Positions 1 through 33,282 of a DNA stretch of 33,282 nt are shown in pieces. A program made the translations under genes and the position numbers. Source of the stretch: a virus. Position 1 is the stretch's first letter. Each line of letters begins with the position of its first letter. Where the stretch lies: positions 1 to 33,282 of IMG/VR virus record IMGVR_UViG_3300047354_000849, one strand, 5' to 3'. The notes beneath the pieces were generated by a model. The model did no database searches. It had not been told where the DNA came from and saw only the letters and a program-made list of their open reading frames with translations.

Positions 1-366
1 CAAGATTGGGACTACTTTGGTTTAGAAAGACACCCTAACTGGAAACATGTACAAAAACATCTTGGTGAAAGAAAACATCATCGTTCCTGGTGTAATTTGC
101 ATACCGGCAGAGAAATGTACAGATACCATGCTGATGCTATGCAACCAAATGCAATTAGTATGTTATTTTATCCAAATTTAAAATGGGATCCAGATTGGGA
201 TGGACAAACTATTTTTAAAACTCCAGATTTGAAAGATATTGAATACTGTAGTGAATATGTACCTGGTCGAATAGTATTATTTCACAGTCGTATGCCTCAC
301 AAAGCAGTACACCCTAATTATGAAGCAGTGGGTTTTAGAACAATAATTAATGCAGTTTTTTCCTAA
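1..366 (+). CDS. 2OG-Fe(II) oxygenase, C-terminal part (cut by window start)
   Basis: The frame is open from base 1, so the gene begins upstream of the window. The visible 121 residues look like the C-terminal half of a 2-oxoglutarate/Fe(II)-dependent dioxygenase of the prolyl-4-hydroxylase type. The iron-binding H-x-D lies in YRYHAD, the distal histidine in SRMPHKAVHP, and the 2OG-binding arginine in GFRTIINAVF just before the stop. The strand PGRIVLFHS before the distal His is typical of the double-stranded beta-helix fold. Such oxygenases are common in marine T4-like phages, but their substrates are mostly unknown. A second, different oxygenase lies at 1626-2222. The family call is fairly secure; the substrate is not. 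Confidence 0.8.
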   Translation, partial: QDWDYFGLERHPNWKHVQKHLGERKHHRSWCNLHTGREMYRYHADAMQPNAISMLFYPNLKWDPDWDGQTIFKTPDLKDIEYCSEYVPGRIVLFHSRMPHKAVHPNYEAVGFRTIINAVFS

Positions 367-384
367 AAAGGATAATAAAAAAGG

Positions 385-412
385 TTGACAACATCTGTAA
401 TGATGTTATTAT
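385..412 (+). promoter_or_regulatory. Early sigma70-type promoter for the AAA+ gene
   Basis: TTGACA at 385-390, a 16-bp spacer, and TATTAT at 407-412. Transcription would start near 419, leaving a leader of about 28 nt that holds the Shine-Dalgarno AAGGAG at 432-437 before the ATG at 447. It sits in the gap between the oxygenase stop and the ATPase. Confidence 0.75.
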
Positions 413-446
413 GTATATATAAGTTGTTAAAAAGGAGTGAGAACCA

Positions 447-1463
447 ATGCAGACAACAACAGACGTAAAAATTGTTAGCGGAACATACCGTAACATAGAA
501 ATTAAGGACGCAGTGTTTCCTTTAGTAAAAGATTATAAAGAAGGCAAAAACGGTAACTTCATTACAGTTGATGGAAGTGCAGTTACCGGATTCCCTGATC
601 GGTCCATTCGGATCAAAGTTGTTAGCAAGGATGACTTTGAAATGCTAAAAGATGGCGAGATTGTTGCTTCAGCTGAAACCGCCCAAGCTGAAACAGATGA
701 TGAAATCATCGAGCGATTGAGGGAGCGATTTGAGATCCTAGAAGACATGACTTATGCGGCATGTGATGGGGTCGTTCGCGGTATGGTAGTTACTGGACCT
801 CCAGGTGTTGGTAAATCGTTTGGAGTTGAGAAGGTACTCAAAGAAGCTGGCATTATGAAGAAGTTGAGCCAGGACAGTTTGCGTAAATTCGGAGTTGAGA
901 AAGGTGCGGCAACACCTATCGGACTTTACCAGTTGCTATATGATTACAGTGCTAATGGTAGTGTACTAGTGCTAGACGATTGTGATAGTGTACTGTATGA
1001 CGAACTTAGTTTGAACTTGCTAAAAGCGGCATTAGATAGTAGCCCTAAGCGAACACTAAGCTGGCGTTCAGAGAGTAGAGCACTTGCTAATAATGGTGTT
1101 CCGGATCAGTTTGAATTTAAAGGTTCGATCATCTTTATTACTAACGTAAAGTTTGAACGTACTCGAGGCAAGTTGAAGGATCACTTGGATGCTATTATGT
1201 CACGTTGTCACTATTTAGATTTGACATTGGATACAATGCGAGACAAGTTCCTACGTTGTAAACAAATCGTTGCTGACGGTATGCTTAATGAATACAAATT
1301 TGGTGAAGATGAACAAAAGGATCTGATGGATTACATCTACACTAACAAGAATAAACTTAGGGAGATGAGTTTGAGAATGGTACTCAAAATTGCCGACCTT
1401 AAGAAAATGAATGCCTCAAAGTGGAAGAGTTATGCAGAGTCCACTTGTATGAAACGGGGCTAA
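447..1463 (+). CDS. AAA+ family ATPase
   Basis: A 338-residue AAA+ P-loop ATPase. Walker A is TGPPGVGKS around residues 116-124, and Walker B is VLVLDDCD around 173-180. The motif SIIFITNVKF around 230 fits sensor 1 (the Asn), and LREMSLRMVLKIADL near residue 310 could be the sensor 2 helix. The first ~90 residues precede the ATPase module and match no domain I recognise. The start is fixed by AAGGAG nine bases upstream. The gene has its own early promoter and is followed by three hairpins ending in a terminator, so it is a separate transcription unit. AAA+ proteins like this occur in marine T4-like phages without an assigned role; loading or remodelling of a protein complex is a guess. Confidence 0.85.
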   Translation: MQTTTDVKIVSGTYRNIEIKDAVFPLVKDYKEGKNGNFITVDGSAVTGFPDRSIRIKVVSKDDFEMLKDGEIVASAETAQAETDDEIIERLRERFEILEDMTYAACDGVVRGMVVTGPPGVGKSFGVEKVLKEAGIMKKLSQDSLRKFGVEKGAATPIGLYQLLYDYSANGSVLVLDDCDSVLYDELSLNLLKAALDSSPKRTLSWRSESRALANNGVPDQFEFKGSIIFITNVKFERTRGKLKDHLDAIMSRCHYLDLTLDTMRDKFLRCKQIVADGMLNEYKFGEDEQKDLMDYIYTNKNKLREMSLRMVLKIADLKKMNASKWKSYAESTCMKRG

Positions 1464-1467
1464 AGAA

Positions 1468-1559
1468 TTTAAATGTCCATTCTCACTTACAATAAAAGGA
1501 CATTTAAACACTAACTGGTGTACTCCTCTGTCTGCGTCACTCTCACTCACACCAGTTAG
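1468..1559 (+). ncRNA. Two large perfect hairpins in the 3' UTR of the AAA+ gene
   Basis: Hairpin 1 pairs 1468-1478 (TTTAAATGTCC) with 1498-1508, eleven perfect pairs around a 19-nt loop. Hairpin 2 pairs 1511-1521 (CTAACTGGTGT) with 1549-1559, eleven perfect pairs around a 27-nt pyrimidine-rich loop. Both loops contain TCTCACT. No reading frame runs through here. The terminator hairpin follows directly, so the RNA would end in three stem-loops. This may be a stable 3' UTR element or a processed small RNA; the pairing is seen, the function is inferred. Confidence 0.6.
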
Positions 1560-1565
1560 GACTTG

Positions 1566-1602
1566 GGGGCTAGTAAGAACTCTTACTAGTCCCTTCTTTT
1601 TA
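1566..1602 (+). terminator. Rho-independent terminator of the AAA+ unit
   Basis: The arms 1566-1578 and 1581-1593 pair over about 12 bp (one G-U pair) around a very tight loop. A T-rich run (TTCTTTTTAT) follows from 1594. This is the clearest intrinsic terminator in the window. Confidence 0.85.
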
Positions 1603-1608
1603 TAAGTA
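1601..1608 (+). promoter_or_regulatory. Possible late promoter (TATAAGTA)
   Basis: One mismatch from the T4 late box TATAAATA, lying right after the terminator and 17 bases before the ATG at 1626. It partly overlaps the terminator T-run, so it may be chance. Confidence 0.35.
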
Positions 1609-1625
1609 GTAATGAAAGTAGAGAT

Positions 1626-2222
1626 ATGCAATTAGGAGAAACTGTAGAATTATTTCCCACACCTGTTTATATTGGATATATGAGTGAAGAAACTCATAAC
1701 AAAACTTTAGAAAAAATTAAAGATATGCAATGGGGAAAGGTTCCTTTATCCAATAAAGCTCATGACATGAATGTTAGTTTACGACATGGTGACCCAGACT
1801 TCCACGGTGATGTTATAAGCGAATATGAATTAACAGAATTCAACGAAGAACTTGGACACCATTGCGGTGCTTATTGTCAACACACTGGACAAGCATTTGG
1901 TAATTTTTTTAGACAGAGTTGGATAACCAGATACTATAAAGGTGACTATGCAGAACAGCATTCACACGGATCTAGTAGTATTAGCATTGCATACTATCTT
2001 TCAACCAATGGCGAAGATGGACATTTTTATGTAATGAGTCCTACACCAGCAAAGATTACAGCCACAACAGAATTTTTGGGCAGTAGATATAAAATACAGC
2101 CAGAGGAAAGAAAACTTTTGTTATTTCCAAGTTGGTTGGAACATGGTGTTGAGCAAAATACCACAGACAGTACTAGGATGTGCCTTAGTGCAAACTTGAT
2201 TTATGATTATAGGGAAAGATAA
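1626..2222 (+). CDS. Putative 2OG-Fe(II) oxygenase (TIGR02466/PF13759-like)
   Basis: A complete 198-residue protein. It has the features of the small phage 2OG-Fe(II) oxygenases: an N-terminal LFPTPVYIGYM strand, a WITRYYKGDYAEQHSHG segment supplying the H-x-H iron ligands near residue 115, the distal His in LFPSWLEHGVEQN, and the Arg in RMCLSANLIY near the C-terminus. This arrangement is usual for the family seen in cyanophages and pelagiphages, whose substrate is not established. The upstream region has only a weak purine-rich stretch (AAAGTAGAG) as ribosome-binding site. The next gene starts one base after its stop. Family assignment is good; function is open. Confidence 0.75.
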   Translation: MQLGETVELFPTPVYIGYMSEETHNKTLEKIKDMQWGKVPLSNKAHDMNVSLRHGDPDFHGDVISEYELTEFNEELGHHCGAYCQHTGQAFGNFFRQSWITRYYKGDYAEQHSHGSSSISIAYYLSTNGEDGHFYVMSPTPAKITATTEFLGSRYKIQPEERKLLLFPSWLEHGVEQNTTDSTRMCLSANLIYDYRER

Positions 2223-2450
2223 TTGGTTAAAGCAAATACAACATTTAAACTATCAATAAGAGATATAGAAATTATAGAAATAGCATTAAGAGCAAAAGCA
2301 GGACGCAGAGGGATTGCTATTGCACAAGGAGAAACTTCTCCTCAACTCAAGGCAGAAATGGATGAGATACAAGAACTACTTGGAAAAATTCATTCACAGA
2401 AAAACTTTTATGCCAAATTTAAAGATGGCAAACCTTATGTAAGCGGATAA
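2223..2450 (+). CDS. Hypothetical protein, 75 aa
   Basis: Starts at TTG immediately after the preceding stop, with AGGGA about 8 bases upstream; no other start codon lies near the N-terminus, so TTG is the likely initiator. The product is charged and mainly helical, with segments IRDIEIIEIALRAKAGRRG and AEMDEIQELLGKIHSQ. I do not recognise a family. Direct abutment with the oxygenase and the small gene at 2455 indicates co-transcription. Confidence 0.6.
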   Translation: MVKANTTFKLSIRDIEIIEIALRAKAGRRGIAIAQGETSPQLKAEMDEIQELLGKIHSQKNFYAKFKDGKPYVSG

Positions 2451-2454
2451 AAAT

Positions 2455-2625
2455 ATGGAAGATGGTTATACAGAGTATGGGTACCGAGGACTAGCAGAAC
2501 TAAAAATAAAAGACCAAGAAATTGAAAAGTTAAAAGAAGAGATTGGCGAACTACAGATGCGATTGCAACGAATGGAAAATCACGCCAACGATCTTCAAGC
2601 AAAAGCTAGTTTACCTCGCTATTGA
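2455..2625 (+). CDS. Small coiled-coil protein, 56 aa
   Basis: ATG at 2455, four bases after the preceding stop. After a short tyrosine-rich N-terminus (MEDGYTEYGYRG) it is one long heptad-like helix (IEKLKEEIGELQMRLQRME). The stop codon TGA lies inside the TTGACA -35 box of the uvsW promoter. No strong Shine-Dalgarno is seen, but the frame and coiled-coil pattern look genuine. Function unknown. Confidence 0.55.
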   Translation: MEDGYTEYGYRGLAELKIKDQEIEKLKEEIGELQMRLQRMENHANDLQAKASLPRY

Positions 2626-2650
2626 CAAACGCAAAAATTGAACGTATTAT
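2622..2650 (+). promoter_or_regulatory. Early promoter for uvsW, leaderless geometry
   Basis: TTGACA at 2622-2627, a 17-bp spacer, and TATTAT at 2645-2650. The expected start point, 7 bases downstream, is the A of the uvsW ATG at 2657. There is no Shine-Dalgarno before that ATG. Confidence 0.8.
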
Positions 2651-2656
2651 AATTAC

Positions 2657-4111
2657 ATGAAAACAAAACTGATTCTCAAAGACGAGGTCAACTGTAAGTT
2701 TGAAGGTTTGGCCTTGACTACTCGTCGTAAACTCGAAAAGAAGTTAAAGTTCTTTTTGCCCTACGCCTATCATGTTCCTGCATACAAGCTAGGAAGATGG
2801 GACGGATGTGTAGGATTTTTTACCATGGGTGGCACGACATTTGTAAATTGTTTGCCTCATATCCTCCCCGTACTCGAAGAAGAAGGATATCATATTGATA
2901 TAGAGGACGAAAGAGAACCACATAGTTTTCAATTTGGTTTAGTAACTGAAGATTTGTTCCGAGACAGGGTCTGGCCCAAAAAACATCCAGCCGCTGGTGA
3001 ACCTATAGTATTGCGTGACTATCAAGTTTCAGTTATAAATCAATTCTTGGAAACGCCACACTGTTTACAAGAAATAGCAACTGGTGCAGGTAAAACACTT
3101 ATTACCGCGGCACTGAGTTACAAGTGTGAACCCTATGGTCGAACGATAGTCATAGTACCCAATAAAGACTTGGTAACGCAAACTGAGACTGATTATGTAA
3201 ATTTGGGACTTGATGTAGGAGTCTATTTTGGTGATAGAAAAGAGTTGGGTAAAACTCATACCATATGTACTTGGCAGAGTTTAAATGTTCTAGAGAAAAG
3301 ATTCAGAGACGGACTGAGCGACAGTGGGTTACACGATTTTGCGGAGGGTGTTGTATGTGTTATGGTTGATGAAGTACACCAAGCTAAAGCAGACGTATTA
3401 AAGAAACTGCTAACTGGTGCATTCAGCAATATTCCAATTCGTTGGGGGCTAACAGGTACAATACCCAAAGCAGATCACGAACGTTTAAGTTTAGAGATAA
3501 GTTTAGGTGAAGTTGTAAATGCACTATCAGCACATGAACTACAAGACATGGGTGTACTTGCAAACTGTGATGTAAACGTTATCCAGTTACAAGAAGATGT
3601 AGCATATAGAGATTATCAAAGCGAACTAACATATCTAACTACGAATAAAGAACGTTTAGATTATATGGCAACTATTATACAACGTTTCAGCGAAAGTGGT
3701 AATACACTTGTATTAGTGGACCGTATTAAGGCAGGCGAAGGACTTGTAGAACGTTTAGGTGAAGATACTGTGTTTGTAAGCGGTAGTATGAAAAGTAAAA
3801 ATAGAAAAGAAGAGTATGACGAAATCAGCGATACAAACAATAAAATCATTGTGGCAACATACGGAGTTGCGGCTGTCGGTATTAACATTCCTCGCATATT
3901 TAATCTTGTGCTTCTTGAGCCTGGCAAAAGTTTTGTCAGAGTTATACAAAGTATAGGAAGAGGAATAAGAAAAGCACAGGATAAAGACCATGTACAAATA
4001 TGGGATATAACCAGTAGTGCAAAATTTAGTAAGAGACATTTGACTGAGCGAAAGAAATTTTATCGAGAAGCCAAGTATCCCTTTCATATTGAGAAGGTAG
4101 ATTATAAATGA
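2657..4111 (+). CDS. uvsW: UvsW-like recombination DNA/RNA helicase
   Basis: A 484-residue superfamily 2 helicase, close in length to T4 UvsW (about 500). The N-terminal ~90 residues (YKLGRWDGCVGFF) match the UvsW DNA-binding domain pattern with its R-x-G-x-WDG. The helicase core follows: Walker A TGAGKTL around 140-147, DEVHQAK around 237, GLTGT motif III, and QSIGRGIRK motif VI around 430. In T4, UvsW unwinds R-loops and branched DNA and helps switch from origin to recombination-dependent replication. It is the first gene of the 2657-6639 operon, and its stop overlaps the next start (ATGA). Its mRNA appears leaderless. Confidence 0.93.
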   Translation: MKTKLILKDEVNCKFEGLALTTRRKLEKKLKFFLPYAYHVPAYKLGRWDGCVGFFTMGGTTFVNCLPHILPVLEEEGYHIDIEDEREPHSFQFGLVTEDLFRDRVWPKKHPAAGEPIVLRDYQVSVINQFLETPHCLQEIATGAGKTLITAALSYKCEPYGRTIVIVPNKDLVTQTETDYVNLGLDVGVYFGDRKELGKTHTICTWQSLNVLEKRFRDGLSDSGLHDFAEGVVCVMVDEVHQAKADVLKKLLTGAFSNIPIRWGLTGTIPKADHERLSLEISLGEVVNALSAHELQDMGVLANCDVNVIQLQEDVAYRDYQSELTYLTTNKERLDYMATIIQRFSESGNTLVLVDRIKAGEGLVERLGEDTVFVSGSMKSKNRKEEYDEISDTNNKIIVATYGVAAVGINIPRIFNLVLLEPGKSFVRVIQSIGRGIRKAQDKDHVQIWDITSSAKFSKRHLTERKKFYREAKYPFHIEKVDYK

Positions 4112-4611
4112 CGAAGATATTAACTGTAGAAAACCAATCATATGATTTGGATATGGTGCCCGAAGAAATAGAAGATATCAGATATTGTGTATTAGACTAT
4201 AGCAATCCTAAGGAAGCGGATTATATTTTTGTACCTTTGGTCTTTTTAGAAAGTTTTAGTAGTCCTGCGGCTGTGTTGCAAGTAGGACGATATCAAGTTA
4301 AGGTTCCGTTAGATTGGAGTCTTATTGTTTGTGATCCTACAGTAGGTGACCCTGAAGTATTACCAGTAACAAGTTTAAATGACAGAGGATTTAAAGCCTT
4401 TGTTTTTAATCCACTTACTGGGTTTCTTCCATCGTTCACTGAGATAGAAATTATAAACATTTATCAAGAAGTAAAATGGTATTTTCCTAAACTTAAATTT
4501 GGACATATACTTACTGTTCCACTTACAGATAAACCCAACAGTGATTGTATATTCTTTGTTAAAGAAACAAACAAAATACCAGATGTATTAAACACGGAGG
4601 ATTTATGGTAG
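4108..4611 (+). CDS. Conserved hypothetical protein in the uvsW operon
   Basis: A 167-residue protein starting inside the uvsW stop (ATGA, 4-nt overlap), so probably translationally coupled. Visible stretches are VPLDWSLIVCD, FKAFVFNPLTGFLPSFTEIE and VKWYFPKLKFGHILTVPL; it looks like a compact mixed alpha/beta domain with no signal peptide. I recall similar genes beside uvsW in marine T4-like phages but cannot name a family or function. The position suggests a replication or recombination link. Confidence 0.75.
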   Translation: MTKILTVENQSYDLDMVPEEIEDIRYCVLDYSNPKEADYIFVPLVFLESFSSPAAVLQVGRYQVKVPLDWSLIVCDPTVGDPEVLPVTSLNDRGFKAFVFNPLTGFLPSFTEIEIINIYQEVKWYFPKLKFGHILTVPLTDKPNSDCIFFVKETNKIPDVLNTEDLW

Positions 4612-4700
4612 ATCATATAGAAACGGCTGTGAATGCACTAATACAGCTAACACCAGTTATTTGGATACTCAGCTTTTGGAGCGGATTTTTATTCGGATGA
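4605..4700 (+). CDS. Tiny membrane protein, 31 aa
   Basis: ATG at 4605 preceded by a strong Shine-Dalgarno CGGAGG (4595-4600), overlapping the previous gene by 7 nt. The 31-residue product has a short soluble N-terminus and one hydrophobic segment, LTPVIWILSFWSGFLFG, long enough to cross a membrane. It ends in ATGA shared with the next gene. The Shine-Dalgarno and both overlaps make it credible despite its size. It may work with the neighbouring small membrane protein; function unknown. Confidence 0.6.
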   Translation: MVDHIETAVNALIQLTPVIWILSFWSGFLFG

Positions 4701-4906
4701 GTGGACAAAGACGTTGGTTAAAATTATGGAGTAGAACTGTTGGCATGCCTGTCGGACTAGACGATGACGACAAGCCAGAGTTTCTACCTATCACACAAGA
4801 TGATGTACACAAGGCATTATGGTTCAGAACGTTCTGGATTGTCTTGCATATTTGTACATGTGGCTTTATAATAATAGGTAACGGAAGGGTACTTGGGTTT
4901 TGGTAG
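4697..4906 (+). CDS. Small membrane protein, 69 aa
   Basis: The best start is ATG at 4697, overlapping the preceding stop by 4 nt; an upstream TTG at 4661 in the same frame lacks support. The N-terminal half is soluble with an acidic patch (GLDDDDKPEF), and the C-terminal half has a hydrophobic segment (FWIVLHICTCGFIIIG), so it is a single-pass membrane protein. Two cysteines lie in the membrane part. No family recognised. Confidence 0.65.
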   Translation: MSGQRRWLKLWSRTVGMPVGLDDDDKPEFLPITQDDVHKALWFRTFWIVLHICTCGFIIIGNGRVLGFW

Positions 4907-5373
4907 ATAAACTGAGCATAAAAGAAGAGATGCGAGCAATAGACCAACGTGATAGAGGTTGGTGGGATAGCTTGACTGAAGAAGAACAAAAGAAAGTTGG
5001 CATCTTTATACTAATGCGTTACACCAGTGCAGTGCAAACTAAGAATCCTGATATAGAGTATCATTACTTGGCACTAACAAATGAATTGGTTAATAGACAC
5101 TATAACATACTAAGACGTGACCCTCAACTGCAACATAAGTTGTTACAGTGTGTTGGGTTAGGTAGTACACAGTTCCATCCTTGGATACCACCTAGTAAAC
5201 AGAAAAAAGGTAAGCAAGGTAAACTTATTAAATGGTTACAAGAACTGTATCCAATATACAATGACGATGAACTAGAACTAATGGTAAGTACAAATGATGT
5301 CCAAGTTTTTAAAGACCTAGCTGAAGAAATGGGTATGGATAAGAAACAAATCAAAGAGCTGTTTAAAAAATGA
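4900..5373 (+). CDS. Conserved hypothetical protein in the uvsW operon
   Basis: A 157-residue, charged, helical protein. The given start is TTG at 4900, overlapping the previous gene by 7 nt; ATG at 4930 (MRAIDQRDRGWW), preceded by AAGAAGAG, is a good alternative. It contains EEEQKKVGIFILMRYTSAV and a C-terminal helix DLAEEMGMDKKQIKELFKK. It resembles proteins I have seen in marine T4-like phages near replication genes, but I cannot assign a role; it does not resemble clamp-loader gp62. Its stop overlaps the next start (ATGA). Confidence 0.75.
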   Translation: MVDKLSIKEEMRAIDQRDRGWWDSLTEEEQKKVGIFILMRYTSAVQTKNPDIEYHYLALTNELVNRHYNILRRDPQLQHKLLQCVGLGSTQFHPWIPPSKQKKGKQGKLIKWLQELYPIYNDDELELMVSTNDVQVFKDLAEEMGMDKKQIKELFKK

Positions 5374-6077
5374 CCACAGCAGAACAATTGGTAACACAAC
5401 TAGGAAGCATACAAGTGACAAAAGGCAAATTTACTTGTGAATATTGTAAGAAGAGTTTTCAAAAAGAAAGCACTCTACTAGCCCACAGTTGTGAAAAGAA
5501 AAGACGCTGGCAAGCAAAAGATAATCAAGATGTCTTGGTTGGGTTTAGTAGCTATGATTTATTTTATAGAATTGAAATGCAAAGCAAGCCCAAAGAGTAT
5601 AAAGACTTTGTGGACAGTCAATATTATACAGCTTTTGTAAAGTTTGGTGCATATTGTTTGAACACCAAAGTAATTGACCAAGAGCAGTTTACACGTTGGT
5701 TAATAAAAAACAAAGTCAAACTAAAAGATTGGCCCACTGATAAAATGTATTTGTTGTTTGTGCAGGATCATTGTAAACGTGAAAGTGTAGAACGTGCATT
5801 AGAAAGATTTGTAGAACATGCCGCACAAACAGAATACTTTGAAAATTTTTGGGAAACAGCTAGCGGGTATATAATCGCTGACTGGGTTGAAATGGGCAAG
5901 ATAAGTCCATGGATCATTATAAGTAGTAGACGAGCTGAACGTGCTATTGAAAGCATGCCAGGCGAATGTGTTGCTAGAATTGCAAAGTGTCTTGATGCAG
6001 ATTATTGGAGTAAGAAGCGTCAACTCAATCCACATGATGCTAATTTTGTACAGGAGATGATTGATGGGACTACCTGA
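5370..6077 (+). CDS. Zinc-finger-containing hypothetical protein
   Basis: A 235-residue protein, coupled to the previous gene by ATGA. Residues ~22-45 form a C2H2/C2HC-like zinc finger: CEYCKKSFQKESTLLAHSC, where Cys-x2-Cys is followed by His and Cys. The rest is largely helical (YKDFVDSQYYTAFVKFG, VERALERFVEHAAQTEYF) with no catalytic motif I can name. Overlap with the DnaE-like gene downstream suggests the two act together, for example as a nucleic-acid-binding partner, but that is inference. Confidence 0.75.
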   Translation: MTTAEQLVTQLGSIQVTKGKFTCEYCKKSFQKESTLLAHSCEKKRRWQAKDNQDVLVGFSSYDLFYRIEMQSKPKEYKDFVDSQYYTAFVKFGAYCLNTKVIDQEQFTRWLIKNKVKLKDWPTDKMYLLFVQDHCKRESVERALERFVEHAAQTEYFENFWETASGYIIADWVEMGKISPWIIISSRRAERAIESMPGECVARIAKCLDADYWSKKRQLNPHDANFVQEMIDGTT

Positions 6078-6639
6078 TATTGACATAGACTTTGCTGATA
6101 GAACACAAGTTTTAGGATTGTTCAAACATACGCCAGCCAAATTAAAACAACGCAAGCACAACACAGGTGTATATTTTCATAGAGTACCAAGTAATCCATT
6201 TACTGACATCTGTACGGTTGAACATACTGAAGCTGACGATCATGGATTCTTTAAACTGGATCTGTTGAACGTTAGCATATACAAAGATGTAAAGGATGAC
6301 GATCATCTCAGAGAATTAATGGAAAGGGAACCAATATGGGAACTTCTGGAGCACAAAGACTTCGCAGACAAAGTGTTTCATCTAAGCGGGCACGACAAAC
6401 TATTAAAACAATTGAAGCCTACCTCGGTAGAGCATTTAGCCGCGACACTGGCGATTATAAGACCAGCGAAACGCCATCTACAGGACAAAGGGTGGCCAAC
6501 GATAATGAAAGAAGTGTGGACAAAACCACTAAACGATAACAAGGCTTATTACTTTAAGAAAGCCCACGCAATTAGTTACGCAATGGTTGTAGTTGTACAC
6601 ATGAATTTGTTATGTGAACAATTACATTCTGCGAACTAA
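6064..6639 (+). CDS. Minimal DnaE-like (family C DNA polymerase) core protein
   Basis: A 191-residue protein with several signature segments of bacterial Pol III alpha in the correct order. LPDIDIDFADR at the N-terminus matches the palm motif PDxDxDF with its two catalytic Asp (here D7, D9). FFKLDLLNV matches the third-Asp motif (D66). VFHLSGHDKLLKQLKPTS followed by LAIIRPAK matches the fingers motif around VFQLES...LKPT...ALYRPGP. YFKKAHAISYAM matches the KSHAAAY motif. The PHP domain, thumb and C-terminal domains are missing; DnaE is about 1,100 residues. ATG 6064 follows AGGAG (6052-6056); TTG 6061 is an in-frame alternative. The end overlaps the convergent minus-strand gene by 18 nt. Whether it polymerises DNA is unknown. 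Confidence 0.72.
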   Translation: MGLPDIDIDFADRTQVLGLFKHTPAKLKQRKHNTGVYFHRVPSNPFTDICTVEHTEADDHGFFKLDLLNVSIYKDVKDDDHLRELMEREPIWELLEHKDFADKVFHLSGHDKLLKQLKPTSVEHLAATLAIIRPAKRHLQDKGWPTIMKEVWTKPLNDNKAYYFKKAHAISYAMVVVVHMNLLCEQLHSAN

Positions 6640-7005
6640 TTGTATATTACGTCTCTTAACTCTTTTCTGAATTATGTTATTTAAACTGATTGTAGGACCG
6701 TGAAGTACTTCAAAATCTTTGATACTAAATGTAAGCAGGCAACTTCTAAATTTTTCAAAATTTGTTTTGAAGATAATGTTAATAGGTATCATTCTATTGG
6801 TACCCCACCACCATTCTTCACCAATTTCTAAAAATTCACGTTTATCAGCTACATTCTTTATATTTTCAAAATTGTACATACTAGCTAGGTTATTATCCAT
6901 ATTCTGGATAATGCCCACATATTCATTTCCGCCATACTTAATAAGTGTTAGAAATGGAAATTCATCTAGCAGATCCTGATATTTCTTAGGAATGTTGTTC
7001 ATCAT
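6622..7005 (-). CDS. Conserved hypothetical protein on the minus strand
   Basis: A 127-residue protein and the only sizeable minus-strand gene here. It has an ordered alpha/beta look: FPFLTLIKYGGNEYVGIIQN, then a tryptophan cluster EEWWWGTNRMIPINIIF, and a basic C-terminus QKRVKRRNIQLVRR. I recall closely similar proteins in many T4-like cyanophages, without a function. It begins with two adjacent Met codons and lacks a clear Shine-Dalgarno. It converges with the DnaE-like gene (18-nt overlap) and diverges from the virion gene at 7045. Confidence 0.75.
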   Translation of the reverse strand: MMNNIPKKYQDLLDEFPFLTLIKYGGNEYVGIIQNMDNNLASMYNFENIKNVADKREFLEIGEEWWWGTNRMIPINIIFKTNFEKFRSCLLTFSIKDFEVLHGPTISLNNIIQKRVKRRNIQLVRRM

Positions 7006-7018
7006 ATATACTTAGTCA

Positions 7019-7026
7019 AATAAATA
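7019..7026 (+). promoter_or_regulatory. Late promoter for the virion gene at 7045
   Basis: AATAAATA, one mismatch from TATAAATA, in the 39-bp divergent gap. A leader with AAGG precedes the ATG at 7045. Confidence 0.55.
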
Positions 7027-7044
7027 GTAGTAAGGATTAGACAC

Positions 7045-7821
7045 ATGTATCAAGCAACTGTATATCAATATAACCAAAGAGCAGAAGTTCTTGTGCCTCA
7101 GAGACGAGGTACGACCTACTACGGTCCAGACAATCACAAGCCATTGGTTGTATATAGAGGATTGAATCACGACTTTGATTTATTTACAAAGGACACTGAT
7201 CGCAAACCACAATCACTACATCATAAAACCTATACTGCTACCATTATTGATAGAACAAATAAAGCACAGGTTTTGATTAAAACTCTTATCCCCACTGATT
7301 ACGATAAAGGTCATCTTGTACTCAAGTTAGACCACGAAGAAACAATTCTTCTTGATGAGAAAACTTATGATCTCGTAGTTACTTATACAGTCGATAGCAC
7401 ACCAGGATTTTACGGAGGTGCAAGTGATCAAAATCATAGAATTACTTTTGTATTAGAAGTAAGAGATGATGCTCTAGCACAGTTTAGAAAGAGCGAAGAA
7501 GTAACAGTATTCCAACCCAACGGAGATGATTTCATTGGCGGTAGGATGGATGGCCCTGTACTTAATAATAGCAAAAGTGGATTGCACACAATTTTTGTAG
7601 CATTCACAGACTACACTGGCGATTATAAGATGCAAGCTTCATTAAGTTTACAACCACAAAATGCTGATTGGTTTGATATCCAAGGACAAAGCTATACTGT
7701 TACAAGTAAAACAGGTAGTGCTTATCATACCTGGTATGGAATGTATACATATGTTAGATTGGTTCATACGCCTGATAGTGGAAACACTGGAACACTTGAC
7801 AAAGTTACCTATAGAAGTTAA
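7045..7821 (+). CDS. Putative virion structural protein
   Basis: A 258-residue beta-rich protein. The N-terminus (PLVVYRGLNHDFDLFTKDTDRK) resembles the beta-sandwich start common to phage baseplate or fibre-associated proteins, where a polar tail is followed by strands binding another structural protein. Later parts, such as GGRMDGPVLNNSKSGLHTIF, are also strand-rich with no enzyme motif. A late-type promoter box lies just upstream, which fits a virion role. I cannot place it more exactly; baseplate or tail-fibre accessory is the best guess. Confidence 0.6.
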   Translation: MYQATVYQYNQRAEVLVPQRRGTTYYGPDNHKPLVVYRGLNHDFDLFTKDTDRKPQSLHHKTYTATIIDRTNKAQVLIKTLIPTDYDKGHLVLKLDHEETILLDEKTYDLVVTYTVDSTPGFYGGASDQNHRITFVLEVRDDALAQFRKSEEVTVFQPNGDDFIGGRMDGPVLNNSKSGLHTIFVAFTDYTGDYKMQASLSLQPQNADWFDIQGQSYTVTSKTGSAYHTWYGMYTYVRLVHTPDSGNTGTLDKVTYRS

Positions 7822-7824
7822 TAT
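7796..7824 (+). promoter_or_regulatory. Early promoter for primase, leaderless geometry
   Basis: TTGACA at 7796-7801 inside the end of the previous gene, 17-bp spacer, TAATAT at 7819-7824. The predicted start, 7 bases further, is the A of the primase ATG at 7831. No Shine-Dalgarno is present. The -10 match is moderate (4 of 6). Confidence 0.55.
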
Positions 7825-7830
7825 ATAAAC

Positions 7831-8850
7831 ATGATAGTTTTAGACTTTATTCGCCAGCAAATGCCTGCTGGCTGGAAACAAACTCCTAGCGGATGGATCA
7901 GTGGTAATTGTCCAATGTGCAGTAAGCGTGGACACAGCCCGGACAAGCGTGGCAGAGGCGGTATACGTTTTGAGGATGATCATTTCCAATACAACTGTTT
8001 TAACTGTGGATTTAAAACTGGGTGGAGTGATAGTAGACGTATTGGTGGTAAACTGCAAGAACTATTAACTACATTTGGCGCAGACCCCGCTGATATACAA
8101 AGAGTAAACTTAGAACTATTGCGTGAAGAAGAAGCAGGCGACATTGCTGGACAGTATATTGAAAAAGCAAAAGAACAAAAAGTACAAATTGATTGGCCCA
8201 CTATAGAGCTTCCACCAAACAGTTATCGTATTGGTGAATATCCTATAGACGACTTGGATAAAAAAGAACTAGATAAACTTGCATTGGCTTGTACATATGT
8301 TATGAAAAGAGGTATGGACTTTCATGAACATTGGTACTGGTCACCTCATATGCATTTTGCAAATAGGATAATACTACCTTTTTATTACAAAGGTAACATA
8401 GTTGGATATACTGCAAGATGGTGTCCTGACAATAGACCAGATGCAATGCCCAAGTATTATAATAATATGCCCAAGAACTTTGTATACAACTTAGATGCAC
8501 AAAAAACACATGATACTATAATTGTAACTGAAGGACAGTTTGATGCACTACAAATGGGAGGTGTGGCACTAGCAGGTAATACACCAAACAATATACAATG
8601 TAAAATAATAGAAGAGTTAGATAAACAAATAGTGCTTCTTCCAGACTTTGATAAAAGTGGTATGGATACTGTGAACGTAGCGATAAAACGTGGCTGGGCA
8701 GTAAGTTTTCCTGAATGGGAAGATGATATAAAAGATGCCAGTGATGCAGTCGTGCGTTATGGTAGATTGTTTACTGTAAAGAGTGTGTTAGAAAGTATAG
8801 AAACAAATGCAACAAAAATTAAAATACTTGCAAAAGCAAGATGTAGATAG
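7831..8850 (+). CDS. gp61: DNA primase (T4 gp61-like)
   Basis: A 339-residue primase, the same size as T4 gp61 (342). The N-terminus carries the zinc-binding domain: CPMC at residues ~27-30 and CFNC around 56-59. A TOPRIM domain follows, with IVTEGQFDALQ around residue 230 (catalytic Glu) and LLPDFDKSGMD around 270 (the D-x-D metal site). It makes RNA primers for the lagging strand, working with helicase gp41, encoded two genes downstream. It appears to be expressed from its own leaderless early promoter. Confidence 0.93.
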   Translation: MIVLDFIRQQMPAGWKQTPSGWISGNCPMCSKRGHSPDKRGRGGIRFEDDHFQYNCFNCGFKTGWSDSRRIGGKLQELLTTFGADPADIQRVNLELLREEEAGDIAGQYIEKAKEQKVQIDWPTIELPPNSYRIGEYPIDDLDKKELDKLALACTYVMKRGMDFHEHWYWSPHMHFANRIILPFYYKGNIVGYTARWCPDNRPDAMPKYYNNMPKNFVYNLDAQKTHDTIIVTEGQFDALQMGGVALAGNTPNNIQCKIIEELDKQIVLLPDFDKSGMDTVNVAIKRGWAVSFPEWEDDIKDASDAVVRYGRLFTVKSVLESIETNATKIKILAKARCR

Positions 8851-8856
8851 TATAAT
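8828..8856 (+). promoter_or_regulatory. Early promoter for the 8868/helicase pair
   Basis: TTGCAA at 8828-8833, 17-bp spacer, perfect TATAAT at 8851-8856, overlapping the end of the primase gene. AAAGGA (8858-8863) lies just before the ATG at 8868, so any leader would be only a few bases. Confidence 0.6.
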
Positions 8857-8867
8857 AAAGGAACGTA

Positions 8868-9062
8868 ATGATAAATTTTACACATAAGACAGCAGGACTT
8901 GTATTCGCCGGCTTGGGCGTATACTTTTTACAATTGGATTTGCACAATGATATGCATCACGGAAACATGTTGTTAGGATTAAGTGAGATGACATGGATGT
9001 GGCTTGCAATGGCGGCAGTGCATTGGCTGTTACCAGAATGTAGATGTAAAGGAAAAACATGA
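8868..9062 (+). CDS. Small membrane protein, 64 aa
   Basis: It has two hydrophobic segments (AGLVFAGLGVYFLQLDL and MTWMWLAMAAVHWLL) separated by a His-rich loop (HNDMHHGN), and a basic Cys-containing tail (CRCKGKT). AAAGGA precedes the ATG. Its stop overlaps the helicase start (ATGA). No family recognised; sitting between primase and helicase could mean a replisome-membrane link, but this is speculation. Confidence 0.7.
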   Translation: MINFTHKTAGLVFAGLGVYFLQLDLHNDMHHGNMLLGLSEMTWMWLAMAAVHWLLPECRCKGKT

Positions 9063-10450
9063 GCGAAGATTATAGCACAGAACTACAGAAGCTGTACATT
9101 GATTTCTTGTTAGCAGACAAGGATCTTTTTGTGCGGTGTAATGCTATACTAGAAAGCAGTTACTTTGATAGGCAATTCAGAGATACTGTTGACTTTATAA
9201 AGAAACATGTTGAAGAATATAGTGATGTCCCCATGCTAGAACAAGTAAATGCAGTGGGCAATATTGGCGCAAGTGATGTTCGAGCAACAATGACAGACGA
9301 ACACAAAAACTGGTTTATGGATAACTTTGAACAGTTTTGCAGACACAAAGCACTAGAAGCGGCAATACTACAAAGTGCTGATAAACTTGAAAACAAAGAG
9401 TATGGCACAGTAGAAGGTATTATCAAAGCCGCAACAGAAATTGGATTAGCTAAAGACTTTGGTACAAACTATTGGGAAGATCCAGCAGGACGTATACAAA
9501 CAATCAAAGACAGTAGAGGTCAAAACAGTACAGGCTGGATGACATTTGATAAGTTTTTGTATGGTGGATTTAATACAGGTGAGCTTAATATCTTTGCAGG
9601 AGGTAGTGGTAGTGGTAAGAGTTTGTTTATGCAAAACTTGGCACTGAACTGGGCATTGCAAGGAAAGAACGTTGTATACATTAGTTTAGAACTTAGTGAA
9701 GAACTGTGTAGTATGAGACTGGATGCTATGCTTACTGGTATGGGTACCAAAGACGTAATGAAAAATGCAAGTGATGTAGAGTTGCGTGTTAAAATGGCAA
9801 GTAAAAAGGCAGGCGGTTTACAGATTGTACAAATGAAAAATGGTTGTACAGTAAATGATATTAGAGCATATCTCAAAGAGTTCCAAATACAAAACAACAT
9901 TAAGGTAGATGCACTATTAGTTGACTACTTGGATCTTATGATGCCAATTACAGTAAAAGTAAATCCAAATGACCAATTTATTAAAGACAAATTTGTTAGT
10001 GAAGAATTGCGTAATCTAGCAATTGAATTGGGCATATTGTTTGTTACTGCTTCGCAGTTGAATCGTAGTGCAGTTGATGAGATTGAATTTGATCATAGCC
10101 ACATTGCAGGTGGTATAAGTAAGATTAATACAGCAGACAATTTGATTGGTATTTTTAGCAGTAGGGCAATGCGTGAGCGTGGTCGAGTGCAGATACAGTT
10201 TATGAAAACCAGAAGTAGTAGTGGTGTTGGGCAAAAGCTGGATCTTAAATTTAACATAGATAGTTTGCGTATTGAAGACTTAGACGAGGACGAACAAGAA
10301 GATACAAGTACAACTAGCATTTATCAAAAATTAAAAACAAAAAGCAGTGTAGCACCGGCAGGCGTAAGTGTTACAGAAAATAATATGGATGCAAGTCTAC
10401 AAGTAGATGCAACAGATAGACTAAAGAGCTTATTGAGGAAAGCAGATTAA
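9059..10450 (+). CDS. gp41: Replicative DNA helicase (T4 gp41-like, DnaB family)
   Basis: A 463-residue RecA-fold hexameric helicase, close to T4 gp41 (475). The N-terminal helical domain is followed by Walker A FAGGSGSGKS (~180-188), the catalytic-glutamate segment VVYISLELSEE, Walker B VDALLVDYLDLM, and the DnaB motif FVTASQLNRSAVDE. A polar tail of ~60 residues (rich in Ser, Thr, Asp) follows the core. It unwinds the fork and partners the gp61 primase encoded upstream. It is coupled by ATGA to the small membrane protein and by TAATG to the next gene. Confidence 0.95.
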   Translation: MSEDYSTELQKLYIDFLLADKDLFVRCNAILESSYFDRQFRDTVDFIKKHVEEYSDVPMLEQVNAVGNIGASDVRATMTDEHKNWFMDNFEQFCRHKALEAAILQSADKLENKEYGTVEGIIKAATEIGLAKDFGTNYWEDPAGRIQTIKDSRGQNSTGWMTFDKFLYGGFNTGELNIFAGGSGSGKSLFMQNLALNWALQGKNVVYISLELSEELCSMRLDAMLTGMGTKDVMKNASDVELRVKMASKKAGGLQIVQMKNGCTVNDIRAYLKEFQIQNNIKVDALLVDYLDLMMPITVKVNPNDQFIKDKFVSEELRNLAIELGILFVTASQLNRSAVDEIEFDHSHIAGGISKINTADNLIGIFSSRAMRERGRVQIQFMKTRSSSGVGQKLDLKFNIDSLRIEDLDEDEQEDTSTTSIYQKLKTKSSVAPAGVSVTENNMDASLQVDATDRLKSLLRKAD

Positions 10451-10872
10451 TGAAGATCAGAATAGCAACTAGAAAAGAACTTAAAAAACATTTGCGAAAT
10501 GATCCAGTTAGACCACACATCAAAGCCGACTGGCGTACTTCTTACGGTAGAGAAGTATTTGTGTTGGATAACAACGGAGATATTGATGCAGTGCTTTGTG
10601 TAGCATACACAGACGAAGTACCAAAATGTGAAAAAGACATGAGTACTCCGGGTTTAGACGTAGCAGTATTTTATACTGTATGGAGTTACAATAAAGGTGC
10701 TGGTAGAGAAATTATTATGCAGGCTCTGGATTTAGTAAAGTCTCAAAAACCTATGGTAGAACGATATGTTACACTAAGTCCACTTACTCAAACAGCAACT
10801 AGATTCCATCAACGCAATGGTGCTATTAACATTGGTATACATAAGGATTGTCAGAACTTTGAATATTTTTAA
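10450..10872 (+). CDS. GNAT-like acetyltransferase family protein
   Basis: A 140-residue protein whose ATG shares one base with the helicase stop (TAATG). The pattern suggests a small GNAT fold: strand EVFVLDNNGDIDAVLCVAY, then FYTVWSYNKGAGREIIMQAL, where the K-G-A-G-R stretch sits where acetyl-CoA-binding loops lie, then a C-terminal strand/helix YVTLSPLTQTATRFHQRNGA that is typical of GNAT C-termini. The acceptor is unknown. Similar proteins follow gp41 in other marine T4-like phages as far as I recall. Confidence 0.65.
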   Translation: MKIRIATRKELKKHLRNDPVRPHIKADWRTSYGREVFVLDNNGDIDAVLCVAYTDEVPKCEKDMSTPGLDVAVFYTVWSYNKGAGREIIMQALDLVKSQKPMVERYVTLSPLTQTATRFHQRNGAINIGIHKDCQNFEYF

Positions 10873-10891
10873 AAAGAAAATTGCTGAAGCA

Positions 10892-10920
10892 AAGGTGCTG
10901 TGTACCTTATCCTTTATTAT
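10892..10920 (+). terminator. Weak possible terminator after the helicase unit
   Basis: AAGGT (10892-10896) pairs with ACCTT (10904-10908) around a 7-nt loop, followed by a T-rich stretch on the plus strand. The stem is short. It lies between the acetyltransferase and the end of the minus-strand small ORF. Confidence 0.3.
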
Positions 10921-10923
10921 TTG

Positions 10924-11049
10924 TTATGTTGAACTACAAACACGGTGTATAAAAAGTGAGTCATTAGTATGAGCCTGTGTTTTGCCTGTAATTTGTGTTT
11001 GCATGCCATTGATGATTTTGCTCTTATTGTTAATGGGTCCTATGTTCAT
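10924..11049 (-). CDS. Small minus-strand ORF, 41 aa
   Basis: Reading the minus strand from 11049, an ATG lies 7 bases after a very good Shine-Dalgarno (AGGGAG) and opens 41 codons (begins MNIGPINNKSKIINGMQTQ) to a TAA at 10924-10926. The product is polar with no membrane segment or recognised family. The surrounding 250 bp have no plausible plus-strand gene, which supports it. A late-type box on the minus strand (AGTAAATA, 11110-11103) lies upstream. The call rests on the Shine-Dalgarno and frame only. Confidence 0.45.
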   Translation of the reverse strand: MNIGPINNKSKIINGMQTQITGKTQAHTNDSLFIHRVCSST

Positions 11050-11102
11050 TATAATCTCCCTGCAACTGCCATAAGTGCTAGTCACCAATGCTCCAGCAAT
11101 GA

Positions 11103-11115
11103 TATTTACTAAATA
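11103..11115. promoter_or_regulatory. Palindromic, possibly two-way late promoter box
   Basis: TATTTACTAAATA is a palindrome apart from its central base. Read rightwards it gives ACTAAATACTACT, close to the late consensus TATAAATACTATT, just before the ATG at 11124. Read leftwards it gives AGTAAATA ahead of the minus-strand ORF. Each octamer has two mismatches. Confidence 0.4.
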
Positions 11116-11123
11116 CTACTAAG

Positions 11124-11390
11124 ATGAAGCGTAAAACAAGATCAATTTTGGAAGAAATAAATGCAATGGCACCTAAGCGTGACACTAAGCATGTTGTTGA
11201 GTCCAATGGACAGCAAGTTATTCAAACTGCTATAAATTTGATAAATTTAATAAACGAAAGCTTCGATGTTGAAACAGCATCGGATTTGAACAAACGATTA
11301 ATAAATGCAATCAGAACAAAGGATCCTAAAAAGTTCGCTCGTGGTATTGGAAAAGTAAATGAAGATCAAAGAAATACTAAGCGGTACTAA
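11124..11390 (+). CDS. Conserved hypothetical protein, 88 aa
   Basis: A small, basic, helical protein (MKRKTRSILEEINAMAPKRD at the start). The middle, VIQTAINLINLINESFDVE, looks like an amphipathic helix, and the C-terminus is basic. It overlaps the NTase gene by 32 nt. I recall similar small proteins in marine T4-like phages but no function. The late-type box upstream hints at late expression. The SILE/E segment near residue 10 resembles a prohead-protease site; it may be a head protein. Confidence 0.65.
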   Translation: MKRKTRSILEEINAMAPKRDTKHVVESNGQQVIQTAINLINLINESFDVETASDLNKRLINAIRTKDPKKFARGIGKVNEDQRNTKRY

Positions 11391-12144
11391 AAAACGTTTA
11401 AAGCGTGGTAGTCGCAAAAATCGCCGCAAAGGCAAGAGTTTACTAGCAAAACTCAAAGAAGGCGGCAATATCTTTCCGGATAGTGTGAGCTTTGACCACG
11501 CTAAGATTCCAGCACTAATGAAACAAATCAACAGTGTGCTTGCTAAGACAGGAAGCAAGGCTATTCCAATTGGCAGTGGTGCAACACCTACCAAAGGAAA
11601 AATAAGCGGTGACTTAGATATGATAGTTGATATGGATCAACTAAAGCAACACTTTAATATGGAAGATCAAAAAGATCCAGTTATTAGAAAAAAGCTAAGA
11701 CAAGTATTTGACCTAGCAGGATTTAATACAGGGCAAAGTGGTACCAGTGTACATGTTGAAGTACCCGATGGTGGGCAAACACACCAAATAGATATTATGG
11801 TTGTACCTAATGCAGAGAATGCGGCAAAGTTTCATACTCACAGTATTCCACAAGGTAGCAAATTCAAAGGTGTAAACAAAATGATTACACTTGCTAAATT
11901 AGCAAAGGACCAAAACATGTTATGGTCACCTTACCAAGGATTGTTTAGCAGAGATGCAAATGGTAAGAAAGCTGATTTAATATCTAGTAATATCGATGAG
12001 ATAGCAAGAACATTATTAGGCCCTAATGCCTCAGGAAAAGATATAGGCAGTGTCGAAGCTATTGTGGCGGCATTGGGTAAAGAAAAAGGTGATGCATTGC
12101 TAGCAGATTTGCGTAGTGATCCAAATTGGAAAGAGCTTGAGTAA
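11359..12144 (+). CDS. Nucleotidyltransferase superfamily protein
   Basis: A 261-residue protein with the pol-beta/NTase signature: GSG at 72-74, D-x-D in GDLDMIVD (D85, D87), and the third acidic residue in HQIDIMVV (D145). These are the metal-binding residues of enzymes that transfer a nucleotide to RNA, DNA, protein or a small molecule. The N-terminus (1-34) is strikingly basic (KKRLKRGSRKNRRKGK) and ends in LKE/GG, which fits a T4 prohead-protease cleavage pattern. It overlaps the previous gene by 32 nt and shares one base with the next (TAATG). The catalytic residues are all present, so activity is likely; the substrate is unknown. Confidence 0.72.
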   Translation: MKIKEILSGTKKRLKRGSRKNRRKGKSLLAKLKEGGNIFPDSVSFDHAKIPALMKQINSVLAKTGSKAIPIGSGATPTKGKISGDLDMIVDMDQLKQHFNMEDQKDPVIRKKLRQVFDLAGFNTGQSGTSVHVEVPDGGQTHQIDIMVVPNAENAAKFHTHSIPQGSKFKGVNKMITLAKLAKDQNMLWSPYQGLFSRDANGKKADLISSNIDEIARTLLGPNASGKDIGSVEAIVAALGKEKGDALLADLRSDPNWKELE

Positions 12145-13217
12145 TGAGAGCAAATCAATTTCTAACTGAAGCTACCACTAAAGGTAGAGAGTACAATCAT
12201 TTAGAAGACCTAGTTACATTTGAAGGTAGCAAAGGCGCACTCAAAGCCGCAGAGATACTAACACGACTAGGACAAGATTCCAAAGATGTTAGCATCAAGT
12301 GGGACGGCAATCCAACTATATTTTGGGGAAGAGAACCAGACGGTCAATTTGTAATGACTGGTAAAAATGGTTGGGGCAAAAACAAAACAACCAGTAGTGG
12401 ACAACTACAAGACTTTATTATGAATACAGGCAAAGGCGAAGATTGGCGTAAAGACTTTGCTGGAGAAATGGCAGGAGTGTTTGAGATACTAGAAGCAAAC
12501 ACACCAGCTGACATGAAGGGATATGTATACGGTGACTTACTGTATACTCCACGCAAGCCCGTAACAAGTTCACAAGAGGGCTTACAGTTTACACCTAACA
12601 AAGTTACATACACTGTTGACCCTGCAAGTGCTTTAGGCAAGCGTATAGCGGGCAGTACATTGGGTGTAGTGGTACACACATACCATGATGCATTTGGAGA
12701 TAAGACAGGTACTCCAATCAAAGACACAAAGAGTATCAATAGTAATGCGGTAGTTGTACTAGGGCAAACATATGTAACACATCAACCCAAAGTTGATACA
12801 AGTGCAGTTCAGGATATAGTTAGTACGGCAAATGCGAACGCACAAATAATAGACAATTGGTTAAAGCCGGAACAGGGACTGAGTAGAAAAGATGCAATAC
12901 TCTATAACTATGTTAACCAAATGACCAAAGCAGGTAAGTTAGACCAACTCAGGACAGGATTTTATGATTGGCTAAAAACCAGCAAGGTCAGCCAAGGACA
13001 GCAAGCAAAACTTATGGCAGGAGATGATAAAGGTCTTAATGCTATATTGGATCTTGTTGTTAAAATACAAAATATGAAAAATGATCTTATTGATCAATTA
13101 GATAACTCAGGTGCTGATGTTACTGCTACAACAGGCGGTGAACGTGGCGGTGAAGGCTATGTCGCAACTAGGGATAAAATTAAATTGGTTCCTAGACATA
13201 GATGGACGCCCAATTAA
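12144..13217 (+). CDS. KWDG ligase-like nucleotidyltransferase (DUF6267-like)
   Basis: A 357-residue protein. VSIKWDGNPTIFWGR (K52-W-D-G55) matches motif I (K-x-D-G) of ATP-dependent ligases and capping enzymes, where the Lys takes the AMP. VYGDLLYTP resembles motif IIIa. At the C-terminus EGYVATRD and KIKLVPR fit motifs IV and V. A long segment separates these blocks, so it is not a canonical ligase. I recall a T4-like phage family with HLED and KWDG motifs, probably DUF6267, unassigned. The N-terminus MRANQFLTE/A is very like the T4 capsid-targeting peptide MKTYQEFIAE/A. It follows the NTase directly. Ligase fold likely; reaction unproven. Confidence 0.65.
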   Translation: MRANQFLTEATTKGREYNHLEDLVTFEGSKGALKAAEILTRLGQDSKDVSIKWDGNPTIFWGREPDGQFVMTGKNGWGKNKTTSSGQLQDFIMNTGKGEDWRKDFAGEMAGVFEILEANTPADMKGYVYGDLLYTPRKPVTSSQEGLQFTPNKVTYTVDPASALGKRIAGSTLGVVVHTYHDAFGDKTGTPIKDTKSINSNAVVVLGQTYVTHQPKVDTSAVQDIVSTANANAQIIDNWLKPEQGLSRKDAILYNYVNQMTKAGKLDQLRTGFYDWLKTSKVSQGQQAKLMAGDDKGLNAILDLVVKIQNMKNDLIDQLDNSGADVTATTGGERGGEGYVATRDKIKLVPRHRWTPN

Positions 13218-13719
13218 ACTTATACGAAAAACACATAAAGAAGAAGTTTATGAAGATGGCAACTATATAGTCAAAAAAACTTTGCCCAATGAGTTTAGAT
13301 CTCGCAATGCGTTTGACTTTGAAACTTACAAGCGTTTTCAACTAGAATATCCTTGGTGTGTAAAAGTATACAGTTATGAAGACGATGTTATTGTAATGGA
13401 TAAAATTGAAGGACATACATGGGACGAATTTCATCAATACGCTACCAAAGATCAATTATGGAATGTGTGTGTTAAGTTTAGAAATGAAACAGTAAAAAAC
13501 TTTCTTGACTTTGCAGGGTCTGATTATATAGATCCAAATCAACATATATTCTTTAACGGTGATGCAAAGCATGCCAATTTAATCATGCAAGGAGATAAAC
13601 CTATGTTTATAGATCCAGACAGTTTTAGATTTGAGACATGGGATCGATTTATCTTAAAGATAAATGAACATAATACCGAGTGGTTTAATCACTACTTGCT
13701 CAGAGCTCATAGGAACTAG
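13159..13719 (+). CDS. APH-like kinase-fold protein, copy A
   Basis: About 186 residues from ATG 13159 (a GTG at 13111 is also in frame). The order of motifs is that of small aminoglycoside/choline-kinase-like phosphotransferases: N-lobe strand EDGNYIVKKT (ATP-binding Lys), hinge VIVMDKIEGHTW, catalytic loop FFNGDAKHANLIM, and metal-binding FIDPDSF. The usual His before the catalytic Asp is Asn, but the Asp, Asn and second Asp are kept. It is shorter than typical family members. It begins about 59 nt inside the ligase-like gene and is followed by a paralogue. The substrate is unknown. Confidence 0.65.
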   Translation: MSQLGIKLNWFLDIDGRPIKLIRKTHKEEVYEDGNYIVKKTLPNEFRSRNAFDFETYKRFQLEYPWCVKVYSYEDDVIVMDKIEGHTWDEFHQYATKDQLWNVCVKFRNETVKNFLDFAGSDYIDPNQHIFFNGDAKHANLIMQGDKPMFIDPDSFRFETWDRFILKINEHNTEWFNHYLLRAHRN

Positions 13720-14275
13720 ACAAATTAAATTAATACACAAAAAAGATAATAGAGAAGTCTATGAAGATGGTAACTACATCATTAAAAAGACTGCACCAGA
13801 TGCTTTTAATTTTGAACGCTATGAAAGGTTTCAAAAGGACAATCCGTGTTTTGTAAAAGTACACAGTTTTGATGATGGTGTAATTGTTATGGACAAAGTT
13901 GAAGGTATGATGTTTAACGACTATGCTAAAACTCCAACAACAACCGTTGATAATTTATGGTATATTTGTTTTACACATAGAACAGCATTATACAAAAGAT
14001 ACTTTGATTTTCATGGCAAAAGAGATATACATTGCTGTGAACCGATATTTTTTCATGCTGATGGTGTACCAGGTAATGTAATTATAGACAATAATAATAA
14101 GCCAACATATATAGATCCTGATGGGACAATTCAGATACGATGGGAAATGTTTTTACAAAAAATTACCGAACATCATTTCGTATGGCAAAATGACTACACA
14201 TATTATGCTCATAGATTTCCTGCAACTGAAATGGAAAAATGGGGCAAGTCACTAAGTGAGTTAGGATATAAATAG
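13664..14275 (+). CDS. APH-like kinase-fold protein, copy B
   Basis: A 203-residue paralogue of the preceding gene; both share the start of the conserved part (IKLI then YEDGNYI-KKT). Motifs are VIVMDKVEGMMF (hinge), FFHADGVPGNVII (catalytic loop, with the normal His-x-Asp and Asn) and YIDPDGT (metal site). The complete motif set suggests this copy is the more likely to be active. The ATG at 13664 lies 56 nt inside copy A, almost the same overlap as copy A has with its own upstream gene, which fits a tandem duplication. Its stop TAG is part of a late promoter sequence. Confidence 0.68.
   Translation: MNIIPSGLITTCSELIGTRQIKLIHKKDNREVYEDGNYIIKKTAPDAFNFERYERFQKDNPCFVKVHSFDDGVIVMDKVEGMMFNDYAKTPTTTVDNLWYICFTHRTALYKRYFDFHGKRDIHCCEPIFFHADGVPGNVIIDNNNKPTYIDPDGTIQIRWEMFLQKITEHHFVWQNDYTYYAHRFPATEMEKWGKSLSELGYK
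14267..14274 (+). promoter_or_regulatory. Late promoter TATAAATA
   Basis: A perfect T4 late box, overlapping the stop codon of the kinase B gene. The predicted transcription start, six bases downstream, is the A of ATG 14280. Confidence 0.75.
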
Positions 14276-14333
14276 TATTATGGAACAAAAGTACACAGCA
14301 AAACAATGGTCAGAGATCGAAGGAGGACATACA

Positions 14334-15125
14334 ATGTCTGAAGAATCAAAGTCACAGTATGGTTTTATTGGTGATATAATGGAAAGTAGAATGTTCAGAA
14401 GCAAGAGTCGTGTAGAAGGTAGTAATGCTAGAGATATGGCTGACTTTGCAATGATGAATATGCTCGCACTATACATACTCAGTAATGAATACGACTTTGC
14501 TCCTGTAGCACAAGACTATGCAAAACGTACAATGGCATATGGAAACTTTAACACATATAGAGCTAGTGGTACTGATCTCAATGTTGCACTCACAGCCGTA
14601 AAAAACGGTATGGCAGATGCAGGTGACAAAAACCAATTACAAAACTCAAGACTAGATTTTAATGAAACAAAAATTAAAGCATTCTTAAACACAATCAAAG
14701 CTGGCAGAAAACCGATGAGTGTGCCTAGTTTCTTTATGAAACTAGAACGTGACTTGGATATACAAAACAGTAACTATAGAAGCATTAGGAGATTGGCACA
14801 AGATTGGCCAAGACTAAACGTAATGCAAAAACAATTGGTAATTACAAGAATGTTACAGTTCTTTAGAATGAAAGCATTGCGTAGTGAGCTGTACAGTTAC
14901 ATCAGAGATATGAGTAGAAGTCAAGGACTTGAAGCTAAGAATGCACACAACGCAGAAGGTGCGCCTAAAATGCGTGGTGCTGATACACTTGCAAAGATGG
15001 CAACAATTGGTGCCGCCGCTGTTGGTGGTTATGCACTTGGTAAGTCAATTGGCAAAATGGGCTTATCAGGTTTTGATAATAAACGACAAAGGTTTACTAA
15101 GAGCGATCCAACGAGCGGTAAATGA
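14334..15125 (+). CDS. Conserved hypothetical late protein
   Basis: A helical protein of 263 residues from ATG 14334, chosen because a perfect AAGGAGG (14320-14326) sits 7 bases upstream. ATG 14280, 18 codons earlier and exactly at the predicted late transcription start, is the alternative. It contains GFIGDIMESRMFRSKSRVEG, ADFAMMNMLALYILSNEYDF, and a hydrophobic Gly/Ala segment MATIGAAAVGGYALGKSIG near the C-terminus that could insert in a membrane. I recall this as a conserved gene of marine T4-like phages. The strong late promoter suggests a virion or maturation role; no function is known to me. Confidence 0.75.
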   Translation: MSEESKSQYGFIGDIMESRMFRSKSRVEGSNARDMADFAMMNMLALYILSNEYDFAPVAQDYAKRTMAYGNFNTYRASGTDLNVALTAVKNGMADAGDKNQLQNSRLDFNETKIKAFLNTIKAGRKPMSVPSFFMKLERDLDIQNSNYRSIRRLAQDWPRLNVMQKQLVITRMLQFFRMKALRSELYSYIRDMSRSQGLEAKNAHNAEGAPKMRGADTLAKMATIGAAAVGGYALGKSIGKMGLSGFDNKRQRFTKSDPTSGK

Positions 15126-15526
15126 CCAACTATGTTGCATATACGTTAGTCGACATTTCTAATACTAATGAAACTAAGATACAAAGAAACAAATTACATT
15201 TCTTTCAACAACAGAACTTAAACACACTAATACAAACAATAGGCTTGCGTAGTCAGCCATTGGACATTGAAGTTTTGCCGTTAATGGCACAAGATGTAGT
15301 AAAATTTGGCTTCGGAAAACAGTATCAAGGACTACATACAGTATGGAAATTACAGTTTAGTATCGAACATGGGGGTGCAATAGAGAATATGAACAACTTA
15401 TTAGCTGATTGCAACGGAATACCCATATACACTGGTTTAGAAGAGACTGCCGAAATTAGTAGCAAGTGCTTTGAAACAGTTGGTCCAGTTAACGTGTGCT
15501 TTAAAAAGCACACCGATGTACGCTAA
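15122..15526 (+). CDS. Conserved hypothetical protein, 134 aa
   Basis: Coupled to the previous gene by ATGA overlap. A compact mixed alpha/beta protein with VAYTLVDISNTNETK at the N-terminus, a central helix LNTLIQTIGLRSQPLDIEVL, and strands KLQFSIEHGGAIENMNNLL and GPVNVCFKKHT. No motif recognised. The stop TAA lies inside GCTAAATA, a weak late-box look-alike. Function unknown. Confidence 0.7.
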   Translation: MTNYVAYTLVDISNTNETKIQRNKLHFFQQQNLNTLIQTIGLRSQPLDIEVLPLMAQDVVKFGFGKQYQGLHTVWKLQFSIEHGGAIENMNNLLADCNGIPIYTGLEETAEISSKCFETVGPVNVCFKKHTDVR

Positions 15527-15540
15527 ATATCTCTAGTAAA

Positions 15541-15624
15541 GGCACACACATTGGCACACACAGGCTCCGTCAAAATTCCAACACTTTCGACCCGTCAAAT
15601 TTACTTAACTGTCAAATTTTTGAC
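15541..15624. repeat. Repeats in a non-coding stretch: two GGCACACACA and three GTCAAAWTT
   Basis: GGCACACACA occurs twice, at 15541-15550 and 15553-15562, separated by TT. GTCAAA[A/T]TT occurs at 15569-15577, 15594-15602 and 15611-15619; the last is part of an inverted repeat GTCAAA-TT-TTTGAC (15611-15624). No gene is seen between 15527 and 15737. These could be protein-binding sites or part of a replication or packaging element. Confidence 0.6.
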
Positions 15625-15703
15625 CATACTGAAAACCAGATAAGTAGTAGTGTAAGAAAGACAAAGGCAAAAACAACACTGGCAAACATAAACTAGACGC
15701 TAA

Positions 15704-15711
15704 TATAAATT
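15704..15711 (+). promoter_or_regulatory. Late promoter (TATAAATT)
   Basis: One mismatch from the late consensus, 26 bases before the ATG at 15738; AGGAAAAG in the leader can act as ribosome-binding site. Confidence 0.5.
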
Positions 15712-15737
15712 GCAGTAGCAATAGGAAAAGCAGAACT

Positions 15738-15986
15738 ATGTCAACCACAGAACTTGAACGAACCAATTTAGAAGCCCACGTTGATCTTTGTGCAGAAAGG
15801 TACAAGGGATTGGAAACACGTTTGGAAAATGTAGAAAAAGCAGTAAAAGACCTTCACTCAGAAATGAGAAGGATGCATGACGAAAATGTCAAAAACCATC
15901 AATCAACAAATAAAATAATGTTAGGTGCCGCGGCTACGGTTGTAGCAGGTATACTATCAACTATTATCGTCTTGATAATGAGTTAA
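15738..15986 (+). CDS. Coiled-coil protein with C-terminal membrane anchor
   Basis: 82 residues: a soluble heptad-rich N-terminal part (LETRLENVEKAVKDLHSEM) and one transmembrane segment at the C-terminus (IMLGAAATVVAGILSTIIVL). This build, coiled coil then tail anchor, is seen in XhlA-type holin-associated proteins and phage lysis accessory proteins. A lysis role is therefore possible but not shown; the lysin candidate is 14 kb away at 30123. It has a late-type promoter and a fair Shine-Dalgarno. Confidence 0.7.
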   Translation: MSTTELERTNLEAHVDLCAERYKGLETRLENVEKAVKDLHSEMRRMHDENVKNHQSTNKIMLGAAATVVAGILSTIIVLIMS

Positions 15987-15993
15987 ACTTCCG

Positions 15994-16001
15994 TATAAAT
16001 A
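15994..16001 (+). promoter_or_regulatory. Late promoter, full T4 consensus, leaderless
   Basis: The sequence TATAAATACTATT is the extended T4 late consensus. The ATG at 16007 starts exactly six bases past the octamer, the expected +1, and no Shine-Dalgarno is present. Confidence 0.8.
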
Positions 16002-16006
16002 CTATT

Positions 16007-16291
16007 ATGAACTTAAACGAGCTTGATAACACAGATGTGGTTGAAGCACAACTAATATGGGCAAGAAAAGGTAGAAGCCTTGTCCGTAAATTTCGTTGTA
16101 CCGTAGGGCAACGTTCAGGTAGAATTGTCAGCAAAGCAAGTCAATGTAGTGCTCCAATTAATATGAAAGCTCGTATGACATTAAGAAAAACTAAAGCTCG
16201 TATGGGTAAGAAGATGGCTCGAAAAGCACAGAGAACTAAAAAGTTTAATCCAGCTAGTAAGGCACTAAAACGTTTGAACAAGAGAAGGTGA
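16007..16291 (+). CDS. Very basic small protein, possible internal head protein
   Basis: 94 residues, about a third of them Lys/Arg, especially in the second half (LRKTKARMGKKMARKAQRTK and KALKRLNKRR). The acidic N-terminus MNLNELDNTDVVE/A ends in V-V-E/A, resembling a gp21 prohead-protease site; removing it would leave a strongly cationic protein suited to bind DNA. Conserved Cys residues (FRCTVGQRSG, SQCSAP) may bind metal. Similar basic proteins occur in other marine T4-like phages as I recall. DNA condensation in the head is the most natural reading, inferred from charge, late promoter and peptide. Confidence 0.7.
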   Translation: MNLNELDNTDVVEAQLIWARKGRSLVRKFRCTVGQRSGRIVSKASQCSAPINMKARMTLRKTKARMGKKMARKAQRTKKFNPASKALKRLNKRR

Positions 16292-16295
16292 TCAC

Positions 16296-16685
16296 ATGAA
16301 AATAATGGATATTATTGACGACAAGTACACAAAGAAAGACACATGGATTAAAGACGGTGTTCTTATGTGTAGTAAAAAATGTTGTGGAACACCTGTAAGC
16401 GAATGCTCTTGTGGTCCTGACTGTAAACATTGTGATTGTCATAAACTAAAAGAATCAGGTTATGGAATGCAACGTGGTGTAGCACAAAGCAGAGATGCAC
16501 AAGATGATGCAATGAACATGAATAAACGAGCAGGTAACCGAGCTATGGATCAAGGAAGAGAACAAAATATAAAAATGGGATCAGCACAAAGACTTGCCAA
16601 TAAACGAGCAAGAAAGATCCCAACAGGATTACCTAGTAGATTATTAAATCCTCAACAACCACAAGCACCGACGGGACAAGGCTAA
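16296..16685 (+). CDS. Cysteine-rich small protein
   Basis: 129 residues. Residues ~25-51 hold ten Cys within about 27 positions (CSKKCCGTPVSECSCG then CKHCDCHK), a probable Zn- or Fe-S-binding knot. The rest is polar, with basic and Gln/Met-rich stretches (DQGREQNIKMGSAQRLANKR) and a Pro/Gln tail (PQQPQAPTGQG). It starts 4 bases after the basic protein stop, so the two are co-expressed late. No family recognised. Confidence 0.65.
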   Translation: MKIMDIIDDKYTKKDTWIKDGVLMCSKKCCGTPVSECSCGPDCKHCDCHKLKESGYGMQRGVAQSRDAQDDAMNMNKRAGNRAMDQGREQNIKMGSAQRLANKRARKIPTGLPSRLLNPQQPQAPTGQG

Positions 16686-16909
16686 TGAGAGCAATGGTAA
16701 CCAAAGGTGGATTGTACACTTGGATCAATGTTAGAGAGAACAAGTTCATTGAAGAAAAGTTCAATGACAATGAATTACTAGAGAAAAAAGATTTAAATGA
16801 GAGAGAACAATATATTGCACAAACATTAGTAGGCAGAGGCGTCTTGGATAGAACTGTAGACGGAAAAAATGTAGCATATAAACTTAACATTAATAATTTT
16901 ACGAGGTAA
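16685..16909 (+). CDS. Hypothetical protein, 74 aa
   Basis: Starts at TAATG, sharing one base with the previous stop. Its shape suggests a small winged-helix-like or mixed domain: MVTKGGLYTWINVRENKFIE, then EREQYIAQTLVGRGVLDRTV and a short strand KNVAYKLNINNF. No catalytic motif or clear family. Followed after two bases by the next gene. Confidence 0.6.
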   Translation: MRAMVTKGGLYTWINVRENKFIEEKFNDNELLEKKDLNEREQYIAQTLVGRGVLDRTVDGKNVAYKLNINNFTR

Positions 16910-16911
16910 TT

Positions 16912-17391
16912 ATGAATCTAGAAACAAAAGCAATGCAGGACATCTTGTCAAAGCTAAACAGCTTAGACAAAGCTACCAAATTAGTAGCCGAACGTGCTGA
17001 AAACGATATTGATCTCAACGTAGCAATAAATCAAACAGTATCAGAAAACAGTGTGAGCGTACAAAATTATAGAATCGATATTACACTACAAAACTTTGGT
17101 GGTCAACAAAAAAGATTTTATAATATTTGTGAGGATAATAATATTATTCACAAAGATATTGCACTATTCGAAACAGCAATGGGCATTGTAAAAAACTTAA
17201 TGCTTAATAAACATGCAAAAGTTGAAGACTTATTAAAAGCAGACCTTGATTACAACAATGCTTTATATGAAGTTTATATGTATAAGACCAAGGCAAGACG
17301 TGCAATTAACGAAGATGTTATGTTGGCTAAGATGAGTCAAGCACAAAACAGACTACAAAATGCGAAACAACAAATATTGAAAAAACTATAA
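16912..17391 (+). CDS. Hypothetical protein, 159 aa
   Basis: ATG at 16912 with GAGGTAAT upstream. The ends are helical (MQDILSKLNSLDKATKLVAE and MSQAQNRLQNAKQQILKKL) and the middle has strands VQNYRIDITLQNF. It is moderately charged with no motif I recognise. The stop lies inside the next late promoter. Its position in the late cluster suggests a virion-assembly protein, unproven. Confidence 0.65.
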   Translation: MNLETKAMQDILSKLNSLDKATKLVAERAENDIDLNVAINQTVSENSVSVQNYRIDITLQNFGGQQKRFYNICEDNNIIHKDIALFETAMGIVKNLMLNKHAKVEDLLKADLDYNNALYEVYMYKTKARRAINEDVMLAKMSQAQNRLQNAKQQILKKL

Positions 17392-17394
17392 ATA
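17387..17394 (+). promoter_or_regulatory. Late promoter TATAAATA with embedded stop codon
   Basis: A perfect late box containing the TAA stop of the previous gene (17389-17391). A leader of about 20 nt with AAGGAACGGG precedes the ATG at 17420, so this one is not leaderless. Confidence 0.75.
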
Positions 17395-17419
17395 CAATAT
17401 AAGGAACGGGAATAGAAAC

Positions 17420-18370
17420 ATGTATCTAAACGATTTAAATTCAAGTCAACATAATGTAGCAAAGTTGAATAAGATACTATCACAGGCATTTGAACACGAT
17501 GTAAATTTATCTGCGATGAGTACAGATTCACTTAACAGAATGTTGAATACAACAAATGCTAAAATGACAGCAATCAAAGAGAGCGATCTCAAGTACTGGG
17601 AAAATCCACAGTACAACAAACTAGGTTTAATCTCACATCAGATTAATGAATACTTAAATGAAATTGCACCAGTTAGAAGTGATAAGAAGGTAATGAAAAA
17701 AGAAAGCACAATGATGGAAGCTGACTTGGATCAAGCTGAGGTATTACTAGCCGCACAGGAACTAGTTGACGAAATGCAAGGTATGGTAGAAGACGTAGCA
17801 GAAATGCAAGTCCAGAAACTGATGCCAATTGTAGACGCAATGAAAGAGCAAGTAGGATTTGAGATTGCCGAACAATATAACAATGCCGCAGACTCCGCAC
17901 TTGGTACACTGCTAGATGCAATGAAAACTGCTAAAAATGCAGTTGAAGATGCAACACTAGCCGCAAGAGGAGAAAAAGTTGCCGCACCAGCCCCAACAGA
18001 TATGGGCATGGATGATGTAGGTGACGATGCTGGCGAAGAAGCAATGGACATGGACGACTTTGGTGGAGACGCAAGTGAATCAGGTGAAGACAATCCAGTA
18101 GGCAGAGAACTTAAAGGTGAAAGTGCTCTAGCAAACATGGAGAACGATGCCCTTGCTGAAAGAGAATTCTTAGAGAAAAAAGACAAGCTCTTTAAAATGG
18201 TTGAAAGTGGCAAAATGTCGCAAGAGCATTTTATCAATATCATTAGCGAACTATCCAGTCCAAAGCCTATAAAAACTGAAGGTTCATACGGTAAGAAGAA
18301 GAAGAAAAAGATGGCTGAAGCAAATCCATACAAAGCCGCAATGCGTAAGCAAATGGGATTGGCGAAGTAA
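17420..18370 (+). CDS. Large acidic protein, possible prohead core or virion protein
   Basis: 316 residues. An N-terminal helical part is followed by a long helical stretch (AEVLLAAQELVDEMQGMVED), then Ala-rich AAARGEKVAAPAP, a very acidic low-complexity part (MGMDDVGDDAGEEAMDMDD), and a basic tail (GKKKKKKMAEANP). Acidic, helical, low-complexity proteins under late control are typical of prohead core or scaffold proteins, but the sequence does not match T4 gp22 that I can see. I recall similar conserved cyanophage proteins annotated only as structural or hypothetical. Followed by a TAATG start. Confidence 0.6.
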   Translation: MYLNDLNSSQHNVAKLNKILSQAFEHDVNLSAMSTDSLNRMLNTTNAKMTAIKESDLKYWENPQYNKLGLISHQINEYLNEIAPVRSDKKVMKKESTMMEADLDQAEVLLAAQELVDEMQGMVEDVAEMQVQKLMPIVDAMKEQVGFEIAEQYNNAADSALGTLLDAMKTAKNAVEDATLAARGEKVAAPAPTDMGMDDVGDDAGEEAMDMDDFGGDASESGEDNPVGRELKGESALANMENDALAEREFLEKKDKLFKMVESGKMSQEHFINIISELSSPKPIKTEGSYGKKKKKKMAEANPYKAAMRKQMGLAK

Positions 18371-18678
18371 TGTTAATCAACGAAGTTTTGTTTGAAGATC
18401 AAGCCGATGTACTTAATGACCTAGAAGAATTACTCACTAGGGCAAAGGCTAATATGAAAACAAAGATACCAACTAATATGGTATTAGCAAAACTTCGTGC
18501 AATGGGTTATAGCATAGATATTACTAGTTTAATAGATTTGCTAGCAACTATTACAATAGTTGGCTCCGCTAACAAAAAAGATATCACACTGGATACAGCA
18601 TTACCCCGTTCCGATGCTGATCCAGAAGATCAGACAGTTAGCAAGATGGCACAAAAACAGATAGATAAGGACATATAA
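18370..18678 (+). CDS. Hypothetical protein, 102 aa
   Basis: Shares one base with the previous stop (TAATG). N-terminus MLINEVLFE/D has the layout of a capsid-targeting or protease peptide like the basic protein and the P-loop kinase. The middle, LEELLTRAKANMKTKIPTN, is helical; IDITSLIDLLATITIVGSAN follows. No family recognised. It sits between the acidic protein and a virion-like protein, fitting a head or virion role. Confidence 0.65.
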   Translation: MLINEVLFEDQADVLNDLEELLTRAKANMKTKIPTNMVLAKLRAMGYSIDITSLIDLLATITIVGSANKKDITLDTALPRSDADPEDQTVSKMAQKQIDKDI

Positions 18679-18679
18679 A

Positions 18680-19300
18680 ATGAGTTATAGTATAAATGCA
18701 ACAAACGCAAGATTATTAGCGAGGGCAGACCTTACTATATTCAATGAAACACAAGCCCTTATGAAACAAGTAATAACAGATGCTGGCAACGGCTTATATC
18801 AGACAATTATCAGTGACGGCACTGAAATGACAGAGAGTACACCAACTATTGTAGTAACAGGTAGTGTTGCTAATCCAACCATTACTGCAACACCAACTGT
18901 AATACTTGGTGGACAAACAGTTACACTAGGAACAACAGGTACAAGTTTAAATGCAGTTATAGCTGACATCAATGATGCGGCTGTACCAGGTGTTGTAGCA
19001 AGCAAAAATGCAACTAACAATCTTGTGATTACATTTACATGCAGTCAGACACTTACATGGACATTTATAGTAGGAGCAGGAACTGCAAACACAGACCTAG
19101 GACTTACAGCCGCTACAAATACAGCAACCAATCCTGGTAGTGTAGACTACTATAACTGCTGGCAAGGAAATGCTACTAGCAGACCAAAGACTGATCAGAT
19201 GAATCAAGTTTTACTATACTTTCAAAACTTAGGTTACACTATTGATCGTCTAAAGAATACCTCAACAGGTAAAACCCTTAAATGGGTAATAAGCTATTAA
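18680..19300 (+). CDS. Putative virion structural protein with Ig/hook-like insert
   Basis: 206 residues. The ends (MSYSINATNARLLARADLTI and YYNCWQGNATSRPKTDQMNQ to ISY) look like a compact conserved core. The middle (~52-150) is a Thr/Ala/Val-rich beta region with GGQTVTLGTTGTSLNAVIAD and GVVASKNATNNLVITFT, resembling inserted hook domains of flagellin-like or Ig-like surface proteins. AAGGA precedes the ATG. Late, surface-exposed virion protein is the likely role. Confidence 0.6.
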   Translation: MSYSINATNARLLARADLTIFNETQALMKQVITDAGNGLYQTIISDGTEMTESTPTIVVTGSVANPTITATPTVILGGQTVTLGTTGTSLNAVIADINDAAVPGVVASKNATNNLVITFTCSQTLTWTFIVGAGTANTDLGLTAATNTATNPGSVDYYNCWQGNATSRPKTDQMNQVLLYFQNLGYTIDRLKNTSTGKTLKWVISY

Positions 19301-19309
19301 ATTATTAGT

Positions 19310-19361
19310 TGCAATAGAGAAAACTAGCACAGAGACAAAGTCTTTGTTGATTTGTATTGCA
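19310..19361 (+). repeat. Nested inverted repeat in the 19301-19443 gap
   Basis: TGCAATA (19310-19316) pairs with TATTGCA (19355-19361), enclosing a smaller palindrome ACAAAG-T-CTTTGT (19335-19347). It sits between the virion protein gene and the early exonuclease promoter, and could act as a weak terminator or RNA structure. No T-run follows. Confidence 0.4.
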
Positions 19362-19409
19362 CTATCAATTTTACTTGCATATTTTGATCCAAGATGGCAA
19401 AGTTTCTCA

Positions 19410-19438
19410 TTGACATCACTATAATTTTCTGCTACATT
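19410..19438 (+). promoter_or_regulatory. Early promoter for the exonuclease, leaderless geometry
   Basis: TTGACA at 19410-19415, 17-bp spacer, TACATT at 19433-19438, five bases before the ATG at 19444, so transcription should begin at or one base past the A. No Shine-Dalgarno is present. Confidence 0.65.
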
Positions 19439-19443
19439 TAACT

Positions 19444-20109
19444 ATGTTGAAAATTACGTCACCCTATCCTTATAAAGAATTTAAACGCAAAAGTGTAGGC
19501 GGTAAACGCCTGTATGAAAATCCTTATGGCGAGCCTGTGCCTAGTGTAACAACTATACTCAGCAAGACCAAAGACATGACACATCTTAATGCTTGGAAAA
19601 AGCGAGTAGGTGAAAAGAAAGCACAAGAGATTGTGACCGAAGCCGCAAACGTTGGTACAGTTATGCACGAAATGTTGGAAGCATGGAGTCTTAACGAACA
19701 GTACACAGGCAAGAACTTGTTACAAGCTAAAATGATGGCTGAAACTGTTATTAAGAATGTAGAACCAGATATTGGAGAAGTATGGGGTAGTGAGGTAAAC
19801 TTGTGTTACCCAGGACTATATGCAGGTACCACAGACCTAGTGGGCATATACAAAGGTAATCCTTGTATTATGGATTTTAAACAAACTAACAAACCTAAAA
19901 AGCGTGAATGGATTGACGATTATTTTATGCAAGCCGCGGCTTATGCTATGGCACATAACGAAGTGTTTGAAACTAAAATTGAACATGCGGCAATTTTTAT
20001 GTGTAGTAGAGATTGTGACTGGCAACTGTGGGAAGTAGGTCCAGAAGAATTTAAACAATGGGAAGAAAAATGGGCAAGGAGAGTAGAAGAGTTCTACAAC
20101 TTGTCATAA
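19444..20109 (+). CDS. PD-(D/E)XK exonuclease (RecB/MGME1-like)
   Basis: 221 residues. PVPSVTTILSKTKDM at the N-terminus is a hallmark of the MGME1/RecB-like phage exonucleases. The catalytic core is GTTDLVGIYKGNPCIMDFK, giving the D and D-x-K of the PD-(D/E)XK site, followed by the helix with Q-x3-Y (MQAAAYAMAH). GTVMHEMLE carries the upstream Glu of this nuclease group. It most likely degrades host or phage DNA ends during recombination or nucleotide recycling. It is expressed early from its own promoter within a mainly late region. Confidence 0.85.
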   Translation: MLKITSPYPYKEFKRKSVGGKRLYENPYGEPVPSVTTILSKTKDMTHLNAWKKRVGEKKAQEIVTEAANVGTVMHEMLEAWSLNEQYTGKNLLQAKMMAETVIKNVEPDIGEVWGSEVNLCYPGLYAGTTDLVGIYKGNPCIMDFKQTNKPKKREWIDDYFMQAAAYAMAHNEVFETKIEHAAIFMCSRDCDWQLWEVGPEEFKQWEEKWARRVEEFYNLS

Positions 20110-20112
20110 ATA
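20105..20112 (+). promoter_or_regulatory. Late promoter (CATAAATA) with embedded stop codon
   Basis: One mismatch from consensus. It contains the stop TAA of the exonuclease gene (20107-20109). A leader with AGGAG precedes the ATG at 20131. Confidence 0.6.
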
Positions 20113-20130
20113 CTGTATCAGGAGTAGAAG

Positions 20131-20790
20131 ATGGCAACAACAAGAATCAGTAAAATTAGACATAGACAGGGCAACTTTACTGACTTGCCGGTATTAGATC
20201 CAGGCGAGTTAGGATATGCAAAAGACGTTAGACGTTTGTTCATTGGTAACGACACAGTAAATGTTGGTACTGGAAATGGTGTACTTACACAGTTTACAAT
20301 TCCTTTAGCATTAAGTAAACCTAATATTACAACTGTCAGTGTTGCAGGCAGTGCAGTTAATGCCAGTACCTATACAATTAGTGGAACAACATTAACGTTT
20401 GCCAGTGCTCCAACTGGTGCCATTACTGTTGGCTTTAATAGTGAAATTGATATTATAAATGATGTAACACATCCTAGTATTATTAGTTTATCAGCCAATG
20501 GTAGCACAGCAGACACAGGATTTCAAATTGACACAACATTATACAATGTTGTAGTTATGGACTACACACTCGAAAACAACAATGGTGTGAGAATAGGTCA
20601 ACTTAGATTTGGAACAGACACAAGTGCAAGCACTAGTACAATCGGTGATAACTACACAGAAACAGCCGCAGTTGGAATAACTTTTAATGTTGATATCGGA
20701 ACAGCCAATACAATGAAGTTACAGTACACTGATGCAGATAATCTTATAGCGAAATTTAAATACACATATCAATTGTGGAACAGCAATTAA
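20131..20790 (+). CDS. Fibre-like virion structural protein
   Basis: 219 residues. The N-terminus ISKIRHRQGNFTDLPVLDPG then GELGYAKDVRRLFIGND is the repeat-like motif seen at the start of phage fibre and tropism-determinant proteins (Mtd N-domain / hyaluronidase type). The rest is beta-rich and Thr/Asn-rich (VAGSAVNASTYTISGTTLTF), with a C-terminal beta-sandwich-like part (GIGQ-type strands, YTYQLWNSN). It is preceded by a late promoter. Exposed tail or fibre protein is likely. Confidence 0.65.
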   Translation: MATTRISKIRHRQGNFTDLPVLDPGELGYAKDVRRLFIGNDTVNVGTGNGVLTQFTIPLALSKPNITTVSVAGSAVNASTYTISGTTLTFASAPTGAITVGFNSEIDIINDVTHPSIISLSANGSTADTGFQIDTTLYNVVVMDYTLENNNGVRIGQLRFGTDTSASTSTIGDNYTETAAVGITFNVDIGTANTMKLQYTDADNLIAKFKYTYQLWNSN

Positions 20791-21227
20791 TACAGCAGGC
20801 TTGGTATGAATCGCCAAGCACCCGACTCAATCGTTGGCGGGCATTTCGTAAAGGTTTAAACACAGACTCCACCAAGGATGTCTGTGAACTAGTAATTGAC
20901 TGGTGGAAGATGGCTCCAATTAGTAGTTGGACTATTGACCCAGTAGACAGTAGCACATGGCCCACGCCATGGGAGATGTTACACAGTGGAAATTTTTGTG
21001 AGAACAGTATGGCATTGGGAATGAGTTATACAATACATTATGCAAATGATAAAATTCCTAACAGACTAATGTATATCACAGACAGGGAGAAAAGTATACA
21101 AAAATTATGTGCATTGATTGACAATAAGTATCTGCTTAATTACAGCTACGGAGTCATAAGTACACTACCGACCGGAAACGTAAATGTAAGTTTTGATCAG
21201 CCTATTGGTGATGTCATAAAAAACTGA
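20775..21227 (+). CDS. Conserved hypothetical protein, 150 aa
   Basis: Starts at GTG 20775, overlapping the fibre-like gene by 16 nt. Tryptophan-rich and well ordered: LNRWRAFRKGLNTDSTKDV, then VIDWWKMAPISSW, STWPTPWEMLHSGNFCEN and GMSYTIHYAN. I recall this pattern in a conserved gene of T4-like cyanophages with no known function. It has no signal or membrane segment and no catalytic motif I can name. Confidence 0.7.
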   Translation: MEQQLIQQAWYESPSTRLNRWRAFRKGLNTDSTKDVCELVIDWWKMAPISSWTIDPVDSSTWPTPWEMLHSGNFCENSMALGMSYTIHYANDKIPNRLMYITDREKSIQKLCALIDNKYLLNYSYGVISTLPTGNVNVSFDQPIGDVIKN

Positions 21228-21287
21228 TACATAACTGGACTTGTATACAAAATAAGTATAAGAATATAACAGACAAGGAAAACAATA

Positions 21288-23591
21288 ATGAGTGAAATTC
21301 AAGTAATCAAGCGAAACGGAAATAAAGATACACTAGATTTAGAAAAGTTACATAAGGTAGTATTTTATGCATGTGATGGCATTAATGGTGTTAGTGCTAG
21401 TGAAGTAGAAATTAAAAGTAGTTTACAATTTTATAGTGGTATCGGTAGTAGCGAGATTCAAGAAACACTTATTAAAAGTGCCGCAGATTTAATTAGTGAA
21501 GACCAACCAAACTACCAATGGGTAGCAGGAAGGTTGATTTGTTATCATTTGCGTAAAATGGTATATGGACAATATGATCCTTGGCATATAATTGACCTTA
21601 TTAAAACAAATGTAGATGAAGGATTTTATGATTCGAGTCTACTAGAAAAATATACAGAACAAGAATGGGATGAATTAAATTCGCATCTTAAACACGACAG
21701 AGATGAAAACATGACTTATGCCGCCATGGAACAATGGCGTGGCAAGTATCTTGTACAGAATCGTGTTACAAACGAAATCAAAGAAACTCCACAAATAGCG
21801 TACATGCTAATCTCAGCAACATTGTTTGCTGAATACCCAAGAGAAACAAGATTGCAATGGGTAAAGGATTATTATGACGCAGTTTCATTATTTTATATTA
21901 GCTTACCTACTCCTGTCATGGCTGGCGTTAGAACTCCACAACGCCAATTTTCGTCATGCGTCCTTATTGAGACTGATGATAGTCTTGATAGCATCAATGC
22001 TACTACTAGTAGCATCGTTAAGTATGTTTCAGCAAAAGCAGGAATTGGAATCGGAGCAGGTAGTATTAGGGCTCTCGGAAGTCCCATTCGTAGGGGTGAC
22101 GCCTATCACACAGGAGTCGTACCGTTCTACAAAATGTTCCAATCAGCCACACGAAGCTGTAGCCAAGGTGGTGTGCGAAACGGAGCGGCAACACTATACT
22201 ATCCCATATGGCACTATGAAGTAGAAGACCTACTTGTACTCAAGAATAACAAAGGTACAGATGATAACCGTGTGCGTCATATGGATTATGGTGTACAGTT
22301 TAATAAACTATTTTATGAAAGACTTATCAGCAACGGAGAGATAACATTGTTCTCACCTAGCGATGTTCCTGGTTTGTACGAAGCATTTTTTGCAGACCAA
22401 GACAAGTTTAAAGAACTATACGAACGTGCAGAACGCAACACAAGACTACGCAAGAAAACAATCAGTGCAACTGAACTATTCAGTCAGTTTATGGAAGAGC
22501 GTAAAAACACAGGACGCATTTATCTACAAAATGTAGACAATGCTAACAGTCACAGTAGTTTTATTGAGAGTGTAGCACCAATTAGACAAAGCAACTTGTG
22601 TGCAGAGATTGATTTGCCAACTAAACCACTCAATGACTTTAATGATGAAGATGGTGAAATTGCATTGTGTACATTGAGTGCAATCAATTGGGGTAAAATT
22701 AAAACACCTGAAGATTTTGCAAAGCCATGTGAACTAGCAGTTAGAGGACTTGATGCACTACTGACATATCAGGACTATCCAGTAAAAGCGGCTGAAAATG
22801 CAACTGCTGGTAGAAGACCATTGGGTGTTGGTATTATTAACTTGGCATTTTGGATGGCAAAAAATGGTATGACATATACACAACCAGACTTAGAAATGAT
22901 TGACGAGTTTGCTGAAGCATGGAGTTACTATTTGATCAAAGCAAGTGCAGACCTAGCTGAAGAGCAAGGTGCATGTTTGTGGAGCGATCAAACCAAATAT
23001 CATAACGGACTTACACCTAACCAAACATACAAACAAGATGTAGACGAACTAGTTGCACACAAAGAACGTATGCCTTGGAGAGAACTAAGAGATCAACTAA
23101 AACGTACTGGTATTAGAAACAGTACATTGATGGCACTAATGCCAGCTGAAACATCAGCACAAATTTCAAATGCTACAAACGGCATTGAACCACCTCGCAG
23201 TCTTGTGAGTGTCAAGCAAAGTAAACATGGTGTACTAAAACAAGTGGTACCAAGTATACACAAGCTAAAGAACAAGTATGAATTACTTTGGGATCAAAGA
23301 TCACCTGAAGGATATCTAAAGATTATGGCAGTATTACAAAAGTATATTGACCAAGGCATCAGCGTAAACACAAGTTACAATCCAACATTTTACGAAGATG
23401 AAAAAATTAGCATGAGTGAAATGCTAAGACATTTGATGATCTTCTACAAGTACGGAGGTAAACAGTTATATTATTTCAACACCTATGATGGACAAGGTGA
23501 ATTAGACATTGACAAATTAGCAGAATCAACTAATATAACTGTACCTGAAGAACAATTTGAAGAAGAAGACTGCGAAAGCTGTGTAATATAA
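21288..23591 (+). CDS. nrdA: Ribonucleotide reductase class Ia, large subunit
   Basis: 767 residues, as expected for NrdA (T4: 754). The N-terminal ATP-cone begins with IQVIKRNGNKDTLDLEKLHK. The catalytic domain shows PTPVMAGVRTPQRQFSSCVL (active-site Cys), NLCAEIDLP (Asn-Leu-Cys-Ala-Glu with the radical Cys and Glu), LCTLSAINWGK, and MPAETSAQISNATNGIEPP. The C-terminus ends in CESCV, the swinging Cys pair. It reduces ribonucleotides to supply deoxynucleotides for phage replication, with NrdB and the glutaredoxin encoded next. AAGGA precedes the ATG. Confidence 0.97.
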   Translation: MSEIQVIKRNGNKDTLDLEKLHKVVFYACDGINGVSASEVEIKSSLQFYSGIGSSEIQETLIKSAADLISEDQPNYQWVAGRLICYHLRKMVYGQYDPWHIIDLIKTNVDEGFYDSSLLEKYTEQEWDELNSHLKHDRDENMTYAAMEQWRGKYLVQNRVTNEIKETPQIAYMLISATLFAEYPRETRLQWVKDYYDAVSLFYISLPTPVMAGVRTPQRQFSSCVLIETDDSLDSINATTSSIVKYVSAKAGIGIGAGSIRALGSPIRRGDAYHTGVVPFYKMFQSATRSCSQGGVRNGAATLYYPIWHYEVEDLLVLKNNKGTDDNRVRHMDYGVQFNKLFYERLISNGEITLFSPSDVPGLYEAFFADQDKFKELYERAERNTRLRKKTISATELFSQFMEERKNTGRIYLQNVDNANSHSSFIESVAPIRQSNLCAEIDLPTKPLNDFNDEDGEIALCTLSAINWGKIKTPEDFAKPCELAVRGLDALLTYQDYPVKAAENATAGRRPLGVGIINLAFWMAKNGMTYTQPDLEMIDEFAEAWSYYLIKASADLAEEQGACLWSDQTKYHNGLTPNQTYKQDVDELVAHKERMPWRELRDQLKRTGIRNSTLMALMPAETSAQISNATNGIEPPRSLVSVKQSKHGVLKQVVPSIHKLKNKYELLWDQRSPEGYLKIMAVLQKYIDQGISVNTSYNPTFYEDEKISMSEMLRHLMIFYKYGGKQLYYFNTYDGQGELDIDKLAESTNITVPEEQFEEEDCESCVI

Positions 23592-23603
23592 GAAAGAGAA
23601 AAG

Positions 23604-24731
23604 ATGAGTGTATTGAATGAGAAGGCACGGAACAAGCACCTCGAAAGTTTAATGTTCCTAGATCCAAATGGAGGCGTTGACATCCAACGTTATGATACGT
23701 TAAAGTATCGTCAGTTTGACAAACTAACCGACAAACAGTTGGGTTTCTTTTGGAGACCTGAAGAAGTAGATGTGTTGCGTGATGCAAAAGACTTTAAAGA
23801 GTTGACAGAGCATGAACAACATATTTTTACCAGTAACTTGAAAAGACAGATACTACTGGATAGTGTGCAAGGTAGAGCCCCAGCCGACAGTTTTAATCCA
23901 CTTGTAAGTTTACCTGAGCTAGAGAATTGGGTAACAACATGGACGTTTAACGAAACTATCCACAGTCGCAGTTACACACATATTATTAGAAATGTGTATT
24001 CAAACCCAAGTATTGTATTTGACGAGATGATGGAGATTGCACCTATTATGGATTGTGCAAGTGATATCAGCAAGCACTATGATGACTTAATTGAAATGGG
24101 TCAATGGTACAATTTACTAGGTGAAGGTACACACACTGTCAACGGTAAGAAGATTGTAGTTGACAAATACGAATTGAAAAAGTTAATATGGAAAGCTATG
24201 ATGAGTGTAAACATTCTTGAAGGTGTTCGCTTTTATGTATCGTTTGCATGTAGCTGGGCATTTGCTGAACTTAAGAAGATGGAAGGCAATGCTAAGATTA
24301 TTAAACTTATTTGTAGAGATGAGAATGTACATTTGGGTAGTACCCAAACATTACTAAAACTGATGCCCAAAGATGATCCCGACTTTGCTCGTATCCAAGA
24401 AGAAACTCGGGACGAAATGGTTCAACTATTTGTTGATGCAGTAGACCAAGAGAAAGCCTGGGCAGACTATTTGTTCAAAGACGGATCAATGATTGGACTA
24501 AATGCACAACTATTAGGTGAATATGTTGAGTGGACTGCCAATAAACGTATGACGGCAGTAGGACTTGACAGCCCATACAAAGGTGTAAGTAATCCTTTAC
24601 CGTGGACACAAAAGTGGATTGCTGGTGCTGAAGTACAAGTGGCACCACAAGAAACTGAGATTAGTAGTTACGTTATTGGTGGTACTAAACAAGATGTTAA
24701 CGGTAGCACTTTCGCAGGAATGAAATTGTGA
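23604..24731 (+). CDS. nrdB: Ribonucleotide reductase class Ia, small subunit
   Basis: 375 residues (T4 NrdB: 388). The ferritin-like diiron site is complete: WTFNETIHSRSYTHII carries Glu and His ligands plus the radical Tyr, and ILEGVRFYVSFACSWAF and RDENVHLG give the remaining Glu and His. It supplies the tyrosyl radical to NrdA. It starts 12 bases after the nrdA stop and ends in an overlap with the glutaredoxin gene (GTGA), so the three are co-translated. Confidence 0.96.
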   Translation: MSVLNEKARNKHLESLMFLDPNGGVDIQRYDTLKYRQFDKLTDKQLGFFWRPEEVDVLRDAKDFKELTEHEQHIFTSNLKRQILLDSVQGRAPADSFNPLVSLPELENWVTTWTFNETIHSRSYTHIIRNVYSNPSIVFDEMMEIAPIMDCASDISKHYDDLIEMGQWYNLLGEGTHTVNGKKIVVDKYELKKLIWKAMMSVNILEGVRFYVSFACSWAFAELKKMEGNAKIIKLICRDENVHLGSTQTLLKLMPKDDPDFARIQEETRDEMVQLFVDAVDQEKAWADYLFKDGSMIGLNAQLLGEYVEWTANKRMTAVGLDSPYKGVSNPLPWTQKWIAGAEVQVAPQETEISSYVIGGTKQDVNGSTFAGMKL

Positions 24732-25000
24732 TTACGGTATACAGCAAGCCATTGTGTCATTTTTGCACAATGGCTAAACAATACTTAGATACAAATGGAT
24801 TCGAATACGAAGAAATACGAGTGGATACCAATCCTGAAGCTAGAGAGTTTTTGATAAGTGAAGGGCATAGAACTATGCCTCAAATTTATAATAATGGAAA
24901 ACTACTAGTAGCAGGAGGTGGGCAAGCACTTGTTCGTATGGATCCAAAAATGGTAAGAGAACTCATAGGAGAAATCGATGTTGGTGACATCCAATTATAA
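24728..25000 (+). CDS. Glutaredoxin
   Basis: 90 residues with the thioredoxin fold. The redox site is CHFC (in KPLCHFCTMAK), followed by the cis-Pro TMPQIY and the GGG-type loop VAGGGQ. GTG start shared with the nrdB stop. It most likely reduces the NrdA disulphide after each cycle. Confidence 0.92.
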   Translation: MITVYSKPLCHFCTMAKQYLDTNGFEYEEIRVDTNPEAREFLISEGHRTMPQIYNNGKLLVAGGGQALVRMDPKMVRELIGEIDVGDIQL

Positions 25001-25328
25001 AAAGAATGACATTATAGGCATTAAACTTAGTACAGGCGAAGAAGTTGTAGCTAGATTTGATAAGTTTGATTCGGCAACTAATCAAAAAACACTGTACATT
25101 GTAAAACCAACTGTACTAACACTAAACCCACAAAACGGACAAGCAATGCTTATTCCGTGGCTAATGAGTATGGATGTACACAGTAGTGACCCAGTTACAG
25201 TTAGTCAGGATCAAATTGTTGCTATGTACAAGCCATCTAAAGGCATTGGTGATGTTTACATGCAAGGTTCTAGTGGTATTACAATGCCAAGTGCCCAAGA
25301 TACAGAAAAGCTCACAGGACTTTTATAA
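24978..25328 (+). CDS. Hypothetical Sm-like beta-barrel protein
   Basis: 116 residues, overlapping the glutaredoxin by 23 nt. The N-terminal ~65 residues (DIIGIKLSTGEEVVARFDKF, TLYIVKPTVLTL) look like an Sm/Hfq-type barrel, where GEEVVARF fits the Sm1 strand pattern. The remainder is polar (VSQDQIVAMYKPSKGIGDVY). An RNA-binding role is possible but unproven. Its stop TAA lies within the late promoter of the PAAR gene. Confidence 0.55.
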   Translation: MLVTSNYKKNDIIGIKLSTGEEVVARFDKFDSATNQKTLYIVKPTVLTLNPQNGQAMLIPWLMSMDVHSSDPVTVSQDQIVAMYKPSKGIGDVYMQGSSGITMPSAQDTEKLTGLL

Positions 25329-25331
25329 ATA
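25324..25331 (+). promoter_or_regulatory. Late promoter TATAAATA, leaderless, with embedded stop
   Basis: A perfect late box containing the TAA stop of the Sm-like gene (25326-25328). The ATG at 25337 is the predicted +1, and no Shine-Dalgarno is near. Confidence 0.75.
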
Positions 25332-25336
25332 CTTGC

Positions 25337-25648
25337 ATGGCAAGGTTTATTCATAGAAATGGTGACAGTAGGACATGTGGTGCAACAACTATAGCACAAC
25401 AGACAAATGTCAGAGCAAACAGTCGACCTATTTCAATACAAGGCGATCCTAACACACACGGTGGCGGAGCTCTTAGAGCAACTGAAACTGTAGGTAAAGT
25501 CCGCATTGGCGGAATACCAGTTATTTTACAGCAAGATCCTGCTAGTCCGGATTCATTGTGTCCTCCTTTGGGCGGTAATCATTGCGGTCCAAATGCTAGT
25601 AGTGCTAGTCCTAATGTTAGAGCCGGCGGAGGTCAAACAGTACAATGA
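25337..25648 (+). CDS. PAAR-type tail spike tip protein
   Basis: 103 residues, close in size to T4 gp5.4 (about 97). Gly/His-rich PAAR features are seen: GDPNTHGGGAL, VRIGGIPVILQQD, GGNHCGPNASSASPNV. The His and Cys residues fit the metal site at the tip of the spike cone. It would cap the central spike and pierce the outer membrane. It overlaps the next gene by 4 nt, fitting a baseplate module. Confidence 0.75.
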   Translation: MARFIHRNGDSRTCGATTIAQQTNVRANSRPISIQGDPNTHGGGALRATETVGKVRIGGIPVILQQDPASPDSLCPPLGGNHCGPNASSASPNVRAGGGQTVQ

Positions 25649-28200
25649 GTTTTAAAGATTTTAAAGGTGGTCTGCAAAGTGCAAATGACTACTTGGATAC
25701 GAAACATCATCTCAGTGGTACACAAGCCGCTGGTACTGATGCATTACGTGGTGTAGTAAGTGCAGAATACAGTTTTACTCTCAGAGAACTACTATGTGGA
25801 CTGTTAGCAGGTAATGGATTAAAATTACCTAATGTACAGCTATGCTTGCACAGTAACATTGGTGCTCTACTTGGTATTCAAGGTTTGCAAAGTGAATTGC
25901 AAGATGCCCTATCTGAATTGCAAGGTGATTTAGAAAAATTTATGGATCACACTAAGTTTGACCAAGTATTAGGAAGACTTAATGGTGTACTAGCTGAAGC
26001 ACAAAACGTTGCTAACATGATTAACTTCTGTAGTGCTCCAGTAGATCCTATTGCTATTCCAAATATGTTAGAACGTGCAATGGGTAGTTTCCTTGGCGCA
26101 GGTAAATCAATTACTGATGCTATTGGTGCTATCTCAGATGCAGATATGTGTGCTTGTATTAGTACAAACGGTGGCTTTAACAGTAATGTGTTTAATGGCG
26201 GACTACTTGGTAATATCTCAAATAACCTTAGTAGAATTACTAGCGGATCACTAATACAAAGTGAACTTGATGCAATCTTAAATGATGTGAAAAGTATTGG
26301 TTCACAAATTACTGGACTAATTGATTTTGAAAATACAATAGGCGGAAGCTATGCAAGAGGCGGTAGCCAGTTTGCTCCAACTGATCCAGGTTGTAATGCA
26401 CAAATTGGTGTTATGCATAACGGAGCAAGTGGTGGTATTGCAGGTAACGCAAGACTAACAAGTCAACTTAAAAGTTTATATGATAGACTAGGTGGATATC
26501 CAGTACAGTATTCAAAAGGTGCAAGTACAGGACAACAATTAGCAGGACATCAATATGACGAAGCTGGTAATAGAGTTTTTGGTGAAGAAGTAATTGAATT
26601 TCCAAATATCTTCCATTTGTTATTAGACCAGGAGCTATTATCACTATTAGAAAAAGATGATAATCCAACACCTAATGTTGATACGCAAACTCCTGTAATG
26701 GATTATTGCGGAAACATTATAGGATTTACACAAAATCATCAACAGCGTGAAGACGAAAAAAGTGAAGGTAGTGTACCAGTCACTCCACAAGATAGACCAG
26801 GATTTAATGCTGGTGGCTTTACTACAGATACTAGTAACATATCAGGTAGTGGTGCAACAGTAAGCGGTACAACTGTTATTAATAACTTTGCTGGCACTGG
26901 AAACACATTGTTTGTAGTATCAAGTGAAGCGGCACAAAACGCACTAACAGCAAACGAAAATGATATTATTGTTAGAAGCGATATACTTACAGTATTCACT
27001 AGAAAGAATCCAACAACTAATTCAAGTGGTACAATAAATGATTATCAACAAGCAACTAGTACACTATTTGATTTTTTAAACAATTTGAATATAGAACCTA
27101 GCAGTGGACTAATTGTTAAAGATGGAACTGTAAGTAGAGCAAGAAGTGTTGAAGGCACAAGTGGACAAACTAGAGTTTCAAACGGAGATGGTATTGGTGG
27201 CAATATTAAAGTTGAACTAGAAGAAAACACAAGAATACCAGGCACAGCGGCAGTTAAGATACCGGTTGGCACAACTGCTCAAAGACCACAAACAGAAGTC
27301 GGCGAAATAAGATATAACAGCGATACACATAATATTGAAGCATATTTTGGTGATACTACTACTTGGAAGAGTTTATTAACAACATCAAGCAGTACTGGCA
27401 TACAAGGTGGATTAAATGTAGGATCCGGCAGTCAAGTATTCAAAGATGCAAACGGATCAGACCTGAGATTTAGAAGTATTATTGGTGGCACAGGTATTAC
27501 TGCTACACAAAATGCAGATGATATTACACTCACTGATAGCATCACAGCCAGCAACATAGGCAGTGGTACCGGTGTGTTTGGTGCAAGAACAGGTGATAAC
27601 TTTAGTTTTAAAAGTATTACAAGTACAGACGGCACTGTAACAATTACCAATGATGCTACCAGTGTAAACCTAAGTAGCATGGGAGGCATACCAAGTGACC
27701 CATTACAAACAACAGATGGTACTGCAACTGTATTACAGTTTAATGGTGGTACACCAGAACCAGCAAGTGATAAAACTTGGTTCTTTGAAATAAGAGCATT
27801 AGGTGTAGCAACTAGTGGCGAAAAGCAAGCATTCAAAGTTGAAGGACTTGTAACAAATGTAGCTGGTACACTTAGTATAATTGGAACTCCTATTAAGATT
27901 GATTATCAAAGAACAGGTACAAGTGATGTTGGTGTTGCTAGTTGGGACGCAATGGCAAGTTATAGTCCAGGTGATCTAGTTGAATATAATCTTAACACCT
28001 ATACAGCTAATAATGCTATTACTGGTGGCGGTGGTACTAATAATTTAAGTCCGGATCAGGATACTACAAATTGGGCAGTATCCTATACAGGATGGAATGT
28101 AAATGCAGAAGTTATTGCAAACCAATTCCGTGTAAGAGCTAAAGGATCAGCAGGTAAAACTGTTACTTGGAGTTCGGCAATCACATTCATTGAAGCATAA
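25645..28200 (+). CDS. Large virion protein (baseplate/fibre-like) with carbohydrate-binding-like insert
   Basis: 851 residues. The N-terminal ~300 residues are helical with Cys pairs (YSFTLRELLCGLLAGNGL, NVQLCLHSNIG, INFCSAP, ADMCACIS), then a beta-rich, Gly/Thr/Ser/Asn-rich part with repeating GSGTGVF-, GGTGIT- and DITLTDS-type strands typical of fibres. Around residues 770-815, SWDAMASYSPGDLVEYNLNT then YTANN and TTNWAV resemble a small chitin-binding (CBM5/12-type) fold. It is coupled to the PAAR gene, so it belongs to the baseplate or host-contact apparatus. Exact T4 equivalent unclear. Confidence 0.65.
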   Translation: MSFKDFKGGLQSANDYLDTKHHLSGTQAAGTDALRGVVSAEYSFTLRELLCGLLAGNGLKLPNVQLCLHSNIGALLGIQGLQSELQDALSELQGDLEKFMDHTKFDQVLGRLNGVLAEAQNVANMINFCSAPVDPIAIPNMLERAMGSFLGAGKSITDAIGAISDADMCACISTNGGFNSNVFNGGLLGNISNNLSRITSGSLIQSELDAILNDVKSIGSQITGLIDFENTIGGSYARGGSQFAPTDPGCNAQIGVMHNGASGGIAGNARLTSQLKSLYDRLGGYPVQYSKGASTGQQLAGHQYDEAGNRVFGEEVIEFPNIFHLLLDQELLSLLEKDDNPTPNVDTQTPVMDYCGNIIGFTQNHQQREDEKSEGSVPVTPQDRPGFNAGGFTTDTSNISGSGATVSGTTVINNFAGTGNTLFVVSSEAAQNALTANENDIIVRSDILTVFTRKNPTTNSSGTINDYQQATSTLFDFLNNLNIEPSSGLIVKDGTVSRARSVEGTSGQTRVSNGDGIGGNIKVELEENTRIPGTAAVKIPVGTTAQRPQTEVGEIRYNSDTHNIEAYFGDTTTWKSLLTTSSSTGIQGGLNVGSGSQVFKDANGSDLRFRSIIGGTGITATQNADDITLTDSITASNIGSGTGVFGARTGDNFSFKSITSTDGTVTITNDATSVNLSSMGGIPSDPLQTTDGTATVLQFNGGTPEPASDKTWFFEIRALGVATSGEKQAFKVEGLVTNVAGTLSIIGTPIKIDYQRTGTSDVGVASWDAMASYSPGDLVEYNLNTYTANNAITGGGGTNNLSPDQDTTNWAVSYTGWNVNAEVIANQFRVRAKGSAGKTVTWSSAITFIEA

Positions 28201-28203
28201 ATA
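28196..28203 (+). promoter_or_regulatory. Late-type box (CATAAATA) with embedded stop, no close gene
   Basis: One mismatch from consensus, containing the stop TAA (28198-28200) of the large virion gene. The next ORF starts 145 bases away behind an early promoter, so this box has no obvious client. Confidence 0.35.
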
Positions 28204-28214
28204 CAGTGTCAAGC

Positions 28215-28240
28215 AAAAAGATAATCTTTTTTGTCTTTTT
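28215..28240 (+). terminator. Possible weak terminator after the virion protein gene
   Basis: AAAAAGAT (28215-28222) pairs with ATCTTTTT (28224-28231), followed by TTGTCTTTTT. The stem is almost all A-T with a one-base gap, so it needs support. Confidence 0.35.
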
Positions 28241-28243
28241 AGG

Positions 28244-28272
28244 TTGACAAGTAAGTCATCTTGCCATACACT
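28244..28272 (+). promoter_or_regulatory. Early promoter
   Basis: TTGACA at 28244-28249, 17-bp spacer, TACACT at 28267-28272. It drives the small genes from 28348; the leader is about 70 nt. Confidence 0.65.
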
Positions 28273-28286
28273 CTTACTATAGTAAG
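28273..28286. promoter_or_regulatory. Perfect 14-bp palindrome at the early promoter start point
   Basis: CTTACTATAGTAAG is its own reverse complement and follows the -10 box directly, spanning the predicted transcription start. This is the position of an operator. What binds is unknown. Confidence 0.5.
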
Positions 28287-28347
28287 AATGAATGGAGAGA
28301 TGTCATGGCACATCGAATACTAACATAGGCAATAGAAAGGCAAAACA

Positions 28348-28638
28348 ATGAGGTCAAAAGACACTGGCGATGGTAGAAAGATCTTGGCAAAAGTAGAGGT
28401 CCCATTAAGCGTAGAAGACATTGCGACATACGCATTACGTTATCTTGACGAGATCGACGATGACGACCCCAAGGATACATTAATTTGTGCAAATAAAAGA
28501 GAAATCTTTAATATGGCAAAAACTGCTATATTCAAATGGGGAACACAAGAACCAAAAACATATGTAGCCGAAAACATGAATGGACACTTTGAACCTATAC
28601 ATCAAGTGGTCAAACAAAAGTTTCCGGAGTGCGACTAA
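28348..28638 (+). CDS. Hypothetical early protein, 96 aa
   Basis: AAAGG precedes the ATG. An acidic, soluble protein: VEVPLSVEDIATYALRYLDE, then EIDDDDPKDTLICANKREIF, then helix IFKWGTQEPKTYVAENMNG. No family recognised. It follows an early promoter with a palindrome and is coupled to the next gene by TAATG. Early host-takeover role is likely by position only. Confidence 0.7.
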   Translation: MRSKDTGDGRKILAKVEVPLSVEDIATYALRYLDEIDDDDPKDTLICANKREIFNMAKTAIFKWGTQEPKTYVAENMNGHFEPIHQVVKQKFPECD

Positions 28639-28988
28639 TGACAGCAGAAATATTTAATTTTAGTGTTGAACGAGCCAAACGTAAAAGCGGATTTAATGAC
28701 ACTGCACTATTAGAAGATATGGTAGCCGAAGGATATGATCCTTGCGATCCAATTGAAATCCAAAATTATTATCAATGGAAAAACTTCCAAAACGTTATAT
28801 ATGATGATATTGATATTGGACACAACTGGACTGAAGAAGCATTAGATAGACTGTTTACAGATATAAAAAATATGGATCCAACACAAAATATCACTTATAC
28901 AGTGGATATTTCAGACACAGATCTCAAAGATTTAGTTATTGAAACTGACAAAAACTTTGATTTTTCTCATCTTTTACCTAAAAAATAG
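28638..28988 (+). CDS. Hypothetical early protein, 116 aa
   Basis: The best start is ATG 28638 (TAATG with the previous stop; CGGAG upstream); a GTG at 28629 lies inside that Shine-Dalgarno and is less likely. Acidic and helical, with VERAKRKSGFNDTALLEDMV, NYYQWKNFQNVIYDDIDIG and EEALDRLFTDIKN. No family recognised. Downstream follows a strong promoter. Confidence 0.7.
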   Translation: MTAEIFNFSVERAKRKSGFNDTALLEDMVAEGYDPCDPIEIQNYYQWKNFQNVIYDDIDIGHNWTEEALDRLFTDIKNMDPTQNITYTVDISDTDLKDLVIETDKNFDFSHLLPKK

Positions 28989-28989
28989 C

Positions 28990-29018
28990 TTGACAGTATG
29001 ACATCTTGGTGTTATAGT
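28990..29018 (+). promoter_or_regulatory. Strong early promoter
   Basis: TTGACA at 28990-28995, 17-bp spacer, TATAGT at 29013-29018. AAGGAG follows at 29032-29037 before the ATG at 29044. Confidence 0.8.
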
Positions 29019-29043
29019 GTATGTAGTTAATAAGGAGAAAGAC

Positions 29044-29364
29044 ATGGGAATGAATGTAACAGTGATCCACAAAGCATTTGAAGATGCACCAATCACAGTA
29101 GCAGAAGTTGAAACAACACTTAATACTGTTGATGAAGCTCTTGAATATGCTTATCGTTGGACAAACAATGTAATGGGTAGTTGGAGTCGACCTGAGAAGA
29201 CTTTCTCAAATGGTGATAAAAACGGTGATTACAATCCAGCAGTTACAACACTTGCTCCACTACATGATGGAATGGGACTTCGGTCAACTAGCATGGGTGA
29301 CGAGATGATTGTCGATGGTAAAACTTTTAAAGTTGCAATGTTAGGTTTTGAGGAGGTTGTATAA
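29044..29364 (+). CDS. Hypothetical early protein, 106 aa
   Basis: Start chosen as ATG 29044, 6 bases after AAGGAG; the GTG at 29017 would overlap the -10 box and is unlikely. A compact mixed fold: VTVIHKAFEDAPITVAEVET, NTVDEALEYAYRWTNNV, then DGKTFKVAMLGFEEV. No family recognised; early control and position suggest a host-interaction or regulatory protein. Followed by TAATG. Confidence 0.72.
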   Translation: MGMNVTVIHKAFEDAPITVAEVETTLNTVDEALEYAYRWTNNVMGSWSRPEKTFSNGDKNGDYNPAVTTLAPLHDGMGLRSTSMGDEMIVDGKTFKVAMLGFEEVV

Positions 29365-29645
29365 TGCAAGTTAATTTTGATTTGGAAGATATTGCTAAAG
29401 TACAACATGCAAATTCTTTTACTGAAGCAAAAAGTAACTTTATAAAAGTTATAGAACGTTCTACAGTAGGAAAAAGCAAACGTCCTATTAGCCCAAATAA
29501 AATTAGTTACTATAAAAAAAGAATTACAGAGCTTGATTCAAAATTAGATTTAGTGAGCTTGTTCTGGAATATGTACATGGCAGGTGAAGGGTTAGGAGTT
29601 CCTAACAGTTCATACCAAAAAAACTTTAACAGTTGGAGTCGATAA
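29364..29645 (+). CDS. Hypothetical protein, 93 aa
   Basis: ATG shares one base with the previous stop; GAGGAGG lies upstream, so translation should be strong. Basic and helical: VQHANSFTEAKSNFIKVIER, then KSKRPISPNKISYYKKRITE. C-terminal NSSYQKNFNSWSR is aromatic. No family recognised. Confidence 0.7.
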   Translation: MQVNFDLEDIAKVQHANSFTEAKSNFIKVIERSTVGKSKRPISPNKISYYKKRITELDSKLDLVSLFWNMYMAGEGLGVPNSSYQKNFNSWSR

Positions 29646-29830
29646 TGAACGATTTAATCCAAGACATCGAAATACTTGAAGGTGCAATCATTAACTTGAC
29701 AGAAGGTGCAAGTGATGAGAAGCGAATGGCAGTTTATTCTCTGGAGAATATGATTGCTCAAAAGAAAGCAATCGTCGAACAGTTCGAAGCAGAAAATGCT
29801 CCGGACTATCAATTTGAACTTGACATTTAG
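29645..29830 (+). CDS. Small acidic protein, 61 aa
   Basis: Start chosen as ATG 29645 (TAATG with the previous stop, GGAG upstream); the upstream TTG 29633 is less likely. Helical: IQDIEILEGAIINLTEGASD, then LENMIAQKKAIVEQFEAENA. It looks like a two-helix hairpin or dimeric coiled coil. Its stop lies within the next promoter. Confidence 0.65.
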   Translation: MNDLIQDIEILEGAIINLTEGASDEKRMAVYSLENMIAQKKAIVEQFEAENAPDYQFELDI

Positions 29831-29848
29831 TAGCTGAAGTATTATATT
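29820..29848 (+). promoter_or_regulatory. Early promoter
   Basis: TTGACA at 29820-29825, 17-bp spacer, TATATT at 29843-29848. It overlaps the end of the upstream gene. The client gene starts at 29872 after AAAGG. Confidence 0.75.
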
Positions 29849-29871
29849 GTATATAAAGAAAGGTATATGGT

Positions 29872-30096
29872 ATGGCTACTTACGAAGTTGAAAACATTTT
29901 TTATAATAATTACGGAGGTGTACAAACTAAAAGTTGTGACCTCTTTGGTACTAAGAACCAAGCTATGAAACATATGAAAAAATTAACAAATCAAAGACAT
30001 GGCTTAAACAAACAAGGCAAAGTTGAAGATGGTGTTGTTATCTTTACTGATGATTCAGGCAAAGTAAGAGAACGCATTATTTTTGGCGAAGTGTAA
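29872..30096 (+). CDS. Hypothetical early protein, 74 aa
   Basis: ATG preceded by AAAGG. A compact basic protein: YEVENIFYNNYGGVQTKSCD, then AMKHMKKLTNQRHGLNKQG and a strand pair VVIFTDDSGKVRERIIFGEV. No family recognised. It ends inside a late-type box (TGTAAATA). Confidence 0.7.
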   Translation: MATYEVENIFYNNYGGVQTKSCDLFGTKNQAMKHMKKLTNQRHGLNKQGKVEDGVVIFTDDSGKVRERIIFGEV

Positions 30097-30099
30097 ATA
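30092..30099 (+). promoter_or_regulatory. Late promoter (TGTAAATA) with embedded stop codon
   Basis: One mismatch from consensus, containing the stop TAA (30094-30096) of the previous gene. A leader with GTGAGG precedes the ATG at 30123. Confidence 0.5.
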
Positions 30100-30122
30100 T
30101 AACAAGTAAGTGAGGCAAAAAA

Positions 30123-30800
30123 ATGAAAACAGCATTGAGAATGTTGGTAGTCACTATGAACTGCACAGTGTTAACTTTCTTTGGCTTTTTCGCATTTCTG
30201 ATTATAGATGATGGACAAGCAGGATCAATCACACAACCCGGACCCCCAACACCAGTAACATATACTAGCAACGAAGAACAAGGCGGATTCGAACTTATCA
30301 AACTTACAAATGATATTCCCCCACAATTAATCAGTAGAGACCCAGAAGCAATATGCATGGCGCTGAATATCTACTACGAAAGTCGTAGTGATAATCTTGC
30401 AGGACAATACGCAGTAGCTGATGTGGTTCTTAACAGAATGCAAGACAATCGATATCCAAATACTGTTTGTGAAGTTATCAAACAAGGACCTGTAAAAGAA
30501 AGTTGGAAAACTAAAAAGGATCCCGACTTGCCAGAAAGCGAACGGATCTTCAATCCAATTAGACACATGTGTCAGTTCAGTTGGTGGTGTGATGGTAAAA
30601 GTGACGAACCAGCTGATGAAACAGGATGGGCTCAAGCACAATATGTTGCCGGCAATATAATGTATAACGCAAAATACAGAGGTATAACAGAAGGTGCAAC
30701 ACACTATCATGCAACATATGTAAAACCTAAGTGGCGTTTTGATAGGGGTATGAACCATATTGGACGTATAGGATCCCACATATTCTACAGATGGGATTGA
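30123..30800 (+). CDS. SleB/CwlJ-type cell wall hydrolase (lysin), signal-anchored
   Basis: 225 residues. The N-terminus has a hydrophobic segment (MLVVTMNCTVLTFFGFFAFL) that may act as a signal anchor, followed by a linker and a Hydrolase_2 (SleB) domain: AICMALNIYYESRSDNLAGQ (catalytic Glu), YAVADVVLNRMQDNRYPNTV, then MCQFSWWCDG and GATHYHATYVKPKW. These hydrolases cut peptidoglycan; the signal-anchor form suggests export by the Sec route and release (SAR-type) during lysis. Alternatively it could be a head or tail wall-penetrating enzyme. It is preceded by a late-type promoter. Confidence 0.8.
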   Translation: MKTALRMLVVTMNCTVLTFFGFFAFLIIDDGQAGSITQPGPPTPVTYTSNEEQGGFELIKLTNDIPPQLISRDPEAICMALNIYYESRSDNLAGQYAVADVVLNRMQDNRYPNTVCEVIKQGPVKESWKTKKDPDLPESERIFNPIRHMCQFSWWCDGKSDEPADETGWAQAQYVAGNIMYNAKYRGITEGATHYHATYVKPKWRFDRGMNHIGRIGSHIFYRWD

Positions 30801-30810
30801 CCTAATCTAG

Positions 30811-30818
30811 CATAAATA
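30811..30818 (+). promoter_or_regulatory. Late promoter (CATAAATA), leaderless
   Basis: One mismatch from consensus. The ATG at 30824 begins six bases past the box, the predicted +1. No Shine-Dalgarno is visible. Confidence 0.65.
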
Positions 30819-30823
30819 TATGT

Positions 30824-31525
30824 ATGTTAGTAAATGAAGTAATTATGAATGATATAAATGAGGGTCCTAACGATCCTCATATTTTCAAAGCAGTATTCCT
30901 TGCAGGTGGTCCAGGTTCCGGCAAGGGTTTTGTTGTGAAGAATCTTATGGGTGGTGGTTCTACTGGTTTGCGAATTGTAAACAGTGATGACGTGTATGAA
31001 AAACTGGCAAGTATAGCAAAGCCAGAACCATTAGACCTAAAAGACCCAGAAGTGGTTGCAAGTCCACAAGGGCAGGAAGCCAGAGAAAAAGCAAAAAAAT
31101 TAACCAAAGCTAGACAAGGTAATTACTTGGATGGTAGATTGGGATTGATTATTGATGGCACTGCTAAAGACGTAGAAAAAACAAAACGTCAGAAAGATGA
31201 GTTAGAAGCATTAGGGTACGATACTATGATGGTATTCGTAAACACTAATATGGAAGTTGCACAAGACAGAAACAGAAAACGAGCCCGTCAATTGCCAGAT
31301 GAAATGGTAATGAAGATGTGGCATGCTGTGCAAGATAATTTAATGAAGTTCCAACAATTATTTGGTAACCAAAATTTCTACTTAGTAGATAATAGTGGCG
31401 GTTTGGAAGATCCAGATCGCAAGGAAAACTTTGAGACGGTCGAAAAAGCTATCAAGAGATTCATAAACACACCGCCTCGTAAACCACAAGCAAAATCCTG
31501 GCTATTGGACAAACGTCCGCAATAA
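30824..31525 (+). CDS. P-loop kinase (zeta-toxin/PNK-like)
   Basis: 233 residues. After an N-terminal peptide (MLVNEVIMNDINE/GPNDP) comes a P-loop, AVFLAGGPGSGKGFVVKNL, then IVNSDDVYEKL, LIIDGTAKDVEKTKRQKDEL and VFVNTNMEVAQDRNRKRARQ, the order of a small ATP/GTP kinase of the zeta-toxin or polynucleotide-kinase group. The N-terminal I-N-E/G matches the gp21 prohead protease pattern, so it may be packaged in the head. A second ATG (30845) also exists. The substrate is unknown; a nucleic acid or nucleotide-sugar target is possible. Confidence 0.72.
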   Translation: MLVNEVIMNDINEGPNDPHIFKAVFLAGGPGSGKGFVVKNLMGGGSTGLRIVNSDDVYEKLASIAKPEPLDLKDPEVVASPQGQEAREKAKKLTKARQGNYLDGRLGLIIDGTAKDVEKTKRQKDELEALGYDTMMVFVNTNMEVAQDRNRKRARQLPDEMVMKMWHAVQDNLMKFQQLFGNQNFYLVDNSGGLEDPDRKENFETVEKAIKRFINTPPRKPQAKSWLLDKRPQ

Positions 31526-31552
31526 GTATATGAAGAGAAGGATTTTGCAATA

Positions 31553-31900
31553 ATGTATACATATCAATGCAATACAATCAGAGTGATAGATGGAAATACT
31601 GTTGACGCTAACATTGACTTAGGTTTCAATGTGGTTATTAGGCAACGTATTAAACTGTATGGTGTCAATGTAAAAGACATTAGAAGTAGTGAAGAGACAG
31701 ACAGACAATCAGCTCTAGCTAGTAAAACAAAATTAGCTGAGCTATTAGGTAATGAATTTGTATGTGAAACTATAGTTAACAAAAGAGGAAAAGCAGGTCG
31801 AGTAATGGGCAAGCTGAGTACGGTTAACGCAGATGGCACAAGTATTGATGTCAATCGGCAACTTATTGATTTAGGTTTTGCCGAACGTTTTGGAGATTAA
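31553..31900 (+). CDS. Staphylococcal nuclease-like protein with altered active site
   Basis: 115 residues with the SNase fold: IRVIDGNTVDANIDLGF, IRQRIKLYGVNVKDIRSSE and VNKRGKAGRVMGKL then DVNRQLIDLGFAERF. Where the family has D-G-D-T it has D-G-N-T, and where it has D-x-P-E it has N-V-K-D, so two metal/catalytic acids are not in their usual place. AGAAGGA lies upstream. It may be inactive as a nuclease, bind nucleic acid, or use another arrangement. Confidence 0.7.
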   Translation: MYTYQCNTIRVIDGNTVDANIDLGFNVVIRQRIKLYGVNVKDIRSSEETDRQSALASKTKLAELLGNEFVCETIVNKRGKAGRVMGKLSTVNADGTSIDVNRQLIDLGFAERFGD

Positions 31901-33282
31901 ATGTTTTTAGGTTTCTTAGTTTTTATAACAGCCCTATCAATTTCAGCAGTAGCAATATATTATAGTATCGCTGGACTTGTGGCGATTTTTGCCGCCGCCG
32001 CTATACCTATTATGGTTATGGGTGGTGCATTAGAAATAGGCAAGTTGGTAACCGCAGTATGGTTACACAAACACTGGAAGCGAGCCGCTTGGTGGTTGAG
32101 ATACTACCTAAGTGTGGCTGTGCTAGTATTAATGTTTATTACAAGCATGGGTATATTTGGCTTCCTTAGTAAAGCACATATTGAACAGACCAGTGCTAGT
32201 ATTGAGAGTGTAGAAAACTTAGGTAGAATCGAAACTGAGATAGCAAGACTACAATCTCAAATTGTTAGAGCAGAAGAGAAGATTGTAAAAGCTGAAACAA
32301 GCACAGGCAATCGTAATGATGATATCAACGCACAAATAGAAAAAGAACAAGCTCGTATTGATACAGCTTATACTAGAATACAGCCTGCAATAGATGAACA
32401 ACAAAAAATTATAGCTGATGCGAGAAGTGCAGACAGTGATAGAACCAAACCCTACGAAGACCAGCTAACGAACATTAAAGATGAGATAGTTAGATTAGAA
32501 AAAAGTGCAAGAGAATACGAAGAGAAAATAGCTGGTCTTAAAGTAGATAATAGTGCAGTACAACCACTATTGGATCAAGTTGCTAATATACAAGCAACTA
32601 TAGTTAAAGTTGAAGGTCAGATTGCAAGTGGTGAACGTGAGCAAGTAAAACAAGCACAAACAACAATAGGAAGTGTGGCAGACGGCAGTGTAGGTCCTAG
32701 AACAAGAGCAAGTGCTAATGCATGGATCGAACAACAAAAATTAGTTATAAATGGAATCAATGATGAGATAAGTCAACTAAGATCAGAATCAAAAACCACA
32801 GTTGATGAAGAAAGAACAAGATTAAGTGGTGTTGTAAAAGACATCAGAAGTAATCAAATACCAGCACTTAAAAACAGAGAAGTGCAAATGTTAGAAAAGA
32901 TAGACACAGTACGTTCAGCTGAATCTCCCATTGTTACAAGTGCTAGAGATGAAATTGCTCGCATTAGAAAGAGTGCTGAAGATAGTGTAAAAGCAAGTCA
33001 AACACTTATTCAACAGTTAAGAGAGAAAATTAAAGTTGATGGCGGTGAAGATGTTGACACAATTATTGATGAACAAAATGCTAGAATTAAAACTGCTAAC
33101 ACAGAGATTGACACACTCACAGAAGAAAAGTATAGTATTGAAGCAGAGTATAGAAAACTAGAAGCTGAAGTAGGTCCTATCAAATATATTGCAGAATTTA
33201 TATATGAAGAAGCAGATAGAGATATACTAGAACAGGCAGTGCGTTGGGTTATTATTACAATTATATTTGTATTTGATCCACT
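31901..33282 (+). CDS. Large membrane coiled-coil protein (cut by window end)
   Basis: ATG at 31901, immediately after the previous stop (TGGAG upstream), open to the end of the window (460 codons seen). Two or three membrane segments at the start (GFLVFITALSISAVAIYYSI, AGLVAIFAAAAIPIMVMGGA, YYLSVAVLVLMFITSMGIFG), then ~340 residues of long charged coiled coil (for example ARLQSQIVRAEEKIVKAE and LRSESKTTVDEERTRLSG). Another hydrophobic segment starts at the edge (VRWVIITIIFVFDP). I recall similar conserved cyanophage proteins with ALEIGKLVTAVWLH-like sequence and no known role. Membrane remodelling or host-envelope interaction is a guess. Confidence 0.7.
   Translation, partial: MFLGFLVFITALSISAVAIYYSIAGLVAIFAAAAIPIMVMGGALEIGKLVTAVWLHKHWKRAAWWLRYYLSVAVLVLMFITSMGIFGFLSKAHIEQTSASIESVENLGRIETEIARLQSQIVRAEEKIVKAETSTGNRNDDINAQIEKEQARIDTAYTRIQPAIDEQQKIIADARSADSDRTKPYEDQLTNIKDEIVRLEKSAREYEEKIAGLKVDNSAVQPLLDQVANIQATIVKVEGQIASGEREQVKQAQTTIGSVADGSVGPRTRASANAWIEQQKLVINGINDEISQLRSESKTTVDEERTRLSGVVKDIRSNQIPALKNREVQMLEKIDTVRSAESPIVTSARDEIARIRKSAEDSVKASQTLIQQLREKIKVDGGEDVDTIIDEQNARIKTANTEIDTLTEEKYSIEAEYRKLEAEVGPIKYIAEFIYEEADRDILEQAVRWVIITIIFVFDP

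Follow-up and report, generated by a model that had tools for sequence, protein, structure and literature searches.

A virus-specific family of sigma-70-type promoters with a spacer palindrome as a candidate operator for small accessory genes of marine myoviruses

Introduction

Does a run of small genes without known relatives, lying behind strong host-type promoters in a virus genome, belong to a jointly controlled set, and if so, by what is it controlled? The question is raised by a cluster of six short open reading frames in the window analysed here, which is the entire IMG/VR virus record IMGVR_UViG_3300047354_000849 (33,282 nt). A sequence-only reading of this locus had proposed three TTGACA-N17 promoters, a motif shared between spacers, and a perfect palindrome at one start point as a candidate operator.

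Genes for a T4-style replication set and for ribonucleotide reductase are present in the window. Its replicative helicase shows 50% identity to that of Pseudomonas phage PA5oct, its UvsW-like helicase 56% to Sinorhizobium phage Phosso and 52% to PA5oct, and its NrdB 63% to Xanthomonas phage XbC2. The enzymes are closest to those of jumbo phages, and the window is most likely a piece of a large marine myovirus. In a relative of the window, G001 (172 kb; L277-L285), the small genes include those for IF-3, IF-1, ribosomal protein S21, GTP cyclohydrolase I, dihydrofolate reductase and a DUF1127 protein.

Promoters and genes of the cluster

Promoters were assigned to a group termed class A if they consist of TTGACA, a 17-bp spacer with AAGACRTCTT (at most one mismatch) at offset 2 or 3, and TANNNT. 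The promoters, spacer palindromes and genes of the cluster, and the genes downstream of it, are as follows.

28244..28272, + strand: promoter P1, a class A variant (TTGACA, 17-bp spacer, TACACT), kept in 19 relatives
28253..28262: O1, operator-like palindrome AAGTCATCTT in the P1 spacer, one mismatch to AAGACRTCTT, offset 3
28348..28638, + strand: ORF1, 96 aa, with a conserved basic N-terminus (RKILAKVEVPLS); no Pfam or PDB relative found
28638..28988, + strand: ORF2, 116 aa, keeps its place with ORF1
28990..29018, + strand: promoter P2, class A (TTGACA, 17-bp spacer, TATAGT)
28998..29007: operator-like palindrome ATGACATCTT in the P2 spacer, one mismatch to AAGACRTCTT, offset 2
29044..29364, + strand: ORF3, 106 aa, present in Methylophilales phage Melnitz and in 130 or more viral stretches
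29364..29645, + strand: ORF4, 93 aa, accessory and sporadic (4 of 81 relatives' loci)
29645..29830, + strand: ORF5, 61 aa, widely kept
29820..29848, + strand: promoter P3 (TTGACA, 17-bp spacer, TATATT), without the palindrome, kept in 16 relatives
29872..30096, + strand: ORF6, 74 aa
30123-30800: cell-wall hydrolase (Hydrolase_2), downstream of the cluster
30824-31525: zeta-toxin/polynucleotide-kinase-like P-loop protein, downstream of the cluster
31553-31900: protein matching endonuclease PHROG phrog_452, downstream of the cluster

All three TTGACA-N17 promoters are present where the sequence-only reading had placed them (28244, 28990 and 29820), and each is kept in relatives. TTGACA-N15..19-TANNNT occurs 11 times on the + strand of the window and never on the - strand; in Markov-shuffled sequence 1.0-1.3 matches are expected for TTGACA-TANNNT at a spacing of 16-18, and generic sigma-70-like matches overall are no more frequent in the window than chance predicts. 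The motif "catct", said to link P1, P2 and the promoter at 385, does recur in P1 and P2, where it is the right half of the spacer palindrome and no free motif. In the 385 promoter it lies elsewhere in the spacer, and of the 35 relatives of that gene only the nearest two retain it; this third link is thus attributed to chance. P3 and the 385 promoter stand outside class A, each with six mismatches to the palindrome at best, the latter also having a 16-bp spacer. The AAA-type ATPase (447-1463) behind the 385-412 promoter is found in at least 206 viral stretches, and its type of promoter is conserved, mostly with a 16-bp spacer ending in GATG(T/C), followed by TATTAT and an GTATATATAAGTTG start region.

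For none of the six ORFs was a Pfam or PHROG family found, in keeping with their earlier description as proteins without known families. ORF1 and ORF2 hold their position behind a fibre-like virion gene, which ORF1 follows directly even in distant relatives; ORF1 was considered as a virion protein and rejected, as it has no PHROG match. Across 22 diverse viral homologues, that of Melnitz among them, 35 positions of ORF3 are invariant, and the AF2 model of ORF3 is a confident fold (pLDDT 91) for which no convincing PDB relative was found (best Z 3.6). Its C-terminus, which we had taken to resemble YodL-type proteins, received no support for this from PHROGs or the PDB. In relatives, a gene inserted on either side of ORF3 (towards ORF2 or towards ORF5) often brings a class A promoter of its own. 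Thus, the locus acts as a hotspot for cassettes of promoter and gene, as would be expected of early accessory cassettes.

The class A promoter family

Relatives of ORF3 were gathered by protein, the promoter playing no part in their choice. Most are preceded by a P2-type promoter, the spacer of which reads gtAAGAC(A/G)TCTTgaatg or near it. The class A consensus is GGTTGACAAGTAAGACATCTTACTGTATACTATAAGTATAGTTAATAAAAAAAGGAGTTA, and the operator-like element has the extended form AGTAAGACRTCTTACT around the core AAGACRTCTT. The pattern TTGACA-N2..3-AAGACRTCTT-N4..5-TA was found in at least 120 viral stretches, several with 2-5 copies, compared with 26 stretches, every one single-copy, for a control pattern with scrambled palindrome. 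With up to one mismatch there are 203 distinct class A sites, ahead of 61 gene clusters, and the roughly 61 gene families behind them are unrelated to one another. The start codon usually lies 24-46 nt past the -10 element. P2 conforms to this (ATG at 29044, 25 nt behind 29018); at P1 the distance to the ORF1 start is 75 nt, outside that range, owing to a long leader specific to ORF1.

In nine long contigs the perfect palindrome AAGACGTCTT is in promoter register, exactly between -35 and -10, at 17 of 18 sites, and AAGACATCTT words are so at 23 of 35, while 19 control palindromes built from the same half-site letters are never found in that register. There are 3 to 8 class A copies per contig (zero in Melnitz and in contig G008), a count to be read with the choice of contigs in mind, as several were picked for a match to the pattern and so were bound to hold at least one site, though not many. 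For this reason only the regions upstream of ORF3 relatives are free of bias, and the nine-contig register count partly so. In most class A contigs, spacer palindromes also outnumber those of shuffled spacers. One of the control palindromes, AGCAATTGCT, is unusually frequent (28 counts on both strands vs 0-4 for the other controls) and lies outside promoter spacers. Some sites have another layout, TTGACA-N4-TGTCAA, in which the -35 element is itself an arm of an inverted repeat (L071, L072, L074; G001 at 19139).

A search of 257 Gb of bacterial genomes gave 46 scattered matches, one of which (L249) has a convincing full layout, and the contig of the metagenome-assembled genome (MAG) that holds it is probably a phage. 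No cultured class A phage was found when the 60-base consensus was compared with 50,697 phage records, and no earlier description of such promoters in the literature searched, which lay mostly outside subscription journals. Class A is, on this comparison of sequences, a well-established, virus-specific and previously unnoticed promoter family, spread over a large clade of marine phages. When 20 of the gene families behind class A promoters were scanned against PHROGs, one ATP-dependent DNA ligase and two ATPase-like families were identified, and the remainder were unmatched or matched families of unknown function; no recognised virion gene was among the 20. This agrees with a presumed early accessory role of the downstream genes; an anti-defence function, as raised in the sequence-only reading, would go beyond it.

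The simplest account of the locus, near to that of the sequence-only reading, is a plain early cluster with ordinary strong promoters whose shared motif is coincidental. Conservation of P3 and of the 385 promoter without any palindrome is what it would predict. For P1 and P2, the placement, copy number and conservation of the palindrome exclude coincidence, and this account is very improbable.

A second palindrome in Melnitz-type promoters

Two promoters of Methylophilales phage Melnitz hold a different palindrome, TGTTATNATAACA, at the position of the class A palindrome. A search for this Melnitz-type pattern returned 95 viral stretches, compared with 5 when a control palindrome was used. The 44 distinct Melnitz-type sites with a -10 element likewise fall into two registers, with a median distance of 32 nt from the -10 to the start codon.

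Two protein families are found behind both types of promoter. The MFRIP family (79-82 aa, identity of 67% or less) has class A promoters in one set of members and Melnitz-type promoters in the other, and the same division is seen in a metalloprotease-like family at about 30% identity. The promoter shell is kept and the palindrome is different, as expected for an operator with lineage-specific recognition; an operator that can be exchanged between lineages appears to be the best explanation. In Melnitz, 31 early promoters have been predicted with BPROM, and the passages on promoters there mention no operator (PMC9004378). A simplified temporal regulation was proposed for the phage because middle promoters were not found (PMC9004378).

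Proposed role of the spacer palindrome

The spacer is fixed at 17 bp, and the class A palindrome occurs in two registers within it, 3+10+4 and 2+10+5. This shift by one base relative to both hexamers at constant spacer length indicates that the palindrome is separate from sigma recognition. Symmetric positions of the palindrome vary together no more than independent positions would; nothing therefore points to a DNA hairpin, and a cruciform or hairpin role was rejected on this ground. The same result fits a protein site, without being proof of one.

We infer that the class A palindrome is an operator for a dimeric, probably phage-encoded repressor that gates small early accessory genes, and give this reading a probability of about 0.6. 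In outline, a host sigma-70 promoter with the optimal 17-bp spacer would harbour a palindromic operator, as in P1 and P2; a dimeric DNA-binding protein, most likely encoded by the phage, would occupy it and block host RNA polymerase from the promoter; and the scattered small early accessory genes would thereby be gated or shut off jointly. At P1 a degenerate operator and a second copy (O2, below) mirrored about the start point would make for an arrangement resembling autoregulation of ORF1. Promoters with near-consensus hexamers and a 17-bp spacer do not need an activator, which favours repression as the effect of binding.

Conversely, the palindrome might be an activator site or a recognition element for host polymerase modified during infection, with the genes being turned on. 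An element fixed between -35 and -10 would suit such a role, and the region downstream of the class A -10, which is also conserved and partly common to Melnitz promoters, suggests more than plain sigma-70 sites. Against this, hexamers and spacing are already near optimal, the palindrome moves by one base relative to both hexamers, and MerR-type activators work on spacers of 19-20 bp. We consider activation unlikely, also in view of T4-like early promoters having been described without mention of a palindrome (PMC1524935).

The P1 dyad, the ORF1 leader and late expression

The surroundings of P1 contain further elements, and a second late promoter element lies at the other flank of the cluster.

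28196..28203, + strand: T4-type late promoter element CATAAATA, kept in all aligned relatives; the last part of the fibre-like gene overlaps it
28273..28286: CTTACTATAGTAAG, a perfect palindrome that covers the expected start point and forms the middle of a dyad of about 54 bp
28287..28347, + strand: untranslated leader of ORF1, strongly conserved, ATGGAGAGATGTCATGGCACATC...ATAGGCAA..GAAAGGCAAAACA
28297..28306: O2, second operator-like site, in the ORF1 leader, GAGATGTCAT, two mismatches, mirror partner of O1
30811: T4-type late promoter element, the second one flanking the cluster

O1 and O2 mirror each other about 28279/28280, the expected start point. The perfect palindrome between them, put forward earlier as the candidate operator, is indeed exact, conserved and located on the start point, but as the main operator it gives way to the recurrent palindrome in the spacers. 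The distance between its arms differs by one or two bases among relatives. Over 12 distinct sequences the P1 dyad is 97.9% paired, but compensatory changes are lacking, and the data fit a DNA dyad as well as an RNA hairpin. No Rfam match was found for the leader. Folding is stronger than in shuffles, with z = -4.1 for the 148-nt RNA starting at 28203 and z = -3.6 for the isolated dyad; among 3691 overlapping windows of 63 bases along the contig, 24 fold as strongly.

The late element at 28196, conserved and just upstream of P1, had been overlooked in the sequence-only reading. [CT]ATAAATA occurs 7 times on the + strand of the window and not at all on the - strand, against a Markov mean of 2.1 on the + strand, and T4-type late elements are therefore taken to be present. 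Late expression of ORF1 and ORF2 is possible, because the 28196 element reads towards them and ORF1 adjoins the fibre-like virion gene. The two genes may be transcribed from P1 early and a second time, late, from 28196. No clear terminators were found at the cluster, which together with the late element would allow late read-through.

A stronger version of this would have ORF1 and ORF2 as late genes served mainly by CATAAATA at 28196, with the P1 dyad acting as an RNA hairpin, e.g. in processing or translation control. Conservation of the late element, the folding values of the RNA from 28203 and of the dyad, and the varying arm spacing of the central palindrome, which a hairpin would tolerate, are all in line with it. 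However, compensatory changes are absent and 24 of the 3691 windows fold equally well. Distant ORF1 relatives (about 35% identity) have moreover kept a strong TTGACA promoter, mostly with the CATCTT element or a variant of it, and the five distant homologues with a full upstream region have no late element within 200 nt. A closer homologue (L015) has both the TTGACA promoter and the late element. On balance a mainly late role is unlikely, and early transcription of ORF1 from P1 under a spacer operator is the reading that we prefer.

Search for the binding protein

The palindrome itself points to one known protein. Its core AGACRTCT is the met box AGACGTCT, with the same eight bases when R = G, and the phages might thus exploit the host repressor MetJ, in which case the promoters would sense the methionine/SAM state. 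The met-box consensus is AGACGTCT, and in E. coli two to five such boxes generally lie side by side at a met gene (PMC12925634). The class A site profile is that of a single box, not of two or more. In the Vibrio sonorensis class, MetJ was found in only that species itself among 56 sampled genomes; it was found neither in the MAG holding L249 nor in any of 21 viral records. Use of MetJ in this way is highly unlikely.

Among the viral records searched there were no matches to RHH_1 or HTH_3 either, and a single match to Arc below the cut-off. When ORF1 was aligned with one MetJ sequence, hhalign gave a probability of 0.2%, i.e. no profile similarity. MetJ was rejected as the binder because these phages do not have it, the site is a single box, and ORF1 shows no profile similarity to it.

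ORF1 was considered as a ribbon-helix-helix repressor; database, profile and fold comparisons gave no support for this, and its AF2 monomer is helical with 17 unordered residues at the N-terminus. Of 58 records, 22 have a member of the ORF1 family; Melnitz and PA5oct (which are complete and without class A) have none, but this distribution follows clade, and the association of ORF1 with class A is therefore weak. ORF1 may nevertheless be named as a weak candidate for the regulator, since P1 has a degenerate operator and a mirrored second copy, as an autoregulated gene might.

AbrB/MazE-like proteins of 57-64 aa (G001, G004, G010, G023) were rejected: they are conserved, but do not track class A, occurring also in Melnitz and G008, and the large class A contigs G002 and G009 yielded none. 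Their motif LPxxLLNQVGWDxGDTLIW is seen at L282:1916-2098, L295:10057-10227 and L299:16333-16524 and in L352, with more distant copies in Melnitz and a Synechococcus phage. An intersection of the genes of seven class A contigs, all of them fragments, yielded no obvious regulator in the shared core.

Comparison with known systems

The layout described here has much in common with T4-type early promoters, which are likewise strong host-type promoters scattered before small ORFs, and the window combines early-type promoters with TATAAATA-type late elements as T4-type myoviruses do. The difference is the palindrome that fills the spacer in class A; for T4-like early promoters a preference in the -35 region and for UP elements is reported, and a palindrome is unmentioned (PMC1524935).

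The early promoters of Melnitz, which like its OM43 host is in culture, have the same layout (TTGACA, palindrome, TATACT and a similar downstream region) and differ in the sequence of the palindrome. PA5oct, a Pseudomonas jumbo phage of the Arenbergviridae, ranks, by its core genes, with the nearest cultured relatives; it has 32 TTGACA-type sites, but neither a repeated spacer palindrome nor a relative of ORF1 was found in it. The MetJ regulon has an eight-base palindromic core identical to that of class A or one base off, yet it uses two to five boxes instead of one, and MetJ was not found in these phages. In further contrast, the class A compound promoter is essentially confined to viruses, with one convincing copy in a bacterial genome (L249).

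Lambda-type operators and the stoperators of mycobacteriophage L5 are cases in which many copies of one short operator control phage promoters genome-wide, and operator sequences of phage immunity systems are lineage-specific. Class A resembles these systems in both respects, i.e. a short operator-like element in multiple copies and a lineage-specific sequence. It differs from them in that the phage is apparently a lytic myovirus whose replication and late elements are T4-like, in that the putative operator is always inside the spacer, and in that no CI-like HTH_3 repressor was found.

Early control in lytic T4-like and jumbo phages is usually described as consisting of host promoters that are later shut off by modification of the polymerase. 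Spacer operators with lineage-specific palindromes, if true, would be a missing regulatory layer in this scheme, and uncultured marine phages would have hundreds of their small accessory genes in one co-regulated set. A more far-reaching and tentative proposal is that lytic marine myoviruses possess genome-wide early regulons, with lineage-specific operators in sigma-70 promoters and dimeric repressors of their own, the same genes being wired to different operators and ORF1 being a possible founder of a new regulator family. The class A palindrome provides a sequence handle both for finding the regulator and for probing the silencing of superinfecting phages. If the proposal holds, operator differences could also silence early genes of a close relative that superinfects, resulting in an immunity-like specificity without lysogeny.
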